A stretch of DNA of 64,000 nucleotides, taken from Brachyspira pilosicoli. GTDB lineage: Bacteria; Spirochaetota; Brachyspiria; Brachyspirales; Brachyspiraceae. The notes under the pieces were generated by a model. It was not told where the DNA came from, did no database searches, and saw nothing but the letters and a program-made list of their open reading frames with translations. This document shows, piece after piece, positions 1 through 64,000 of this stretch. The DNA is taken from the NCBI RefSeq assembly GCF_008016535.1, contig NZ_SAXY01000045.1:1-64000 (forward strand). Reading direction: 5' to 3'. The position numbers and the translations under genes were made by a program. Positions within the stretch are counted from its first letter, which is position 1. Every line of letters begins with the position of its first letter.

Positions 1-204
1 AAGAGTACACGGCATAGACGAAAGAGAATTTTATTCACGATTAAATAAAAATATCACAGTAGAATTATTGAGAGAAAAATTAAAAGAATATACACATTTT
101 TATAACAATCAAAGATTGATTTCTTCGTTATTGTATATTACAATCAAAGAAAGAATCAAAAATATTATAGCAAGTAAAAGTACAATATCTATGGCTCCAT
201 GACA
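1..204 (+). mobile_element. 3' end of an IS481-type insertion sequence
   Basis: This is the right end of an insertion sequence cut by the window edge. It aligns base for base with 61567-61770 of the intact copy, with three adjacent differences (131-133 read TTG, the intact copy GGT). It ends with the same CATGACA terminus, so the right inverted repeat is complete. The left part and any target duplication lie outside the window. Confidence 0.9.
2..202 (+). CDS. IS481-type transposase, C-terminal fragment (cut by window edge)
   Basis: These are the last 66 codons of a DDE transposase. The reading frame begins at RVHGIDEREF, just after the catalytic glutamate of the family, and ends at TGA 200-202 inside the right terminal repeat, exactly as in the intact copy. 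One residue differs: SLLYIT here against SLGYIT in the intact copy. The gene is partial only because the window starts inside it, so whether this copy is functional cannot be judged. Confidence 0.85.
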   Translation, partial: RVHGIDEREFYSRLNKNITVELLREKLKEYTHFYNNQRLISSLLYITIKERIKNIIASKSTISMAP

Positions 205-253
205 ATATATATACGACAAAAATAAAAACAACAAAAAAGAATAGTTATAAAAA

Positions 254-1129
254 TTATCTATTATCAGGGTCAAATCTCTGTAAAAGCCTTATTAAAAAGT
301 ATGCTGCCAAAAACATTATAGTACATAAAGCCCATTCAATGCCTTTTGGCATACCGGGAAAGACCTGTATAATAGAGCCTAATACAAAACCTGATATTAT
401 CAAATAAGAAGATTTCACATAATGCTCCATCCAATATTCAAGCAGTTTTGTAGTAAGCACAACCCCTAAAATGCTTCCTATAGCTAAGGGAATTAAATAT
501 GGAAAATACAGATTATGAACGGCGTCAATAGTCTCTTTATATATTCCCAAAAGCAAAAACATATATGACACGCTTATACCCGGAAGTATCATCGCAATTG
601 CTGCAATTAACCCTGCAACTACAAGTATAAAATACATAAATGTTTCACTTCTATTGCCGTTTCCACTAAAAAAGCCTTCTGGTATTATGGATATTAAATA
701 TACTACAAGAGCCCCTAATAAAATATATACAATGCTTAAAAAATCGAATTTATAAGATTTGGTTTTGTTATATACTGTATTAAAGCCGCCAAGTGCCGCC
801 CCCATAAAAAAGAAAGAAGAAACTGTATAATATTTTTCGATTAAGTTTGATAAAGGCTTTGAAATTATAACCATTCCCAAAAGAGAACCAACACAAAAAA
901 ATATTAAAAATAAAAAGTTGAGTTTATTTTTTGAAAGATAGTTTTCATTCTTTGAAAAAGTTAGTATGCCGCTTAAAGAAGCTATTAATTTATCGTATAT
1001 TCCAAGTATCATAGCCATAGTGCCGCCGCTGAAACCCGGTACAAGCATTGAAGCCCCTATTATAAAGCCTTTAATAATTGTGTATATATAATTGCCTATA
1101 ATTTTCATAATTTTTAATAAACCTCTCAT
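254..1129 (-). CDS. DUF368 membrane protein (PopT-like, candidate undecaprenyl-phosphate transporter)
   Basis: A polytopic inner-membrane protein of about 291 residues with roughly eight to ten hydrophobic segments. It carries two family signatures, VPGFSGGTMAMILGIYD near residue 32 and LPGISVSYMFLLLGIYKE near residue 183, an internal repeat typical of DUF368. Known of the family: DUF368 proteins (PopT) have been implicated in recycling the lipid carrier undecaprenyl phosphate across the membrane. The function here is by family only. The ATG at 1127-1129 is chosen over a TTG one codon upstream; neither has a clear Shine-Dalgarno, and an internal ATG at 1106-1108 is possible. It ends 49 bp from the IS remnant and stands alone on the minus strand. 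Confidence 0.85.
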   Translation of the reverse strand: MRGLLKIMKIIGNYIYTIIKGFIIGASMLVPGFSGGTMAMILGIYDKLIASLSGILTFSKNENYLSKNKLNFLFLIFFCVGSLLGMVIISKPLSNLIEKYYTVSSFFFMGAALGGFNTVYNKTKSYKFDFLSIVYILLGALVVYLISIIPEGFFSGNGNRSETFMYFILVVAGLIAAIAMILPGISVSYMFLLLGIYKETIDAVHNLYFPYLIPLAIGSILGVVLTTKLLEYWMEHYVKSSYLIISGFVLGSIIQVFPGMPKGIEWALCTIMFLAAYFLIRLLQRFDPDNR

Positions 1130-1220
1130 CAATTTCTAAATACATAATTTTTATACTTTATTTTGGAAAGTGATAATATATTAACAAACAATTTTAATCA
1201 AGTATTTTTATGTAGAGGTG

Positions 1221-1249
1221 TTGACATAAAATTATAGATTTGCTATAAT
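1221..1249 (+). promoter_or_regulatory. Consensus sigma-70 promoter upstream of the heptamer array
   Basis: TTGACA at 1221-1226 and TATAAT at 1244-1249 are separated by exactly 17 bp: a full match to the housekeeping consensus. It points right, toward the lipoprotein at 1562. Transcription would start near 1256, giving a leader of about 300 nt that contains the 10-copy heptamer repeat. Inferred from sequence only. Confidence 0.75.
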
Positions 1250-1301
1250 TTCCTATATGATTAAGATTAAATTATTTAGTATTTCATCAATGAGCTTAAC
1301 T

Positions 1302-1371
1302 CTCACAGCTCACAGCTCACAGCTCACAGCTCACAGCTCACAGCTCACAGCTCACAGCTCACAGCTCACAG
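1302..1371 (+). repeat. Heptamer tandem repeat, 10 perfect copies
   Basis: CTCACAG is repeated ten times without error over 70 bp. It lies in the 429-bp gap between the DUF368 gene and the lipoprotein, downstream of a consensus promoter, so it should be transcribed as leader RNA. Perfect short arrays like this are usually length-variable between strains. A reading frame through it (ATG at 1290, LTAHSSQ period) has no ribosome site and stops at 1374-1376. The rest of the gap (1372-1561) shows only AT-rich DNA and the ribosome site of the next gene (AAGGAG, about 1550). Confidence 0.95.
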
Positions 1372-1561
1372 CATAATTCTCTAAAAAAATATTATCAATT
1401 ATTAAATACACTTTTATATTTTGTATTGCAATCTTTTGCTAGGTTAATCAATTCTATTAAAACAATTATTCACACTAAAGCATATCACTTTACTTTTTAG
1501 TTTCGCAATTAAGCATTAGCAATAATGTTTAAATACACAAATTATTAAAAAGGAGTTCAAC

Positions 1562-2071
1562 ATGAACAAAAAGATTTTATCAATATTTGTAATGATAATG
1601 GCTTTATCATTATTCGGCGTAAGTTGTAGTAATGAGGATTCTACAGGAACAGGAGGAAACAACTCAGACGGATCAGGTACACCTACACCTACCCCTACAC
1701 CTACACCGCTAACAAAAGAAGAAGTAGTTAAGTTTCAAGGAAGATGCTCGACGAAGGAAGGAGCAAATAAAGTAAGCGGTGATGCTAGTATGCCAAAATC
1801 AACTGGATCAGATTTTACAATTAATGCAGACGGCAGTATCAAAGATAAAGTTACTCAGCAAACAATAAGTTTAGATAAAATTAATAAAGTATCTGATAAT
1901 GTATTTGAATTTACTTTTGAAGTTACACAAGAAGGAGTAAAAAAGACTTTAAAACATAAAGTTGATTTTACAGATAATAATGCTCCTAAATGTACTTTAG
2001 TATTGACTAGGGAAGGTCAAGGGCAATCAGCTTCGGCTACTTATGAAGGAACATTAACGAAAATGAAATAA
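1562..2071 (+). CDS. Lipoprotein with Thr-Pro linker, unknown function
   Basis: A 169-residue predicted lipoprotein. The signal peptide runs from residue 1 to about 21 and ends in the lipobox FGVSC, with Cys22 the lipidated residue. A Gly/Ser/Asn stretch and a tract of TP dipeptides (near residues 40-49) form a flexible linker. The rest is a small polar, probably beta-rich domain with two cysteines (CST near 57, KCTL near 145). No named family is recognised. The start is supported by AAGGAG 6-8 nt upstream. Upstream lie the consensus promoter and the heptamer array. The TP codons are themselves repeated hexamers (ACACCT-like), so linker length may vary. Confidence 0.75.
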   Translation: MNKKILSIFVMIMALSLFGVSCSNEDSTGTGGNNSDGSGTPTPTPTPTPLTKEEVVKFQGRCSTKEGANKVSGDASMPKSTGSDFTINADGSIKDKVTQQTISLDKINKVSDNVFEFTFEVTQEGVKKTLKHKVDFTDNNAPKCTLVLTREGQGQSASATYEGTLTKMK

Positions 2072-2111
2072 TATATTAATAAAAGCCTGTCTTAATATTT
2101 ATTAGGGAGGG

Positions 2112-2981
2112 CTTAAAAAAACTATTTATGTAGATATAAACCTAAACAGATTAAATGCATATTTTATAAATATTAATGATATAATAAAAACTCTCTCTTT
2201 AGAAAATCAAAACATAGTTGGGGGCGAAACTTATGAAGGAGTTTATAAATATGGAATAAGAACTAAGGGAGAGTTTAAAAATATAAATGATATAGAAAAT
2301 GTAGTAGTAGCTTTAAAAAATAATATATATCCTGTAAAAATAAGAGATATAGCAAATGTGTATGAATATTATGATGATGAAGCTGAGATAGTTAGAATTA
2401 ATGGTCAAAAGGCAGTAAGTGTAGCTATAACTAAAGAATCTGGTGCTAATATCATACAAATATCAAGAGATGTTAATAAAAGATTAGAAACAATGGATTT
2501 GCCTTATGGAGTATATTATAAAATATTATTCAATAGCTCTGATACAATAAATAACTCAATAAAAAATGTAATAAGTACAATATGGCAAGGGGCTTTAATA
2601 TTCCTTTATATCAGTGGGGAAACTTTAAACGTATATAGTGCAATAGGTATTATAATGCTTATTGGTATAGTTGTAAACAATGGAATAGTTTTAATAGATT
2701 ATATGAATAAAGTTGTACTAGAAGAAAATATTTCTTGGAATGAATCAGCTTTAAGAGCCTGTAAGAGAAGATTAAAACCTGTGCTTATGACTTCTTTAAC
2801 TACTATTTTGGGTATGCTTCCTATGATGCTAAAAATAGGAAACGGCACAGAGATGTATAAACCATTGGCTACTGCAGTTTGCGGAGGGCTTTTATTTTCT
2901 ACAGTGTTTACTCTTATAATAATACCAACTGTATATTCAAGTTTTAGAAATAGATTTGATATAAAAAGAAAATACGATTAA
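2112..2981 (+). pseudogene. RND efflux permease remnant with large internal deletion
   Basis: An open frame from 2112 to the stop at 2981 reads as pieces of an AcrB/MexB-type pump. The part upstream of the ATG at 2358 is in frame and also homologous (YVDINLNRLNAY, SLENQNIVGG), so the original gene began further upstream and has lost its 5' end. Residues up to about FNSSDTINNSIKNVIS match the porter domain and entry to TM2 of the N-terminal half. What follows (SGETLNVYSAIGIIMLIGIVVNNGIVL) matches the late C-terminal half. The central several hundred residues are missing and the frame is kept across the junction near 2580-2610. About 290 codons remain of a normal 1000 or more. No membrane-fusion or outer-membrane partner is nearby. 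Confidence 0.85.
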
Positions 2982-3077
2982 TAAAAATAAAATTCACTCT
3001 AGTTAACATACTTCATCAATTTATAAATAAAACTTTCGATAATTATTAAACTACTATATTATTAAAAGGGTTTGTTT

Positions 3078-4001
3078 ATGGAAAATCAATTAAAAAGAGT
3101 AGAGGCTAATGAGCTAGAAAATATATTAGAAGAGTTTGCTGATTATTTACAAACTTTGAATTATGCTGCTCATACAATCAATAGTTATACTAAAGACTTA
3201 AAAGAATATATCAAATTTTTGGAAGATAATGATATAGACTTTAATGATGCTACTCACTACACTATAAGAGATTATTTTGCATCATTAAAAAATAAAAAAT
3301 TAAAAAATGCAACAACTTCAAGACATCTTTCATCTATAAAAAAGTTCTATAAATATTTAATAAGAAACGGCTACTCCGATAAAACAAGAATAATAAATAT
3401 GAAAAGTCCAAAAAGAGAAGAACATATAGCTAAGTTTTTATCGCTTAATGATATAGATAAAATATTAGAAATAGATGATGATAATGATTTTACTATTATA
3501 AGAGATAAAATGATGGCCATATTTATGTATGCTATAGGTTTAAGGGCATCAGAATTAATATCTATTAAACTTAATATGATGCATAAGGGTTCTACAACTT
3601 TAAGAATACTTGGTAAAGGTTCGAAGGTGAGAGAGATACCATTAATTCCCATGATATATGATAATTGGGATTTATATATGCAAAAAAGGGCAATTATACA
3701 AAGAGAATATGGTTCTGATAATAATTATTTATTTGTAAATAGATTTGGAAAACCTATAAGCGATAGAAGCGTTAGAAATTCAATGAAAAGACTTATGAGA
3801 ATGGCTAATATTAGTATAGATTTCTCTCCTCACACTTTAAGGCATACATTTGCCACACATCTTTTAAATAATGATGCCGAAATTAGAGGTGTTCAAGAAT
3901 TACTAGGTCATGAAAGCATATCAACAACTCAAAGATATACTCATGTTACAAATGATAGGCTTTTTGAAGTATACAATAGAGCACATCCGCATTCAAAATA
4001 A
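3078..4001 (+). CDS. Tyrosine recombinase, XerC/XerD family
   Basis: A 307-residue site-specific recombinase, the usual Xer length. The N-terminal SAM-like core-binding domain covers about residues 13-100 (FADYLQTLNYAAHTINSYTK). The catalytic domain follows, with Arg in GLRASELIS, the box II motif HTLRHTFATHLL, LGHESISTTQRYTH with the nucleophilic Tyr, and a Lys in the GKGSKVREIP hairpin. Known role: resolution of chromosome dimers at dif with FtsK. The ATG at 3078 is preferred over the in-frame TTG at 3072 because AAAAGGG (3064-3070) lies 7 nt upstream. It stands alone without integron or phage genes, which favours a housekeeping Xer protein. Whether it is XerC, XerD or a single-component XerH-like enzyme cannot be told here. 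Confidence 0.9.
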   Translation: MENQLKRVEANELENILEEFADYLQTLNYAAHTINSYTKDLKEYIKFLEDNDIDFNDATHYTIRDYFASLKNKKLKNATTSRHLSSIKKFYKYLIRNGYSDKTRIINMKSPKREEHIAKFLSLNDIDKILEIDDDNDFTIIRDKMMAIFMYAIGLRASELISIKLNMMHKGSTTLRILGKGSKVREIPLIPMIYDNWDLYMQKRAIIQREYGSDNNYLFVNRFGKPISDRSVRNSMKRLMRMANISIDFSPHTLRHTFATHLLNNDAEIRGVQELLGHESISTTQRYTHVTNDRLFEVYNRAHPHSK

Positions 4002-4022
4002 AATATACAAATATAAAATTAC

Positions 4023-4051
4023 TTGATTTTTTGGAATCTTTTTTATATAAT
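4023..4051 (+). promoter_or_regulatory. Sigma-70 type promoter for the foldase gene
   Basis: TTGATT (4023-4028) and TATAAT (4046-4051) with a 17-bp spacer, ending 45 bp before the start codon at 4097. The position and spacing fit transcription of the foldase gene and the small gene behind it. Confidence 0.6.
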
Positions 4052-4096
4052 TAACATATTAAAGTTAATTAATAAAAAATCTTTGAGGATAAATAA

Positions 4097-5560
4097 ATGT
4101 CATCTAATAAAAAAATAGTAATCAAAAAAAAGAGTCCTGTAGTTAAAACTTTGCAATGGCTTGGAGTATCTGCTGTATCCATTTTACTTATAGTATATTT
4201 TTTGGTAATAGATACTAGAGGAAGTCAGAAAACGCCTACTATAGGTTCTGTTAATGGTACTCCTATATACTATACTTCTACAAGTCCTTATGGTAAAGCT
4301 TTTAGAGAGATAGAAAATTATTATCAGCAATTTGGAATACCAATGAATGCTGATATATATGCCAATATAGAAGATTTAGCTTTTAGAAGAGCTGTTACTA
4401 CTATACTTTTAGATGATTTAGCAGCAAAAAATATAACTGTAAGCGATAAAATAATACTTCAATATATGCAAAGCCAATTTATAGACAGCAATGGTAATTA
4501 TAACCAAATGGCTTATGATGCTTTTATTAAAAATACTCCTCAATCAGAAAAAATTAGAATAGAAAAAGATTTAAAAGAAACTGTTATGGCTCAAACTATA
4601 GCTTTAGAGTTATTTAATAGTGTAAAAATTAATTCTTTAGAACTAGAAAGAGAATATATAAAAAATTATACCAAAAGAGATATTGAAATGCTTTATATAG
4701 ATGCTTCTGAAATAGCAAAAAATGCTGATATACTTGAAGCGGATATTGACAAATATTTTACTGATAATAAAACTAATTTTGTACAGGCTGATATATCTTG
4801 GATACTTCTTGCTAATGCTAAAGAAGCAGAAAATGTTTATAAGACACTTAAAAATGACATTAGTTTATTTGATAAAACTGTAGCAGAAAAAAGTATTTAT
4901 ACAAATGACTATCATTTAGGATATGTTACAAGAATGGAAATTGATAAAAATATAGCAGATAGAGTATTTACAAACACACAAACTAATATTTTACTTTCTC
5001 CTATTAATGTTAATGGCGTTTATTATGTTGTATTAGTTAATGATATAAGACTTCCTGAAAAATATACAGATGTTAATTCTGGTGTTTTAAGAGACAGTTA
5101 TTTAAATGACAATCTTAAAATATTAGTTGAAGCAGAAAAATCTAAACAAGTAGAAGTATTAAAAAATGCTGTTTCAAACAACAATAATTTTGCTGCTTTA
5201 AATAATAATGGTAATATTAAATACTATAAATCTTCAGCACCATTTTCTTATGCTCAAGGTTTAGTAAATGCGACTGATGGAAATATTATACCGGATTCAT
5301 CTACTCCTATATTTAATAGTACAGTATTTTCTTTGAATGTTGGCGATAAAAGTGAGGTTATAAAATTAAATAATGGCGCTGCTGTTATAAAAGTTTTATC
5401 AGAAGAGAAGGCAGATTTAAATAGGCTAGCATCATTAGATACAGCTCAAAAAAATACTGCCAAAAGAGAATTATTAAATGCAACTGTTGCTAATATTTCA
5501 ATAGAATGGGAAAATAGAAGTATAGAAGATGCAAGAATAAAAAGGCACAAAATAAGATAA
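4097..5560 (+). CDS. Membrane-anchored SurA/PpiD-like peptidyl-prolyl isomerase
   Basis: A 487-residue protein with a lysine-rich cytoplasmic tail (IVIKKKSPVVK), one transmembrane helix at about residues 18-38, and a long extracytoplasmic part. That part opens with a SurA-N-like chaperone segment (SVNGTPIYYTS to about residue 210, with DLAAKNITVSDKIILQYM) followed by a parvulin-like region (DISWILLANAKEAENVYKTL). The architecture is that of PpiD/PrsA-type foldases acting on proteins crossing the inner membrane. Parvulin active-site residues are not clearly conserved by eye, so chaperone activity is more certain than isomerase activity. A good promoter precedes it, and the 106-residue gene follows 15 bp downstream. 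Confidence 0.75.
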   Translation: MSSNKKIVIKKKSPVVKTLQWLGVSAVSILLIVYFLVIDTRGSQKTPTIGSVNGTPIYYTSTSPYGKAFREIENYYQQFGIPMNADIYANIEDLAFRRAVTTILLDDLAAKNITVSDKIILQYMQSQFIDSNGNYNQMAYDAFIKNTPQSEKIRIEKDLKETVMAQTIALELFNSVKINSLELEREYIKNYTKRDIEMLYIDASEIAKNADILEADIDKYFTDNKTNFVQADISWILLANAKEAENVYKTLKNDISLFDKTVAEKSIYTNDYHLGYVTRMEIDKNIADRVFTNTQTNILLSPINVNGVYYVVLVNDIRLPEKYTDVNSGVLRDSYLNDNLKILVEAEKSKQVEVLKNAVSNNNNFAALNNNGNIKYYKSSAPFSYAQGLVNATDGNIIPDSSTPIFNSTVFSLNVGDKSEVIKLNNGAAVIKVLSEEKADLNRLASLDTAQKNTAKRELLNATVANISIEWENRSIEDARIKRHKIR

Positions 5561-5575
5561 AATAGGGGGGATTTT

Positions 5576-5896
5576 ATGTTTGATAATAACGTTCATTATA
5601 TAAGAAAAGAATTAGAATCTATATACAATGTTGTAGTAGAGAATTTGGGCAAAGAGTTATTAAGCAAAGAGATAAAAAAACTTGAATACGAGCCAAAATT
5701 AGACAGAATTAATATAAATGATTTTATTTTTATAAGACTTACATTTGAAAATAAAGAAGACCATAAAGAATTATTTTATGAGATATATATAGAAGATGAA
5801 AACGGCAATGCCTTAGAAAACTCAATGATAAATGTAGAGCGTCCTTTCTCTAATCTTGTAGATAAAATTGATTATCTTATAAAACTAGATTATTAA
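5576..5896 (+). CDS. Small acidic protein of unknown function
   Basis: A 106-residue, charged, apparently soluble protein without signal peptide or membrane segment. The ribosome site is very strong (TAGGGGGG, 5 nt or so before the ATG). It starts 15 bp after the foldase gene, so the two are probably cotranscribed. Predicted alternation of helix (residues 5-35) and strands (FIFIRLTFEN, LFYEIYIEDENGN) suggests a small alpha/beta fold. No family is recognised. The 339-bp gap after it (5897-6235) holds AT-rich DNA with one hairpin (6038-6060) and nothing coding that I can support. Confidence 0.65.
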   Translation: MFDNNVHYIRKELESIYNVVVENLGKELLSKEIKKLEYEPKLDRININDFIFIRLTFENKEDHKELFYEIYIEDENGNALENSMINVERPFSNLVDKIDYLIKLDY

Positions 5897-6037
5897 TTAT
5901 TTTAAGTATAGATTTTCAAATATTGTACTTGTTTCAATAGTATATTAATAAACATTTATAGTATTTTTATTTATAATTATAGCTAGTTAGTTAAGTAAGT
6001 AATAAAAAATATTTTTAATTGAAAGTTAAGTCTTTTG

Positions 6038-6060
6038 CTTCTTTGCGGCATAAAAAGAAG
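6038..6060. repeat. Intergenic hairpin CTTCTTT/AAAGAAG with GCGGC loop
   Basis: CTTCTTT (6038-6044) pairs with AAAGAAG (6054-6060) around a GC-containing loop (GCGGCATAA). It lies between convergent genes and resembles the hairpin at 14506-14528 and the GCGGCGGG elements near 10.0 and 14.6 kb. It looks like a member of a dispersed intergenic repeat family and is not followed by a T-run. Confidence 0.45.
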
Positions 6061-6235
6061 TGAGTGAAAATCCATTCAAATATTTCAAATTAAAAAAATT
6101 AATAGAATATAGTTGTTTAGATATCTAATAATACGATTAATTATTTAATATATAAAAAATTATTTATATAATTAAAAGTAATAAAACATTTCTTAATAAT
6201 TTAATCTATATGTTTTAGTGTAGTATCAATAGCTT

Positions 6236-8773
6236 TTATTGCTCAAAGAAATTATTCATATCTTTAAAAATTTCTTTTATGCTTGCTCTTAATATGCTTG
6301 CATTCGGAAGTGAGTTTATAAATTGCATGCCGTAATTTTTGGTATATAGTCTTTTATCTAATACAAATACTATGCCTCTGTCTTCTTTGCTTCTTATAAG
6401 CCTTCCAAAACCTTGTTTAAACTTTATAACAGCAAAAGGCAGAGCATAATCCAAAAATGCATTTCCTCCATTTTCTTCAATATATTTGTACCTTCCTTCA
6501 CTTATTGGGTCTGTAGGAACGGCAAATGGAAGTTTTGGTATAATTACAGCTTCAAGATTCTTTCCTGCAACATCAACACCCTCCCAAAAAGAATCCACTC
6601 CAAATAAAACATTATTTTCTGATGCCTTAAACATATCAAGTAAAGTATGCCTATGTATTGAAGAAGTTTGTGCGAGGGCATTAATATTTTTTTCTTTTAG
6701 CTTTTCAACAGTAGTTTCATAAACTTTCATTAAAGAAGAGAATGCCGTAAAAAGTATAAATGCACGCCCACCTGTAATGTCGCATACATTAAGAAGAACT
6801 TTTGATGTATAATCATTAAAACTATCACTTGCTGGGTCTGGTGAATCGGTTGATATATAGAGCCTTGCATTGTTTCTATAATTAAAAGGAGACTCTAAAT
6901 ATATTTCTATCTTTTTGTTTTTTTCTATATAGTCAAAGCCAAGTCTATTAGAAAAGAAATTAAAACTCTTTGAAACTGTGAGTGTGGCAGAATACATAGC
7001 AACAGTATCAAACCTTAAATATAAATAATCATTTAAGTTTTTAGCTACTGTAACAGGAGTAAGATGCCAATTAAGTATAAGATTGCCTTTTTTAGTCATT
7101 CTTGCTTCAACCCATCTTATATATTCATCTTTTTTATAATCTATTGCGGCATTGAGTGAGATTAATTGTCTTTTAAGTCTTTCAAGATAGGCATTACTCA
7201 TCTGTGCTATCTCTTCATAATCGAACCCTTTATCTATTGCTATATCAAAGAATTTTTTATAAAGTTTATCGCATGCATTAACTAACGAAGTAATAACTAA
7301 AACCATCTCTCTTAAAGGTTTAATTCCTTCTTCTTTCCATTTATTATTAATTATTATTTCTGGGCATATTCTAAATTTAAATCCTAAGCCTTCTTTTGTT
7401 TGTATATTTTTGTGGCAGTAGTTTAAAAATTGTTTTGAAGATTCATCTACCACATTTCTTACTCTTGAAGTTGTTTCATGTACACTATTAATTAGCTCTA
7501 ATAATTCTCTATAATCATCTATTTCTATAGAAGATTTATTTTGATTAACCATATTATTAATAGTTTCTATTACACCAAGCCTTTTATTTTTCTTTATTCT
7601 TGATATATAAAAAAGTGCCTTTAATATTCCGTTTTTACTTCCCTCATCTCCAAAATAACTAGAAGCCGAATTTTCAAAATTATGAGCCTCATCAATTATA
7701 ACTTTTGTATATTTTGGGAGTAGGCTATATCTGCCTGAAGTTTCTGCATGTAAAGACAAATCTGCACATAGTATATGATGATTAACTATTAATAATTGTG
7801 CTGCATTAAGCTGTTTACGCATTTTATAAAAATAACAATCTTCTAAATATTCGCATTTTCTATGAGTGCAAGTGTCAGTATCACAGGCAACCATTTCCCA
7901 TAATTCAGATTTTGGTTTGTAGCCTAAATCTGTAATAGAGCCGTCTTTTGTAATATTAAGCCAATTGTCAATATCTGCAAAAAACTCAATTTGGTCTTCA
8001 AAATCTAATTTATCAGTATCATTCAAAGTATCTTTTACTTTTTTAATGCATACATAATTATTACGCCCCTTTACTAAAGCATATTTAACATTTGGAGCTA
8101 TGGCATCTATTATAGATGGTAAATCTTTATTTATAATTTGTTCCTGCAGATTTATTGTATTTGTTGAAACTACTATTCTTGTTTTATTTTCTTTAAGCCA
8201 TAATAAAGCAGGTATTAAATATGCAAATGATTTACCTATTCCAGTGCCTGCTTCGGATATTAAATGTTTATTTGTATTAAAGGCTTCTATTGTAGCTTCT
8301 ACAAGTTCTGTTTGCTCTTGTCTGTATTCATACTTTTTTAATATTTTGCTTAAAAGCCCATTTTCGGTGAACATAAATAATGCATCAGGAGCATCTATAT
8401 TTTTTACATTTTCTTTTCTAATTGGTCTTACAACTTCATAAAAATCATCAACATCATTATTAACTATATAAAAACCAACTCCAGCATTATTGCCCAATTC
8501 GCTTGCTATAGCTAAATCTGCCCTTGAAGGAGTAAGCTGACCTGATGGATGATTATGTATTACAGCATCAAACTCTAATGAAAGCGATATTATAGCAGGT
8601 ACAGAATCTTTATTTCCCCTTGCCATTACTTCTATATAATCTAATATGCCGAAAGAATTAAAATTGATTCCAAAATATACTTCATTGCCGTAGGAATCAA
8701 CTATAGATTTCCTCATAAAATTTATTGCTTCTAAAGAAAAGACATTATTTATTTCAACATCATATTCACTCAT
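6236..8773 (-). CDS. dinG: DinG-family Fe-S helicase with N-terminal RadC-type JAMM domain
   Basis: An 845-residue fusion protein. Residues 1 to about 120 form a RadC/MPN-like domain: HNHPSG at 73-78, then PS at 82-83 and D at 86 complete the JAMM metal motif, with E31 a candidate for the upstream glutamate. Residues from about 148 are an XPD/DinG superfamily 2 helicase: YRQEQTEL, Walker A EAGTGIGKS (174-182), Fe-S cysteines (YVC, then CTHRKCEYLEDC with C-x4-C-x5-C spacing), IIDEAHNFE, SATLTVSKSF, FWEGVDVAGK and QGFGRLIRS. Known role of DinG: 5'-3' unwinding of D-loops, R-loops and G4 DNA. What the metalloprotease-like or RadC-like domain adds is unknown. The gene is monocistronic and divergent from the M19 dipeptidase. 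No Shine-Dalgarno precedes the ATG. Confidence 0.9.
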   Translation of the reverse strand: MSEYDVEINNVFSLEAINFMRKSIVDSYGNEVYFGINFNSFGILDYIEVMARGNKDSVPAIISLSLEFDAVIHNHPSGQLTPSRADLAIASELGNNAGVGFYIVNNDVDDFYEVVRPIRKENVKNIDAPDALFMFTENGLLSKILKKYEYRQEQTELVEATIEAFNTNKHLISEAGTGIGKSFAYLIPALLWLKENKTRIVVSTNTINLQEQIINKDLPSIIDAIAPNVKYALVKGRNNYVCIKKVKDTLNDTDKLDFEDQIEFFADIDNWLNITKDGSITDLGYKPKSELWEMVACDTDTCTHRKCEYLEDCYFYKMRKQLNAAQLLIVNHHILCADLSLHAETSGRYSLLPKYTKVIIDEAHNFENSASSYFGDEGSKNGILKALFYISRIKKNKRLGVIETINNMVNQNKSSIEIDDYRELLELINSVHETTSRVRNVVDESSKQFLNYCHKNIQTKEGLGFKFRICPEIIINNKWKEEGIKPLREMVLVITSLVNACDKLYKKFFDIAIDKGFDYEEIAQMSNAYLERLKRQLISLNAAIDYKKDEYIRWVEARMTKKGNLILNWHLTPVTVAKNLNDYLYLRFDTVAMYSATLTVSKSFNFFSNRLGFDYIEKNKKIEIYLESPFNYRNNARLYISTDSPDPASDSFNDYTSKVLLNVCDITGGRAFILFTAFSSLMKVYETTVEKLKEKNINALAQTSSIHRHTLLDMFKASENNVLFGVDSFWEGVDVAGKNLEAVIIPKLPFAVPTDPISEGRYKYIEENGGNAFLDYALPFAVIKFKQGFGRLIRSKEDRGIVFVLDKRLYTKNYGMQFINSLPNASILRASIKEIFKDMNNFFEQ

Positions 8774-8782
8774 TATTGAATG

Positions 8783-8811
8783 ATAGTATATTATATTAAA
8801 ATCTTTGTCAA
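8783..8811 (-). promoter_or_regulatory. Possible sigma-70 promoter for the JAMM-DinG gene
   Basis: On the minus strand TTGACA (8811-8806) and TACTAT (8788-8783) are separated by 17 bp. The predicted start point would be within a few bases of the ATG at 8773, which also lacks a Shine-Dalgarno, so the message could be nearly leaderless. Alternatively the match is fortuitous. Confidence 0.45.
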
Positions 8812-8887
8812 ATTGTTTTTGCTTCTATTGTAAAATAGCTTTTATTGATATATTATTCTTGCAAATTTAATTTTTAAGGAAAATACT

Positions 8888-9841
8888 ATGATTTTTGATG
8901 CTCATTCTGATGTTTTATCTGATGTTGCTGTAAAGACTTTGAAAGGCGAGAGTAATATATTAAAAAAGTATCATTATGATAATTTAGTTAAAGGAAAAGT
9001 TGGAGGAAGTATATTTGTTGTATGGGTTGAGAGAAAAAATTACGAGAGAGCTTTTGAGAGGGCTAACGAGATACTTGAGTGCTTTAAAAAAGAGCTTAAT
9101 TATTGCAGCGATATTATAGAAGTTGTAAAAAGTTATGATGAGATGATTAATGCACAAAATAAAAATAAGTTTTATGTTTTTTTAGGTTTTGAGGGTTTAA
9201 TGCCTATTGAAGATAATATAGATATTCTTGATAGTTATTATAATGATTATGGTATTAGGCATGCTAGTTTAACTTGGAATGAAGAGAATAAGCTTGCTAC
9301 TGGAGCAAAGGGGGACAGCAGCAGAGGATTAACAGAGCTTGGAAAAAAAGTAATAAAAAAGATGAATGATAAGGGAATGATAGTTGACGTTTCTCATTTG
9401 AATGATAAATCTTTTTATGATGTAGCTAATATTACAGACTCTCCTATAATAGCATCGCATTCAAATAGCAGAAAGTTATGCGGCAGTATGAGGAACCTTA
9501 CAGATGAGCAGTTAAAAGTAATAAGAGATTTAAATGGGGTAGTTGGGTTTAATTCTTATAAAGATTTTGTAGATGAAGATAAAGATAAACAAACAATAGA
9601 TAGGGCAGTTGATCATATAAAATATATTGCAGACACTATAGGAGTTGATTATATAGGGCTTGGCTTTGACTATAATGAATATTTTGAAGATGAGGGTATT
9701 ACAGGAGTTAAGGGACTTGAAGATGCTTCAAAGTCTTATACTATATTAGAAAAGCTAAAAGAAGCTGGTTTTAACAGTGATGATATAGAGAAAATAGAAT
9801 ATAAAAACTTTCATAGAATAATAAAAACTGTAATAAAATAA
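8888..9841 (+). CDS. Membrane dipeptidase-like metallopeptidase, family M19
   Basis: A 317-residue protein that matches peptidase M19 (renal dipeptidase family, amidohydrolase TIM barrel). Zinc-binding HSD is at residues 5-7 (FDAHSDVLSD), the bridging glutamate is in FLGFEGL near 105, and the other ligands lie in VDVSHL and ASHSNSRK. The late aspartate is in GLGFDYNEY near 258. Known role: hydrolysis of dipeptides including those with D-residues. There is no signal peptide, so it should be cytoplasmic. The start has AAGGAAA about 7 nt upstream, and a terminator lies at 9923-9960. The gene is monocistronic. Confidence 0.9.
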   Translation: MIFDAHSDVLSDVAVKTLKGESNILKKYHYDNLVKGKVGGSIFVVWVERKNYERAFERANEILECFKKELNYCSDIIEVVKSYDEMINAQNKNKFYVFLGFEGLMPIEDNIDILDSYYNDYGIRHASLTWNEENKLATGAKGDSSRGLTELGKKVIKKMNDKGMIVDVSHLNDKSFYDVANITDSPIIASHSNSRKLCGSMRNLTDEQLKVIRDLNGVVGFNSYKDFVDEDKDKQTIDRAVDHIKYIADTIGVDYIGLGFDYNEYFEDEGITGVKGLEDASKSYTILEKLKEAGFNSDDIEKIEYKNFHRIIKTVIK

Positions 9842-9922
9842 AAAAATATTAAAGTTATTATTGCAACAGACGATATTATATTTAGGTTGATTGGACTACC
9901 CCCCAATAACTATATTTGTAAT

Positions 9923-9960
9923 AAGCCGCTTTGTTCATCCCACAAAAGCGGTTTATTTTT
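9923..9960 (+). terminator. Rho-independent terminator after the dipeptidase gene
   Basis: AAGCCGCTTTG (9923-9933) pairs with ACAAAAGCGGTTT (9942-9954, one bulge) and is followed by a T-rich run. It sits 80 bp past the stop codon of the M19 gene. Confidence 0.75.
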
Positions 9961-9988
9961 TTATATATCTATAAGTTTTTGTTCTATT

Positions 9989-10012
9989 CAACTTTTTCCC
10001 GCCGCAAAAAGT
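9989..10012 (-). repeat. 24-bp dispersed intergenic repeat, copy A (GCGGCGGG core)
   Basis: These 24 bases are the exact reverse complement of 14612-14635. The core reads CCCGCCGC between CTTTTT and AAAAAG arms, so it can form a hairpin. In such AT-rich DNA an exact 24-bp match with a GC core between two unrelated intergenic regions indicates a dispersed element. No coding potential. Confidence 0.8.
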
Positions 10013-10113
10013 TGCAAAAAGTGCAATTTATTTAATTTATATATCAAAAAACTAGTCCCCGAAAATAATAAAAATATAAAATTAACTTTTAGTATATAAT
10101 TCTTTTTATATTT

Positions 10114-11502
10114 CTATTTACCTATACAGAAATTCTCAAATATCTCGTTTATTATCTCTTCTGCTTCAATCTTGCCGCTTACATTGTCTAATATGTTATT
10201 TAATATATTTATCTCTTCTGCCACTTCATCTAATAAATGATTATTATTTGACTTTTCTATACACACATTTAACTGCTCTATTGCTCTCTCTAAATATCCT
10301 CTCTCTCTGTTGTTTACATAGCTCTCTTTATTAAAAATTGTTATATCAGAATCTTTTATATGATTTTTTAATGCTTCTATTAATTTATCTTTTCCTTGTT
10401 TTGTTTTGGTGCTTATCTCTACTGCATCATCTATTTTTTTGTCAAACTTCTTCTCTAAATCTATTTTGTTCAACACATAAATTATATTTTTATTTTTTAA
10501 TTGTTGTAAAAACTCTATTAAATTAATATCATCATCATTGGCCTTGTCATTATAATCAAAAGCAGCAATTATAATATCAGCCTCATTAGCACATTTTTTA
10601 GCCCTCTCAATTCCCTCAAGTTCTATATCGTTATCAGCTTCTTTGTGAAAACCAGCAGTATCCATAAAATAAAATGGTATATTATCTATATAAATATTTT
10701 CGCTCAAAAAATCCCTCGTAGTGCCAGCCACATTTGAAACTATTGCACGCTCTCTGTCTAATATCATATTAAATATACTGCTCTTTCCTGCATTAACTCT
10801 TCCAAGTATTGACACTTTTATTCCGTTAATGAGATTTTCTGCTCTCTTAGAATTATTTAAAATATTTTCTATATCTTTTTTTATAGTGTAAAAGTTTTCT
10901 ATTAGTTTGTCATAAGAAAAAGTTTCTGTATCATCTTCTGGAAAATCTAATTCACCATAAATAAGCATAAGAGTATTTTTCACATTCTCTCTAAGTTTAT
11001 CTATTTCCCTTGTAAGCCTTCCTCTAATTTTGTAAATACTTGCTTCAGCCATCAATCTATTATTAGAATCTATTAAATCATGTATAGCTTCAGCTTCACT
11101 TATGCCAATTCTTCCATTAATATAAGCCCTATATGTAAACTCGCCTCTATTTGCTTGTCTTGCTCCGTTTCTTATTATAAGGTTTAATAATGATTCTATA
11201 ACAACTATACTTCCATGACATATAAACTCCACAGTATCTTCTGAAGTAAATGTGTTTGGAGATAATGTTGTAAGTACTATAAGTTCATCTATAGGAGTAT
11301 TATCTTCATCTTTAATTAAAGCATAATAACTTTTTCTATGTTCAAATTTTGTAATGTTTTTATTTTCATTGTTGGCATAATAGCATATTTTTGAGGCTAT
11401 GTTTAGAGAATCTTTTCCAGACATTCTTATTAATGCCAATGCACTTTTTGAATAGGGTGTTGCTAATGCTACTATAGTATCATCTAAATTATAATTAGAC
11501 AT
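10114..11502 (-). CDS. mnmE: tRNA uridine-5-carboxymethylaminomethyl modification GTPase MnmE
   Basis: A 462-residue MnmE. The N-terminal tetrahydrofolate-binding domain has GEFTYRAYING near 120 and EAEAIHDLID near 136. The G domain carries G1 GRVNAGKSS (234-242), TTRD (261-264), DTAG (281-284) and NKID (345-348). The C-terminal CIGK motif with its catalytic cysteine is intact. Known role: with MnmG it modifies U34 of tRNAs reading NNA/NNG codons, which matters in an A/T-ending codon genome. It is the last gene of tsaE, BatD-like, mnmE on the minus strand, 19 bp after the BatD-like gene. The partner mnmG is not in the window. Confidence 0.97.
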   Translation of the reverse strand: MSNYNLDDTIVALATPYSKSALALIRMSGKDSLNIASKICYYANNENKNITKFEHRKSYYALIKDEDNTPIDELIVLTTLSPNTFTSEDTVEFICHGSIVVIESLLNLIIRNGARQANRGEFTYRAYINGRIGISEAEAIHDLIDSNNRLMAEASIYKIRGRLTREIDKLRENVKNTLMLIYGELDFPEDDTETFSYDKLIENFYTIKKDIENILNNSKRAENLINGIKVSILGRVNAGKSSIFNMILDRERAIVSNVAGTTRDFLSENIYIDNIPFYFMDTAGFHKEADNDIELEGIERAKKCANEADIIIAAFDYNDKANDDDINLIEFLQQLKNKNIIYVLNKIDLEKKFDKKIDDAVEISTKTKQGKDKLIEALKNHIKDSDITIFNKESYVNNRERGYLERAIEQLNVCIEKSNNNHLLDEVAEEINILNNILDNVSGKIEAEEIINEIFENFCIGK

Positions 11503-11521
11503 AAATTAATTTCCTGATATA

Positions 11522-12487
11522 TTAATTTTTTACTCTTTTTTTCTTTAATTTTTTATTTAGCTTTTTCTTTTCTTCTTTTTTTAAAGCCGTATATAAGTTT
11601 CCATTTGCTATAATATAGTCTTTACAGAAATTATAATCTCTCTCCATTAATTCTATATCTGCAGAAGCCTTTGCAAATTTTATTAAATCTCCTTCAGTAA
11701 ACATTTTTATTATAGTATCGCTTTCTGTAAACTTATTTTCTTCAAATAACTTTGATATTTCACTGGTTGTCATGTCTTCAATATTAAATCTAAATCTTTT
11801 TGTTAAATATCTTTTAAATATAAATGTTAATTCAAAATAATATTCAGCAAATTTATTTTCGTTATAGTAAATGTTATAATCTATATTTTTTAAAGCATTA
11901 AGAGCTTCAGTATCTTCTTTTATTGTTAGTCTTTCATTAAACTTCTTCTCAACATATTTTGCCAAAAATAATACAGAGAATATTATTAAAACTATAACTA
12001 TTAAAAATGCTATTATAATAATCCACACGTATAAAGGCATAGGTATACTAATAGCTTTTTTCATTGGAGGAAGAACATCTCCATCAGAAAAAGGATTAAC
12101 CAATACATTAATATCTTCACCGTAAAGTTCTCTATATTCATTATTATAATTATAAGATATTTTAAAAGTAGATATTACAAACTGCCCAACATCATAAAAT
12201 CCTATATTGTATTTAATTATTCTCTCTTTAAAATTTCCTTTATTTTTATTTATATTCTCTACGCTTATTATTCTTGATTGTGAAACTCTATCATCAAAAG
12301 AAATATCCTGATAATTATAATCTATATCTTTTTTTGAAATTATATGTACTTCATAAGTAATGCTGTCGCCTATAAATATATTTACAGATGATACACTAGT
12401 TTTTGTATAAACAATAGTGTCGCTGTCTATCGTTTTTGAACATGATAAGATTAATGTTGATATAAACAATAATAATATTTTTTTCAT
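11522..12487 (-). CDS. BatD-like membrane-anchored lipoprotein
   Basis: A 321-residue protein: a lipoprotein signal ending in LILSC (Cys16), an extracytoplasmic beta-rich segment to about residue 150 (VFIGDSITYEVHIISKK), one strong transmembrane helix (about 153-178), and a cytoplasmic helical tail ending in a lysine-rich stretch. This order, and the tail with YFELTFIFKRYLTKRF, resemble BatD-type proteins of the aerotolerance (Bat) operon, but no MoxR ATPase or VWA partner is in the window. Its ATG overlaps the tsaE stop (ATGA), so translation is coupled. The function is inferred loosely; an unrelated membrane lipoprotein is possible. Confidence 0.55.
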   Translation of the reverse strand: MKKILLLFISTLILSCSKTIDSDTIVYTKTSVSSVNIFIGDSITYEVHIISKKDIDYNYQDISFDDRVSQSRIISVENINKNKGNFKERIIKYNIGFYDVGQFVISTFKISYNYNNEYRELYGEDINVLVNPFSDGDVLPPMKKAISIPMPLYVWIIIIAFLIVIVLIIFSVLFLAKYVEKKFNERLTIKEDTEALNALKNIDYNIYYNENKFAEYYFELTFIFKRYLTKRFRFNIEDMTTSEISKLFEENKFTESDTIIKMFTEGDLIKFAKASADIELMERDYNFCKDYIIANGNLYTALKKEEKKKLNKKLKKKRVKN

Positions 12488-12930
12488 TTAATTAAACTAA
12501 TCCTATATAATCTGCTGTCATTATTAATCATTTCTATTTCAAATAAATAATACGGTTTATCAAAATACTCTATAAACTTCTCTCCCCATTCTATCATAGT
12601 AATGCCATCTTCTTTTATTTTGTCTTTAAATCCTATATCATCAAGTTCAGCAACAGAAGAAAGCCTATAAAGGTCAACATGACGAAGTATGGTTTCTTTG
12701 TTGTTTAATATAATATCATACTCATTTATTAAAGTAAAAGACGGACTGCTTACTATGTCATCACTTTGAAGCAGTCTTGAAAGAAGTCTTACAAAAGTGG
12801 TTTTGCCAAAGCCCAAATCGCCATTCATTATAATTAAATCACCGTCTTTTAGTAATTTATATATATATTGAGCTACTTCTTCTATATTATCTATTGTAAT
12901 ATTATTATATTCTTTTAATATTTCTTTCAT
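12484..12930 (-). CDS. tsaE: tRNA threonylcarbamoyladenosine biosynthesis ATPase TsaE
   Basis: A 148-residue P-loop protein. Walker A is GDLGFGKTTF near residue 40. The family signatures SSPSFTLINEYD, HVDLYRL and IEWGEKF follow in order. Known role: ATPase that drives t6A37 formation with TsaB and TsaD; tsaB is also in this window (30133-30843). It is first in a minus-strand operon with the BatD-like gene and mnmE and overlaps the former by 4 bp. A promoter candidate lies at 12966-12994. Confidence 0.95.
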   Translation of the reverse strand: MKEILKEYNNITIDNIEEVAQYIYKLLKDGDLIIMNGDLGFGKTTFVRLLSRLLQSDDIVSSPSFTLINEYDIILNNKETILRHVDLYRLSSVAELDDIGFKDKIKEDGITMIEWGEKFIEYFDKPYYLFEIEMINNDSRLYRISLIK

Positions 12931-12965
12931 ACATAGTTTTTTTATTTGTTTGTATTTTTAAAAAA

Positions 12966-12994
12966 AATATATATTATAGATTATTATTTGTCAA
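12966..12994 (-). promoter_or_regulatory. Sigma-70 type promoter for the tsaE-mnmE operon
   Basis: On the minus strand TTGACA (12994-12989) and TATATT (12971-12966) with a 17-bp spacer, 36 bp before the tsaE start. It fits a single promoter driving tsaE, the BatD-like gene and mnmE. Confidence 0.6.
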
Positions 12995-13080
12995 ATATAA
13001 ATTAATTGATTATATATGTAAATATTATTTTTTAGTTGAAAGATTTTTTATTGATTTTATAATATTTAAGAGGTGTAGTG

Positions 13081-13767
13081 ATGGATAGAGATACTATTAA
13101 AAATAAATATGATTCTATAACAGAAAATATAGATTCACTTAAAGAGAAATATAAAATAGATTATAATATAGATATTATAGCAGTTAGTAAATATTCTTCA
13201 ATAGAAACCATAAAAGAGTTTTTGTCTTTGAATATTAATTTGCCGTTAGGAGAATCTAAAGCTCAGAGTTTAAGGGATAGGGCAGAGGAGCTTAATAAAG
13301 ATTATGATAATATAATATGGCACTTTATAGGAAGAATACAATCAAACAAAGTAAAATATATAGTAAAATATTCTGATTTAATACAAAGCGTAGACAGTAT
13401 TGAAATTGCTGAATATATAAACAAAGAAGCCATAAAAAATAACAAAATTCAAGACATATTGCTTCAATTTAATATAAGCAATGAAGAGCAAAAAGGCGGA
13501 TTTAATTTATCTGATTATAATATGGTGTATGATAAAATAAAAAATTTATCGAATGTAAATATAAAAGGACTTATGGGAATATCTTTAAAAGTAAATAATG
13601 ATTTTGAGATAGAAAAAGAGTTTGAAACTTTAAATGAAGTTTTTATGAAGTTAAAAGATAAAAATATTTCAATACTTTCAATGGGCATGACCAACGATTA
13701 TCATTTAGCTATAAAGCATGGTTCTAATATGATTAGAATAGGAAGCGGTTTTCTAGGATATTCTTAA
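13081..13767 (+). CDS. YggS/PLPBP-family pyridoxal-phosphate homeostasis protein
   Basis: A 228-residue single-domain alanine-racemase-fold protein. The PLP lysine is in IAVSKYSS, followed by WHFIGRIQSNK, GLMGIS, LSMGMTNDYHLAIKHGS and the C-terminal IRIGSGFLG. The usual GENYVQE motif is replaced by GESKAQSL, a modest divergence. Known role: PLP buffering, without catalysis. The ATG at 13081 is preferred to GTG 13078 because AAGAGG (13068-13073) is 7 nt away. It stands alone and runs convergently into the next lipoprotein, 2 bp apart. Confidence 0.9.
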   Translation: MDRDTIKNKYDSITENIDSLKEKYKIDYNIDIIAVSKYSSIETIKEFLSLNINLPLGESKAQSLRDRAEELNKDYDNIIWHFIGRIQSNKVKYIVKYSDLIQSVDSIEIAEYINKEAIKNNKIQDILLQFNISNEEQKGGFNLSDYNMVYDKIKNLSNVNIKGLMGISLKVNNDFEIEKEFETLNEVFMKLKDKNISILSMGMTNDYHLAIKHGSNMIRIGSGFLGYS

Positions 13768-13769
13768 TT

Positions 13770-14303
13770 TTATTGGAATCTTCTATCTCTATTTATTGTA
13801 ATTAAATAATTCCAAACATAATAAAATATAGTATCTTCTGTATTGAAATGAGTAACTGCTTCATCCTGTTTTAACTTGTACATAGAGTTTGAAAATGCTT
13901 CTTCTTGTTCAAGTTCTTTTATTTTTAATGACAAATTGTCTGTATGAGTTTTTACTTTTGACATTAATTCTACAGGCAATGCTCTTTCATAATTTCTGCT
14001 TGTTAGAGTTTCTAATGCATATTCGATTCTATCTGGAGTTAATCTTGAAGCTATTTCTTTTTCATCTTCAATTTCTTTATTTATAGTATTGCTAGCCCAA
14101 GTGTTGAACTCATTAATCCACATCTTGTATTCATTGGAATATTTTGATGAGGTTAAGAGATAATCATCTTTTACTTCTTTAGGCAATATGTTTAAAAAGT
14201 TTTTATATCTTTGCTCCATAGCATATATAGAACCGCCCTCATTTTTACAAGAGATAGCGAATATTGATATTAAAGTTATTATACAAAAAATTATTTTTTT
14301 CAT
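13770..14303 (-). CDS. Lipoprotein of unknown function
   Basis: A 177-residue predicted lipoprotein: signal peptide to residue 18 with lipobox FAISC. The mature part is highly charged and mostly helical, with a likely coiled coil near residues 115-150 (SLKIKELEQEEAFSNSMYKL), and ends in a short aromatic segment (YYVWNYLITINRDRRF). No family is recognised. It converges with the YggS-family gene and has a 427-bp repeat-bearing gap upstream. Confidence 0.7.
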   Translation of the reverse strand: MKKIIFCIITLISIFAISCKNEGGSIYAMEQRYKNFLNILPKEVKDDYLLTSSKYSNEYKMWINEFNTWASNTINKEIEDEKEIASRLTPDRIEYALETLTSRNYERALPVELMSKVKTHTDNLSLKIKELEQEEAFSNSMYKLKQDEAVTHFNTEDTIFYYVWNYLITINRDRRFQ

Positions 14304-14457
14304 TTAGAAATCCATTTTATTTTAAGGTTGCTTTATTATAATATAGTTAAACAAAAAATTCAAATATTTAATAAATATACTGAAATAAATATGTTTTGTC
14401 AATGTATACTAAAAATTTTTGAGTTTGTCAAAAATTATATTTTTAAGTTTAAAATAT

Positions 14458-14540
14458 TTGCAGGGCTTTGCCACCTGCGAAGCGTGCCCGTAGGGTAGCA
14501 CCACAGTTCTTTTATTGGCACAAAGAACCAAAAAGACTGC
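14458..14540. repeat. GC-rich intergenic block with a hairpin
   Basis: A GC-rich island (GCCACCTGCGAAGCGTGCCC at 14470-14489) stands in AT-rich DNA inside the 427-bp gap 14304-14730. It is followed by a hairpin GTTCTTT (14506-14512)/AAAGAAC (14522-14528). It has no reading frame with a ribosome site. It resembles the element at 6038-6060 in its TTCTTT/AAAGAA arms and looks like a dispersed non-coding repeat. Apart from this and copy B below, I see nothing in the gap. Confidence 0.5.
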
Positions 14541-14611
14541 TTTTTAAACTAAAATTTAGGTTTTATGCTATAATTTGATATATATTCCAACATATAGGAT
14601 AAAATATTTGT

Positions 14612-14635
14612 ACTTTTTGCGGCGGGAAAAAGTTG
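14612..14635 (+). repeat. 24-bp dispersed intergenic repeat, copy B
   Basis: An exact inverted match of 9989-10012, with ACTTTTT/AAAAAGT arms around GCGGCGGG. It lies about 100 bp beyond the stop of the MtnA-like gene. There is no T-run directly after the hairpin, so a terminator role is uncertain. Confidence 0.8.
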
Positions 14636-14730
14636 ATGGTACAGTTGTAAAAATTATTTTATTTTAATAAAAGCAAATACGCAACAAATAAAAAATTAAA
14701 AAAATCTTTTTGACAAATTTTTAAATTACA

Positions 14731-15783
14731 TCAATAAAAATCTCTAGTCTCTGTTTCAAAATATTCTTCTAAGTTATATGGAGAATATATTCCCTTATCT
14801 GTAACAACGGCACTTATTAGTTTTGGAGGAGTAACATCAAAAGATGGGTATATTCCTTTAACGCCTTTTAATGTATTATGTATTCCTCTGTATGATAAAA
14901 CGAGTTCAGGGTCTCTCTCTTCTATCACTATATCAGAGCCTTTGTTTTTATCCTTATCTGGTATGCCTGTAACATAATAAGGAATTTCAAATTTGTCTGC
15001 CAATATTGCAGCTTGAAGAGTTCCTATTTTGTTTGCAATATATCCGTCTCTTGTGATAGTGTCAGCAGCCGAAGTAAATATATTTATAGCACCCTTTTGC
15101 ATAACATACGCTGCCATATTATCAGTAATAACTGTTACATCTATACCGCTTTCATAAAAACAAGAAGAGGTAAGTCTTGCCCCTTGAAAATATGGACGAG
15201 TTTCTAAACAATATGCTCTAAAAGTTTTATTTTCTTTTTTAGCAGCCCTACACATCATTCCTACTATAGTTTCTCCAAAGCATTGTGTTAATATGGAAGC
15301 ATTATTTTCTACAAGTTTTATTAAATATGTTCCAACCTCTTCCATGATGGAATATCTTCTGTTTAGAGATTCTATTGCATTATTGAAAATAGCTTTTACT
15401 GGATTTTTGCATTCTTTTAATGCTTTTTTAGCAGCCTCTAATGCAGATTCTGTTATAATTCTATATCTGTTTGCAGTTGTAGGTCTAGAGTTAGCTAATA
15501 CATTGGAAGCTTCAGTTAAAAACTCAATTTGTTCTTTTTCTGTTTTCTTTTCAACTTCACTAGCAGCCAAAGCCATACCCATAGCACAAGCTGTATAAGG
15601 ACCAGCACTCTGAGTAACCATATTATATATAGCCTCAGCCACTTCTTTATAACTATAACATTCCACAAAACTAATTTCTGTAGGGTATATTCTTCTGTCT
15701 AATATTCTTACTTTTTTGTTTTCATACCAAGCAACATTTTCGTATCTCAACAAAAAAGGCAAATCATAATCTTTTCTTTCCAT
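14731..15783 (-). CDS. MtnA/eIF2B-like sugar-phosphate isomerase
   Basis: A 350-residue protein of the methylthioribose-1-phosphate isomerase / eIF2B-alpha family. Recognisable blocks in order: a divergent GPYTACAMG where RGAPAIG is usual, NSRPTTANR for SRPTAVNL, ILTQCFGET holding the catalytic-position Cys, LETRPYFQGARLTS, DNMAAYVM, AADTITRDGYIANKIGT with the catalytic-position Asp, and IEERDPELV. Known reaction of MtnA: 5-methylthioribose-1-phosphate to the ribulose form in methionine salvage. No other salvage gene is beside it, so a related sugar-phosphate isomerase role is possible. It is monocistronic. Confidence 0.8.
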   Translation of the reverse strand: MERKDYDLPFLLRYENVAWYENKKVRILDRRIYPTEISFVECYSYKEVAEAIYNMVTQSAGPYTACAMGMALAASEVEKKTEKEQIEFLTEASNVLANSRPTTANRYRIITESALEAAKKALKECKNPVKAIFNNAIESLNRRYSIMEEVGTYLIKLVENNASILTQCFGETIVGMMCRAAKKENKTFRAYCLETRPYFQGARLTSSCFYESGIDVTVITDNMAAYVMQKGAINIFTSAADTITRDGYIANKIGTLQAAILADKFEIPYYVTGIPDKDKNKGSDIVIEERDPELVLSYRGIHNTLKGVKGIYPSFDVTPPKLISAVVTDKGIYSPYNLEEYFETETRDFY

Positions 15784-15838
15784 TTGTTGTAGTCCATAAT
15801 ATTTAATATATATATTTTATCGTAAAATATAAAAATTA

Positions 15839-16555
15839 TCAATTATTAAAAATATCCCAGGGATTATAATTTGGTATATCAGCCTCAATAAATATTTCTT
15901 TATCTTTTGTAGGGTGGGGAAACTTAACACTTTTTGCAAACAAAGCTAAAGGCACATCATCTCTGTCATATTTTATGTATGAGCCATATTTTCTGTCGCC
16001 ATATATAGCATGTCCAAGATTTGAAAGCTGTACTCTTATCTGATGAAACCTTCCCGTTTCAAGCTCTATTTTTAAAAGACTTAAATTTTTTATATTATCC
16101 TCTTTCAATACTTTATAATGAAGAATAGCTTTTTTGGCATTCTTAGTATTTTCAAAAACAACCATTGCAATATTTCCAAGTTTATTTGTTTTTTTTATCA
16201 AATAATTTTCTAGAGTATTTTCTTTTTCTAATAATATTCCTTTCACTACGCAATAATAAGTCTTTTGAAAATTTCTATTTCTTATAGCCTCACTTAATCT
16301 AGATGCTGCCTTAGAAGTTTTAGCAAACACCATAACACCAGATACAGGTCTGTCAAGTCTATGAACTAATCCTAAAAAAACATTCCCTTGTTTACTATAT
16401 TTTAATTTGATGTAGTCTTTTATATTTTCAAAAAAAGATGTATCGCCTGTATTATCTGCTTGAGTTGGAATGTTTGGCGGTTTTACAGCTACTATAATGT
16501 GATTGTCTTCGTATAGGGGATTTATGAAGTTTGTAATTTGTTCTAAGTTGTTCAT
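15839..16555 (-). CDS. RluA-family pseudouridine synthase
   Basis: A 238-residue synthase without an S4 domain. The catalytic aspartate is in GLVHRLDRPVSGVMVFAKT (near residue 68), followed by FQKTYYCVVKG and the ETGRFHQIRVQLSNLGHAIYGD block typical of RluA/RluC/RluD enzymes. The target (rRNA or tRNA uridine) cannot be named from sequence. The gene starts 26 bp downstream of tRNA-Phe on the same strand with no terminator between, so it may be read from the tRNA promoter. Confidence 0.9.
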   Translation of the reverse strand: MNNLEQITNFINPLYEDNHIIVAVKPPNIPTQADNTGDTSFFENIKDYIKLKYSKQGNVFLGLVHRLDRPVSGVMVFAKTSKAASRLSEAIRNRNFQKTYYCVVKGILLEKENTLENYLIKKTNKLGNIAMVVFENTKNAKKAILHYKVLKEDNIKNLSLLKIELETGRFHQIRVQLSNLGHAIYGDRKYGSYIKYDRDDVPLALFAKSVKFPHPTKDKEIFIEADIPNYNPWDIFNN

Positions 16556-16581
16556 ATGGATTTTTATGAGAGTAAGAAATG

Positions 16582-16654
16582 TGCCGAGTCAGGGAATCGA
16601 ACCCTAGACACAAGGATTTTCAGTCCTTTGCTCTACCTACTGAGCTAACTCGGC
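16582..16654 (-). tRNA. tRNA-Phe (GAA)
   Basis: A 73-nt cloverleaf on the minus strand: acceptor GCCGAGT/ACTCGGC, anticodon loop CTGAAAA giving GAA, T-arm GGTTCGATTCC, discriminator A. The 3' CCA is not encoded. Confidence 0.97.
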
Positions 16655-16665
16655 AAGTGAAAATT

Positions 16666-16693
16666 AGTATAACATGTCGTAAAAAAAAGTCAA
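16666..16693 (-). promoter_or_regulatory. Sigma-70 type promoter for tRNA-Phe
   Basis: On the minus strand TTGACT (16693-16688) and TATACT (16671-16666) with a 16-bp spacer, ending 11 bp before the mature tRNA 5' end. The remaining gap to rpmH (16694-17032) is AT-rich with the rpmH promoter near its end. I looked for DnaA boxes there and found none. Confidence 0.6.
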
Positions 16694-16933
16694 TAGTTAT
16701 TTTTTTATTTTATTGTTTAATAGTGTAAAATTTTATATTTTTTTGATGTTTTTTTATAAATTATAGTGTTGTATTTTGATTTAATATTAATACAAAAATA
16801 GCTATATAATATTTATTGTTTAAAATTAATTATAATAAAATAAGATTTCTATGTCTTAAGATAAAAAAATTACTTTTAAAACTAAAGACTATGTAATATC
16901 AATACCTGTAAATAAGTAATAAATGTTTTATGC

Positions 16934-16962
16934 TTGACAAAAAAATAATTATAAAGTATATT
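16934..16962 (+). promoter_or_regulatory. Sigma-70 type promoter for the rpmH-rnpA operon
   Basis: TTGACA (16934-16939) and TATATT (16957-16962) with a 17-bp spacer, 70 bp upstream of the rpmH start. It fits the usual single promoter in front of rpmH. Confidence 0.65.
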
Positions 16963-17032
16963 TAAGTATTATAATTTAAATTGCTATTAACTTAATAAAT
17001 TAATATAAATATAATCTTTTGAAGGAGAAAAA

Positions 17033-17176
17033 ATGAAACGTACTTATCAGCCAAGTAAGTTGCGTCGTGCTAGGAAATTTGGTTTTTTTAAACGTATGGC
17101 AACAAAACACGGTAGAGATGTGTTAAAACGTAGAAGAAGAAAAGGTAGATATCGTTTAACTTCTGCCGATGAGTAA
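17033..17176 (+). CDS. rpmH: Ribosomal protein bL34
   Basis: A 47-residue basic protein beginning [18 protein letters not shown] and continuing through [19 protein letters not shown], the diagnostic L34 pattern. GAAGGAG lies 6-8 nt before the ATG. The end overlaps the rnpA start by 8 bp in another frame. This is the first gene of rpmH-rnpA-yidD-yidC-jag. Confidence 0.97.
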
Positions 17177-17579
17177 TCAATCATTAAATGATAATTCTAA
17201 TCTAATTAATGATCGGGAAAAAAATAAAAGAATATCATTCAAATTATATCGTAAAGAAAAACTTAAAAGTAAAAAAGATATAATTTGTTTTTTTAAAAAG
17301 AATGATAATTCTAATTTAATTAAGTATAGTAATTATTTTTTTACTATACTTGCTATAAAAAATAATCGTTCTTATTCTAGGTTTGTTGTAACAATAAAAA
17401 AAAACAAAGTTAATGCTGTAAAAAGAAATAGAGCGAAAAGAATTGTTAGAGAAATCTATAGAATAGAAAGAAATAATATTCCTGTAGGGTATGATTATTT
17501 TATTATTATTAATAGATATATTTCCCGTTCATTTTTGGATTATAAAAAAGAGTTAATGAAGTTGTTTTATAGGATTTGA
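17169..17579 (+). CDS. rnpA: Ribonuclease P protein component
   Basis: A 136-residue basic protein. The RNase P signature [13 protein letters not shown] lies near residue 90, after [15 protein letters not shown]. Known role: binds the RNase P RNA and aids 5' maturation of tRNAs. The N-terminus ([18 protein letters not shown]) is about 20 residues longer than many homologues and asparagine-rich, so a later start is conceivable, but the ATG overlapping the rpmH end is the natural coupled start. yidD follows 15 bp on. Confidence 0.93.
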
Positions 17580-17594
17580 TGGATTTAGTTTTTT

Positions 17595-17807
17595 ATGCTT
17601 AAGAAAATATTATTGTTTTTAATTTTTATATATCAAAAAGCAATATCACCATACATTAGACCTTCTTGCAGGTATATTCCTTCTTGTTCTGAATATGCTA
17701 AACAAGCTGTTATAAAATATGGTGCTTTTAAAGGCAGTTTTCTCGCTATAGCAAGAGTACTTAGATGTAATCCGCTTGCCAAAAAAATATATGATCCTGT
17801 TCCATAA
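17595..17807 (+). CDS. yidD: Membrane protein insertion efficiency factor YidD
   Basis: A 70-residue protein with the family motifs IYQKAISPYIRPSCRYIPSC and SEYAKQAVIKYGAFKGS, and a C-terminal VLRCNPL. The conserved cysteines are present. Known role: assists YidC-dependent insertion at the inner membrane. It lies between rnpA and yidC, its standard place. Confidence 0.95.
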   Translation: MLKKILLFLIFIYQKAISPYIRPSCRYIPSCSEYAKQAVIKYGAFKGSFLAIARVLRCNPLAKKIYDPVP

Positions 17808-17833
17808 TTATTTTTAAGGAGCTTTTTTGTTTT

Positions 17834-19693
17834 ATGAGTAATAACAAGAGAATGATTTTAGCCGTTGCTCTCTCGGGAGTAATCTTGTTTGCGTATATGT
17901 TCTATCAGGCTAAGACAATTAAACCTATACCAAATGAAAATATACAAACTAATAATACAAATCAAATTAATACTGAAAATCAAAACACATTATTAAATAC
18001 TTCAGAAATACAAAAAATTGATTATATAACTAATGATAATTTGTTACCTACTAATGATACTACTGAAACATTAGAAAATGATTATGTTATAGCTACATTT
18101 AAAAACGGTTCTTTGTTTTCATATAAACTTAAAAATTATTATAAACAAGATTCTGAAATAACAAATGAAATAGTTGATATGGTAGAGCAAGTTTATGAAG
18201 GTATATATCCTTTTACTTTAACTTTTCAAAACTTATCTAACTCTATAGCTTTACCTAATATTTTTAATTATTATTCTGTAAAAGAAAATAATACTATTAT
18301 ATATGTGGCAGATGCTGCTATAGAAGGTAATCCTATAAGAATAAAAAAGACTTTTGCTTTTGGAGAAGACCCTTATCAATTAACTAATACTGTAACTATA
18401 GAAAATCTCGGTGAAAAAGATTTGTCTATGTATTATTCTTATTTTTTAGGTACAGGTATTGGTCCTTATAGAACTGATAAAAATGCTGTAAGAGAGGATG
18501 CTACAAAGGCACAATATTTAATAAAGGGTAATGGTAAGTCAAAAGTTTTTCTCACTGGAGATATTGTTAAAGAAAATATATTTTCAAAATTATTTGGTTT
18601 TGGCGGAGGAGCTAAAACTAATAATCTTAGATATAATATTTATGAAGGGCAAGATAAATGGGTTGCTTTAAATAACAGATATTTTGCTATTATTTCTAGT
18701 CCTGCACAGTCTAATGCTAAATTTGAAACTATGACTTTTTCTAAACCTGTTACTAATGAATATAGAAATGATTTTCATATTGCTAATTTAATATCTGAGC
18801 ATAATATAAAATCTGGTTCTTCTGTTGTAGATACTTATTCTGTTTATATAGGACCAAAGGTAAGAAGAATATTCTCTAAATATTATCTTGAAGAATCGTA
18901 TGAATCAATATTCCAAGAATCTTTCTTAGGACTTAACTTAAGACCTTTAACTTATATATTAGATATTATTTTGAATGCTTTATATGGATTTACAAAAAGT
19001 TATGCTTGGGCAATAATATTATTTACTTTACTATTTAAAATTGTTACTTATCCGCTTAACCATGCTTCATACAAATCTATGAGAAAGATGCAGCTGGTTA
19101 ATCCTAAAATAGAACGTATTAGAGAGCAGTATAAAGATAATCCTGAAAAGTTAAATGCTGAAATCATGAATATTTATAAAAGGGAGAAAATTAATCCTTT
19201 AGGTGGATGTTTGCCTATGCTTTTACCATTCCCACTTCTTATAGCATTTTTCTATTTGATGCAGTCTATGGTGGAACTAAGAAACACTCCTTTCCTATGG
19301 ATTACAGATTTATCTTCTCCAGATAGGTTATTTGTATTTCCAGCAGCTATACCTATTTTAGGCGGTTTTAATTTTAATTTATTCCCTATACTTATGGCTA
19401 TTACAAGTTATGTTAGTATGAAGATACAGCCTTCTTCTTCTGCTGGTGCTTCTGGACAGGCCGCTATGCAGATGAAAATGATGACTACTATATTCCCGCT
19501 TATGATGCTTCTTATGTTCTATAATTTTGCTAGTGGTTTGGCTTTGTATTGGACTGCACAAAACGTTTTTGGGGTAATTCAGCAATTTATAACTTCAAGA
19601 CTTTTAAATAAAAATGATTCTAATAATAATAATGAAACTGTTATTGAGAATAAATATACTAAAAAAGGAAATGCAAAAAAGAAAAGAAAATAG
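17834..19693 (+). CDS. yidC: Membrane protein insertase YidC
   Basis: A 619-residue diderm-type YidC. An N-terminal anchor helix (about residues 7-25) is followed by an Asn/Thr-rich linker and a large periplasmic domain to about 365. The conserved insertase core follows: GFTKSYAWAIILFTLLFK, the coiled cytoplasmic loop with QLVNPKIERIREQYKDN, LLPFPLLIAFFYLM, and FPLMMLLMFYNFASGLALYW. The tail is lysine-rich. Known role: insertion and folding of inner-membrane proteins with or without Sec. The start has AAGGAG 8-10 nt upstream. Confidence 0.97.
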   Translation: MSNNKRMILAVALSGVILFAYMFYQAKTIKPIPNENIQTNNTNQINTENQNTLLNTSEIQKIDYITNDNLLPTNDTTETLENDYVIATFKNGSLFSYKLKNYYKQDSEITNEIVDMVEQVYEGIYPFTLTFQNLSNSIALPNIFNYYSVKENNTIIYVADAAIEGNPIRIKKTFAFGEDPYQLTNTVTIENLGEKDLSMYYSYFLGTGIGPYRTDKNAVREDATKAQYLIKGNGKSKVFLTGDIVKENIFSKLFGFGGGAKTNNLRYNIYEGQDKWVALNNRYFAIISSPAQSNAKFETMTFSKPVTNEYRNDFHIANLISEHNIKSGSSVVDTYSVYIGPKVRRIFSKYYLEESYESIFQESFLGLNLRPLTYILDIILNALYGFTKSYAWAIILFTLLFKIVTYPLNHASYKSMRKMQLVNPKIERIREQYKDNPEKLNAEIMNIYKREKINPLGGCLPMLLPFPLLIAFFYLMQSMVELRNTPFLWITDLSSPDRLFVFPAAIPILGGFNFNLFPILMAITSYVSMKIQPSSSAGASGQAAMQMKMMTTIFPLMMLLMFYNFASGLALYWTAQNVFGVIQQFITSRLLNKNDSNNNNETVIENKYTKKGNAKKKRK

Positions 19694-19719
19694 ATTTATT
19701 CTTTTTTAAGGAGGAAATT

Positions 19720-20424
19720 ATGTTAGTAAAAGAGTTTAGCGGTAAATCTGAGAGGGACGCTATTAATAATGCCCTTACAGAACTTAATCTTACAGAGGAC
19801 CAAGTTAGAGTAGAAGTAATAGATAAAGGTAAAAGGAGTATTCTTGGTATAGGAGAAGATTCTCCAACTATTATAAGAGTTTTTTATGAAGAGTTAGCTA
19901 ATGATTTGAATGAATTTCAAGAAATCATGACTACTGTTTTAAAATATATGGGTATCAATGCTGAAGTAACTGTAAAAGAAGAAACTGAGAAAAGAATATA
20001 TATAGATATTTCTACAGAAGATTCTGGAGTTTTAATTGGTAAGAAAGGAAATACTTTAGAGGCTTTACAATTTGTAATATCATTAATAGCTTCTAAGAAA
20101 TTTGGCGATAATAATGAAAGACATATTATATTAGATGTTGATGGATATAGAGATAGACGTGAAGAAACTTTAAAGCATATGGCTCGTCAAGCTGCACAGC
20201 AAGCTAAAAGAACTAGAAGAACTGTTTCGCTTGAACCTATGTCGCCTTATGAAAGAAGAATAATACACTTAGAATTACAAAACGACCAAGATGTAGAAAC
20301 AAAAAGTGATGGAGAGGCTCCATATAGAAGTGTTAGAGTTTATTCTAAAAAGAAAGGCGGATACAATAATAAAAGATATAATGATAAAGGTGGATACAAT
20401 AAGTCTTATTATAGAAATAGATAA
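19720..20424 (+). CDS. jag: Jag/KhpB RNA-binding protein (Jag-N, KH, R3H)
   Basis: A 234-residue protein with all three parts of the family: Jag-N (EFSGKSERDAINNALTELNL), a KH domain with VLIGKKGNTLEAL (near residue 107), and R3H (SPYERRIIHLELQ near 180). It ends in a Gly/Tyr/Lys-rich tail (KKGGYNNKRYNDKGGYNK). Known role: RNA binding linked to cell envelope growth. GGAGG lies 6 nt upstream and a terminator follows, so it closes the rpmH operon. Confidence 0.95.
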   Translation: MLVKEFSGKSERDAINNALTELNLTEDQVRVEVIDKGKRSILGIGEDSPTIIRVFYEELANDLNEFQEIMTTVLKYMGINAEVTVKEETEKRIYIDISTEDSGVLIGKKGNTLEALQFVISLIASKKFGDNNERHIILDVDGYRDRREETLKHMARQAAQQAKRTRRTVSLEPMSPYERRIIHLELQNDQDVETKSDGEAPYRSVRVYSKKKGGYNNKRYNDKGGYNKSYYRNR

Positions 20425-20435
20425 TAAAAAATATA

Positions 20436-20466
20436 GGCTGCATTAAGAAAATGCGGCCTTTTTTAT
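20436..20466 (+). terminator. Terminator of the rpmH-jag operon
   Basis: GGCTGCATT (20436-20444) pairs with AATGCGGCC (20450-20458, one G-U) and is followed by a T-run, 11 bp after the jag stop codon. Confidence 0.85.
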
Positions 20467-20529
20467 TATTGTAAAATATTAAAATTGTTATATTATTATA
20501 ATCAAGTAATTTATTGGAGGTAGGATAAA

Positions 20530-20994
20530 ATGATAAAAAAGCTGCTATACTTTATTTTTGTTATTTTATTTATTGGCTGTTCCAATAAAGATAAAACTAG
20601 TAGTGATACATTTAGTGTTGATTATTCGAAGGGCTTAGAACAATTTAATAAAAGCAGTTATGTTTCTTTTGATAGTTTTGATGCTTCAAGTGTTGATGCT
20701 AATTTAAAAAATGCATATTTATGGGTGTCTATAAAATATAATAAATTATCTTCTTCTGTTAACAGCAATAATACTGATGAGCCTGATTATTTATTATATT
20801 ATGAAGTTGAAGGAAAGGAATTGGATTATACTTTTTCTATACCAAAAGCAAATCAAAAATTCATAGAAGGTTCTTTAACTTTTTCTGAAGATGCATCATC
20901 TCTTACAATTAAGTTTACAAAAAATATATTATATCCTGCCCTTGTAGGAAAAGTTTTATATGTAATAAAAAGTAATATTATTCAAATCTTTTAA
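20530..20994 (+). CDS. Lipoprotein of unknown function
   Basis: A 154-residue predicted lipoprotein: short signal with lipobox LFIGC (Cys17), then a polar, serine-rich, probably beta-sheet domain (YLLYYEVEGKELDYTFSI, SSLTIKFTKN). No family is recognised. GGAGGTAGG lies 8-9 nt before the ATG. Its last 17 bp overlap the 3' end of the convergent GerMN gene, so the two transcripts overlap. Confidence 0.7.
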   Translation: MIKKLLYFIFVILFIGCSNKDKTSSDTFSVDYSKGLEQFNKSSYVSFDSFDASSVDANLKNAYLWVSIKYNKLSSSVNSNNTDEPDYLLYYEVEGKELDYTFSIPKANQKFIEGSLTFSEDASSLTIKFTKNILYPALVGKVLYVIKSNIIQIF

Positions 20995-22816
20995 ATGGCA
21001 TGTTTTCTATAGATCCTTCTGCCCCTATAGTTTCATTTAAATTGCCATCTATTAAAAATATAACATTATCTATACCTTCAAATTGTGTTGCTGTGTATAC
21101 TAATTGATATATTTGAAGCATAGTGCCTTCATTTCCAAGAGGATTAAATTCAAAGCTTTCATTGAAATTCAAATATACTGTATTACCTTCTACAAATATG
21201 TCTAATAATTCTGTATCTTTAGGTATGCAGCTTATGATATTATTTTTGTTTTCATTATCAGTAGCACCCCTTAATAGAGTTTTTATTGTTTCTTCTATTG
21301 AATTATTATTTTCTATATTTCTCTTTCTAAATATTAATGTAATAGAGCCTGTATTTTCATCATATTCTACTAAATATACTCCTTCATTGCTTGTGTTTTT
21401 TAAGTTTCTTTCATTAGAATAATCTCTTTTTACACTATTATTTGCTTTTGAAGTTTTATATTTTGCTATGTCTTTTTGTGCTTTTTGTATAATTTCTTTT
21501 TTATTTGCATTTTCTTTTGTGTTTATTATTTTATTTTCTTCTCTTATTATATTATTATTTATTTGTCTTTCAGTATTGTTAATTATTCTTTCATTGTTAT
21601 TAATTACTCTATCAGTATTATTAGGATTTACTAAATCATTTATCACTCTATTATAATCATTATTGTTTTTTATTATGTTATTATTGTTTGGGATTACACT
21701 TGTTTGAGAGTTTATTATTAAATCTCTTTTTGATGTTGTTTCTTCTCTTATAATGTTATTTTTATTTTCTGTTATATTATTATTAACTAAACTATCTGCT
21801 AATCTTTCATAATCTTGTTGAGTGTTATTTTTTATAGTAGTTTTTTCAACTGAATCATTTCCTGAATTTATTACTCTTTCTCTAGAATTATAATCATTCT
21901 CTTCTTTTTTATCTCCTCTAAAATAATAATTATAATTGTTCGTATTATATTTTTCTTTAGGTTCATTATTATTTCTCATATAGCTTGGAGGAGTTGAACT
22001 ATATGTTGTAGTTGCAGGACGCATTGTTTTTATATCTCTTGTGGTATTTTCTTTGGGTTTTAGTATATCATAAAATATACTTGAAGAGATGTTGCTATTA
22101 TTTGTTGCAGCAGTATTTTTATTTTCTTGAGTGGTTTTATTATTTATTGAATTAGTTACTTTTTCTAGATAGTTCTTTTCTTCTACTTGGGTTTTATTTT
22201 CTAAATTATTATTTTCGTTTATTGGGTTATTGTTATTCAAATTTCTGTTTTGCTGTATCATCTCTTGTATGTAATTATATGAATCATTAACTATATTATT
22301 TTGATTTTCTTCTTCTATTGTATTTTCTATGTTATTTTTTTTCTCTTCCATATAATTTTGATTAGCATCCTGATTATTTTTATTATTATTGAAAAATACA
22401 GATAAAGATTCTCTTGTAATTGTAGAGTTATTCTGGAGCATATTTGTATTTATAGAAGTTTCAAGCATAGAATTTGTTTCGTATGCCATAATAGATAAAG
22501 TTTCATTTGTATTAGATTTTATAAAGAAATTAAATAGAGGCACATTATCCAAGAAACTTATTTTATTTTCATTTTCACTTCCTGTTGTTTCTAATGTGAG
22601 AGCTTCTCTATGATTAATACTAAAAAAGTCTTTTACGGCAATATCAACCATAGGTGAATATTTTTTTATAACAGTAAATAGTATAGATACAAGTAATATA
22701 AATGAAACTGATATAATTATAGGTTTTTTAAAATTGAATTCTTTATCTTCATTTCTTGTTCTTCTTGTATATGATATACCTTTAGATTTAGCTTTTAATT
22801 GCTCATATCTTGGCAC
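20978..22816 (-). CDS. Membrane-anchored GerMN-domain protein with long Asn-rich linker
   Basis: A 612-residue protein. A basic cytoplasmic start (KAKSKGISYTRRTRNEDKEF) precedes one transmembrane helix at about residues 31-54. About 350 residues of asparagine-rich low complexity follow, then a C-terminal GerMN-like domain (ETIKTLLRGA, GNTVYLNFNESFEFN, QIYQLVYTATQFEGIDNVIFLIDG) from about residue 475. Known of GerMN: found in GerM and lipoprotein LpqB, at the cell envelope; the molecular role is not settled. The Asn-rich region is probably a disordered spacer across the periplasm and is likely to vary in length between strains. Monocistronic. Confidence 0.8.
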   Translation of the reverse strand: MPRYEQLKAKSKGISYTRRTRNEDKEFNFKKPIIISVSFILLVSILFTVIKKYSPMVDIAVKDFFSINHREALTLETTGSENENKISFLDNVPLFNFFIKSNTNETLSIMAYETNSMLETSINTNMLQNNSTITRESLSVFFNNNKNNQDANQNYMEEKKNNIENTIEEENQNNIVNDSYNYIQEMIQQNRNLNNNNPINENNNLENKTQVEEKNYLEKVTNSINNKTTQENKNTAATNNSNISSSIFYDILKPKENTTRDIKTMRPATTTYSSTPPSYMRNNNEPKEKYNTNNYNYYFRGDKKEENDYNSRERVINSGNDSVEKTTIKNNTQQDYERLADSLVNNNITENKNNIIREETTSKRDLIINSQTSVIPNNNNIIKNNNDYNRVINDLVNPNNTDRVINNNERIINNTERQINNNIIREENKIINTKENANKKEIIQKAQKDIAKYKTSKANNSVKRDYSNERNLKNTSNEGVYLVEYDENTGSITLIFRKRNIENNNSIEETIKTLLRGATDNENKNNIISCIPKDTELLDIFVEGNTVYLNFNESFEFNPLGNEGTMLQIYQLVYTATQFEGIDNVIFLIDGNLNETIGAEGSIENMPFKRFE

Positions 22817-22961
22817 TTTACAACTCCAATTTTTAGTGTATCGTTATAATTATCGAAAAAATATAAAATAGTGTTAGAATTTTATCATATATATAAGTAA
22901 TTAATTGCATTATATTTCTAAATATAGTATTATTAAATAATTATTATAGAAGGGGAGAATT

Positions 22962-24560
22962 ATGTTAAAAAGAATATTACTATTTTTTTGTATTTTTGTT
23001 TTAATTTTTTCATGTAATAATAATCTAAATCGTTCTTCAAAAGAGTTATTTATTAATGCGGGTGAAGAACCTAAAACTATAGACCCTACATTATCTGGAA
23101 ATGACTTTGTTTATCCAAGGCATGTGTTTGAAACTTTGATAATTAAGGATAAAAATGGAAATTTACAAGGCGGTGCTTGTGAGAATTGGGATGTTTCAGA
23201 TGATGGTCTTACATATACTTTTCATTTGAGAGAGAATGCTAAGTGGTCTGATGGATTCAATGTAACGGCAAATGATTTTGTTTATGCTTTGCAAAGAGCT
23301 GCTAACCCTGATAGTGCAGCAGAGTATACTTCATTTGTAGAATATATAAAAAATGCTATAAAGATACTTTCTAGTGAACTTCCTGTAGAAGAGCTTGGAG
23401 TAAAAGCTATAGATGATTATACTTTAGAAATAACTTTAGAAGCTCCTACGGGGTATTTTTTAGATATACTTACTTATCCTATATTTGCTCCTGTTAGAAA
23501 AGATATAATAGAAAAATACGGAGATAAATGGTCATTAAGCCCAGAAAGTTATATTGGTAATGGGGCATTTGTTATGACAGAGAGAAATCCTGATGAAAAA
23601 ATAGTTGTAGTAAAAAATACTAACTATTGGAATAAAGATAATATTGTTCCTGAGAAGATTACATTTGTGATGATGAAAGATGCCACTTTAGCACTTGCTG
23701 GTATAAAAGATGGTTCATTAGATTTTTCTGTTAATATTGTGGAGCAGGATTTAGAGAAATTTAAAGAAGAGGGCATAATTAATATAGCTCCATATTTTTC
23801 TACTGTTGCTTTCGGTATAAATGCTACAAATGAGGTTTTAAAAGATGTAAGAATAAGAAAGTCATTATCTTTAGCAATAGATAGAAATTACATAGTTGAA
23901 AATGTTGTACCTACTGCAAAATCACCTACTAGTGCTTGGGTTCCTGTGGGAGCTTATGATGTTAGCGGAGATTTTAGAGAAAATGGTGGGGAGTATATTG
24001 ATTTATCTAAAGAGGCTTATTCTAATAATGTTGAAATGGCTAAAAAATTATTGGCTGAAGCTGGTTATCCTAATGGTGAAAATTTCCCTGTATTAGAATA
24101 TAAAACTACTTCAGATTTAGTTTATATGCAGGTAGCAGAGGCTGTGCAGCAGATGTGGAAAGAAAATTTAGGTATTGATTTACAGATAACTTCTTTAGAA
24201 TGGGCTGCTTATCAGCAAATGAGAAGCGAAAAAGATTATCAGCTTATAAGAACTTTATGGATTGGTGATTATAGTGACCCTATGACTTTTTTAGAAAATT
24301 ATTTAAGTTATAGAAGCCAAAACTCTACAGGATACAGCAATATTATGTTTGATAAATATATAGAAACTGCTAGGTCTACTGCTAATCAAAATATAAGAAT
24401 GGATGCTATGCATAAGGCTGAAAAATTATTAGTAGCAGAAGATAATTTGCTTATTCCGATATATAATCCATCAAATCCAACTTTAGTAAGTAAAAGATTA
24501 AAAGATTATGTTTTAACTCCATTGCAAGAATATCAATTCCATTATGCTTATTTAGAATAA
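22962..24560 (+). CDS. Peptide ABC transporter substrate-binding lipoprotein (OppA family)
   Basis: A 532-residue SBP_bac_5 protein: signal with lipobox LIFSC (Cys18), GEEPKTIDPTLSGNDFVYPRHVFETL, the family signature block ENAKWSDGFNVTANDFVYALQRAANP, and a late ANQNIRMDAMHKAEKLL helix. Known role: captures oligopeptides for an Opp-type importer. No permease or ATPase genes are adjacent and a terminator follows directly, so it must work with a transporter encoded elsewhere. GGGGAG lies 6-8 nt before the ATG. Confidence 0.92.
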   Translation: MLKRILLFFCIFVLIFSCNNNLNRSSKELFINAGEEPKTIDPTLSGNDFVYPRHVFETLIIKDKNGNLQGGACENWDVSDDGLTYTFHLRENAKWSDGFNVTANDFVYALQRAANPDSAAEYTSFVEYIKNAIKILSSELPVEELGVKAIDDYTLEITLEAPTGYFLDILTYPIFAPVRKDIIEKYGDKWSLSPESYIGNGAFVMTERNPDEKIVVVKNTNYWNKDNIVPEKITFVMMKDATLALAGIKDGSLDFSVNIVEQDLEKFKEEGIINIAPYFSTVAFGINATNEVLKDVRIRKSLSLAIDRNYIVENVVPTAKSPTSAWVPVGAYDVSGDFRENGGEYIDLSKEAYSNNVEMAKKLLAEAGYPNGENFPVLEYKTTSDLVYMQVAEAVQQMWKENLGIDLQITSLEWAAYQQMRSEKDYQLIRTLWIGDYSDPMTFLENYLSYRSQNSTGYSNIMFDKYIETARSTANQNIRMDAMHKAEKLLVAEDNLLIPIYNPSNPTLVSKRLKDYVLTPLQEYQFHYAYLE

Positions 24561-24580
24561 ATTATTAAATTGTATTTTAT

Positions 24581-24618
24581 AATCCCTTATCTTTTTTTGA
24601 TAAGGGATTTTTATTTTT
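24581..24618 (+). terminator. Terminator after the oligopeptide-binding gene
   Basis: AATCCCTTATC (24581-24591) pairs perfectly with GATAAGGGATT (24599-24609) and runs into T-rich sequence, 20 bp after the stop codon. Confidence 0.85.
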
Positions 24619-24708
24619 AATAACATCTATTATTATAAAAAATAATTCTATTAATACCGATAATTATAACAATTTAATTATTTAAAATAATTTATTATTG
24701 GGACGTTT

Positions 24709-25119
24709 ATGAAAAAATTGTTAGTTTTTATATTATTATTAATATGTTCATGTTCTACTATAGATAAAAATAAAATTGTAGAAAACAATATAACAGACAA
24801 AAAAGATATATTAGACGGCAGAAAGTTCAAATTGATTAGCATATATCCAGATATGAATATTACAATAGAATTTAATGAAAATAAAATAAATGGTTTTTCG
24901 GCAGTGAATAGATATTCATCTTTATATGAAATAGATGGAGATATCTTTAATGTTTATAATTTAATAACAACATTAATGTCTGGTCCAAAAGATAAGATGA
25001 AAGCAGAAGATGAATATTTAACCCTTTTAAAAGATGTTACATCATATAGAATTGAAAATAGAAAATTAACTTTGTATACAGTGCTTTCTAGCAATCATTT
25101 AATTTTTGAAGAGATATGA
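24709..25119 (+). CDS. META-domain-like lipoprotein, first of a pair
   Basis: A 136-residue lipoprotein: signal with lipobox ICSC (Cys15), then one small domain reading like META/HslJ (LDGRKFKLISI, ITIEFNENKINGFSAVNRY, a TTLMSGPKDKMKAEDEYLTLL segment where HslJ has TTxMACP...E). Known of META: small periplasmic or outer-membrane-associated domains, function largely unknown. Its stop overlaps the start of the next gene by 4 bp (ATGA); the two products share layout and are probably tandem duplicates. Confidence 0.65.
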   Translation: MKKLLVFILLLICSCSTIDKNKIVENNITDKKDILDGRKFKLISIYPDMNITIEFNENKINGFSAVNRYSSLYEIDGDIFNVYNLITTLMSGPKDKMKAEDEYLTLLKDVTSYRIENRKLTLYTVLSSNHLIFEEI

Positions 25120-25538
25120 TAAGAAATAATTTAAAAAAAAGACTTATAATATTATCTATTATATTTTTGATAGTATTTTCTTGTTCTTCTACTAAAAAGT
25201 CATTATCTGTATCAACTAGTACACTTACAGGTAAAACTTATAAACTTATGAATATGTTTGAAGATTATGGCATTACAATATCTTTTTATAATACGGAGTT
25301 TTATGGTTATGGAGGAGCTAATACCTATTTTGGAGAATATGAGCTTAGAAGGGGAAATATTTTGTTTATAAAAAATATAGAAGTAACTAAAATATCTGAA
25401 GAAGAAGATGCTTTAACAAAAGAAAAAGAGTATTTAAAATATCTAAATACTGCTTCCTCTATAGAGTTTAATGGTGAAGAATTAATTATAAACACTTTAG
25501 ATAAAGATATTAAACTTATTTTTAAGAGACTTTATTAA
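25116..25538 (+). CDS. META-domain-like lipoprotein, second of a pair
   Basis: A 140-residue paralogue of the preceding gene: lipobox VFSC after a longer signal (Cys23), then LTGKTYKLMNMF, ITISFYNTEFYGYGGANTYFGEY, and EDALTKEKEYLKYLNTASSIEF. The glycine-rich GYGGANTYFGEY segment is nearer the canonical META GxGCNxYxGxY than the first copy, with Ala for Cys. Translation is coupled through ATGA. The downstream 441-bp gap holds the nested inverted repeat at 25569-25877. Confidence 0.65.
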   Translation: MIRNNLKKRLIILSIIFLIVFSCSSTKKSLSVSTSTLTGKTYKLMNMFEDYGITISFYNTEFYGYGGANTYFGEYELRRGNILFIKNIEVTKISEEEDALTKEKEYLKYLNTASSIEFNGEELIINTLDKDIKLIFKRLY

Positions 25539-25568
25539 AAATAATATATTAAAAAATTGTTTATAAAT

Positions 25569-25877
25569 CCCGCCCTTTCTTTCTTTTTGTTATATTTTGA
25601 TAATTTAATTTTTATTATATTTATTGCATGATTAGAAATTATAGTACCCGCCCTAAATTTCTTAAAATTTAAAATCTATGTACCGCACGGTAAATTTAAT
25701 AAAAAATCTAAATTAATTTGAAATACAATTTAAATTATAATATAAGCTTATTTAACGTGCGGAAAACAGGGTTTATAATATTATTAAAGCTTGGGTGGGA
25801 GTGCTTCTTTTAATTTGTTTTAAATATATGTAAAAACAAAAATTCCATATAAAAGCATAAAGCCTAATAGGGTGGGG
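25569..25877. repeat. Nested inverted-repeat intergenic element
   Basis: GC-rich blocks lie symmetrically in AT-rich DNA: CCCGCCCT at 25569-25576 and 25647-25654, CCGCACGGTAAAT at 25683-25695, then ATTTAACGTGCGG at 25750-25762 (its inverted partner, one mismatch), GGGTGGGA at 25793-25800 and GGGTGGGG at 25870-25877. The left blocks are C-rich and the right ones G-rich, so the region could fold into one long structure. No supported reading frame. It fills most of the gap 25539-25979. Confidence 0.6.
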
Positions 25878-25913
25878 GATTAAAAAAGATTAAAAACTTA
25901 GTAAAATAATGTA

Positions 25914-25942
25914 TTGACAATTTATAATATAAAAAATAAAAT
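25914..25942 (+). promoter_or_regulatory. Sigma-70 type promoter for the methyltransferase-mnmH pair
   Basis: TTGACA (25914-25919) and TAAAAT (25937-25942) with a 17-bp spacer, 38 bp before the ATG at 25980. Confidence 0.6.
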
Positions 25943-25979
25943 ACAATGGATAAAAATGGAGGGTTAAAGAAATTATATA

Positions 25980-26762
25980 ATGAAGCTTAAAGTTGATAAA
26001 AAGACAATTAGCATAAGAGATAATGATGATAACAATAGAGAAGTTTTAAGAGATATTTTAATTAATGATGATAATAAAGAAAAGTCGGATTTACATAAGT
26101 ATTTTATAGAGAATAGAGAAGAAGCCGTTTATAAGCATTTATCTTACTTTGATGTTTATGAGAGATATTTTTCAAAGTTTAGAGGAAGAGATATTAATTT
26201 GCTTGAAATAGGGGTAGGATATGGCGGCTCTTTAAAGATGTGGAAAAATTATTTTTCTATAGATGGTGCTAAAGTAAATATTTATGGTATTGATAAAAAG
26301 GAGAAATGCAAACGTTTTGAAGATGATAATATAAAAATATATATAGGCTCTCAAAATGATAGAGATTTTTTAAGAGAGGTAAAAAAAGAAATACCAAAAT
26401 TGGATATACTAATTGATGATGGCAGTCATATAATGGAAGATCAGATAATTAGTTTTGAAGAGATGTATGATCATATTAAAGATGATGGTATTTATTTATG
26501 TGAAGATGTTTATACTTCTTATTGGACTAATTGTAATGGCGGATATAAAAATCCTAATTCATTTATAGAATATACAAAAAACTTGATTGATTATTTGAAT
26601 GCATATTCTGCTATAGAAGGAGACAGTTTAGAGGCTAATAATTTTACTAATACTGCTTATTCTATCTCTTATTATGAGAGTTTAATTGTAATTGAAAAAC
26701 GCATAAGAGATAGTAGGTATAATAGTTTTTGTCAGCAGGCTTCTATAGGAAAGACGATGTAA
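25980..26762 (+). CDS. Class I SAM-dependent methyltransferase-like protein
   Basis: A 260-residue protein. Residues about 60-165 form a Rossmann methyltransferase-like core: LLEIGVGYGGSLKMWKNYF (motif I), NIYGIDKKEKC, KIYIGSQNDRDFL, LDILIDDGSHIMEDQIISFEEMY, and GIYLCEDVYTSYW. This pattern, with DDGSH, resembles methyltransferases found beside glycan and natural-product genes (and cephalosporin hydroxylase-like proteins). The substrate is unknown. The Shine-Dalgarno GGAGGG (25958-25963) is unusually far, 16 nt, from the ATG, and no closer in-frame start exists. mnmH follows 21 bp downstream, so they are probably cotranscribed. Confidence 0.8.
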   Translation: MKLKVDKKTISIRDNDDNNREVLRDILINDDNKEKSDLHKYFIENREEAVYKHLSYFDVYERYFSKFRGRDINLLEIGVGYGGSLKMWKNYFSIDGAKVNIYGIDKKEKCKRFEDDNIKIYIGSQNDRDFLREVKKEIPKLDILIDDGSHIMEDQIISFEEMYDHIKDDGIYLCEDVYTSYWTNCNGGYKNPNSFIEYTKNLIDYLNAYSAIEGDSLEANNFTNTAYSISYYESLIVIEKRIRDSRYNSFCQQASIGKTM

Positions 26763-26783
26763 TTATTTTGGAGTTATAATTGT

Positions 26784-27803
26784 ATGGTAAAAAGAATAAA
26801 TATAGAAGAGTTTTTAAGATTACAAAAAGAAGAGAAATTGCCTGTTATAGATGTTCGTTCACCTTCAGAATTTAATCATGCTCATATACCAAATGCTAAA
26901 AATGTTTATTTATTTGATGATGAAGAGAGAAGGGTAGTTGGTACTATATATAAAAAAGAGGGTAGAGAAGCTGCTATATTGAAGGGACTTGAATATGTTG
27001 GAAGCAGAATGGCTGATATATTACGAAAAGTTGAAAAAATCGCTAAGGATAATATTATATTAATGCATTGTTTTAGAGGTGGAATGAGAAGTGAATCAGT
27101 TGCTTGGCTGTGTTCTAATTATAAATATGATGTTTATGTATTAGATAAGGGATATAAGAGTTATAGACGATATGTTTTAGAATCATTTAATAATAAGAAG
27201 TATAAAATTAACTTGGTTACAGGAAGAACAGGAAGCAAAAAAACTTTGATATTAAATAGATTAAAAGAATTAGAGTATAATGTTTTAGATTTGGAATGTA
27301 TTGCTAAGCATAAAGGATCTGCTTTTGGTTGGATTAATGAAGGCGAGCAGCCTAGTCAGGAGCAATTTGAAAATAATTTATGCTATGAATTGTGTAAATA
27401 TAATAATGGTTGTTCTTTATGGGTTGAAGATGAAAGTTTATTAATAGGAAAAAGAGCTATACCAAGAGGTTTTTTTGATAATATGAAAAAGCCTGAGAAT
27501 ATCATATATTTAAATGTTCCTATAGAAGAGAGAGCTAAATATATAACTGACACCTATGGAAAATATAGCATTGATGATTTAAAAGAATCTATAATAAAAA
27601 TAAAAAAACGTCTTGGTGATGAGCGAATGAGAGAGGCTTTATCTTTACTAGAAGAAGGTAAAATATATGAATGTGTTTTAGTTTTATTATACTATTATGA
27701 TAAGGCTTATAGATTAAGTATTCAAAAAGAAGATAAAATAATTAATGTAGAATGCGGTGCTTTAAGTATAGATGATATAGTATCTGTAATTTCAAAAATT
27801 TAA
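26784..27803 (+). CDS. mnmH: tRNA 2-selenouridine/geranyl-2-thiouridine synthase MnmH (SelU)
   Basis: A 339-residue protein. The N-terminal rhodanese domain (PVIDVRSPSEFNHAHIPNA) carries the catalytic cysteine in MHCFRGGMRSESVAWL (Cys96). The C-terminal part is a P-loop domain. Known role: converts 2-thiouridine at the wobble position to geranylthio- and selenouridine using selenophosphate. The P-loop reads GRTGSKKT (147-154), with Lys in place of the near-invariant Gly of GxTGSGKT, which is odd. Downstream motifs SAFGWINEGEQPSQEQFEN and WVEDESLLIGKRAIP are intact. selD is not in the window. A bidirectional terminator follows. Confidence 0.9.
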   Translation: MVKRINIEEFLRLQKEEKLPVIDVRSPSEFNHAHIPNAKNVYLFDDEERRVVGTIYKKEGREAAILKGLEYVGSRMADILRKVEKIAKDNIILMHCFRGGMRSESVAWLCSNYKYDVYVLDKGYKSYRRYVLESFNNKKYKINLVTGRTGSKKTLILNRLKELEYNVLDLECIAKHKGSAFGWINEGEQPSQEQFENNLCYELCKYNNGCSLWVEDESLLIGKRAIPRGFFDNMKKPENIIYLNVPIEERAKYITDTYGKYSIDDLKESIIKIKKRLGDERMREALSLLEEGKIYECVLVLLYYYDKAYRLSIQKEDKIINVECGALSIDDIVSVISKI

Positions 27804-27825
27804 TTTTATTATTATTTTATATAAA

Positions 27826-27856
27826 AAAAGGATTAACCATTTTGGCTAATCCTTTT
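27826..27856. terminator. Bidirectional terminator between mnmH and the chemoreceptor
   Basis: AAAAGGATTAACC pairs with GGCTAATCCTTTT (one mismatch) with A-run before and T-run after, so it can stop transcription of both convergent genes. Confidence 0.8.
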
Positions 27857-27878
27857 ATTTTTCTTATTCTATTATTTA

Positions 27879-30008
27879 TTAGAATGATTCAAACTCGTCA
27901 TCGTCATTTGCAGGAGCATTAAAAGTAGAACCAAATTCTTTATCAGAAGAAACACTTGCAGGTTTAGTTTCCTCATAAGGTTTTTTAGCAGGTTCTGATG
28001 ATTTTTTTAACGGGCTTTTTAATTCTGGTTTTTTATACATAGTATAGTCTTTTTTAGGTTCTTCTTTTTTTACTATAGTATTAGACTTTTTATCTTCTTT
28101 CTTTTCTTGATTATTTGCTTTTACAGGTATTTCACACTCTGCATTTCTCAACTTAAAGAATGCCATAGCAGTTAATAACTCTTTAGATTGAGAGAATAAA
28201 GTTTCAGAAGAAGCACTAACTTGTTCTACTAAAGCAGCATTTTGCTGAGTAGCCGTATCCATTTGAGCTATAGCTATATTAACCTGATCAACTCCAGCCT
28301 GCTGTTCCATAGCAGTAGAGCTTAAATCCTGCATAATCTTAGCAGTCTCTTCAATTTGTTCTTTTAAGTTTTTGAATATCTCTGTTGATTCTCTAGCTGT
28401 TTCTGTAGCAGTAGCAATTTTCTCTTCAGAGTCAGAAACTAAAGTAGTAATATCTTTAACAGAAGCCTGAGTAGTTTGAGCTAAGTTTCTAACCTCAGAA
28501 GCAACAACTGCAAATCCTCTTCCCTGTTCACCCGCACGAGCAGCCTCAACAGCAGCATTCAAAGCAAGTATGTTTGTTTGGAATGCAATAGATTCAATTA
28601 TTTTTGTAATAGCACTGATTTTTGAGCTTGATTCATAAACAGCTTCAATGTTTTTAGTAGTCTCTTCAATAATTCTTCCAGCCTCATCTATAGCATTACG
28701 GGAATTAATCATCATGTTATTTCCTTCAACAGTATGTTCTGCGGAAGTTTTTATTGTAGAAGCAATCTCTTCCATAGAAGAAGCAGTTTCCTCAAGACCA
28801 GAAGCCTGATTTTCTGTTCTATTTGATAATTCTATGTTTTGCTGAGCTACTTCCTGAGCAGAAGCTTTTACTATGTCAGCACTGCAATATACAGTTTTTA
28901 CTTTTTCATTAAGAGTATTTAATGTACTTGCTATAGAACCTGCTACTATAGCAAATTCATCTTTTCTATTAAGCACAGGTTCTGGTACATACCAGTCTAA
29001 ATCACCCTCAGATAATCTTGTCAAATCTTTAGCTAATAATTTTAATGTAGTTGTAATGCCTCTTATATACATAAATATTATGAAACATGTAATTATTAAT
29101 ATAACGACAGTACCAATTCTTGAATAAAGCCTCATAGAATAAGTATGGGCAAATAATTCTTTTGATGCTATACTCATTACTATAGACCAACCAGAAATAG
29201 GCTCTCTATAGAAAGCTGAGAAAGAATCTTCGCCATTAAATGGAGATTTGAACTCATAAGTACCAGACTCATTTTCAGAAGCATAAATAATATAATCAGC
29301 ATTTTTAAGAGTTTCATTTCTAACATGTTCAGGAATAGGGTCTGCTATAACATTTCTGTCTGTATCTATAACAAAAGGGTGTCCAGTATTTCCAAACTTA
29401 ACTAACTCTAATTCATCATCTATAAACCCTAACCAATCTACTAATATAGCAACACTTCCTATTATAGTTCCTAATGAGTTTTTTATAGGACTAAATACTA
29501 CTACTAAATATAGCCCATCAGTAATAGAAGAAGGTATTACAGTTTTATACATAGCTGTTTGTCCGGCTTTTACTTTTCCCCATGCTTCTGTAGTATTTAA
29601 CCTAACCATAGTAGGAGAATTAATGATTTTTCCATCAGCACTGTCTAATACTATGTTGCCATTAACATCATATAAAGCTAATCCCTTTAATTGGTAATTA
29701 TTGTTAGCGAGTTTTTTTAATACATTTTGAGCTGCAAGAGCAGTTTCAGGAGTGTTTAAAGCTAAATATTTAGTTAATTCTGTATGACTTTTAGATATTG
29801 AATCAGCTAAAACCATAGCCTGTTTTAACCACACGTTAACCATTCTTGAATATATCTTAGTAGATGACTCTAAACCAAATATAGCCCCTTGCCTTATCCC
29901 TTGAGTACCTATATTTAAAATTATAACAACTAATATTGTTGTCATTATTGTTATAATAGCTGTAACAAATAAAGGTACTTTTACCGACAAAGATTGCAAC
30001 TTTTTCAC
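27879..30008 (-). CDS. Methyl-accepting chemotaxis protein with extracellular Cache domain
   Basis: A chemoreceptor of about 709 residues. TM1 lies near residues 11-33, a dCache-like sensor domain follows ([48 protein letters not shown]), TM2 near 310, then HAMP, then a signalling domain with the tip [28 protein letters not shown]. The tail is lysine/proline-rich and ends EFESF, a possible CheR/CheB tether. The GTG at 30006-30008 is preferred to ATG 30041 because TGGAG (30016-30020) lies 7 nt before it and nothing suitable precedes the ATG. The ligand is unknown. Monocistronic. Confidence 0.93.
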
Positions 30009-30132
30009 TTTTAAACTCCATTTTCTATTTATTAACTGCATAATAATAACTACTATTTTTAATCAAGTCAAGTAGTTTCAACTTGTTTTTTATACTTTTT
30101 TATGCTATTTAATATTATCGTAAAATATGTAT

Positions 30133-30843
30133 TTAATTTTTAATATGGAGTTTATTTTCTGCTTCACTTTTTCTTATATATAGAGGATTTAATGAAAATA
30201 TGTTATCGAATTGTTTTTTATTGTAACGTTCTTCTGATATTAAAATTGATTTTGATGCTTTTATAATATTATAAGAATTATCTAATATATTTAATTTGTA
30301 TTCTTGCAAATTCTCTTTAAAATAAGTTTCATTTTTTGAAAAACCATCTCCGCATAATGTGATAGAATTATCTTTTGTTGATATATCTTTTATTAAATTT
30401 ATTACTTCTTTATAAGTTAAATCTAGATTTTCTCTTATTTTTGTATTATCTTTGTATATATTAGCATAAATACTTCCTTTTCTTGCATCTATCATGGATA
30501 ATTTTATACCATTAAATGAGGCTATATTTTGATATAATGTATCTAAACTTGATACCCCTATAATCGGTATGTTTTTTGCGTAACATATTGTCTTTATTGT
30601 AGAAAATGCTATTCTAATTGCTGTAAATGAGCCTGGACCTATGCCCATTACTATACAATTAATTTCGTTTAGAGATGTTTTATTATCTTCTAAAAAATTG
30701 CTTAATATTGGAAGTAATTCTTCATTATGATTCTTTATATTTTCTTTATTTATTTCTACTATATCATTTATATCATTATCTTTTTTTAATGCTATAGAAA
30801 AGCTTGATGATACTGTGTCGAATGATAATATATTATTACTCAT
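30133..30843 (-). CDS. tsaB: tRNA threonylcarbamoyladenosine biosynthesis protein TsaB
   Basis: A 236-residue ASKHA-fold protein. FDTVSSSFSIAL at the N-terminus, the family signature MGIGPGSFTAIRIAFSTIKT (near 68), IIGVSSLDTL, and a late PLYIRKSEAE match TsaB. Known role: scaffold for TsaD in t6A37 formation; tsaE is at 12484-12930. Its ATG overlaps the stop of the YaaR-like gene (ATGA), so the two are translated together. Confidence 0.93.
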   Translation of the reverse strand: MSNNILSFDTVSSSFSIALKKDNDINDIVEINKENIKNHNEELLPILSNFLEDNKTSLNEINCIVMGIGPGSFTAIRIAFSTIKTICYAKNIPIIGVSSLDTLYQNIASFNGIKLSMIDARKGSIYANIYKDNTKIRENLDLTYKEVINLIKDISTKDNSITLCGDGFSKNETYFKENLQEYKLNILDNSYNIIKASKSILISEERYNKKQFDNIFSLNPLYIRKSEAENKLHIKN

Positions 30844-31286
30844 GACATTAAATTTATTACTAAACCTTTAAGTCTCATCATTTTATTTGCTATTGCTATA
30901 TGATTTTTTTGTTCTTTCATAATTTCTCTGTATAGAGAATCTAATTCTTCATTTATTTTTGATACTACTTGGAATTTCTTTAGGTTTGAGAATACAGTTC
31001 TTATCTTATATGCATCTTTTATTACTTTTTCTGTTAGCGATGTTATTAAATCTCTGAATTTCTGAAAATCTTTAATATTAGCACTTTTTTCCAACACATT
31101 TCCAGCATCATAAATTTGTCTTTTTAATTCATCTAATTCTAATGAATATTTTCTAATTTCTCTTTCTTCTTCGAGCATTGCCGCAAAAGAAGAAGATGAT
31201 GTTGCAACTTTCATAGATGTGGTTTCAGGATGCATTAATATATTATTTAAGTTTATATCAGTATTTCTTCTTTCTTGTACTCTCAT
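30840..31286 (-). CDS. YaaR-like (DUF327) protein
   Basis: A 148-residue helical, soluble protein. The central part (SFAAMLEEEREIRKYSLELD, GNVLEKSANIKDFQKFRDLI, KIRTVFSNLKKFQVVSKINE) resembles the DUF327/YaaR family by pattern and length. The function of that family is not established. It is coupled to tsaB by a 4-bp overlap and starts after a GGAATCC-type ribosome site. Recognition is from memory of the family pattern, so moderately sure. Confidence 0.65.
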   Translation of the reverse strand: MRVQERRNTDINLNNILMHPETTSMKVATSSSSFAAMLEEEREIRKYSLELDELKRQIYDAGNVLEKSANIKDFQKFRDLITSLTEKVIKDAYKIRTVFSNLKKFQVVSKINEELDSLYREIMKEQKNHIAIANKMMRLKGLVINLMS

Positions 31287-31431
31287 AGCGGAATCCTTTG
31301 AGTTATGTTAACTAGAATAATATTATGTTAACCTAACATATATCGCAAAAAATAGCAACATAATAAATGTCGTATTTTTAAAAAAATGCTTTATTTATTT
31401 TTAATTTTCGTTAAAAATGTTATATTACTAC

Positions 31432-31459
31432 TTGAAGTAATTATATAATATTGTATAAT
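31432..31459 (+). promoter_or_regulatory. Sigma-70 type promoter for the sodium-coupled transporter
   Basis: TTGAAG (31432-31437) and TATAAT (31454-31459) with a 16-bp spacer, 34 bp before the start codon. Confidence 0.55.
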
Positions 31460-31493
31460 AGCACTCAATATTTTATTAAAAAGGAGTTTTTTT

Positions 31494-32876
31494 ATGGATA
31501 TTAAAAGGGAGAGATTATCAAGTAGATTAGGTTTTTTACTTGTATCAGCTGGATGTGCTATAGGGCTTGGCAACATATGGCGATTTCCCTACATTACTGG
31601 AAAATACGGCGGAGCTGCTTTTGTTATAATATATATAATATCATTATTAGTAGTAGGCATACCAATACTTATAATGGAGTTTAGCATAGGACGTGCTGGG
31701 CAAAGAGATATTGCGGGTTCTTATAAAGTATTAGAAAAGAAGGGGTATAAATGGCATATAATTGGTTATGTGCAAATAATTGGCTGTTTGATACTTATGA
31801 TGTTTTATACTACGGTTGCGGGTTGGAGTATAATATATGCTTTTTATATGTTAGTTGGAAAGGTAGATAATCTTAGTGCTGAAGGGGTAGGTGAGCTTTT
31901 TGGAGCTACTCTTGCTAGTCCTTATATTAGTGTTATTGGTTTATTTGTTACGGTTTTATTAGCCACTATAATATGTTTTATTGGACTTCAGAAGGGGGTT
32001 GAGAAATACTCTAAGTTTATGATGTCTTCTTTATTTGTAATAGTAGTTATACTTATAATAAGGTCTGTTACTTTGCCTAATGCTATTGAGGGAGTTAAAT
32101 TCTACTTGCTTCCAGACTTGGGAAAAATGTTTGATGGTGGAATAAAAAACTTTTTTGAAGTAGTTTATGCTGCTGTTGGGCAGGCATTTTTTACTTTAGG
32201 CATTGGTATAGGAAGCATGACTATTTTTGGAAGCTATATAGGAAAAGAGAGAACTATAACAAATGAAACTCTTATAATAGTAGTGTTAGATACTTTAATT
32301 GCTTTTTTGTCTGGGCTTGTTATATTTCCTGCAAGTTTTGCTTTTGGGGTTAATCCTGGAGAGGGGCCTGGACTTGCTTTTGTTACTTTACCTAATATAT
32401 TTAATTCTATGCCTTTATCTAGATTTTGGGGAGTATTGTTCTTCGTGTTTTTATCTATGGCAGCACTTACTACGGTTATAACTGTATTTGAGAATTTAAT
32501 TGCTTTTACTATGTCTGAGTTTAATTTAAAAAGAAATATCTCTTCAGTAATAGTTGGTATTGTAGTCTTTGTTTTAGGTTCTACTACTGCATTAGGTTTT
32601 AATGTATTATCTTTTATACAACCTATGGGAAAGGGCAGCAGTTTTTTAGATTTATATGACTTTATTGTTACATATAATTTAGTTGAGCTTGGAGGAATAT
32701 ATATAATAGTATTTTGTGTTTCTAAATATGGCTGGGGATGGAATAATTTTATAAAGGAAGCTGATATGGGAATGGGAATTAAATTTCCTCAATTTACAAG
32801 AGTTTATATAACATATATTCTTCCTCTAATTATATTTATAATATTTATAATTAATTATGTTGTTAAGTTTTCTTAA
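31494..32876 (+). CDS. Sodium-dependent transporter, NSS (SNF) family
   Basis: A 460-residue inner-membrane protein with about 12 helices. The family start SRLGFLLVSAGCAIGLGNIWRFPYITGKYGGAAF is intact, including the unwound TM1 segment that binds sodium and substrate. Known role: symport of amino acids or related amines with Na+; the substrate cannot be read from the sequence. Monocistronic with its own promoter (31432-31459), AAAGGAG ribosome site and terminator (32935-32960). Confidence 0.95.
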   Translation: MDIKRERLSSRLGFLLVSAGCAIGLGNIWRFPYITGKYGGAAFVIIYIISLLVVGIPILIMEFSIGRAGQRDIAGSYKVLEKKGYKWHIIGYVQIIGCLILMMFYTTVAGWSIIYAFYMLVGKVDNLSAEGVGELFGATLASPYISVIGLFVTVLLATIICFIGLQKGVEKYSKFMMSSLFVIVVILIIRSVTLPNAIEGVKFYLLPDLGKMFDGGIKNFFEVVYAAVGQAFFTLGIGIGSMTIFGSYIGKERTITNETLIIVVLDTLIAFLSGLVIFPASFAFGVNPGEGPGLAFVTLPNIFNSMPLSRFWGVLFFVFLSMAALTTVITVFENLIAFTMSEFNLKRNISSVIVGIVVFVLGSTTALGFNVLSFIQPMGKGSSFLDLYDFIVTYNLVELGGIYIIVFCVSKYGWGWNNFIKEADMGMGIKFPQFTRVYITYILPLIIFIIFIINYVVKFS

Positions 32877-32934
32877 ACAAATTAGTTTATAAATATTAAA
32901 TAAGCTGATACATAAAAACAATAGACAATTTTTT

Positions 32935-32960
32935 GGAGAGTATTATACTCTCCTTTTTTT
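32935..32960 (+). terminator. Terminator after the NSS transporter gene
   Basis: GGAGAGTA (32935-32942) pairs perfectly with TACTCTCC (32946-32953), 3-nt loop, followed by seven Ts. Confidence 0.9.
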
Positions 32961-32972
32961 ATATATTAGGTA

Positions 32973-33022
32973 TTGACATTTTTTTATATAAGTATATCAT
33001 TATATTATAATATAGTTATATA
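32973..33022 (+). promoter_or_regulatory. Promoter with overlapping dyad upstream of the ArsR-type gene
   Basis: TTGACA (32973-32978) and TATCAT (32995-33000) with a 16-bp spacer form a promoter. An imperfect dyad with half-sites TATATAAGTATAT (from 32984) and ATATAGTTATATA (to about 33022) covers the -10 and the start region. A-T-rich dyads in this position are usual operators of ArsR/SmtB repressors, so autoregulation by the downstream product is likely. Confidence 0.5.
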
Positions 33023-33035
33023 GAGATGAATATTT

Positions 33036-33428
33036 ATGAAAAAAAATAATAAAAATAATAAACAACAAAACATCATAGAAAGCTATGAAGATAATTGTGA
33101 AATCAACACGAAAGAAGAGAATATATCTTCATATATACCAAAACTTCCAAATGATGATGAGTTTTCGGTTTTAGCTAATTTCTTTTCTGTGTTTTCTGAC
33201 CCAACTAGATTAAAAATAATATCTGTTTTAAGTGAAAAGGAATTATGCGTTCATGAATTGGTATCTTTTCTTGATATGAAGCAGCCTTCTGTATCACAGC
33301 ATTTAAAGATGTTATGGCAGGCTAGGGTAGTGAAGAAAAGAAAAGTTGGGCTTCACGTTTTTTATAGGCTTGATGATGAACATATAGAAAAAATTTATGC
33401 TTGGGGGTATGAGCATGTTAAAGAATAA
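33036..33428 (+). CDS. ArsR/SmtB-family transcriptional repressor
   Basis: A 130-residue winged-helix regulator with a polar, probably disordered N-terminal 40 residues. The core reads FFSVFSDPTRLKIISVLSEKELCVHELVSFLD, then the recognition helix MKQPSVSQHLKMLWQARVV and the wing KRKVGLHVFYRL. The Cys and His in ELCVHEL lie where ArsR has CVC, suggesting a metal site. Known role: represses a metal-efflux gene and is released by metal. The ATPase gene overlaps its end by 14 bp, so they form one operon. Confidence 0.92.
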   Translation: MKKNNKNNKQQNIIESYEDNCEINTKEENISSYIPKLPNDDEFSVLANFFSVFSDPTRLKIISVLSEKELCVHELVSFLDMKQPSVSQHLKMLWQARVVKKRKVGLHVFYRLDDEHIEKIYAWGYEHVKE

Positions 33429-35358
33429 AGAAAAAGTTTTATTTATTAGTGAAATTAGTATTTCTTTAATTGTTTTAATTTTAATGCATTTTTTGCATGA
33501 TAGGATTCATGGTTTAATAGAATATATAATATTTTTTATACCTTATTTTATTTTAGGCATAGATGTTTTTAAGAATGCTGTATTAGATTTTGTGCATGGC
33601 AAGTTTATGAGAGAGAGTTTTCTTATGAGCATTGCTACAGTTGGAGCTATAATACTTCATCAATTACCAGAGGCTTTAGCAGTACTTCTTTTCTACAGAA
33701 TAGGTGAATATTTTGAAGATATGGCTGTTGATAAATCTAAAAGAACAATAGCAGCACTTATGTCTATAAGAGCAGATTTTGCTAATATCATAAAAGAAGA
33801 CGGTACTATAGAAAAAGTTGATATTTCTAAAGTTAATATAAATGATAATATATTAATTAATCCTTTTGAAAAAGTGCCTTTAGATGCTGTTATTTATGAA
33901 GGGGAGAGCTGGCTTGATACTAAAGCTTTAACAGGAGAGAGTATGCCAAAAGATGTAAAGGTTAATGATGAAATTTTAGCAGGTACTATAAACGGTGAAA
34001 GCAGTATAAAAGCAAAAGTAATTAGAGTTTATGCAGAGTCTTCAATAGTAAAAATACTAAAATTAGTTAGAGAATCTCAAAACAGAAAGGCAAATATAGA
34101 ACAATTCATTACAAAGTTTGCAGGAATATATACTCCTATAGTTGTATTTGGTGCTATTTTACTTACTGTAATACCAACTATAATATACGGCAAAGAGTTT
34201 TTTAATGATTGGTTTTCACGTTCACTTACATTGCTTGTAGTTTCTTGTCCTTGTGCTTTTATGGTTGGCATTCCTTTAACATATTTTGCTTCTATAGGAA
34301 GAGCTTCAAAGTTTGGAATAATGGTTAAAGGCGGAGTATTTTTAGATTTGCTTGCTCAAACTAAAAAAGTAATATTTGACAAAACAGGAACTCTCACCAA
34401 AGGTAAGTTTTATATAAGAGAGATAGAAAATGCTGGTATATATGATGATGATACATTAATTAAATATGCGGCTTTGGCAGAAATAGGCTCTTCTCACCCT
34501 ATAGGAATATCTATAGTAGAGCATTACAAAAAAAATCATGATATAAATGAAAGTTTAATAACATCACATAAAGATATTAGAGGTAAAGGCTCATCATCAA
34601 TTATTGAAGGAAAAAATATTTTAATAGGAAAGCTTGATTTATTAAAACAAAATAATATAAATCTTCCAGAAAATATTAATAACAAGTTTAATGTTTATAT
34701 TTCAATAGACGGTGAATATGCTGGAGCTTTTTATATTGATGATATTGTAAAAGAAGATACTAAAGAGGCTATTAATTTGTTAAACTCTATCAATATAGAA
34801 ACTGCTTTAATTAGCGGAGATAATATAGAACGCGTTAGTTCATTTGCAAAAGAGAATAATATACAATCATTTAATGGAGGATGCTTACCAGAAGAAAAAG
34901 TAAATGTATTAGAAGGTATGATGAAAGAGAGTAAAGTATCAATATTTGTAGGCGATGGAATAAATGATGCTCCTTCTTTGGCACGTGCTGATATTGGTAT
35001 TGCTATGGGAGGGCTTGGTTCTGATGCTGCTATAGAAAATGCTGATGTTATTATAATGGACGATAAGCCTTCAAAAGTTGCTGCTATTATTAAGCTTGCT
35101 AAAAAGAATCATATTGTTGTTTTAGAAAATATATTGCTTGCTTTAGTGATTAAATTTGGAGCTATAATACTTGGAGCTTTGGGGCTTGCTTCTATAACAC
35201 TTGCAATATTTGCTGATACTGGTGTTACTGTTATAGTTGTACTTAATGCTTTAAGACTTCTTTATCCAATAGGTGAGAAATCAAATATTGAAAATGTAAG
35301 TGCTAAAAATATAGATATAAAAGTAACAAGTTGTGATTGCGGACATCATCATAGTTAA
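33415..35358 (+). CDS. Heavy-metal P1B-type ATPase (Cd/Zn/Co/Pb type)
   Basis: A pump of about 647 residues. No N-terminal HMA domain is present; the protein begins directly with membrane helices. It has TGES (actuator), SCPCAFMVGIPL (CPC metal site in TM6), FDKTGTLTKG (phosphorylated Asp), SHPIGISI and GDGINDAPSLARADIGIAMG. The C-terminal CDCGHHHS is a likely metal-binding tail. Known role: export of divalent soft metals. The ATG at 33415 is chosen because GGGGG (33403-33407) lies 7 nt upstream; upstream in-frame ATGs at 33397 and 33409 are badly spaced. It lies in an operon with the ArsR-type gene, which indicates metal-induced expression. Confidence 0.93.
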   Translation: MLKNKEKVLFISEISISLIVLILMHFLHDRIHGLIEYIIFFIPYFILGIDVFKNAVLDFVHGKFMRESFLMSIATVGAIILHQLPEALAVLLFYRIGEYFEDMAVDKSKRTIAALMSIRADFANIIKEDGTIEKVDISKVNINDNILINPFEKVPLDAVIYEGESWLDTKALTGESMPKDVKVNDEILAGTINGESSIKAKVIRVYAESSIVKILKLVRESQNRKANIEQFITKFAGIYTPIVVFGAILLTVIPTIIYGKEFFNDWFSRSLTLLVVSCPCAFMVGIPLTYFASIGRASKFGIMVKGGVFLDLLAQTKKVIFDKTGTLTKGKFYIREIENAGIYDDDTLIKYAALAEIGSSHPIGISIVEHYKKNHDINESLITSHKDIRGKGSSSIIEGKNILIGKLDLLKQNNINLPENINNKFNVYISIDGEYAGAFYIDDIVKEDTKEAINLLNSINIETALISGDNIERVSSFAKENNIQSFNGGCLPEEKVNVLEGMMKESKVSIFVGDGINDAPSLARADIGIAMGGLGSDAAIENADVIIMDDKPSKVAAIIKLAKKNHIVVLENILLALVIKFGAIILGALGLASITLAIFADTGVTVIVVLNALRLLYPIGEKSNIENVSAKNIDIKVTSCDCGHHHS

Positions 35359-35453
35359 TTTTTATAGTTATTAAATTATATTTTTTATATTTTAATATTT
35401 AAATATTTAAAAAAATATATATAATAATGAAAACAAATTAGTTTGGAGTTTTA

Positions 35454-36491
35454 ATGGAATACCTAAAAGAGACCGTTTTTTATGGAAACAGCTTATTTAA
35501 ATATTTAATTGCTTTAGTATTATTTATTTCAAGTTTTGCTATTATGAGGATTAGTCTTCTGATTTTAGTAAGACTATTAGTAAAGGTAAATGTTAGATTT
35601 CAGAATTCGTTTTTTTTCGCTTTATCAAAGAGTGTAAAAAGAAGAAGTTTGCCTGTTATATTTGTAGCTTCTTTAGCTATAGCAAAATCTACATTAGTAT
35701 TGCCTAAGGTATTAGGGGGATATTGGGGTAAAATATTAGCTGTATGTATAATTGTTTTCTCTGTATTATTTATATGTGATGTTATAACCAACTTTACAGA
35801 TAATTATTTATCACAGAAAAAAAATGTTATTTTATCTGACGGTATAATTACTTTAATAAAAGTATTAGTATGGATAATTGGTATTTTAACTATACTTTCA
35901 AATGTTGGTGTTAATGTTACTACACTTATTACTGGTCTTGGTATTGGCGGTGTTGCCGTTGCATTTGCTGCTCAGAGTATAATAGCCGATTTATTCAATT
36001 ATTTTGTTATTGTTTTTGATAAGCCTTTTTTTAAAGGAGATTTTATACAGATTGATCAAGATTTAGGTACTGTTGAATATATAGGAATAAAATCTACTCG
36101 TATAAGAAGAAATACAGGCGAACAGCTTTTAATTTCTAATACTAATTTACTTGCTTCAAGGATAAAAAACTATAGAGTATTAGAGAGAAGAAGAAAATAT
36201 ATGGTTTTAGGAGTAGAATATTCCACTCCGTTAGAAACACTTAAAAAAATACCTGATTTAGTTAAAACTATTATAGAAAGTGAAAGTTCTACTACATTCT
36301 CTAGTGCAAGATTTGTAGAGTTTGCCGATTCTTCATTAAATTTTGAAGTGATATATTATGTTAATGTTTCAGATTATACTGAATTTGTTACTGTAGTAGA
36401 AAAGATTAACTATAAGATAGTAGAAGAGTTTGCTAAGATTAATGCTAACTTTGCATTCCCTTCAACAACAGTTTATCTCAGTAAAGAGTAA
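35454..36491 (+). CDS. Small-conductance mechanosensitive channel, MscS family
   Basis: A 345-residue membrane protein. Three or four N-terminal helices lead to the MscS pore helix block (VNVTTLITGLGIGGVAVAFAAQSIIADLFNYFVIVFDKPFFKGDFI), then the beta domain (GTVEYIGIKSTRIRRNTGEQLLISN) and an alpha/beta C-terminal domain. Known role: tension-gated release valve in hypo-osmotic shock. Monocistronic; TTTGGAG precedes the ATG. It converges with the broken chemoreceptor 3 bp downstream. Confidence 0.95.
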   Translation: MEYLKETVFYGNSLFKYLIALVLFISSFAIMRISLLILVRLLVKVNVRFQNSFFFALSKSVKRRSLPVIFVASLAIAKSTLVLPKVLGGYWGKILAVCIIVFSVLFICDVITNFTDNYLSQKKNVILSDGIITLIKVLVWIIGILTILSNVGVNVTTLITGLGIGGVAVAFAAQSIIADLFNYFVIVFDKPFFKGDFIQIDQDLGTVEYIGIKSTRIRRNTGEQLLISNTNLLASRIKNYRVLERRRKYMVLGVEYSTPLETLKKIPDLVKTIIESESSTTFSSARFVEFADSSLNFEVIYYVNVSDYTEFVTVVEKINYKIVEEFAKINANFAFPSTTVYLSKE

Positions 36492-36494
36492 AAA

Positions 36495-37849
36495 TTAAGG
36501 TTTTAACTTAAAATACTCTAACTTATTATGTACATTTAAAGTATCATCTGCTACTTCTTTACCCAAAATAGAACTTTGATGAACAAGCTCTGAGTTTTCT
36601 TGTGTTATAGTATTTAATTCATTCATAGCTAAATTAATTTCTTTTACACTATTTTCTTCTGTAGATACAGAATTATATACTTCCAAAAGAAGATTAGATA
36701 CTTCATTAGCTGAGTTTTCTATTTTAGAAAGTATCTCTAAAGAGTGTGTAACAGATTCATATCCTACATCTATTTTTGATAAAGTTTTCTCTATAATACT
36801 AGTTATATTTCCTGCTGCATCATTAACATTATTAGCTAAGTTTCTAATTTCTAAAGCAACTACAGCAAATCCTTTACCTTGTTCACCAGCACGAGCAGCT
36901 TCTACTGCAGCATTTAATGATAAAATATTTGTTTGTAATGCAATATCCTGTATAAGTTTTGTAATATTTGAAATCTCTTTACTTGAAGATGATATATCAT
37001 GCATATTATTAGATATTTTATTAACTGCTTCAACTCCGCTTTTTGAATAATCTGCTACTTCTATACCCATATCTTTTGCTAAATTACTATGTTTTGATGT
37101 TTCAGATATTGAGCTAAAAAGACTTTCTATTTGTATATCTTTATTTCATTAAAATGTGAAGAAAAATTGTCTTTAAAATTTGCAAATAATGTGTCTGTAA
37201 ATAAATTATTGTCTTTATTTAATAAATACTTCTTGTCATCATGTGTTATATAAATCCCTTCTTTTGATACTATATTACATTCGCCATCAAAATTACTTTT
37301 TGCATTTTCAATTATTCCATTAATATCTGTAAAATCTATAGAAAATACACCAAGCAAAGAATTATTAGTATAAGCAGCCTTACTAAATGTAACAGTAAGT
37401 TCATTTACTATAAAATCTATATAAGGCTCACTTATATAAACATCATTTGTCATAACAGCACTTTTATACCAATCTCTTGAAGTTTGGTCATAAGAGCGGT
37501 CATATTCTGTTAATGTATTAATAAAAATACCGCCTTGAGAATATGGAACAGTTTCACCATAATATACATTTAAATAACCTGTATGTGATTTAGCAATATT
37601 GGTAAAAAAGTTTCCTATGGTTTCTATATTAGGGTTTGCTTCAAGGTTATTTACTACTGTGTTTACTGTGTTTTTTATTTCGTTAATTTGTCCTTCGGTT
37701 ATATTTTTTAAGTTTAGTGTTTGAAAATGTTTTTCTTTTAAGAATTTATTTATATATATTGGTTTATAAATAATATATATTAATATAAATGATGTAAACA
37801 AAAATATTGAAAAAGTTAGAATAAACTTAAACATTAAACCTTTTTTCAT
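36495..37849 (-). pseudogene. Chemoreceptor pseudogene: deletion plus frameshift
   Basis: Two pieces of one methyl-accepting protein lie in different frames. The 5' piece (37849 down to TAG at 37127-37129) holds TM1 and most of a dCache domain (SYDQTSRDWYKSAVM, YISEPYIDFIVNELTVTFSK). The 3' piece, open from about 37140 down to 36495, holds the signalling domain with [23 protein letters not shown]2, HAMP and the start of the signalling domain are absent between them, so DNA was lost as well as frame. The junction is near 37130-37150. Each piece begins with or contains an ATG, but neither could work as a receptor. Confidence 0.85.
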
Positions 37850-37910
37850 TGCAAATCCTAAAATTTAAAATACTATGAAATTATAATACAAATATGAAAA
37901 AAATGCAAAT

Positions 37911-39104
37911 TTATTGAATTTCAGGTTTAGAAGTAATATATATTTTAGATATTTGCCAATTATTAGAAAGTTGTAATTTGAGAGAGGATTTTAATTTTAT
38001 TACCATTTCAGCGAGCCTAGTTTTATTTCCAGATTTAAATCCTTCTCCGCTAAAATATTGTTCTTCTAACCATATAGCTTCATTTTTTAAAAATATTGCA
38101 TAGAAACTGTCTAATCCGAACGGAGCAGAAACTACCATTTTAAAAATAGAGCCTTCTGGAGAAATGGTATACTCTATATTAGAATCTATATTGTTTTTTT
38201 GAATATTATTGTTTTCTACATAATTATTAAAATCATTAGGATGCATTAAAATAATATTGCCGTCATTTTGTAAGGCTAATATATATAAATAACCATCTTC
38301 TGTTGAATTAAATTTTATTTTAAATGTTTCATTTTCTATTATTTCACCGCTATTTTTTATAATAATACTTTCATTGCTTGATGTAATTCTCTCTATTTCA
38401 AAGTTTAAATTAATATCACTATTTTCATTAGTAAGAGAATCTAATAAACTTTTTGCAAAATAAAATTCTAAATAAGTGCCAATTTCATTAACTTTAGAGT
38501 TAGCCTGATTTGAAGCTATAGATTTATATTCTTTAAGAGTTTCATTTTTTATTATATCTATCACTGTAAAGTTATAAAAAAGTTCATATTCATTTGTCGC
38601 AGCTGTATTATTAGTGTTTGAAGGTTCTCCTAATTTTTCTTCTATTATATCATTTAATTCTTTTTTTTCTTGAGTATAGTTATTTAATTTATCTAATGCA
38701 TTTGATATTTCATTAGAGTAAGATTGAATAATTTCATTGGTAAGCAAAATATTTGTTATATTGTTTGTTTGCAAATTATTAGTTGATATATTATTAGTAT
38801 TTTTTAGTTTAAATTCGCTGTCCATTATAATTGCAACATTGGCTTTTAAATTTGATGCTACTGTTAATCCTTGTTCAAATGTTAATTCATCTGTTTTAAA
38901 TAAACGTTTTTTCATTCTGTCTACTGTTATAGTATTAGGATGTTTTAGATATGCAAAACGATTTATAGTTCTTACAATATCTTTTCTTAAAGGAGAATTA
39001 TTTTTTAATTCATAATTCAAATCTACTATAGATATTTTTAATTGTTCTCTTGAATATAGACAAAATATATTTAACAGCAATATGATTAGAACTTTTAATT
39101 TCAA
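37911..39104 (-). CDS. Exported DUF4384-domain protein
   Basis: A 397-residue protein with a signal peptide (residues 1 to about 18, LLLNIFCLYS). The N-terminal half contains a region like TolB-N or FlgO-type domains (RFAYLKHPNTITVDRMKKRL, GLTVASNLKANVAIIMDSEF) and an Asn/Thr-rich linker. The C-terminal half has the DUF4384 pattern (FKIKFNSTEDGYLYILALQ, IILMHPNDFNN, YTISPEGSIFKMVVSAPFG). Known of DUF4384: cell-surface or exported proteins of uncertain role. It ends a minus-strand run; parB is 11 bp upstream, so cotranscription with par genes is likely. Confidence 0.7.
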   Translation of the reverse strand: MKLKVLIILLLNIFCLYSREQLKISIVDLNYELKNNSPLRKDIVRTINRFAYLKHPNTITVDRMKKRLFKTDELTFEQGLTVASNLKANVAIIMDSEFKLKNTNNISTNNLQTNNITNILLTNEIIQSYSNEISNALDKLNNYTQEKKELNDIIEEKLGEPSNTNNTAATNEYELFYNFTVIDIIKNETLKEYKSIASNQANSKVNEIGTYLEFYFAKSLLDSLTNENSDINLNFEIERITSSNESIIIKNSGEIIENETFKIKFNSTEDGYLYILALQNDGNIILMHPNDFNNYVENNNIQKNNIDSNIEYTISPEGSIFKMVVSAPFGLDSFYAIFLKNEAIWLEEQYFSGEGFKSGNKTRLAEMVIKLKSSLKLQLSNNWQISKIYITSKPEIQ

Positions 39105-39114
39105 AAAATATCTC

Positions 39115-40065
39115 CTAATATTCTATTGTATGTTTAACAGAGTTAGTATTAATATTATGAACATTATCAAGTATATCCATTATTCTAGATAAATCATCAG
39201 CACTATAATATTCTATTATAATCTTACCTTCTTTACCTTCTTTATCTATTACATTAACTTTTGTAGAAAATATTTTTTCTAAATCGTTTTCTAATTTTTT
39301 TATATTAGGGTCTTTTTTATGTTCTTTTTTTATATTTTTATTTTGTGTATCATTATTATTATCTTTTACTATTTCTTTTTTTTCTTTTACTATTTTTTCA
39401 CATTCTCTTACAGAATAGCCTTTTTCTATTATTTCTTTTGCAAATAAATCTCTCTCTTCATCATTGTCGCTAAAAGAAAGTATTGTTCTAGCATGTCCTT
39501 CTGTAAGTTTGTTTTCTAATATTAAATTTTGTATATTTTCATTTAACTCTAATATTCTCATAGAGTTTGAAATAGTGCTTCTGCTTTTACCAACTCTGTT
39601 AGCTAATTCTTCTTGTTTAATATTTAAATCATATATTAATTTTTTGTAGCTTCTTGCTATTTCTATTGCGTTTAAATCTGCTCTTTGAATATTTTCTACA
39701 AGTGTAAGTTCGAGCATTTTAGAGTCTGGTATATTTTTTAATACTAATGCTGGTACTTTATCTTTGTTTAAATATTTAAATGCTCTAAATCTTCTCTCGC
39801 CTGATATTATTTGATATTTACCGTCTTTTTCTCTTAATGTAACAGGGTTTATAAGTCCATTTTCTTTTATAGATTCAGCAAGCCCTCTAATTTCTTCTTC
39901 ATTAAAAACTTTTCTAGGCTGATCTGGATTAACATCTATAAGTGATATATCTATTTCTAATATTCCATTTTTTTCAGCTTCTTCAACAGCTTTTTTTATT
40001 TCTTTATCGGTAGATTTAATTAAGGCATTCATACCCTGACCGCCAAGTCCGCCTTTTCTGCTCAT
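39115..40065 (-). CDS. parB: Chromosome partitioning protein ParB
   Basis: A 316-residue ParB/Spo0J. The N-terminal CTPase motif region has SLIDVNPDQPRKVFNEEEI, ISGERRFRAFKYLN (GERRxRA box II) and LTLVENIQRADLNAIEIA. An HTH lies near residue 150 (IKQEELANRVGKSRSTISNSMRIL), then a lysine-rich linker and a short dimerisation C-terminus. The start MSRKGGLGGQGMNALI matches the ParA-stimulating N-terminal motif. It follows the GNAT gene in parA-GNAT-parB. No parS site was visible. Confidence 0.95.
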   Translation of the reverse strand: MSRKGGLGGQGMNALIKSTDKEIKKAVEEAEKNGILEIDISLIDVNPDQPRKVFNEEEIRGLAESIKENGLINPVTLREKDGKYQIISGERRFRAFKYLNKDKVPALVLKNIPDSKMLELTLVENIQRADLNAIEIARSYKKLIYDLNIKQEELANRVGKSRSTISNSMRILELNENIQNLILENKLTEGHARTILSFSDNDEERDLFAKEIIEKGYSVRECEKIVKEKKEIVKDNNNDTQNKNIKKEHKKDPNIKKLENDLEKIFSTKVNVIDKEGKEGKIIIEYYSADDLSRIMDILDNVHNINTNSVKHTIEY

Positions 40066-40102
40066 ATAAATCCTTTTAATTTTATTTAACTAATAAATTA
40101 TA

Positions 40103-40609
40103 TTAGTTATTTACAGCTTTTTCAAATTTAAAAAACTCTTCAGGTCCGCTGTTTATTCCTTCAAGTTTGTTATATTGATTATAAAAAGCAACTATATGAA
40201 AGCCGCATTTATTTACATAAAAATTAATATTGCGTTTTTCAAAATATGGAGTATAACATGTCCAAGTTTTTGTATGCGGATATTTATTTTCTATAGCTTT
40301 CCAAGATAAATATCCTATCTTTTTATTTTGATGTTCTGGATATATAAAAAAGAAATGAAGTTCATTATGATTAGTTTTATTATTTATTTCTACTATTGCT
40401 CCTCCAATTTTTTCATTATCAAGAACTAAATGATAAGAATGTACTCCATCTAAATTTAAAGATTCATCAATATCTTTCTCTTCTGGAATCTTATCTGATA
40501 TATTTTCTCCAAAATATTTTTTAGCACCAAATATAAAAGATTCCTGTAATTTATTTTTAAACATACAAATATCTTCTTTTTTTAAATTTTCCAAAACAAT
40601 ATCATTCAT
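40103..40609 (-). CDS. GNAT-family N-acetyltransferase
   Basis: A 168-residue acetyltransferase fold: KIGGAIVEINNKTNHNELHFFFIYPEHQNKKIGYLSWKAIE contains strand 4 and the acetyl-CoA loop (HQNKKIGY for Q/RxxGxG/A). A late FYVNKCGFHIVAFYN completes the fold. The substrate is unknown. It lies between parA (29 bp upstream) and parB (37 bp downstream) on the same strand, which breaks the usual parAB adjacency. Confidence 0.85.
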   Translation of the reverse strand: MNDIVLENLKKEDICMFKNKLQESFIFGAKKYFGENISDKIPEEKDIDESLNLDGVHSYHLVLDNEKIGGAIVEINNKTNHNELHFFFIYPEHQNKKIGYLSWKAIENKYPHTKTWTCYTPYFEKRNINFYVNKCGFHIVAFYNQYNKLEGINSGPEEFFKFEKAVNN

Positions 40610-40638
40610 ATAGTAATTCCTAATACTAAAAAATATAA

Positions 40639-41403
40639 TTATTTAGCTCTTTCTATAAACTCTTTTGCAAACTCTTTATAACTTCTAGCACCAATGCACT
40701 CTTTATCATAATCTGTAATAGCCTTTCCGTAAGAAGGAGCCTCACTTAAACGTACATTTCTTGGTATCATAGTTTTATAAGTTTTGTCTTTAAAATAGTT
40801 AACAACCTCTCTGACTACATCGTTACTAAGATTAGTTCTGCCGTCATACATTGTTAATAATACGCCTTCTATTTCTAGATTTTGGTTTAAATTCTCTTTG
40901 ACTAAAGATATAGTATTATTAAGCTCTCCAACTCCGTCTAAAGCATAAAACTCGCATTGTATTGGTATAAGCACAGAATCACAAGCAGTTAAAGCATTTA
41001 AAGTGAGAATACCTAGGGTAGGGGGACAATCAATAAATATATAATCATAATTATTTTTTATTTTTTCTAAAGCTTTTTTTAATTTGTATTCTCTTCCTAT
41101 TTCACTTACTAATTCTATCTGAGCACCTACCAAATCAGAATCCGATGGTATGAGATAAAGATTTTCTTGATATGTTTTTATTATTACTTGTTCTATATCA
41201 GCTCCTCCAATTAAAATATCATATATACCATATTCCATTTTATCTCTTGTAACACCTATACCCAAACATGCATTAGCTTGCGGGTCTATGTCGATTAATA
41301 AAGTTTTATATCCCATAGATGCTACTATAGAACTTAAATTAACAGCTGTTGTTGTTTTTCCAACACCGCCTTTTTGATTTACTATTGATATAATTTTAGA
41401 CAT
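40639..41403 (-). CDS. parA: Chromosome partitioning ATPase ParA (Soj)
   Basis: A 254-residue deviant Walker ATPase: KGGVGKTTTAVNLSS (residues 10-24), LLIDIDPQANAC (Walker A'), YIFIDCPPTLGILTLNAL (Walker B), and IPRNVRLSEAPSYGKAI. There is no N-terminal HTH, so it is the chromosomal Soj type, not the plasmid Ia type. A promoter (41429-41456) lies just upstream. It heads parA-GNAT-parB-DUF4384. Confidence 0.97.
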   Translation of the reverse strand: MSKIISIVNQKGGVGKTTTAVNLSSIVASMGYKTLLIDIDPQANACLGIGVTRDKMEYGIYDILIGGADIEQVIIKTYQENLYLIPSDSDLVGAQIELVSEIGREYKLKKALEKIKNNYDYIFIDCPPTLGILTLNALTACDSVLIPIQCEFYALDGVGELNNTISLVKENLNQNLEIEGVLLTMYDGRTNLSNDVVREVVNYFKDKTYKTMIPRNVRLSEAPSYGKAITDYDKECIGARSYKEFAKEFIERAK

Positions 41404-41428
41404 ATAAAATAACCCTTAAAATTATTAT

Positions 41429-41456
41429 ATTATAACAAAAGTATATATTTTATCAA
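41429..41456 (-). promoter_or_regulatory. Sigma-70 type promoter for the parA operon
   Basis: On the minus strand TTGATA (41456-41451) and TATAAT (41434-41429) with a 16-bp spacer, 25 bp before the parA ATG. Confidence 0.65.
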
Positions 41457-41560
41457 GGTTTTTACAAAATTATAATATTAATAAAAATATATAATTTTAT
41501 TTGCTTTAAATATATAATATATTATACTAATTGTAATTAAATTTTATGTAATTTCTAATT

Positions 41561-42127
41561 ATGCTAAAAAAGATAATAATATACTCAGTTTTTACTGTTT
41601 TAATTTACAGCACATCTAGCCATAAGTTATTTTCATATTTTCCAACAGGTACAGCATTTGGTTTTTCTTTAAGATTTAGTTTTCCGCTTCAAGCTTCATT
41701 AGCAGTAACAGGTAAATTTGAAGGAATACCTTTTATGTTTGGAGGTACATTAAATCTTGGCATATCTAGTCAAGGAGCATCTTGGTTTGGTTTTAGTGCT
41801 AGTGCAGATTGGTGGGTATATACAACTAGATTAGGTCAATTAGGTAATTCTGATGTAATGCTATATCTAGGACCAGGAATAGAAGCCATTTTTAATTTTG
41901 GAAATAAGTATATAAATATAGAAGCTGATTTTAGAATACCAGTTGGAGTATCATTTATAGTAGAAAAAGATTGGGAAATATTTTTGCAATTAACTCCAGC
42001 TTTAAATGTTATATCTGTAGGAAATAGAGGGTTTGCTACATTTGGGTGGTATCCAGAAGATAGCGGTTGGGCTTTTGCTGATTTCTTTAGGTTTTATGGA
42101 GATTTTGGTTTTAGGTATTGGTTTTAG
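41561..42127 (+). CDS. Putative small outer-membrane beta-barrel protein
   Basis: A 188-residue protein with an N-terminal hydrophobic signal (KKIIIYSVFTVLIYSTSS) and then alternating short aromatic/glycine-rich strands (GTAFGFSLRFSF, PFMFGGTLNLGIS, WFGFSASADWWVYTT). It ends in FRFYGDFGFRYWF with a terminal Phe, the Bam recognition signature. About 160 mature residues suggest an eight-stranded barrel. It resembles spirochaete small barrel proteins in pattern, but I cannot name a family. No good ribosome site is seen; the start is tentative. Confidence 0.65.
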   Translation: MLKKIIIYSVFTVLIYSTSSHKLFSYFPTGTAFGFSLRFSFPLQASLAVTGKFEGIPFMFGGTLNLGISSQGASWFGFSASADWWVYTTRLGQLGNSDVMLYLGPGIEAIFNFGNKYINIEADFRIPVGVSFIVEKDWEIFLQLTPALNVISVGNRGFATFGWYPEDSGWAFADFFRFYGDFGFRYWF

Positions 42128-42311
42128 AGTATGGTATTAAATGTTAAAATAAGTAGATAGTAAAAAATATATTACAGTTTTTTTAAGAATATGCTTTAGT
42201 TAACATAATATACATTATCGGAAGTTATGTGTTTTTTTATTTCTATAAAAACTTTAATTATATACCTTAACTACATAAACTACATATCTTCCGCTCTTTC
42301 TTATATCTTTC

Positions 42312-42340
42312 TTGACAAAAGATTATTAATAAATTATCAT
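42312..42340 (+). promoter_or_regulatory. Sigma-70 type promoter for the phosphohexomutase gene
   Basis: TTGACA (42312-42317) and TATCAT (42335-42340), 17-bp spacer, 47 bp before the start codon. Confidence 0.6.
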
Positions 42341-42386
42341 ATTTAAAAAATCAATAAATAAAAATAAATTATCGGAGTTCAATAAA

Positions 42387-43751
42387 ATGCCAACTTTAAA
42401 AACAAGCATATCAGGAATTAGAGGAATTATTGGTGACGGTTTAGATATAAGCACTATAGTAGATTATACATCTGCATTTGCATCTCTTTTTCCAAAGAAA
42501 GCAAAAGTTTTAGTAGCAAGAGATACAAGAATAACAGGAGAATCTATATTGAATGCTGTTGCAGCTACATTGATGGCATCTGGAATAAATGTAATAGATA
42601 TAGGAATAACACCAACACCAACTGCATTATATATGGTAGAAAAATTAAAAATACATGGCGGAATAATGATATCAGCAAGTCATAATCCTATAGAATGGAA
42701 TGCATTAAAGCTTATAGGTAAAGGCGGACATTTTTTAGATGAAAAGGCAGTTAATGAGCTTATGAAGCTTTATGATAAAAAGGCTAAAAGATTTGTTAAG
42801 GCATTAGAGACTGGAACTTATCAAAAAATAGATAATGCCATAGAAGAACATATAAAACGTATTTTAAGATTTATAAATGTTGAAAAGATTAAAAAAGCAA
42901 ATTTCAAAGTTGCTTGTGATTATGTTAATGGAACAGGATTATTTGCTACTCCTCCATTACTTAAAGCTTTAGGAGTTAAAGAAGTTTCTATAAACAAAGA
43001 ACATACTGGTAAATTTGCCCATGTTGCTGAGCCTTCTGCTACAAGCATGAAAAGTTTATCTGAGTTAGTAAAGAAAAACAAAGTAAATATAGGATTCACT
43101 CAAGACCCTGATGCTGATAGACTTGCTTTAGTATTAGATGACGGTACTATAATAAGTGAAGAGTATACTTTAGCTTTATGTGCTAAATATTTATGGTTGT
43201 CTGGAAAAGGAAATGCTGCTGTAAATTTATCTACTTCTAGAATGATAGATGATTTAGCTAAAGAGAAAGGATATTCAGTTGACCGTACAAAGATAGGTGA
43301 AATAAATGTTTCTTCTCATATTGTAAAAAATAAATTATATTTTGGAGGCGAAGGAAACGGTGGTATAATAGTACCTGCTGTAACTCCTGGAAGAGATTCG
43401 CTTTTAGGTATTGCTTTAATATTAGAATTGATGGCTACTACTGGAAAAACTATAAAAGAATTAGTAAATGAAATACCAAAATATGAGATAGTAAAAGAAA
43501 AATTGGAAGTTTCAAAAATTGATGAAAATAATTTCTTAAAACAAATAAAAGAAAAATATCCTAAATCTAAAATAACAACTATAGATGGAATAAAAATAGA
43601 TTTAGAAAACTCTTGGCTTCATGTTCGCTCATCAAATACAGAGCCTATAGTTCGTATTATTGCTGAGGCAAAAACTAAAAAAGAAGCTAAGGAGTTAATT
43701 TCTATAGCTGTTAGTATGATAAATAATAATAAGTCTAAAAAAAGCAAATAA
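42387..43751 (+). CDS. glmM: Phosphohexomutase, phosphoglucosamine mutase-like
   Basis: A 454-residue alpha-D-phosphohexomutase. The phosphoserine loop is ISASHNPIEWNALK (near residue 96), the metal-binding loop DPDADRLALVLDDG (near 243), the sugar-specificity loop GGEGNGGIIVP and the phosphate-binding loop RSSNTEPIVRII. The NPIEWNALK form is seen in GlmM-like enzymes of some bacteria and archaea, so glucosamine-6-P to glucosamine-1-P for peptidoglycan and lipopolysaccharide is likely. Phosphomanno- or phosphoglucomutase activity is possible. Monocistronic. Confidence 0.85.
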   Translation: MPTLKTSISGIRGIIGDGLDISTIVDYTSAFASLFPKKAKVLVARDTRITGESILNAVAATLMASGINVIDIGITPTPTALYMVEKLKIHGGIMISASHNPIEWNALKLIGKGGHFLDEKAVNELMKLYDKKAKRFVKALETGTYQKIDNAIEEHIKRILRFINVEKIKKANFKVACDYVNGTGLFATPPLLKALGVKEVSINKEHTGKFAHVAEPSATSMKSLSELVKKNKVNIGFTQDPDADRLALVLDDGTIISEEYTLALCAKYLWLSGKGNAAVNLSTSRMIDDLAKEKGYSVDRTKIGEINVSSHIVKNKLYFGGEGNGGIIVPAVTPGRDSLLGIALILELMATTGKTIKELVNEIPKYEIVKEKLEVSKIDENNFLKQIKEKYPKSKITTIDGIKIDLENSWLHVRSSNTEPIVRIIAEAKTKKEAKELISIAVSMINNNKSKKSK

Positions 43752-43943
43752 AAAATTACAGCTGCCCTACTCTATTTTATTATTATGGCTAAATAAATGT
43801 ATTGCAATTTTTATATTGTTTTAACAAGAAATAATTTTTAAAAAGTATTTAATAGTTATAAATAAATATTTTAAATAATATTTGCAAAAAGATAGAAAAA
43901 ATACTAAAATACTATAGTTAATATAATATTTTAGTAGGTGTTT

Positions 43944-46178
43944 ATGAAAAAGAATATTATTATTTTTGTTATACTTTTTGAATTAATTATTATAATAATG
44001 ACTTCCGGATTAGGAGCCCAAGGAAAAGCAGAAATACCAGATATTGTATCAAAAAATAAAATAAATTATGGAAATGCATTAAAGCTACATAATGATAAAC
44101 AATATAAAAAAGCATACACACAATTTACAAATCTAATTAACAGCAGCAATGACTTATTAATAAGAGATTATATTATATATTATGGTGCAAAAAGTGCTTT
44201 AAATACTAATATGTATGATGAGGCAATAGATTTCTACTCTAAACTTATGGAAGAATATCCAAGGTCATCATTATACCCTTTTGCTGAACAATATAAAGCA
44301 TTAGCAGAGTTTTACAAAGATGATTATCCTATAAGCAATTTTTTTAATGGCAATAAACAAAAATGGATAAAAGAATTCGTTGGCTTAAGAGCAATGAGAG
44401 AAACTGATGATACTAATAAAGCCAAATTAATAGCATTAGAATTAACTAAAAAATATATAAATAGAGAAGCTTTAATATATTTAAATAATAATTTTGAAGA
44501 GGAAATATATAATTTTAATAATAATATAAAATATAAATCAGCAGTAGAGTTATATGATGCTGGGTATAGAACTGCTGCTTTAAAATATTTTGATAATCTT
44601 ATAGAGCTCAATGCTTATAAAAATAATTCAATATATTATAAAGCAAGGATAAATCAATTAGCAGGAAACAGAGAAAGTGCTTCTACATTGTTTAATGAAT
44701 ATCTTGCTAATACTAACAATAAAGAATATAGAAAATTAGCAATTTATTGGAATGCAAATAATTATGAAAAGTTAAAGAATTATACTAAAGCAAGAGAGTT
44801 GTATAATACTTTTTTGAGAAATTATCCAAAGGATAGTTATGTACCAAGGATTTATAATAGTTTTATTAATATAAGTTTGAACAGCAATAATTTACCAGAA
44901 GCTAAAAAATATTTAACAAACGCCCTAAAAAATTTCCACAACAATAGATATACAGAACTTTCATTAAAGAGTTATTTAAGAAAGGCATTAAAATTAAAAA
45001 ATAAAACAGAAACATATTATTCAATTAATGAATTAGACAAAATATATCCAAAATATAGACATGATTTTGTATTATCATGGTATATGTGGGCTGCTGAGGA
45101 ATTGGGAGATACTGAAATAAGAGATAAGTATATAATGAAAAGCCTATTAGAAAGTAAAAATCCTTTTTATGTAAAAGGAGCTTTAAGTTTAGCAACGCCT
45201 GAAATGGTAAATTATATTTCTCAAAGCAATACTTACTATTTAAACGAAGCTAAAAAATATTATACTGATTCAAATTATACAAAAACTATGCAGATGCTTA
45301 ATAATATTCAGTTTATAGATTATATAGTAACGAAAAAAGAAGATAATTTAGTAAAAGAAGCAAGAGCAATAGCAAAAAATATATTTATGCAAAACAAATT
45401 CGTTCAGGATTTTTATTCTAATAAAAAAGAAAATGAAATATTTAATGAATTATCTTTGCAGACAAGACAGGATGTTAATAAACCTATATTATTATATTAT
45501 TATGGGGATATGGATAATGCATATAGAGAGTTTAATGGTATTTATCAAAAGACTCAGGTAACTTATCCATTATTTTATTATGCTGAGAAGATATATAAAT
45601 CATCATTAAATACAAAGAGATTTATGCAGATTTGTGCTAATATAGGAAAGTATTTTGGATATAACTATTATGACAATGTGGATTTGCTTCCAGATGAGTT
45701 TAGAAAATATGTTTATCCTAGATATTTTGACGAATATGTTGTACCTGAAGCAAGATATTATAAAATAGAGCCAAATTTTGTATATTCTATAATGAGAGAA
45801 GAGAGTTTATTTGATGTAAAAGCAAAATCTTATGTTGGAGCAATGGGGCTTATGCAATTAATGCCTACAACTGCTGCTGCTGAAAACAAAAAAGCAAGAT
45901 ACAGATATAACCCTCTATACCTAACAGATGCTAAACAAAATATTAATATTGGTATCTCTCATTTAAGCTGGTTATTTCAAAGTCAAAATGCTAGTAATTA
46001 TGCATTAGTTGCTGCTAGTTATAATGCTGGTTCTGGAAGGGGAAACAGATGGAAAAGAGAATATGGTACAAATAACATGTATCGTACTGCAAGATTTATA
46101 GATATAGAAGAAACAGAGTTTTATGTTGAGAGAGTAATGAGAAGTTATGAGTATTATAGTAGGTATTATAAAAATTAA
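43944..46178 (+). CDS. Soluble-type lytic murein transglycosylase (Slt70-like) with TPR superhelix
   Basis: A protein of about 744 residues with an N-terminal signal or anchor (IIIFVILFELIIIIMTS). A long alpha-superhelix with TPR-like repeats (QYKKAYTQFTNLINSS, YDEAIDFYSKLMEEYPRSS, YTKARELYNTFLRNYPKDS) covers about 40-600. The C-terminal SLT domain carries the catalytic Glu in YSIMREESLF, GAMGLMQLMPTTA and ALVAASYNAGSG. Known role: cleaves peptidoglycan glycan strands to 1,6-anhydro ends in the periplasm. The ATG at 43944 is better placed after TAGG (43935-43938) than the GTG at 43938. It converges directly on the next gene. Confidence 0.92.
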   Translation: MKKNIIIFVILFELIIIIMTSGLGAQGKAEIPDIVSKNKINYGNALKLHNDKQYKKAYTQFTNLINSSNDLLIRDYIIYYGAKSALNTNMYDEAIDFYSKLMEEYPRSSLYPFAEQYKALAEFYKDDYPISNFFNGNKQKWIKEFVGLRAMRETDDTNKAKLIALELTKKYINREALIYLNNNFEEEIYNFNNNIKYKSAVELYDAGYRTAALKYFDNLIELNAYKNNSIYYKARINQLAGNRESASTLFNEYLANTNNKEYRKLAIYWNANNYEKLKNYTKARELYNTFLRNYPKDSYVPRIYNSFINISLNSNNLPEAKKYLTNALKNFHNNRYTELSLKSYLRKALKLKNKTETYYSINELDKIYPKYRHDFVLSWYMWAAEELGDTEIRDKYIMKSLLESKNPFYVKGALSLATPEMVNYISQSNTYYLNEAKKYYTDSNYTKTMQMLNNIQFIDYIVTKKEDNLVKEARAIAKNIFMQNKFVQDFYSNKKENEIFNELSLQTRQDVNKPILLYYYGDMDNAYREFNGIYQKTQVTYPLFYYAEKIYKSSLNTKRFMQICANIGKYFGYNYYDNVDLLPDEFRKYVYPRYFDEYVVPEARYYKIEPNFVYSIMREESLFDVKAKSYVGAMGLMQLMPTTAAAENKKARYRYNPLYLTDAKQNINIGISHLSWLFQSQNASNYALVAASYNAGSGRGNRWKREYGTNNMYRTARFIDIEETEFYVERVMRSYEYYSRYYKN

Positions 46179-47198
46179 TTAATATTTTATACTGTCTTTA
46201 TAATATTTTAGTCCTTTATATGGAGCTCTTAATTCATAATTTACAATATTATTGTACCAATCAATATAATTAAATTTTTCAACTTCCGACATAATGGAAT
46301 GCTTTTCTTCTGTATGTATATCATATTTATTAAACATCATAGCAATAGTTTGAAGTATATAATAAGAAAATATATCGTTTAAAGTTTTGCTGTCAATTTT
46401 TACAACACCTCTTTGTGAAGAAAAAAGTTTATTATTAGAAAGAAACGGATAAGTGCTAATTACAGCTAAAGATTTAGTATTTTCAATGTTTTCATTTTCA
46501 AGTACTAACCTATCTACTACCCCACCCTCAGATATAGTCTTAGCATTAGCTCCTTTATAGTTTGCTGTTATAGGCATATTTATTATTATAAGATGTGAAT
46601 CTATTTTAGAATCTTTCAAAGCACTCCCTATCACTCTCCAATACTGTGCCGTATACATAGCTACAATATCATCTCTTAGTAATTTTTTTCTATCTAGCAA
46701 AGGAGTGTTCCATAATGTTAATATATTTTGTTTAAAAGTAGGTGCAATGTTTGAGGCTAATTCTTCTAATGAAGTTGTTGAATTATCATAATCGAATAAA
46801 GTATTTAGACTGCTATAAGTTTCATTAGAGAGAGAATAATAAAGAATATTTCTAGCTAGAATACTATTACTTGTTTTTTTTATATCAATATAATCTTTTT
46901 TAAAAAGTTCAATATTCTTATTTAAAAGTTTTCTATTATTTTTATAAAAATCTTCAGCATTAATTCCTTCTTTTAATACATACTTTATTTTATAGCCTAA
47001 TAAATTATAACTTAATAATGGAAGTTTTGAATTAAAAATATAGAAAAAATCGGATGGATTTAATGATATTATATCATTATCTTTAACATATGTAATATTT
47101 ACAGTATATTCTTTATTTTTATTTAATGGTTTTATATTTTTATTACAAGAGAAAAATATAAATAGTAAAAACAATGTAAATAAGAATATTTTTTTCAT
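46179..47198 (-). CDS. Lipoprotein of unknown function
   Basis: A 339-residue predicted lipoprotein with lipobox FFSC (Cys18). The mature part is mostly helical with polar segments (ILTLWNTPLLDRKKLLRDDI, MAMYTAQYWRVIGSALKDSK-like region) and one stretch ANAKTISEGGVVDRLVLENEN. No family is recognised. It lies 9 bp after the lptA-like gene on the same strand and probably belongs to the kdsC-lptC-lptA transcript, so an envelope role is possible by context. It abuts the transglycosylase stop. Confidence 0.65.
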   Translation of the reverse strand: MKKIFLFTLFLLFIFFSCNKNIKPLNKNKEYTVNITYVKDNDIISLNPSDFFYIFNSKLPLLSYNLLGYKIKYVLKEGINAEDFYKNNRKLLNKNIELFKKDYIDIKKTSNSILARNILYYSLSNETYSSLNTLFDYDNSTTSLEELASNIAPTFKQNILTLWNTPLLDRKKLLRDDIVAMYTAQYWRVIGSALKDSKIDSHLIIINMPITANYKGANAKTISEGGVVDRLVLENENIENTKSLAVISTYPFLSNNKLFSSQRGVVKIDSKTLNDIFSYYILQTIAMMFNKYDIHTEEKHSIMSEVEKFNYIDWYNNIVNYELRAPYKGLKYYKDSIKY

Positions 47199-47207
47199 AA
47201 TTATTAA

Positions 47208-48551
47208 TTACTCAGACATAGAACCGCTAACACCATATGCTTCTATTCTTTCTGTATCTATATAATATCTAATTTCTCTTCCTCTAACAATACTATTTTC
47301 TTGTGAAAGGTAAGGATTTTCTCCCCATAACCTTAAATATTTAGCCTTATCAAAATATGTAGCCCAAGCACTTTTTGAGTTCATATCCTTCATTTCAACA
47401 TTAACATTACCATTAGCTCTTAATTTTTCATCGTCATTAAATATCTGCATAGTAACTGAAGTTATCTTCATGCTTCTATTTTCTAAATAAGCATGCGGAG
47501 CTCCGCTAATAGTAGCCACCTTAGTATCTGGATCAAGATGAAGTAAATCTCCCTCTAATGATATACTTTCATCATAATCTACCATAACAACATCATTGTG
47601 AAATATAATATCCCTAAACTTATCATCTCTTTTATATTCTATCCACTCTCCAAAAGATATTATTCCTCTATCTGGTATTCTAACTGAAGGCTCTTGATAC
47701 ATATATATATGCTCATTATCCATATCATATATAATGTATCCTCCTCTAAGTATCATATTCTCTTCAAAGAAATAAGCATTAACATTTCCATAAGCATATA
47801 AAAATCTATTAGTCTGATTTGCACCGCCCTTTTCATCTAAAAAAAGTCTATCTGCTGTTACAATATTATAATTACTCACCTTGCTGTTTTTATTTTCATT
47901 AGTATCATCACCCTGAACATAATCATTAGTTTGAAGTATATATATCTTGCTTCTGCCCATAACATTTGCAGTGGAAGTTTTGGCATTATACTCTAATATC
48001 TCTCCCTCTATTCTATCATTTCCTTGATAAAGTCTTGGATTTCCTTTTAATACAGAAATTTGTGTATCCATATCATAAGTTAGTTCATCAGAATATCCAT
48101 CGGTTCTTCTATCGTTTTCTTTGTCTATATGTATAAGATGAACATTGCTTATGGCTTTTGCAACTGGCGTATTAAAATCTCTTTCCATAAGAGTGCTTTT
48201 TATTGTCATATTATTTGTAGATGAACGAAGTATTGGATTATTTCTAGCATATGCATATCTAGTTTTACCATTATAGCTTGCATATCCTGCATCTATTGTA
48301 GAGCCATTAGTTTTACTTAAAAGCCTTACTTTTCCTGTAAATGTAGCAAGTTCTGTTTCTTTATAAAAAGTCATCTTATAGCTTGTTATTAAAGCAGATT
48401 TATCTTCTAATCTGGAATTTCCAGTATATTGAAACACTTGATTTTTATTATCGTAAGTAAATTTATCAGCACTTCTTTGAGATTGAGGCATTAATGGAGA
48501 TATTAAGATAAATAAAATTATCAATGAATAAAAAACTTTACTCTTCAGCAA
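47208..48551 (-). CDS. lptA: OstA/LptA-family lipopolysaccharide transport protein
   Basis: A 447-residue exported protein: signal (VFYSLIILFILISPLMP), then repeated OstA beta-jellyroll units (FTYDNKNQVFQYTGNSRLED, ALITSYKMTFYKETELATFTG, TADRLFLDEKGG). It is over twice the length of E. coli LptA, nearer to long OstA-like proteins in other diderms, so a longer periplasmic bridge is likely. Known role: carries LPS/LOS across the periplasm between LptC and LptD. The start overlaps the lptC end by 14 bp. Confidence 0.85.
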   Translation of the reverse strand: MLKSKVFYSLIILFILISPLMPQSQRSADKFTYDNKNQVFQYTGNSRLEDKSALITSYKMTFYKETELATFTGKVRLLSKTNGSTIDAGYASYNGKTRYAYARNNPILRSSTNNMTIKSTLMERDFNTPVAKAISNVHLIHIDKENDRRTDGYSDELTYDMDTQISVLKGNPRLYQGNDRIEGEILEYNAKTSTANVMGRSKIYILQTNDYVQGDDTNENKNSKVSNYNIVTADRLFLDEKGGANQTNRFLYAYGNVNAYFFEENMILRGGYIIYDMDNEHIYMYQEPSVRIPDRGIISFGEWIEYKRDDKFRDIIFHNDVVMVDYDESISLEGDLLHLDPDTKVATISGAPHAYLENRSMKITSVTMQIFNDDEKLRANGNVNVEMKDMNSKSAWATYFDKAKYLRLWGENPYLSQENSIVRGREIRYYIDTERIEAYGVSGSMSE

Positions 48552-49104
48552 TTGGTACTCCTATAGCATCGCCTTCATCTTTTTCATTATATACAGTTAT
48601 ATTTTCCATAGATAAATCGCCCTCCATACTGCTTCCTGTAAGCCAGCTTCCATCTTCCTGCTCTACTCTAATTGGTACAGGGCTTTTGAAATGTCTTTTC
48701 TCATGATCATATTGTACATATTCTGTATATAGAGTGCTGTTATTAGAAGATTTTGCTACAACATTAGTAAATATTTCTGTATACAAAGTATTTTTATTTA
48801 TTTTAGCAAACTCTCCTGATACTTTAGCAGCAACGGTACCATCAGCATCATAAGTATAATTACGAGAATCATACAACTCTATTAAAGCTTTACTATCGTA
48901 GAACTTAGCATTAGTTGCAAACATGTCCATTTGTTTGAAATTCGTAACATAACTTTCTCTTTTAAAACCATAAAATTCCATCTCAGGAGGACGTTCAAAA
49001 TTATTATCTCCAGTATCTTGCCCTATCTTGCTGAAATCAGTGCAAGATATTATAGAAAATATCATTATATTAAAAAGAATAAAACTCTTTGAGAATCTTT
49101 TCAT
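48538..49104 (-). CDS. lptC: LPS export periplasmic protein LptC
   Basis: A 188-residue lipoprotein: signal with lipobox IISC (Cys21), then a single OstA/LptC-like fold (PPEMEFYGFKRESYVTNFKQ, FATNAKFYDSKALIELYDS, VAAKVSGEFAKINKNTLYTE). LptC of E. coli is a membrane-anchored protein; a lipid anchor in its place is a variation seen elsewhere. It overlaps kdsC by 35 bp and lptA by 14 bp, indicating tight translational coupling. Confidence 0.88.
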   Translation of the reverse strand: MKRFSKSFILFNIMIFSIISCTDFSKIGQDTGDNNFERPPEMEFYGFKRESYVTNFKQMDMFATNAKFYDSKALIELYDSRNYTYDADGTVAAKVSGEFAKINKNTLYTEIFTNVVAKSSNNSTLYTEYVQYDHEKRHFKSPVPIRVEQEDGSWLTGSSMEGDLSMENITVYNEKDEGDAIGVPIAEE

Positions 49105-49630
49105 AATCTCCCCTAGCCTTTAATACCATATCTATAGCAACCCTTGCAGCACCATTTCCACCTTCTTTATCTAATACTATATTAGTAATTTTCTTTACTT
49201 CATTGATGGCATTTTTTGGTGCGAAAGAAAACCCAACATATTTTATTGGTGCTAAATCTATGATATCATCACCCATATAAGCAACTTCTTCATTTTTTAA
49301 ACCATATTTTTCTATTAATGTCAAAAGAGGAGGCATTTTATATTCTTCACCCTGTATTAAATCTTCAAAGCCATGTATTTTAAACTTATCAAATCTGTTT
49401 TTCACACAAGCAGCCTTACTTCCAGTAATAATAGCAATTTTTATACCAGCTTTTAATGCCATTACTATGCCCATACCATCTAAAGTATTGAAAAACTTGC
49501 TTTCTATTCCATTATCATCAAATATAAGTTTTCCATCAGTCATAACACCGTCTATATCAAAAACAAATAATTTGATTTTTCTAAGTTTTTTAAGATTAAT
49601 ATAGTAGGAAAAAAAAAGTTTTAAATTCAT
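49070..49630 (-). CDS. kdsC: KdsC-like HAD phosphatase (KDO 8-P phosphatase)
   Basis: A 186-residue C0-type HAD phosphatase: FDIDGVMTDGKL with the nucleophilic Asp (near residue 24), AIITGSKAACVKNR, and YMGDDIIDLAPIKYVGFSFAP. Known role: releases KDO from KDO 8-phosphate for LPS inner core; the lptC-lptA context supports this over other YrbI functions. The ATG is only 14 nt from the 3' end of tRNA-Arg with no Shine-Dalgarno visible; translation probably follows tRNA processing of a shared transcript. Confidence 0.9.
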   Translation of the reverse strand: MNLKLFFSYYINLKKLRKIKLFVFDIDGVMTDGKLIFDDNGIESKFFNTLDGMGIVMALKAGIKIAIITGSKAACVKNRFDKFKIHGFEDLIQGEEYKMPPLLTLIEKYGLKNEEVAYMGDDIIDLAPIKYVGFSFAPKNAINEVKKITNIVLDKEGGNGAARVAIDMVLKARGDYEKILKEFYSF

Positions 49631-49644
49631 GATTGTAATGTAAT

Positions 49645-49717
49645 TGGGGCTTACAGGACTCGAACCTGCCCACCCGGTTTAGGAAACCAGTGCTCTATCC
49701 TGATGAGCTAAAGCCCC
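49645..49717 (-). tRNA. tRNA-Arg (CCT)
   Basis: A 73-nt cloverleaf, minus strand: acceptor GGGGCTT/AAGCCCC, anticodon loop TTCCTAA giving CCT, T-arm GGTTCGAGTCC, discriminator A. CCA is not encoded. Confidence 0.95.
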
Positions 49718-49742
49718 TTGTTTAAGGAAGCTAAAACTAAAT

Positions 49743-49825
49743 CGGAGAGTGTGGGACTCGAACCCACATGGGTGTTAGCCCGGCGGTTTTCAAGACCGCT
49801 GCTCTACCAATTGAACGAACTCTCC
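49743..49825 (-). tRNA. tRNA-Ser (TGA)
   Basis: An 83-nt class II tRNA, minus strand: acceptor GGAGAGT/ACTCTCC, anticodon loop CTTGAAA giving TGA, a long variable arm (CGGGCTAACACCCATG region), discriminator G as expected for serine. It lies 25 bp upstream of tRNA-Arg. Confidence 0.95.
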
Positions 49826-49844
49826 AAAATTAAATATGAAGTGT

Positions 49845-49872
49845 ATTATAACATATTAAAAATAAATTTCAA
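49845..49872 (-). promoter_or_regulatory. Sigma-70 type promoter for tRNA-Ser, tRNA-Arg and kdsC
   Basis: On the minus strand TTGAAA (49872-49867) and TATAAT (49850-49845) with a 16-bp spacer, 20 bp before the mature tRNA-Ser. I saw no promoter or terminator between the tRNAs and kdsC. Confidence 0.6.
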
Positions 49873-50029
49873 GTTTTATATATAAAAAATTATGTTTATA
49901 ACATAAAACAAACATACTAATAAATAATAATATTTTATTTTTTAACTAATTTTTATATATTAACTATAATATATTTCTAATAAGTTATAATAATACCATA
50001 TAAAAAATATTGCATATTAAAAATAATTT

Positions 50030-51286
50030 TTATTTAAAATTATGTATATCAATATTATTTTCTAGTCTATTTAATTCATCTTGTAAAAACTCTTTCCATC
50101 TCTTAGCTCTAAATATAGGAGAAGTTATAAAAATATCTTTATCTCCCCTTCCTGACATATTAACTATTATAATATCATCTTTAGAGCATTCCTTAGCATA
50201 TTCTATAGCTTTAGCTCCTGCATGGGCACTCTCTAATGCAAATATAACTCCCTCATGTTTAGCAAATTCTCTAACAGCATTAATAGCTTCCATGTCTGTA
50301 GCACTTAAAAATTTAATTCTGCCTGTATCTCCTAAATATGCTAATTGAGGTCCAATTCCAGGATAATCAAGTCCTGCCGATATAGACATAGTATTTGATA
50401 TTTCTCCATCCTCTTTTAATATAAACTTAGTTTTATATCCTTGAGCAATATGGTCTTTAGCATATTTATTATTCATCCTTACAGCATTCTCTCCAAGATT
50501 TGTTCCTATTCCGCCCGCCTCAACAGCTATTAATTCTATATCTGTTTTTTCTATAAATGGCTCAAAAAAACCTATTGCATTAGAACCTCCTCCAACACAA
50601 GCAATCATAGACTTTACTTTTAACTTCTTTTCTTCTATTTGTTTAGCTAATTCTCTTCCTACTATTGATTGAAAAGTTCTCACTATATCTGGATAAGGAC
50701 TAGGTCCAACAGCACTTCCAAGCAAATAATGAGTGTCATCCAAATTTTTTATCCATTCTTCTAAAGCCTCATCAACTGCATCTTTTAATCCTCTAGCTCC
50801 TCTTTTAACAGATACAACATTAGCCCCATATAATTCCATAGATGCTACATTAGGCTGCTGCCTGCGTACATCTATATTACCCATATATATGGAGCATTCT
50901 AATCCTAATTTAGCACAAGCTGCAGCGGTGGCAATACCATGTTGCCCCGCACCTGTTTCTGCTATTATCTTTTTCTTTCCCATTCTTTTTGCTAATAATG
51001 CCTGACCTATAGAATTATTAATCTTATGTGCACCAGTATGAGCAAAACCTTCTAATTTTACATATATCTTAGCCCCGCCTATACTTTCTGATATGTTCTT
51101 GGCATACATCAATGGTGTAGGTCTTCCCAAAAAATCACTTCTAAGCTCTTCTAACTCATTTAAAAAATCTTTATCTTTTATATAAAAATTAAAAGCCTCT
51201 TCTAATTCTATTAATTTCTTTTCAAGTTTCTCATCTACAAATCTTCCGCCAAACTTACCAAAGAAACCGTTTTTACTTTTTGTCAT
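50030..51286 (-). CDS. trpB: Tryptophan synthase beta chain, without a trpA partner
   Basis: A 418-residue TrpB. FGGRFVDEKL at the start, the PLP lysine in FAHTGAHKINN (near residue 90), the catalytic Glu in ETGAGQHG, CVGGGSNAIG phosphate loop, SAGLDYPG and MSGRGDKD. Two positions are unusual: KLEGFAHTG for KREDLNHTG, and NTMSISAGLD for THSISAGLD. Known reaction: indole plus L-serine to L-tryptophan. No trpA or other trp gene is in the window, so it may salvage indole or act on serine alone. AAGGGG lies 6 nt before the ATG; a promoter with a palindrome lies upstream. Monocistronic. Confidence 0.93.
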   Translation of the reverse strand: MTKSKNGFFGKFGGRFVDEKLEKKLIELEEAFNFYIKDKDFLNELEELRSDFLGRPTPLMYAKNISESIGGAKIYVKLEGFAHTGAHKINNSIGQALLAKRMGKKKIIAETGAGQHGIATAAACAKLGLECSIYMGNIDVRRQQPNVASMELYGANVVSVKRGARGLKDAVDEALEEWIKNLDDTHYLLGSAVGPSPYPDIVRTFQSIVGRELAKQIEEKKLKVKSMIACVGGGSNAIGFFEPFIEKTDIELIAVEAGGIGTNLGENAVRMNNKYAKDHIAQGYKTKFILKEDGEISNTMSISAGLDYPGIGPQLAYLGDTGRIKFLSATDMEAINAVREFAKHEGVIFALESAHAGAKAIEYAKECSKDDIIIVNMSGRGDKDIFITSPIFRAKRWKEFLQDELNRLENNIDIHNFK

Positions 51287-51306
51287 TATGAACCCCTTTT
51301 ATTGAT

Positions 51307-51347
51307 TACTATATATAGTATTTTACCATATGTAGTAATTTTGTCAA
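51307..51347 (-). promoter_or_regulatory. trpB promoter with a 14-bp palindrome at the start point
   Basis: On the minus strand TTGACA (51347-51342) and TAAAAT (51325-51320), 16-bp spacer. The perfect palindrome TACTATATATAGTA (51307-51320) directly follows the -10 and is a candidate operator. A weaker dyad TACTACATATGGTA lies between the two promoter boxes. Confidence 0.5.
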
Positions 51348-51449
51348 TAGTAATTATATAAATTTATATAAAAATTAATAATTTTAATAATTTAAATTAT
51401 TAAAAAAATATAATATAATAAAAAATATCTAATTTTATTCGGATTTTGT

Positions 51450-52826
51450 ATGCATAACGAAGTGACTTCTAACCCATTATATTATGAAAAAATACATAAA
51501 CTTCTTTTTAAATTCGCCACACCAAGTATAATATCACTGCTCGTTGGGGCATTATATAACATAGTAGATCAAATGTTTATAGGGCAAGGAGTTGGTATAA
51601 GAGGTAATGCCGCTACAAATGTCGCCTTTCCGCTAACAACAATATGTGTATCAATATCTTTGTTTTTGGGTTTAGGAGGGGCTTCTTCATATAGCTTGCT
51701 TCTTGGAAGAGGAGAAAAAGAAAAAGCAGCAATTATTATAGGAAATACTGTATCTTTAGCATTTATTTTTAGTATAATACTTACAATAATAGTAAAAATA
51801 TTTGTAAAAAATATAATGTATATGTTTGGTTCTACTGAAGAAGTATTAAGTTATGCAATAGAATATAGTTCAATAACTTCTACAGGATTTTTGCCGTTTA
51901 TATTTTCAAGTATGATGAGTCATATAATAAGAGCAGATGGAAACCCTAGATATTCAATGATGTCTGTATTAAGCGGGGCTATTGCTAACACTATATTAGA
52001 CCCTATATTTATATTTTATTTTAACATGGGAATATCTGGAGCTGCTTTGGCTACTATAATAGGTCAGTTTATATCTTTTGCTTTAACTTTTAAATATATA
52101 TTTAAAATGAAAAATGTTACACTTAATAAAAAAAGTTTTATTTTAAAAAAAAGCAATGTTATTAAAGTTTTTGCTTTGGGTTTATCCGGAGGTTTTAATC
52201 AATTAGCTATGATGGCTGTTCAAATTACTATGAACAACACATTGAGCTATTATGGAAATCAATCCATATATGGAGGAGATATTCCTCTTGCTGTATCTGG
52301 AATTATAGCAAAAATAAATATGATTGTTATGGCTTTTATAATAGGTACAGGTCAAGGTTCGCAGCCTATAATAGGTTTTAATTATGGGGCAAGAAATTAT
52401 AAAAGAGTAATAGACACATATAAGTTAAGTATATTTATAACTACAAGCATGGCTATTACAGCTTTTTTAATGTTTCAATTATTCCCAAGACAAATAGTTT
52501 CTATGTTTGGAGATGGAAGTGAATTATATTTTTCTTTTGCTGAAGAGTATATGAGAATATATATGCTATTTATGGTGGTTAATGGTGTTCAGCCTGTTAC
52601 AGGTTCATTTTTTACTTCTATAGGCAAAGCATTTAAAGGAGTATTTATTGCTATGACTGGACAAATAATTTTCTTACTCCCTCTTATAATTATACTGCCT
52701 AAAATATTTGGTATAGATGGGGTAATGTATGCTGGTCCAATAGCAGATGCAATGGCTTTAATAGTTACTATTTTATTTATTACAAAAGAAATAAAAAATA
52801 TTAAAAAATTAGAAGAGGATAAATAA
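51450..52826 (+). CDS. MATE-family multidrug/sodium antiporter
   Basis: A 458-residue membrane protein with about 12 helices in two homologous halves. It begins KIHKLLFKFATPSIISLLVGALYNIVDQMFIGQGVG, the MATE start, and the second half repeats it as VIKVFALGLSGGFNQLAMMAVQ. GTGQGSQPIIGFNYGARNYKR is the family signature. Known role: drug or metabolite efflux driven by Na+ or H+. The substrate is unknown. Divergent from trpB; monocistronic. Confidence 0.93.
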   Translation: MHNEVTSNPLYYEKIHKLLFKFATPSIISLLVGALYNIVDQMFIGQGVGIRGNAATNVAFPLTTICVSISLFLGLGGASSYSLLLGRGEKEKAAIIIGNTVSLAFIFSIILTIIVKIFVKNIMYMFGSTEEVLSYAIEYSSITSTGFLPFIFSSMMSHIIRADGNPRYSMMSVLSGAIANTILDPIFIFYFNMGISGAALATIIGQFISFALTFKYIFKMKNVTLNKKSFILKKSNVIKVFALGLSGGFNQLAMMAVQITMNNTLSYYGNQSIYGGDIPLAVSGIIAKINMIVMAFIIGTGQGSQPIIGFNYGARNYKRVIDTYKLSIFITTSMAITAFLMFQLFPRQIVSMFGDGSELYFSFAEEYMRIYMLFMVVNGVQPVTGSFFTSIGKAFKGVFIAMTGQIIFLLPLIIILPKIFGIDGVMYAGPIADAMALIVTILFITKEIKNIKKLEEDK

Positions 52827-52962
52827 TAATTCTAATATTATTATAAAAAATATTTAAATTGTAATATAGATTTAATATCAAATAAAAGAATTTTATAACA
52901 ATTAATAGTTAATATAATTACATTATTATACTTTAAATATTCAATTAATCGATTTTATTTTA

Positions 52963-53006
52963 CAAAAATAAAAAAGAGCAGACATATATATCTAAAATGC
53001 CTGCTC
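52963..53006 (-). terminator. Terminator after nhaC
   Basis: On the minus strand GAGCAGGCAT (53006-52997) pairs with ATGTCTGCTC (52985-52976, one mismatch) and runs into a T-rich stretch (52975-52963). It ends the PLP enzyme-nhaC transcript. Confidence 0.75.
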
Positions 53007-53024
53007 CAATAAAATAGACCTAAA

Positions 53025-54458
53025 TTAATTATTATTATCTTTTTCTTCTTTCAAAACAGGAACAGCAAATTTTAATTTAGGGAAAGTAAGTATATATATA
53101 AACATCACCACTATACTAACCAAATTAAAGAATGAGTAAGGCAAATACTGTAAAGTAGCTACACCTAAAGTAGATGCCATATAAACTCCTGTTACTGTCC
53201 ATGGTACTATAGGTTCTGTTAAAGTTCCTCCCTCTTCCATAGTTCTTGATAATGCTGAAGGGTGTAATTTATATTTTTTATATATATCTTGGAATATAGG
53301 ACCTAAAGTTAAAAAAGTAAATTGTGTGCTATTAACACTTGAATTAACTACAAGAGTAGTAAACCATGTAACTATCATCAAGCTTTTTACACCTTTTATA
53401 ACTTTCAATAATAAATCCAATATAGTTTGCAAAGTACCTATTAATTGAAGCATAGAACCAAAAGTTAAAGCAGTTATCAAAAATAATACTGTAGGCATCA
53501 TATTAACCATACCGCCTCTGTTTAATAAGTTGTTTAAATTGGCAGGTATTTGGTCTGCTGGTAAATTTGACATAGAAACATTAAATCCTGAAACAAATGC
53601 TTTTATTGAATTTAAAAAGCCAAAATCCTGAAATATAGCTCCTAATATCAAAGCTAAAAAACTTCCTAAAAACATAGTTATTATAGGAGATAAACCCTTA
53701 AAACTTCCTACAAAAACCACAACAGCAGGAAGCAATAATAATATATTAAAATTAAACATAGAATCTAAAGAATCTAATATCTCTTTAGTTTCTTTTACTG
53801 TTGAAATATCTATATTAGAAGAAGCAGTAAAACCTAAAGCAATAAATATAATGCTGGATATTATTACAGAAGGTATAGTTACTATTAGCATAGATTTTAT
53901 GTGATCTATTAATTGAGCACCAGAACCCATAGCAGATAAAACAGTAGTATCAGATATAGGAGAGTTTTTATCTCCAACATAAGCACCGCTTATTATAGCA
54001 CCAGCTATTAAAGGCAAAGGTACTCCTGTTGCATGAGCTACCCCTATAAAAGCAACTCCAGAAGTAGCAGCAGCTCCCCAAGAAGTACCAGTAAATATAG
54101 CAACAAAAGCTGTAACAACAAATGCTGTAAAAGGTATAAAAGAAGGGTTAATCCATTTTATACCATAATATATAAGCATAGGAACTGCACCGCTATATAT
54201 CCAAGTACCAACTATAGCACCTATCAATATCAATATAAGAACCCCAAGCCAAGTATCAGCTATTTTCTTTACAAAAGCTTTTTCCATTTCTTCCCATTTA
54301 TATCCTGCTGCAAAAGCTATAATACAGCATATAACAGTATCTAATATTAATAAAAACTCTATTGATATGCCATAATGCACTGTACCTATAAGAACTCCAA
54401 CTAATATAAATACTAGCGGAAATATTTTTAAAAAAGTATTTATTTGTTTTTTTTCCAT
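53025..54458 (-). CDS. nhaC: NhaC-family Na+/H+ antiporter
   Basis: A protein of about 477 residues with about 11-12 helices. The blocks GTSWGAAATSGVAFIGVAHATGVPLPLIAGAIISGAYVGDKNSPISDTTVLSA and EEGGTLTEPIVPWTVTGVYM are diagnostic of NhaC. Known role: sodium/proton exchange, with some members acting as malate/lactate or amino-acid-product antiporters. The ATG at 54456-54458 is preferred to the upstream TTG at 54473 because TTGGAG lies 9 nt before it. It begins 21 bp after the PLP enzyme gene, so they form an operon ended by the terminator at 52963-53006. Confidence 0.92.
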   Translation of the reverse strand: MEKKQINTFLKIFPLVFILVGVLIGTVHYGISIEFLLILDTVICCIIAFAAGYKWEEMEKAFVKKIADTWLGVLILILIGAIVGTWIYSGAVPMLIYYGIKWINPSFIPFTAFVVTAFVAIFTGTSWGAAATSGVAFIGVAHATGVPLPLIAGAIISGAYVGDKNSPISDTTVLSAMGSGAQLIDHIKSMLIVTIPSVIISSIIFIALGFTASSNIDISTVKETKEILDSLDSMFNFNILLLLPAVVVFVGSFKGLSPIITMFLGSFLALILGAIFQDFGFLNSIKAFVSGFNVSMSNLPADQIPANLNNLLNRGGMVNMMPTVLFLITALTFGSMLQLIGTLQTILDLLLKVIKGVKSLMIVTWFTTLVVNSSVNSTQFTFLTLGPIFQDIYKKYKLHPSALSRTMEEGGTLTEPIVPWTVTGVYMASTLGVATLQYLPYSFFNLVSIVVMFIYILTFPKLKFAVPVLKEEKDNNN

Positions 54459-54479
54459 TTTATCATACTCCAATAAGAA

Positions 54480-55658
54480 TTATTTTATATTTTTTAATGC
54501 CTCATCTAAATCAGCTATAAGGTCATTATAATCTTCTAATCCCACTGATATTCTCATAACTCCCAAAGATATACCCATGGCATCAAATTGTTCTTTAGGC
54601 ATTTCTTTTAAATAACTTATAGCAGGAGCATATATGAGACTTTCATGTCCTCCCCAACTTACACCTATTCTAAAGCACTTCAAGCTATTAAAGAACTTCT
54701 TTATATCATCTAAATTATCAGAATTAATAACAAAACCCATAAGACCGGAAAAACCTTTCATTTGTTCTTTTGCTAATTCATATTGGTCAAAACTTTCAAG
54801 TCCAGGATACATAACTTTTTTAACTTTAGGATGATTATTCAAATATTTAGCAACAGCTAAAGCATTTTCCTGATGCTGCATCATTCTTACTTTTAAAGTT
54901 CTCAAACTTCTTAATATAAGCCAAGCCTCAAAAGGAGACATCTTAGCACCTAAAAATGCATGTTCTCTATCAAATATGGATTTAACATCTTTCTCTTTAC
55001 CAACTACAACACCAGCAACTATATCACTATGTCCTCCAAAATACTTAGAACATGAATGAACTTCCAAGTCTATTCCCATTTCTAAAGGTCTTTGAAATAT
55101 AGGAGTAGCCCAAGTATTATCTATTATAGTTTTAATATTATGTTTTTTTGATAAGGCAACAACCTGTTTTATATTTTGTAAGCTAAATACTGCAGATGAA
55201 GGGCTTTCTAAATATATTAATTTTGTATTTTTTCTAATAGCATTTTCAAAATCTTCTATTTTTTTACCCTCTACAAAAGTAGTTTCTATATTGCATTTTT
55301 CTTTTAAATATACATTCATAAAATTATTAGCAGGACCATAAACATTTTTTATAGATATTATATGATCTCCGCAATTAACATAATGAAGTATTGATGATGA
55401 TATAGCTCCCATACCTGAAGCAAATAATTTAGCTCTCTCCCCACCGCATAAACAGGCTATTTTTTCTTCTACCAATGATACAGAAGGGTTATTTCCTCTT
55501 GTATATATAGAATTATTGAAAGGATCGTCAAATGCCTTATCTATTGCTTCCCAACTTTCAAAAGTAAATAAACTGCTTTGATATATTGGCGGTACAACAG
55601 GACCATTTCCTCCTTCCTTGTGATGAATTAATTTTGTTTGGTAAGATTGTTCACCCAT
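54480..55658 (-). CDS. Cys/Met metabolism PLP enzyme (cystathionine lyase / gamma-synthase type)
   Basis: A 392-residue fold-type I PLP enzyme. Motifs: VVPPIYQSSLFTFESWE, YTRGNNPSVSLVEEKIA, ASGMGAISSSILHYV, IDNTWATPIFQRPLEMGIDLEVHSCSKYFGGHSDIVAG with the PLP lysine in CSKYFGG, and LGVMRISVGLED. Substrate choice (cystathionine beta-lyase, gamma-synthase, methionine gamma-lyase) cannot be settled; CSKYFGGHSD is commonest in beta-lyase-like members. In an operon with nhaC; the pair may couple degradation of an amino acid to sodium or product exchange, which is inference. Confidence 0.85.
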   Translation of the reverse strand: MGEQSYQTKLIHHKEGGNGPVVPPIYQSSLFTFESWEAIDKAFDDPFNNSIYTRGNNPSVSLVEEKIACLCGGERAKLFASGMGAISSSILHYVNCGDHIISIKNVYGPANNFMNVYLKEKCNIETTFVEGKKIEDFENAIRKNTKLIYLESPSSAVFSLQNIKQVVALSKKHNIKTIIDNTWATPIFQRPLEMGIDLEVHSCSKYFGGHSDIVAGVVVGKEKDVKSIFDREHAFLGAKMSPFEAWLILRSLRTLKVRMMQHQENALAVAKYLNNHPKVKKVMYPGLESFDQYELAKEQMKGFSGLMGFVINSDNLDDIKKFFNSLKCFRIGVSWGGHESLIYAPAISYLKEMPKEQFDAMGISLGVMRISVGLEDYNDLIADLDEALKNIK

Positions 55659-55718
55659 AAAAATTCTCCTAAATTTATAATATTATTAATTTAAGTCTTA
55701 AATATTAATAAATAAAAA

Positions 55719-57032
55719 TTATAGATTATAAATAAATTGATTTAATTTAGCCTCAAGTAATTCTTGATTTCCGCTTGGAAGTTCTTTTTCTTCTAAAGCA
55801 AGTGCATAATTATATAATTCTTCTAATGAAGTTGATTTGCTTTCTATTTTTGCTCCTATGCCGCTGTTGTAAGAACTGTATCTCTCTTCTATAAATTTAT
55901 CGAAACATCCATCTTTAACTATTTTGTCAGCTATTCTTAATCCCCAAGCTAAAGTATCCATTCCCGCAATATAAGCATACATTAAATCATCCATAGTATG
56001 GGATGGTCTTCTTACTTTAGCATCAAAATTAAATCCTCCGTTTTTTAGCCCGCCATTTCTTATAATCTCTACCATCATTAAAACTGCATCATAAACATTA
56101 GTGAGGAACATATCTGTATCCCAACCTAAGAAAGTATCTCCATAGTTAATATCAACAGAGCCTAACTTTCCATGATTTCTAGCTACCTGCATTTCATGCT
56201 GCATAGTATGTCCTGCCAAAGTTGCATGGTTTACTTCCAAATTAAGCTCAAAATATTTGTCTAAATTATAATGATATAAAAACTCTAAAGTAGTAGCAGC
56301 ATCAAAATCATATTGATGTTTTGTTGGTTCTTTTGGTTTTGGCTCTATAAAGAATTGTCCTTTAAATCCTATTTTCTCTTTATATTCAACAGCCATGGAT
56401 AAGAAATAAGCTAAATGGTCTAACTCTCTTTTCATATCTGTATTAAGTAAAGTTTCATAACCCTCTCTTCCGCCCCAAAATACATAACCTTTAGCATCCA
56501 ATCTCTTAGCTATATCCATAGTCTTTTTAGTTTGAGCAGCAGCAAATGCATATACATCAGCATATGGACTTGTAGCAGCACCATGCATATATCTAGAATT
56601 TGTGAATAAAGATGAAGTTGCCCATAAAAGTTTTTTACCTGTTTTAGACATATTTTCTTGTAGTAAATCTACTATCATATCTAATTTTTCATTTGTTTCT
56701 TTTAGAGTTTTATATTCAGGGGCTAAATCTCTATCATGAAAGCAGAAATAATTTATTCCCAATTTTTGCATAAGTTCAAATCCAGCCTCTACTCTCATTT
56801 TAGAAGCTTCTAAAGGCTCTTTGCCATTCCAAGGTCTAGTTGCAGCGGCTGCACCAAAAGGATCAGCACTTCCAGCTGCTAATGTATGCCACCAGCTCAT
56901 TGCAAAAGGCATCCACTCTTCCATAGTTTTTCCTGATATAACTTCTGAAGCGTTATATTGTTTGAATGAAAAAGCATCTTTACTATCTTTTCCTTTGTAT
57001 GACACTTTATCAACATTTTTAAAATATTCCAT
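55719..57032 (-). CDS. xylA: Xylose isomerase
   Basis: A 437-residue class II xylose isomerase. FCFHDRDLAPE carries the catalytic His and Asp, FWGGREGYETLLNTDMKREL, EPKPKEPTKHQYDFDAATTL with a metal Glu, LNLEVNHATLAGHTMQHE, and NFDAKVRRPS. Known reaction: D-xylose to D-xylulose with divalent metal. It is monocistronic; two XylR-type operators lie between it and xylR. Confidence 0.98.
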   Translation of the reverse strand: MEYFKNVDKVSYKGKDSKDAFSFKQYNASEVISGKTMEEWMPFAMSWWHTLAAGSADPFGAAAATRPWNGKEPLEASKMRVEAGFELMQKLGINYFCFHDRDLAPEYKTLKETNEKLDMIVDLLQENMSKTGKKLLWATSSLFTNSRYMHGAATSPYADVYAFAAAQTKKTMDIAKRLDAKGYVFWGGREGYETLLNTDMKRELDHLAYFLSMAVEYKEKIGFKGQFFIEPKPKEPTKHQYDFDAATTLEFLYHYNLDKYFELNLEVNHATLAGHTMQHEMQVARNHGKLGSVDINYGDTFLGWDTDMFLTNVYDAVLMMVEIIRNGGLKNGGFNFDAKVRRPSHTMDDLMYAYIAGMDTLAWGLRIADKIVKDGCFDKFIEERYSSYNSGIGAKIESKSTSLEELYNYALALEEKELPSGNQELLEAKLNQFIYNL

Positions 57033-57061
57033 ATTGCTATTAACTCCAAATTTAAAAAGTA

Positions 57062-57084
57062 TTTAGTAAAATGAATTTACTTAA
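57062..57084 (-). promoter_or_regulatory. XylR operator, promoter-distal copy
   Basis: TTTAGTAAA (57062-57070) and TTTACTTAA (57076-57084, one mismatch from the inverted partner) flank 5 bp. It shares half-sites with the perfect palindrome at 57115-57140 and lies in the xylA leader, 30 bp before the start codon. Confidence 0.65.
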
Positions 57085-57114
57085 ATAATAAAAAAATATT
57101 AGATAATAAAATCA

Positions 57115-57156
57115 TTTTACTAAATACTAGTTTAGTAAAAAATATTAATTTGTCAA
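57115..57156 (-). promoter_or_regulatory. xylA promoter overlapped by a perfect 10+6+10 XylR operator
   Basis: On the minus strand TTGACA (57156-57151), 16-bp spacer and TAAACT (57134-57129) form a promoter. TTTTACTAAA (57115-57124) and TTTAGTAAAA (57131-57140) are a perfect inverted repeat with a 6-bp spacer that covers the -10, so a bound ROK repressor would block RNA polymerase. Known precedent: XylR/xylO control in Firmicutes, with half-sites of TTAGTTT type. Confidence 0.75.
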
Positions 57157-57192
57157 GAAAAAATAGACTTTTTTAAGAAAAAAGAATTTTTT

Positions 57193-58338
57193 TTAAGAAA
57201 AAATATCTTTCTCATATAATAAATCAAAGAAATTTATAAGCCCTACACCAACTAATGATGATTTATCTCCAAATTTTGATTTAATAATCATAATATTAAA
57301 TTTTGAATAAAAATTATTATTTTCAAATATTTCTTTTTGTATATAAGGATATATTCTACTCCAATAATCAGTTATTTTTCCGCTTAAAATAATTTTATTA
57401 GAATCATATATAGCAAGCAAACTTCTTATACCCCTCCCTAAAAATTTACAATATTCTTTTATAACTTTTTCTGCCTTTTTATCAGAACTTTCAAAAAGCT
57501 TATTAATATCATCAAAATCAAGTTTATGTTTTTTTATTATATTTTTAAGCCCATCATAAGAAGCATATCTCTCAAAACAACCCTTGTTGCCGCAAGTGCA
57601 AGGCTCTCCGTCCATAATTATAGTAAAATGTCCAATCTCTCCAGCAAGTCTATGAGTCCCTTTTAATAATTTGCCATCTACTATCTGACCTCCTCCTACT
57701 CCAAAATTCGATATAGATATGAGCATATAATTATTTTTATCTGCCTCTTTTGATAAAAAAAACTCACCTAATACAGCACTATTAGCTTCATTTTCTAAAA
57801 TTATTTCTAAATTTAGCTCTTCTTCTAGATTGTTTATATTAATATTTTCTAGCCCTAAGTTAGTTGCATATAATATATTTTTTCTATCAAAACTAATATT
57901 ACCAGGTATTGATATTCCTAACTTCTTTATATTAAATGCTTCTTTAAAATTTTCTCTATAATCTTTTACTACAAAACTTATAACATCAAAAAAATTATCA
58001 TTATTGATGGTTTTATTATATTCTTTGTAATATGAATAGTTTCCAGACATATCAACTATAGCAATTTTTACTAAATTAAAATCTATATCTATTGCAAGAG
58101 TTTTTTTCTTATAAAGTGTAGTTTTCCAAATTTGAGCTTTTCTTCCTACAGTACCTACTGTAAAATCTTCTTTTGTAATAAAATCATTTTTAAACAAAAT
58201 ATCTAAAGATTCATTTACAGTAGGCTTAGTAAGATTTAAACTTTCGACTATATCTATACTTGTAAATTTTTCTTTTTTTATACATTCTCTTAAAATTTTT
58301 TTAAAATTTTTTTCTTTTGATAATAACTGATATTTCAT
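57193..58338 (-). CDS. xylR: ROK-family xylose repressor XylR
   Basis: A 381-residue protein: winged helix at residues 15-60 (FTSIDIVESLNLTKPTVNESLDILFKNDFI) and a ROK sugar-kinase-like domain from about 75 (LAIDIDFNLVKIAIVDMSG). GEIGHFTIIMDGEPCTCGNKGCFERYAS contains the ROK zinc motif CxCGxxGC. Known role: represses xyl genes until xylose binds. Its position between xylA and xylB and the operators at 57062-57140 support this. Transcribed in the same direction as xylA and opposite to xylB. Confidence 0.93.
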   Translation of the reverse strand: MKYQLLSKEKNFKKILRECIKKEKFTSIDIVESLNLTKPTVNESLDILFKNDFITKEDFTVGTVGRKAQIWKTTLYKKKTLAIDIDFNLVKIAIVDMSGNYSYYKEYNKTINNDNFFDVISFVVKDYRENFKEAFNIKKLGISIPGNISFDRKNILYATNLGLENININNLEEELNLEIILENEANSAVLGEFFLSKEADKNNYMLISISNFGVGGGQIVDGKLLKGTHRLAGEIGHFTIIMDGEPCTCGNKGCFERYASYDGLKNIIKKHKLDFDDINKLFESSDKKAEKVIKEYCKFLGRGIRSLLAIYDSNKIILSGKITDYWSRIYPYIQKEIFENNNFYSKFNIMIIKSKFGDKSSLVGVGLINFFDLLYEKDIFS

Positions 58339-58419
58339 AAAAACAACTTCAATAAATATTTAATTAAATAATATTTAATATCAAATTCAAATAAAAATCA
58401 AATTATTATATATAATCTC

Positions 58420-58473
58420 TTGATTTTTGAATATTATTTTCATATAATATTATATAAAGAATAATTAGTAAAA
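58420..58473 (+). promoter_or_regulatory. xylB promoter with a downstream XylR half-site
   Basis: TTGATT (58420-58425) and TATAAT (58443-58448), 17-bp spacer. TTAGTAAAA (58465-58473), identical to the operator half-site of the xylA region, lies at about +10 to +18. The second half is not well conserved (CAATTAATTAA). Confidence 0.6.
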
Positions 58474-58504
58474 TCAATTAATTAATACAATTTTAGGATT
58501 ATAT

Positions 58505-60055
58505 ATGTATACTTTAGGAATAGATTTAAGCACACAAAGTTTAACTTTAAGTATTTTAAATTACAAAACTTTAAAAAATGAATTAAATATCTCCATAGCT
58601 TTTAATAAATTAGAAGAGATAAAATATTCAAAAATGAATAAAGATACGTTGCTAGTAGATTCTAATATAAATGGCAAAGCAGAACAAGATATTGATATTT
58701 TTTTAACTGCTTTGGATAAAGCATTATTACAACTTAAAGAAAAATGTAATGTAAAAGAAATCAAAGCAATTCAAATTTCTGCTCAACAGCATGGGCATGT
58801 TTATTTATCTGAGAATTATAAAAATAATTTAAATAAATTAAAAAGCAAAGAATATATAAATAAAAACTTAATAGAAATATTAAAAGATTCATATTCTTAT
58901 GATTATGCACCAATATGGAGAACTTCATGCACACAGAAAGAAGCAGATGAACTTAGAAAAAGTATAGGCGGAAAAGAAAAAATGATTCAAATAACAGGCT
59001 CTGATTCTCCTCTTAGATTTACTGGGGCTGTTATAAAATATAATTTTGATAATAATTCAGAATTAGAAAATAATACATATAAAGTATTTTTGCTTAATAC
59101 TTTTATTGCTTCTATTCTCACTGCTAAAGATAATATTAGCACAGATTTTGGAAATGCTTCAGGTATGAGTTTAATGGATTATACAAAAAAAGAGTGGGAT
59201 GATAAACTTCTCAATACTGTATCAAATAATTTAAAAGAAAAATTGGGAAATATAGATAATCCCTCAGCATTAGCTGGAAATATAGCTGAATATTTTATAG
59301 AAAAATATGGTTTTAATAAAGATTGTTTAGTAGGCATAGGAAGCGGAGATAACCCTCAAACAAAAGTATTATACAAAGGTGATATATTATCATTAGGTAC
59401 TAGCTTTGTATATATGCTCAATATTGATGAAAACACAAGAGATTTCTCTGGGGTATCTAATGCCATGTATGATGGTATAGGAAATCCATTTATGATATTT
59501 TGCCGTACTAATGGTGCTATGGTTTGGGACGAGATTATGAACTTATATAATAAAAATTATAAAGACATAACAGAATCATTATCAAAAAATATAGACAATT
59601 TACCTATTATGATATATCAAAAAGAAAATGAATCTGTGCCTATAAGCAAATCTTTTGATATAAAAAGATATTATGATAATCCTTCTTTTGATGATGATTA
59701 TAAAGGAATTGTATTAAGTTCTCTAGGATTAGTGGCAGCATATTCCAAAAAGTTTTCTTCAGAAAAAAAAGCAACAGATTTATCAGTTACAGGAGGTCCT
59801 ACTAAAGATAAAGAAATATTAAAAATAATTGCTAATATTTGGCAATGCCCTATAAAAATACTTCCTGCTGGAGGAGCTTCTCTTGGCTCTTCAATAAGTG
59901 CTATATTATTATTAAAAGAGAATATTTCTTTAGATGATGTTAGAGATTCATTAATAGACAACACTGTAATAGAGCCTGATTATAATTTGTCAAGTAAATA
60001 TGATGATTATTTAAAATCTATGAATGAAAAGTTTAATGAAATAATTAAACAGTAA
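58505..60055 (+). CDS. xylB: Xylulokinase
   Basis: A 516-residue FGGY-family kinase. YTLGIDLSTQSLTLSIL opens the first ATPase half, AIQISAQQHGHVYL carries the xylulose-binding Gln/His, IGSGDNPQTKVL starts the second half, and LSVTGGPTKDKEILKIIANIWQCPIKILPAGGASLGSSISA is the FGGY signature 2 region. Known reaction: ATP plus xylulose to xylulose 5-phosphate. Together with xylA it feeds the pentose phosphate pathway. No xylose transporter is in the window. Confidence 0.95.
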   Translation: MYTLGIDLSTQSLTLSILNYKTLKNELNISIAFNKLEEIKYSKMNKDTLLVDSNINGKAEQDIDIFLTALDKALLQLKEKCNVKEIKAIQISAQQHGHVYLSENYKNNLNKLKSKEYINKNLIEILKDSYSYDYAPIWRTSCTQKEADELRKSIGGKEKMIQITGSDSPLRFTGAVIKYNFDNNSELENNTYKVFLLNTFIASILTAKDNISTDFGNASGMSLMDYTKKEWDDKLLNTVSNNLKEKLGNIDNPSALAGNIAEYFIEKYGFNKDCLVGIGSGDNPQTKVLYKGDILSLGTSFVYMLNIDENTRDFSGVSNAMYDGIGNPFMIFCRTNGAMVWDEIMNLYNKNYKDITESLSKNIDNLPIMIYQKENESVPISKSFDIKRYYDNPSFDDDYKGIVLSSLGLVAAYSKKFSSEKKATDLSVTGGPTKDKEILKIIANIWQCPIKILPAGGASLGSSISAILLLKENISLDDVRDSLIDNTVIEPDYNLSSKYDDYLKSMNEKFNEIIKQ

Positions 60056-60092
60056 TATTATAATAATCGCTAACTCTATAAAATAAAAAATA

Positions 60093-60425
60093 TTACTCTA
60101 AAAGCTTAATTATGTTTTTATGATTTTTTTGTTTGGCATAAAATATGGCATCATTACCATCATTATTAACTATATATTTATCAGCATTTGCATTTAAAAG
60201 TAAAGCTACTACTTTTGTATGCCCTTCCATAGAGGCTAATATTAAAGCCGTATTTCCCGCCTCATCTTGAACATTTAGATTGATATTTTTTGCTATCAAA
60301 TCTTCAACAATATCATCATCACCAAATATTGATGCATCTAAAAGCATCTCTTCATCTTGTGTAAGTGTATATGCCAAATTAAAAGAAAAGAATATAAACA
60401 TTATTAAAAAAAGATATTTTCTCAT
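60093..60425 (-). CDS. Exported ankyrin-repeat protein
   Basis: A 110-residue protein: signal peptide (RKYLFLIMFIFFSFNLAYT), then about two and a half ankyrin repeats (DEEMLLDASIFGDDDIVEDLIAKNINLN, DEAGNTALILASMEGHTKVVALLLNANADKYI, NDGNDAIFYAKQKNHKNIIKLL). Likely periplasmic. Known of the fold: protein binding; no partner can be named. Converges with xylB; a tRNA terminator lies just upstream. Confidence 0.85.
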   Translation of the reverse strand: MRKYLFLIMFIFFSFNLAYTLTQDEEMLLDASIFGDDDIVEDLIAKNINLNVQDEAGNTALILASMEGHTKVVALLLNANADKYIVNNDGNDAIFYAKQKNHKNIIKLLE

Positions 60426-60437
60426 AATAAGTCCTAT

Positions 60438-60476
60438 ATAAAAAAACGACTCTTAAAATCATTTTAAGAATCGTTT
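60438..60476 (-). terminator. Terminator of the tRNA-Ile/tRNA-Ala unit
   Basis: AAACGACTCTTAAAAT (60444-60459) and ATTTTAAGAATCGTTT (60461-60476) form a 16-bp stem with one mismatch. On the minus strand it is followed by a T-run (60443-60438), 12 bp past tRNA-Ala. Confidence 0.85.
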
Positions 60477-60487
60477 ATTAAGAGATG

Positions 60488-60561
60488 TGGAGGTTATGGG
60501 GATCGAACCCACGACCTACTGCGTGCAAGGCAGTCGCTCTCCCAAACTGAGCTAAACCCCC
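60488..60561 (-). tRNA. tRNA-Ala (TGC)
   Basis: A 74-nt cloverleaf, minus strand: acceptor GGGGGTT/AACCTCC (one G-U), anticodon loop CTTGCAC giving TGC, T-arm GGTTCGATCC, discriminator A. CCA is not encoded. Confidence 0.96.
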
Positions 60562-60589
60562 GTGTATATTTTGAAAGAACCTGAGCGTG

Positions 60590-60663
60590 TGGGCCTGGGA
60601 GGAATTGAACCACCGACCTTTCGATTATCAGTCGAACGCTCTAGCCATCTGAGCTACAGGCCC
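60590..60663 (-). tRNA. tRNA-Ile (GAT)
   Basis: A 74-nt cloverleaf, minus strand: acceptor GGGCCTG/CAGGCCC, anticodon loop CTGATAA giving GAT, T-arm GGTTCAATTCC, discriminator A. It lies 28 bp upstream of tRNA-Ala on the same transcript. Confidence 0.96.
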
Positions 60664-60688
60664 TTTTTTTATCTTTAATATGCTATAT

Positions 60689-60716
60689 AATATAACATAT
60701 TAAAAAAAAATAGCAA
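60689..60716 (-). promoter_or_regulatory. Sigma-70 type promoter for tRNA-Ile/tRNA-Ala
   Basis: On the minus strand TTGCTA (60716-60711) and TATATT (60694-60689), 16-bp spacer, 25 bp before tRNA-Ile. The IS inserted 20 bp upstream of the -35, leaving this promoter whole. Confidence 0.5.
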
Positions 60717-60720
60717 GTTC

Positions 60721-60735
60721 TTTTTCTAAAATATT
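60721..60735 (+). repeat. 15-bp target-site duplication, left
   Basis: TTTTTCTAAAATATT directly abuts the left end of the IS and is identical to 61771-61785 at the right end. Confidence 0.85.
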
Positions 60736-61770
60736 TGTTTAGGAGTGTGAGATATTGGACATTTTTTAGTATAAAAAAAGCAGTATCCTTGTTATAATAT
60801 TTTGATATATAAAATAAATAAAGGATACTACTATGAAAAGAGATTATAGCACAGAATTTAAATTATTTATAGTGGATGAAGCATTAGAAACTAAAAATAT
60901 TAAAAGATTTTTAAAGATGGAAAGAATAAATAAATCCACTTTTTATACTTGGCTTAAGAAATATAAAGACACTGGAACTGTCGCTAATTTTAGTACTAAG
61001 CCAAAAACTTCTCCAAATATCTTTAATAATCAAAAAGCTATTAATTTAATTATTGAACTCTATACTAAAGAATATCGAGGTAAGCATTATATTAAAGCAT
61101 ATTTGAACCGTGAAGGCATTAATATAGGTGTTACAGCTATAGAGAATGTACTAAAAAGAAATAATCTTTGGAGATACAAAATAAAAAAGAAAAAGAAGCG
61201 ATATGATAAACGAAAATTTGTCTCTAAAATACAAAAAGAAGGCAAAATAGTTCAAATAGATACTAAATATATCAAATTAGGCAGAAAAAGAGTCTATCAG
61301 TTCACTGCTGTAGATTTAGCTACTCGTTATAGTTGGAGGCAAATCTATGAGGATAAAACACCTTATAGTGCTTTATCTTTCTTAAAATATGTCTTAAAAA
61401 CTTCACCTTTTAAGATACAAGCTATACAGACCGATAATGGTATGGAATATACTTATCGCTGTATTAATACTCCTAAAATCAATATTTTTGATGAATACTG
61501 CTTGAAAAATAAATTAGAGAGAAGATATATTCCAGTAGCAACACCAAGATACAATGGCGTAGTAGAAAGAGTACACGGCATAGACGAAAGAGAATTTTAT
61601 TCACGATTAAATAAAAATATCACAGTAGAATTATTGAGAGAAAAATTAAAAGAATATACACATTTTTATAACAATCAAAGATTGATTTCTTCGTTAGGTT
61701 ATATTACAATCAAAGAAAGAATCAAAAATATTATAGCAAGTAAAAGTACAATATCTATGGCTCCATGACA
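60736..61770 (+). mobile_element. Complete IS481-type insertion sequence (1035 bp)
   Basis: The element begins TGTTTAGGAG and ends CTCCATGACA. Its 24-bp ends are imperfect inverted repeats (16 of 24 match, including TGT, GGAG and AGATATTG). A 15-bp direct duplication flanks it. One gene fills it (60833-61768), and the stop codon lies in the right repeat. TGT ends, a single DDE transposase gene and a long duplication fit the IS481 family. It lies between the tRNA-Ile promoter and an aminotransferase gene, and a second copy starts the window in the same orientation. Confidence 0.9.
60833..61768 (+). CDS. IS481-type DDE transposase
   Basis: A 311-residue transposase. An N-terminal HTH (YSTEFKLFIVDEAL, NKSTFYTWLKKYKDTG) is followed by an integrase catalytic core with the DDE residues in IVQIDTKYIK, AIQTDNGMEYT and VERVHGIDE. 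The frame is open throughout with no frameshift, so this copy is probably active. GGATACTACT lies near the start; AAAGGA is about 9-10 nt before the ATG. Confidence 0.93.
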   Translation: MKRDYSTEFKLFIVDEALETKNIKRFLKMERINKSTFYTWLKKYKDTGTVANFSTKPKTSPNIFNNQKAINLIIELYTKEYRGKHYIKAYLNREGINIGVTAIENVLKRNNLWRYKIKKKKKRYDKRKFVSKIQKEGKIVQIDTKYIKLGRKRVYQFTAVDLATRYSWRQIYEDKTPYSALSFLKYVLKTSPFKIQAIQTDNGMEYTYRCINTPKINIFDEYCLKNKLERRYIPVATPRYNGVVERVHGIDEREFYSRLNKNITVELLREKLKEYTHFYNNQRLISSLGYITIKERIKNIIASKSTISMAP

Positions 61771-61785
61771 TTTTTCTAAAATATT
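61771..61785 (+). repeat. 15-bp target-site duplication, right
   Basis: Identical to 60721-60735 and directly abuts the right end of the IS. Confidence 0.85.
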
Positions 61786-61825
61786 TGCAAAAAAACTTAT
61801 ATAGTTATATTAAATGGAGAGATAT

Positions 61826-63022
61826 ATGAACTTTAAAATTTCTAAAATGATGGCTAAAAAAGACTTTCAAAAAGAGTTCTCTGATTTTATGTTAAAAGCT
61901 GTTTCTATTCCTAATGTTATTAGTTTTGCTGGAGGAATGCCTAACCCTATTTCGTTTCCAAATAAAGAATTAAAAAAAGCATACTCTTTTGTAATGGATA
62001 ATCATTATAAAACAGCATTACAATATGCAAATACTCAAGGTTATATTGAATTAAGAAAAATAATAGCACAAAGATATAAAACTAAAGAAAATATTAATTT
62101 AGAAGCTGATGATATATTAATAATTAATGGAGCACAGCAAGGTTTTGATATAATATCTGCTGTTGTGTTAAATGATAATGATAATGTTATAGTGGAAACT
62201 CCTACTTTTTTGGCAGCAATTCAAACATTCAATTTATACAATGCTAAAATACATAGCGTAGAAATAAACGATGAAGGAATTAATTTAGATGAATTAAAAA
62301 ACATACTAAAAAGATATAAATCAAAATTATTCTATACAATTCCAAACTTTCAAAACCCAACAGGTTTAACTTATAATAATTCAACAAGAAAAATAATAGC
62401 AGATATGATAAAAAAAACTAATACAATACTTATAGAAGATAATCCATACGGTGCTTTGAGATTTAAAGGAGAAAATCAAGAATCATTTTTTAACTTACTA
62501 AATGAACAAGTTATTTTGATGGGCTCTTTTTCAAAAACAATTTCACCTGGAATAAGAGTTGGCTGGATTGCCTCAAAAAATAAAGAGTTCATAAAAAAGG
62601 CTATAGAATACAAGCAAATACTTGATGTTCACACTAGTATGCCAGACCAAATGGCTATTGCTCAATATATAAATAATACTAACTTTGATAAACATATAGA
62701 AAAAATAAGAAAATTATATTATAAGCAGTGTAATGCTATGATAAATGCTATAGAAAAATATTTTCCAAAAGAAGTTAAATATACAAAACCAGAAGGGGGA
62801 ATGTTTATATGGGTAGAGCTTCCAAAGAATATTAAATCTGTAGAATTAGCAAATGAAACTATAAAAAGAAATGTGGCAATATCTCCGGGTGACCCTTTTT
62901 ATAATAAAAAAAGAAATGTAAGCACTTTTAGATTGAGTTATTCAAACTGTTCTGTAGAAAATATTGATAAGGGAATGAAGATAATAGGCGAAACTATAGA
63001 TAAAATGCTTAAATCAAAATAA
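61826..63022 (+). CDS. PLP aminotransferase, LysN/2-aminoadipate-type (class I fold)
   Basis: A protein of about 398 residues. It begins like the MocR/LysN group (FSDFMLKAVSIPNVISFAGGMPNP), with NGAQQGFDIISAVVL, FYTIPNFQNPTGLTY, IEDNPYG, the PLP lysine in GSFSKTISPGIRVGWI, and FRLSYSN near the end. No N-terminal GntR domain is present. The substrate could be 2-aminoadipate or aromatic/branched amino acids. The ATG at 61826 is chosen because TGGAGAG (61815-61821) lies upstream; the ATG at 61814 overlaps that site. It starts 40 bp after the IS duplication, so the insertion may have separated it from its promoter. The aminopeptidase follows 24 bp downstream. Confidence 0.88.
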   Translation: MNFKISKMMAKKDFQKEFSDFMLKAVSIPNVISFAGGMPNPISFPNKELKKAYSFVMDNHYKTALQYANTQGYIELRKIIAQRYKTKENINLEADDILIINGAQQGFDIISAVVLNDNDNVIVETPTFLAAIQTFNLYNAKIHSVEINDEGINLDELKNILKRYKSKLFYTIPNFQNPTGLTYNNSTRKIIADMIKKTNTILIEDNPYGALRFKGENQESFFNLLNEQVILMGSFSKTISPGIRVGWIASKNKEFIKKAIEYKQILDVHTSMPDQMAIAQYINNTNFDKHIEKIRKLYYKQCNAMINAIEKYFPKEVKYTKPEGGMFIWVELPKNIKSVELANETIKRNVAISPGDPFYNKKRNVSTFRLSYSNCSVENIDKGMKIIGETIDKMLKSK

Positions 63023-63046
63023 ATTAATAATTAGGAGTAAATAAAA

Positions 63047-64000
63047 ATGAAAGATATAAGAATAGAAAAATTAGCTTACAATTTAGTAAACTATTCATGC
63101 AGATTAAAAAAAGGAGAAAATGTTTTAATAAAGGTTTATGGGGAAGGAGAAGAGAGAAGTTTAGTAATGGCTATAATACAAGAAGTTTATAAAGTAGGTG
63201 CTAATCCTTTTGTATGGAATCATGACCCACAAATTATGAGAGAGTTATTAAAAAAATGTAATGATGAACAAATAAAGACTTGGGCAGAATCTGATTTAAT
63301 GCTAATGAAAAAAATGGATGCATATATTGGTGTTTGGGGAGGCAATAATAATGCTGAAAACTCTTCAATTAAAGAAGAAAATTATAAAATATATGAGAAA
63401 CTTTATTTAGATCCAGTACATATGCATCAAAGGGTAAAAAACACAAAATGGGTTGTATTAAACTACCCTACTTCCTCTATGGCTCAGCAGGCTTCTATGA
63501 GTACAGATGAGTTTGAAGATTTTTATTTTGAGGTTTGCAATTTAGATTATTCAAAGATGGATAAGGCTATGGATAATTTAGTTAATCTTATGAATAAAAC
63601 TGACAAAGTAAAAATTGTAGGAGAAGGTACTAATTTAAAATTCTCTATAAAAGACATACCTGCAATAAAATGTGCTGGAATAATGAACATACCCGATGGT
63701 GAAGTATTTACCGCCCCTGTTAGAGATTCTGTTAATGGAGTTTTATCATATAATACTCCTTCATTATATAGTGATGGTTTCACTTACGAAAATATTAAAT
63801 TAGAGTTCAAAAATGGAAAAATAGTAAATGCATCTGCAAATGATAATGAAAGAATAAATAAAATATTTGACACAGATGAAGGAGCTAGATATATAGGCGA
63901 GTTTGCTATTGGAGTTAATCCTTATATAACTAAACCTATGAAAGATACTTTGTTTGATGAAAAGATTATGGGAAGCTTCCATTTTACTCCTGGTGCTTGT
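63047..64000 (+). CDS. Aminopeptidase, family M29 (N-terminal part, cut by window end)
   Basis: The first 318 codons of a thermophilic-aminopeptidase family (M29) enzyme: LAYNLVNYSCRLKKGENVLIKVYGEGE, VGANPFVWNHDPQIMRELL, VVLNYPTSSMAQQASMS, VGEGTNLKFSI, NIPDGEVFTAPVRDSVNG with a metal-binding Glu, and EGARYIGEFAIGVN with another. The remaining metal ligands (His, Asp) lie beyond the window. Known role: broad metal-dependent release of N-terminal residues in the cytoplasm. AGGAG (63033-63037) is 9 nt upstream. It is in an operon with the aminotransferase. Confidence 0.93.
   Translation, partial: MKDIRIEKLAYNLVNYSCRLKKGENVLIKVYGEGEERSLVMAIIQEVYKVGANPFVWNHDPQIMRELLKKCNDEQIKTWAESDLMLMKKMDAYIGVWGGNNNAENSSIKEENYKIYEKLYLDPVHMHQRVKNTKWVVLNYPTSSMAQQASMSTDEFEDFYFEVCNLDYSKMDKAMDNLVNLMNKTDKVKIVGEGTNLKFSIKDIPAIKCAGIMNIPDGEVFTAPVRDSVNGVLSYNTPSLYSDGFTYENIKLEFKNGKIVNASANDNERINKIFDTDEGARYIGEFAIGVNPYITKPMKDTLFDEKIMGSFHFTPGAC

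Follow-up and report, generated by a model that had tools for sequence, protein, structure and literature searches.

The window, that is, the whole stretch of 64,000 nucleotides of Brachyspira pilosicoli DNA that was analysed, contains a gene for a protein in which an N-terminal JAMM domain is joined through a short linker to a DinG/YoaA-type Fe-S helicase. The coordinates of the gene and its features are collected in Table 1. Within the window the gene stands alone, flanked by genes on the opposite strand; a 106-aa ORF adjoining it (5576-5896) gave no match in NCBIfam. The promoter-like sequence listed in Table 1 stops roughly 9 bases short of the ATG, so that the mRNA would be nearly leaderless. 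A TTGACA-like block is also found upstream of the gene elsewhere in the genus, and promoter-like matches were not enriched over shuffles in the AT-rich region around the gene.

Table 1. Position, strand and supporting evidence of the RadC-like DinG gene and its features in the window
Feature	Coordinates	Strand	Evidence
RadC-like DinG gene, 845 aa	6236..8773	-	ORF translation; orthologues found in all genomes of the genus that were searched
N-terminal JAMM (RadC-like) domain, residues 1-125	8399..8773	-	Pfam, profile, AlphaFold, Foldseek
E31, predicted catalytic glutamate	8681..8683	-	157/157 relatives
H73-N74-H75-P76, predicted zinc ligands HxH	8546..8557	-	157/157; unbiased only in the set found without the HNHP pattern
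S83..D86, predicted oxyanion serine and third zinc ligand	8516..8527	-	157/157
Linker, residues 126-139	8357..8398	-	Confidently modelled
DinG/YoaA-type Fe-S helicase, residues 140-845	6239..8356	-	Pfam, NCBIfam, 6fwr and SaDinG matches
Walker A GTGIGKS, residues 176-182	8228..8248	-	Conserved
Fe-S cysteine C242	8048..8050	-	103/104 aligned
Fe-S cysteines C302, C307, C313	7835..7870	-	98/104, 102/104, 102/104 aligned
DEAH box, residues 361-364	7682..7693	-	Conserved
Promoter-like TTGACA-17-TACTAT	8783..8811	-	Consensus match only; no excess over shuffles

The reading frame was shared by all same-genus genomes searched, with splits or truncations limited to a few fragmented assemblies, and the same fused frame recurred with about 51% identity in genomes of the same order. 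Since it is present across whole genera and phyla, an assembly artefact or a fusion of frames was ruled out, and the joining of both parts in one polypeptide is confirmed as a real, conserved, broadly distributed and known architecture. With one match in the genome, the protein is apparently the sole DinG/YoaA-type helicase of Brachyspira.

The helicase half matched DinG 6fwr with an E-value of 1e-38 and was superposed on the SaDinG structure with a Z score of 36.0 and an rmsd of 4.5 over 651 residues. The best NCBIfam match was YoaA, at 543 bits under the equivalog cut-off of 680, and a YoaA-like C-terminal helix in MD2 (832-844) is present in the model. Walker A, the four Fe-S cysteines and the DEAH box are all conserved, in agreement with the first-pass annotation, which had described this half as a complete DinG helicase. 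The model for Csf4, the DinG of Type IV CRISPR systems (TIGR03117), reached 121 bits against a cut-off of 400. Like the protein of the window, E. coli YoaA and DinG are Fe-S XPD-like helicases, but both are stand-alone proteins. The S. aureus DinG (ExoDinG; 9ii8/8zef) does carry an enzyme domain N-terminal to its helicase, although a DnaQ-type exonuclease instead of a predicted JAMM hydrolase domain; Pfam gave no match to such an exonuclease at the N-terminus studied here.

At that end, the Pfam family RadC (PF04002) matched weakly, over residues 71-94 only (residues 1-127 scored 26.2 bits; cut-off 22.1), whereas a profile of 65 relatives recovered RadC (2qlc, E 5e-8) and aligned the HNHPSG..PS..D columns in register. 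The isolated domain was modelled by AlphaFold with a mean pLDDT of 92.6, and in the model the JAMM fold spans residues 8 to 125 approximately, beginning within the first ten or so. Foldseek ranked RadC best, followed by Rpn11 and AMSH. Superpositions with VIA-align 2 gave near-equal values for BubCD (Z 10.8, rmsd 3.2, 111 aligned), Rpn11 (Z 10.0, rmsd 3.0, 105 aligned), PfJAMM1 (Z 9.9, rmsd 3.0, 101 aligned) and RadC (Z 8.3, rmsd 3.7, 103 aligned), and therefore cannot by themselves rank the JAMM families. The JAMM/MPN+ motif E-Xn-HxH-X7-S-XX-D, described together with its zinc site in PMC300881, is present with N as x, as in RadC, and E31, H73, H75, S83 and D86 all lie where the first-pass annotation had placed them. 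The JAMM isopeptidases Rpn11, AMSH, PfJAMM1 and BubCD share these catalytic residues and the fold (Z about 9-10.8, rmsd about 3, about 105 aligned), but they have H(S/T)H in place of HNH, their identity is 11-18%, and no ubiquitin-like partner is known for the fused protein.

The label "RadC-type" given to the domain earlier held in part: RadC is indeed the nearest sequence family and has the same fold and HNHPSG..PS..D signature, yet several of its hallmarks are missing. In an alignment of fused domains and 17 RadC proteins of spirochaetes, the spacing from E to HxH was 42 in the fused domain (58/65) versus 50 in RadC (17/17), an 8-residue deletion removing the HPRE loop of RadC and with it the PR of HPRE. 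N106 replaces the invariant H of the RadC DH, which becomes (D/N)N, and the invariant S that follows the JAMM motif in RadC (Y/F-S) is V or A; a conserved G is common to both, within RGN in the fused domain and within GT in RadC. Pfam found no helix-hairpin-helix (HhH) domain at the N-terminus of the fused protein, and in a tree built on few columns the fused domains and RadC formed separate clades with 100% SH-aLRT. Judged by these sequence characters, the fused domain is a dedicated JAMM subfamily, sister to RadC yet distinct from it, for which "RadC-like" is the right name and "RadC" is not. It could be argued from the profile match and from RadC being a top fold match that this is a plain RadC joined to DinG and doing the same job as the stand-alone protein. 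We consider this very improbable, given the separate clade, the altered spacing, the loss of PR, DH and S, and an ordinary RadC gene already carried by the genome. One ordinary RadC per genome was also seen in most Brachyspira, versus about 25 RadC-family matches in 2.5 Mb and many contigs of one genome of the same family (G027). On a Desulfuromonadaceae contig (L137), an ordinary RadC gene (241 aa, ORF at about 5339, forward strand) lies a few kb from the gene for RadC-like DinG.

The fusion was found in all genomes of the same genus, family and order. A scan with the domain profile, counted by hand, detected the fused domain in 74 of 150 Spirochaetota genomes at 71-174 bits, and each of these 74 strong matches fell in a long fused frame or in one interrupted by a split or truncated at a contig end; below them, stand-alone RadC genes appeared at 41 bits or less, a clean split. 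The samples from elsewhere were drawn around fusion-carrying genomes and bear the phylum label of the centre locus: in them, the fusion was present in 52/60 genomes for Hydrogenedentota and 41/59 for Calditrichota/KSB1, and around single genomes of Dadabacteria, Auribacterota and Desulfuromonadales in 25/41, 16/29 and 9/79, respectively. Genome contigs were also scanned with the JAMM part by itself; in all 80 loci obtained the domain was joined to helicase sequence, the frame being split in one (L097) and truncated at a contig end in a few. In phage and viral collections no match to the fusion was found, and PADLOC gave merely generic DinG/Csf4 and other helicase matches, so a defence or phage origin was rejected. 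The plasmid collection did not contain the fusion, only one short RadC match. Apparent extra N-terminal domains in four loci (L035, L069, L087 and L098) were discarded, their composition pointing to open-frame noise at high GC. A JAMM-like HNHP..S..D motif was seen deep within a non-DinG frame of 815 aa (L174, G098:C50).

It had been implied that such a fusion is unusual. This proved wrong, since the architecture is widespread and has already been named RadC-like DinG (PMC11981726; PMC5512222). Fusions of RadC to DinG/RAD3 helicases were noted earlier by Iyer and Aravind, who predicted a role in nucleic-acid processing (PMC5512222). The name, and a model with Zn of the Desulfuromonas soudanensis protein, come from section 3.8 of a review (Cheng 2025; PMC11981726), in which experimental work on RadC-like DinG is reported as nonexistent and whose main text does not mention spirochaetes. 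The protein of the window has the N-terminal RadC-like JAMM domain with conserved E, H, H and D, followed by MD1, Fe-S, Arch, MD2 and the C-terminal helix, and its ATP-binding motifs and Fe-S CCCC motif are conserved. Its architecture is thus identical to that of the subgroup, within which the spirochaete sequences form deep branches of their own.

E31, G53, H73, N74, H75, P76, S83 and D86 were invariant in 157/157 fused proteins, about 25 of which are close Brachyspira relatives. For 80 loci the conservation of H73-P76 is biased, because the pattern that retrieved them included HNHP; this bias spares E31, S83 and D86 as well as the Spirochaetota proteins found with the whole protein, and a representative set of 24 of the latter, free of it, showed the same invariance. 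Mean identity to the protein of the window was 47.5% in the JAMM part and 50.2% and 48.4% in the motor parts, with helicase residues 401-560 drifting to 27.6%. The JAMM domain is therefore constrained as strongly as the motor domains. Insertions between HNHP and S..D were observed in L041, L044 and L173, with the catalytic residues retained.

In the helicase tree, proteins lacking the domain nest among JAMM-bearing ones at supported forks: L047 pairs with L034, L050 with L040, L051 with L045 and L053 with L035, and L048/L049 lie inside a JAMM clade. L047 retains a stump corresponding to the last JAMM strand and L048/L049 retain the linker; therefore, at least these are domain losses. The tree and these remnants indicate several losses of the complete domain from an otherwise intact helicase, and none of the JAMM domains examined had a decayed active site. 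From this nesting, the domain is dispensable for the helicase. Such persistence of the helicase alone would be expected if the domain were a non-catalytic zinc-binding scaffold or a protein-interaction module that places the helicase, and some MPN domains, e.g. Rpn8 and EMC8, are non-catalytic. However, MPN domains that serve as scaffolds have usually lost the motif, whereas every one of the 157 fused proteins, across phyla, retains E, H, H, S and D, and the losses take the whole domain. A domain that is dispensable yet intact wherever it is retained favours catalysis over scaffolding, and we regard the scaffold as quite unlikely; the zinc site may also be purely regulatory. The invariant active site, the exclusive loss of whole domains and the matches to the fold of JAMM enzymes all argue for an active JAMM domain, and the most likely reading of sequence and model is that of a ssDNA repair helicase equipped with an active Zn hydrolase as accessory. 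The coupling of a helicase to a metal-dependent hydrolase, suggested by the first-pass annotation, is well supported by the invariant residues, the JAMM fold and the intact helicase.

In Calditrichota/KSB1, a metallo-beta-lactamase exonuclease gene on the same strand immediately precedes the fusion gene in 19 of 27 distinct loci, usually with a gap of about 130 bases or less, which points to DNA repair. This exonuclease is TIGR04122-related (187 bits, under the cut-off of 325). The gene immediately upstream in 22 distinct spirochaete loci is one for a purine nucleoside phosphorylase, with gaps of -56 to 184, which we treat as genomic context. Four spirochaete loci (L166, L167, L168 and L171) have an FtsK-like gene 12-15 bases upstream.

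The exonuclease linkage might also indicate that the JAMM domain acts on nucleic acid itself, our second choice of substrate. Iyer and co-workers had suggested a nuclease function for RadC on the strength of HhH and DinG fusions at nuclease positions (PMC5512222), and the proposal was repeated for the RadC clade (PMC3482391). The fused domain does occupy the same N-terminal place as the exonuclease of SaDinG, but a neighbouring nuclease gene could render a second nuclease unnecessary, and the argument from RadC transfers poorly because the HPRE loop, DH and the serine are missing. As, moreover, we know of no JAMM enzyme that cuts nucleic acid, we hold this substrate to be possible but rather doubtful.

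The gene is thus probably a chromosomal housekeeping gene whose product is a DinG/YoaA-type (XPD-like, Fe-S) helicase for DNA repair with an active JAMM metalloenzyme at its N-terminus. In the mechanism we propose, the JAMM domain would bind Zn and function as a hydrolase placed before the first motor domain, the helicase would move 5'-3' on ssDNA by analogy with E. coli DinG, and the JAMM domain would act on a substrate that is bound or linked to the strand under unwinding. Our first choice of substrate, with somewhat less than an even chance, is a protein on DNA that would be cut at a peptide or isopeptide bond, to our knowledge the sole chemistry of JAMM enzymes. Action on DNA-protein crosslinks at D- or R-loops, raised in the first-pass annotation, is possible but speculative. 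The domain could even represent a third JAMM type beside RadC and the ubiquitin isopeptidases, namely a helicase-borne protease stripping proteins from ssDNA; this we deem unlikely, but, if true, it would be a one-polypeptide bacterial counterpart of the repair of DNA-protein crosslinks by a helicase plus SPRTN or the proteasome.

New in this analysis are the invariance in 157/157 proteins, the repeated loss of the whole domain, the clade apart from RadC, the exonuclease linkage in Calditrichota/KSB1 and the finding of no fusion in the phage, viral and plasmid collections. RadC-type JAMM enzymes have been without an agreed function for decades. In the genomes searched, this subfamily was always attached to a well-understood DNA helicase and its active site is invariant, and it therefore offers a direct route to ask whether RadC-type domains cut protein or nucleic acid.
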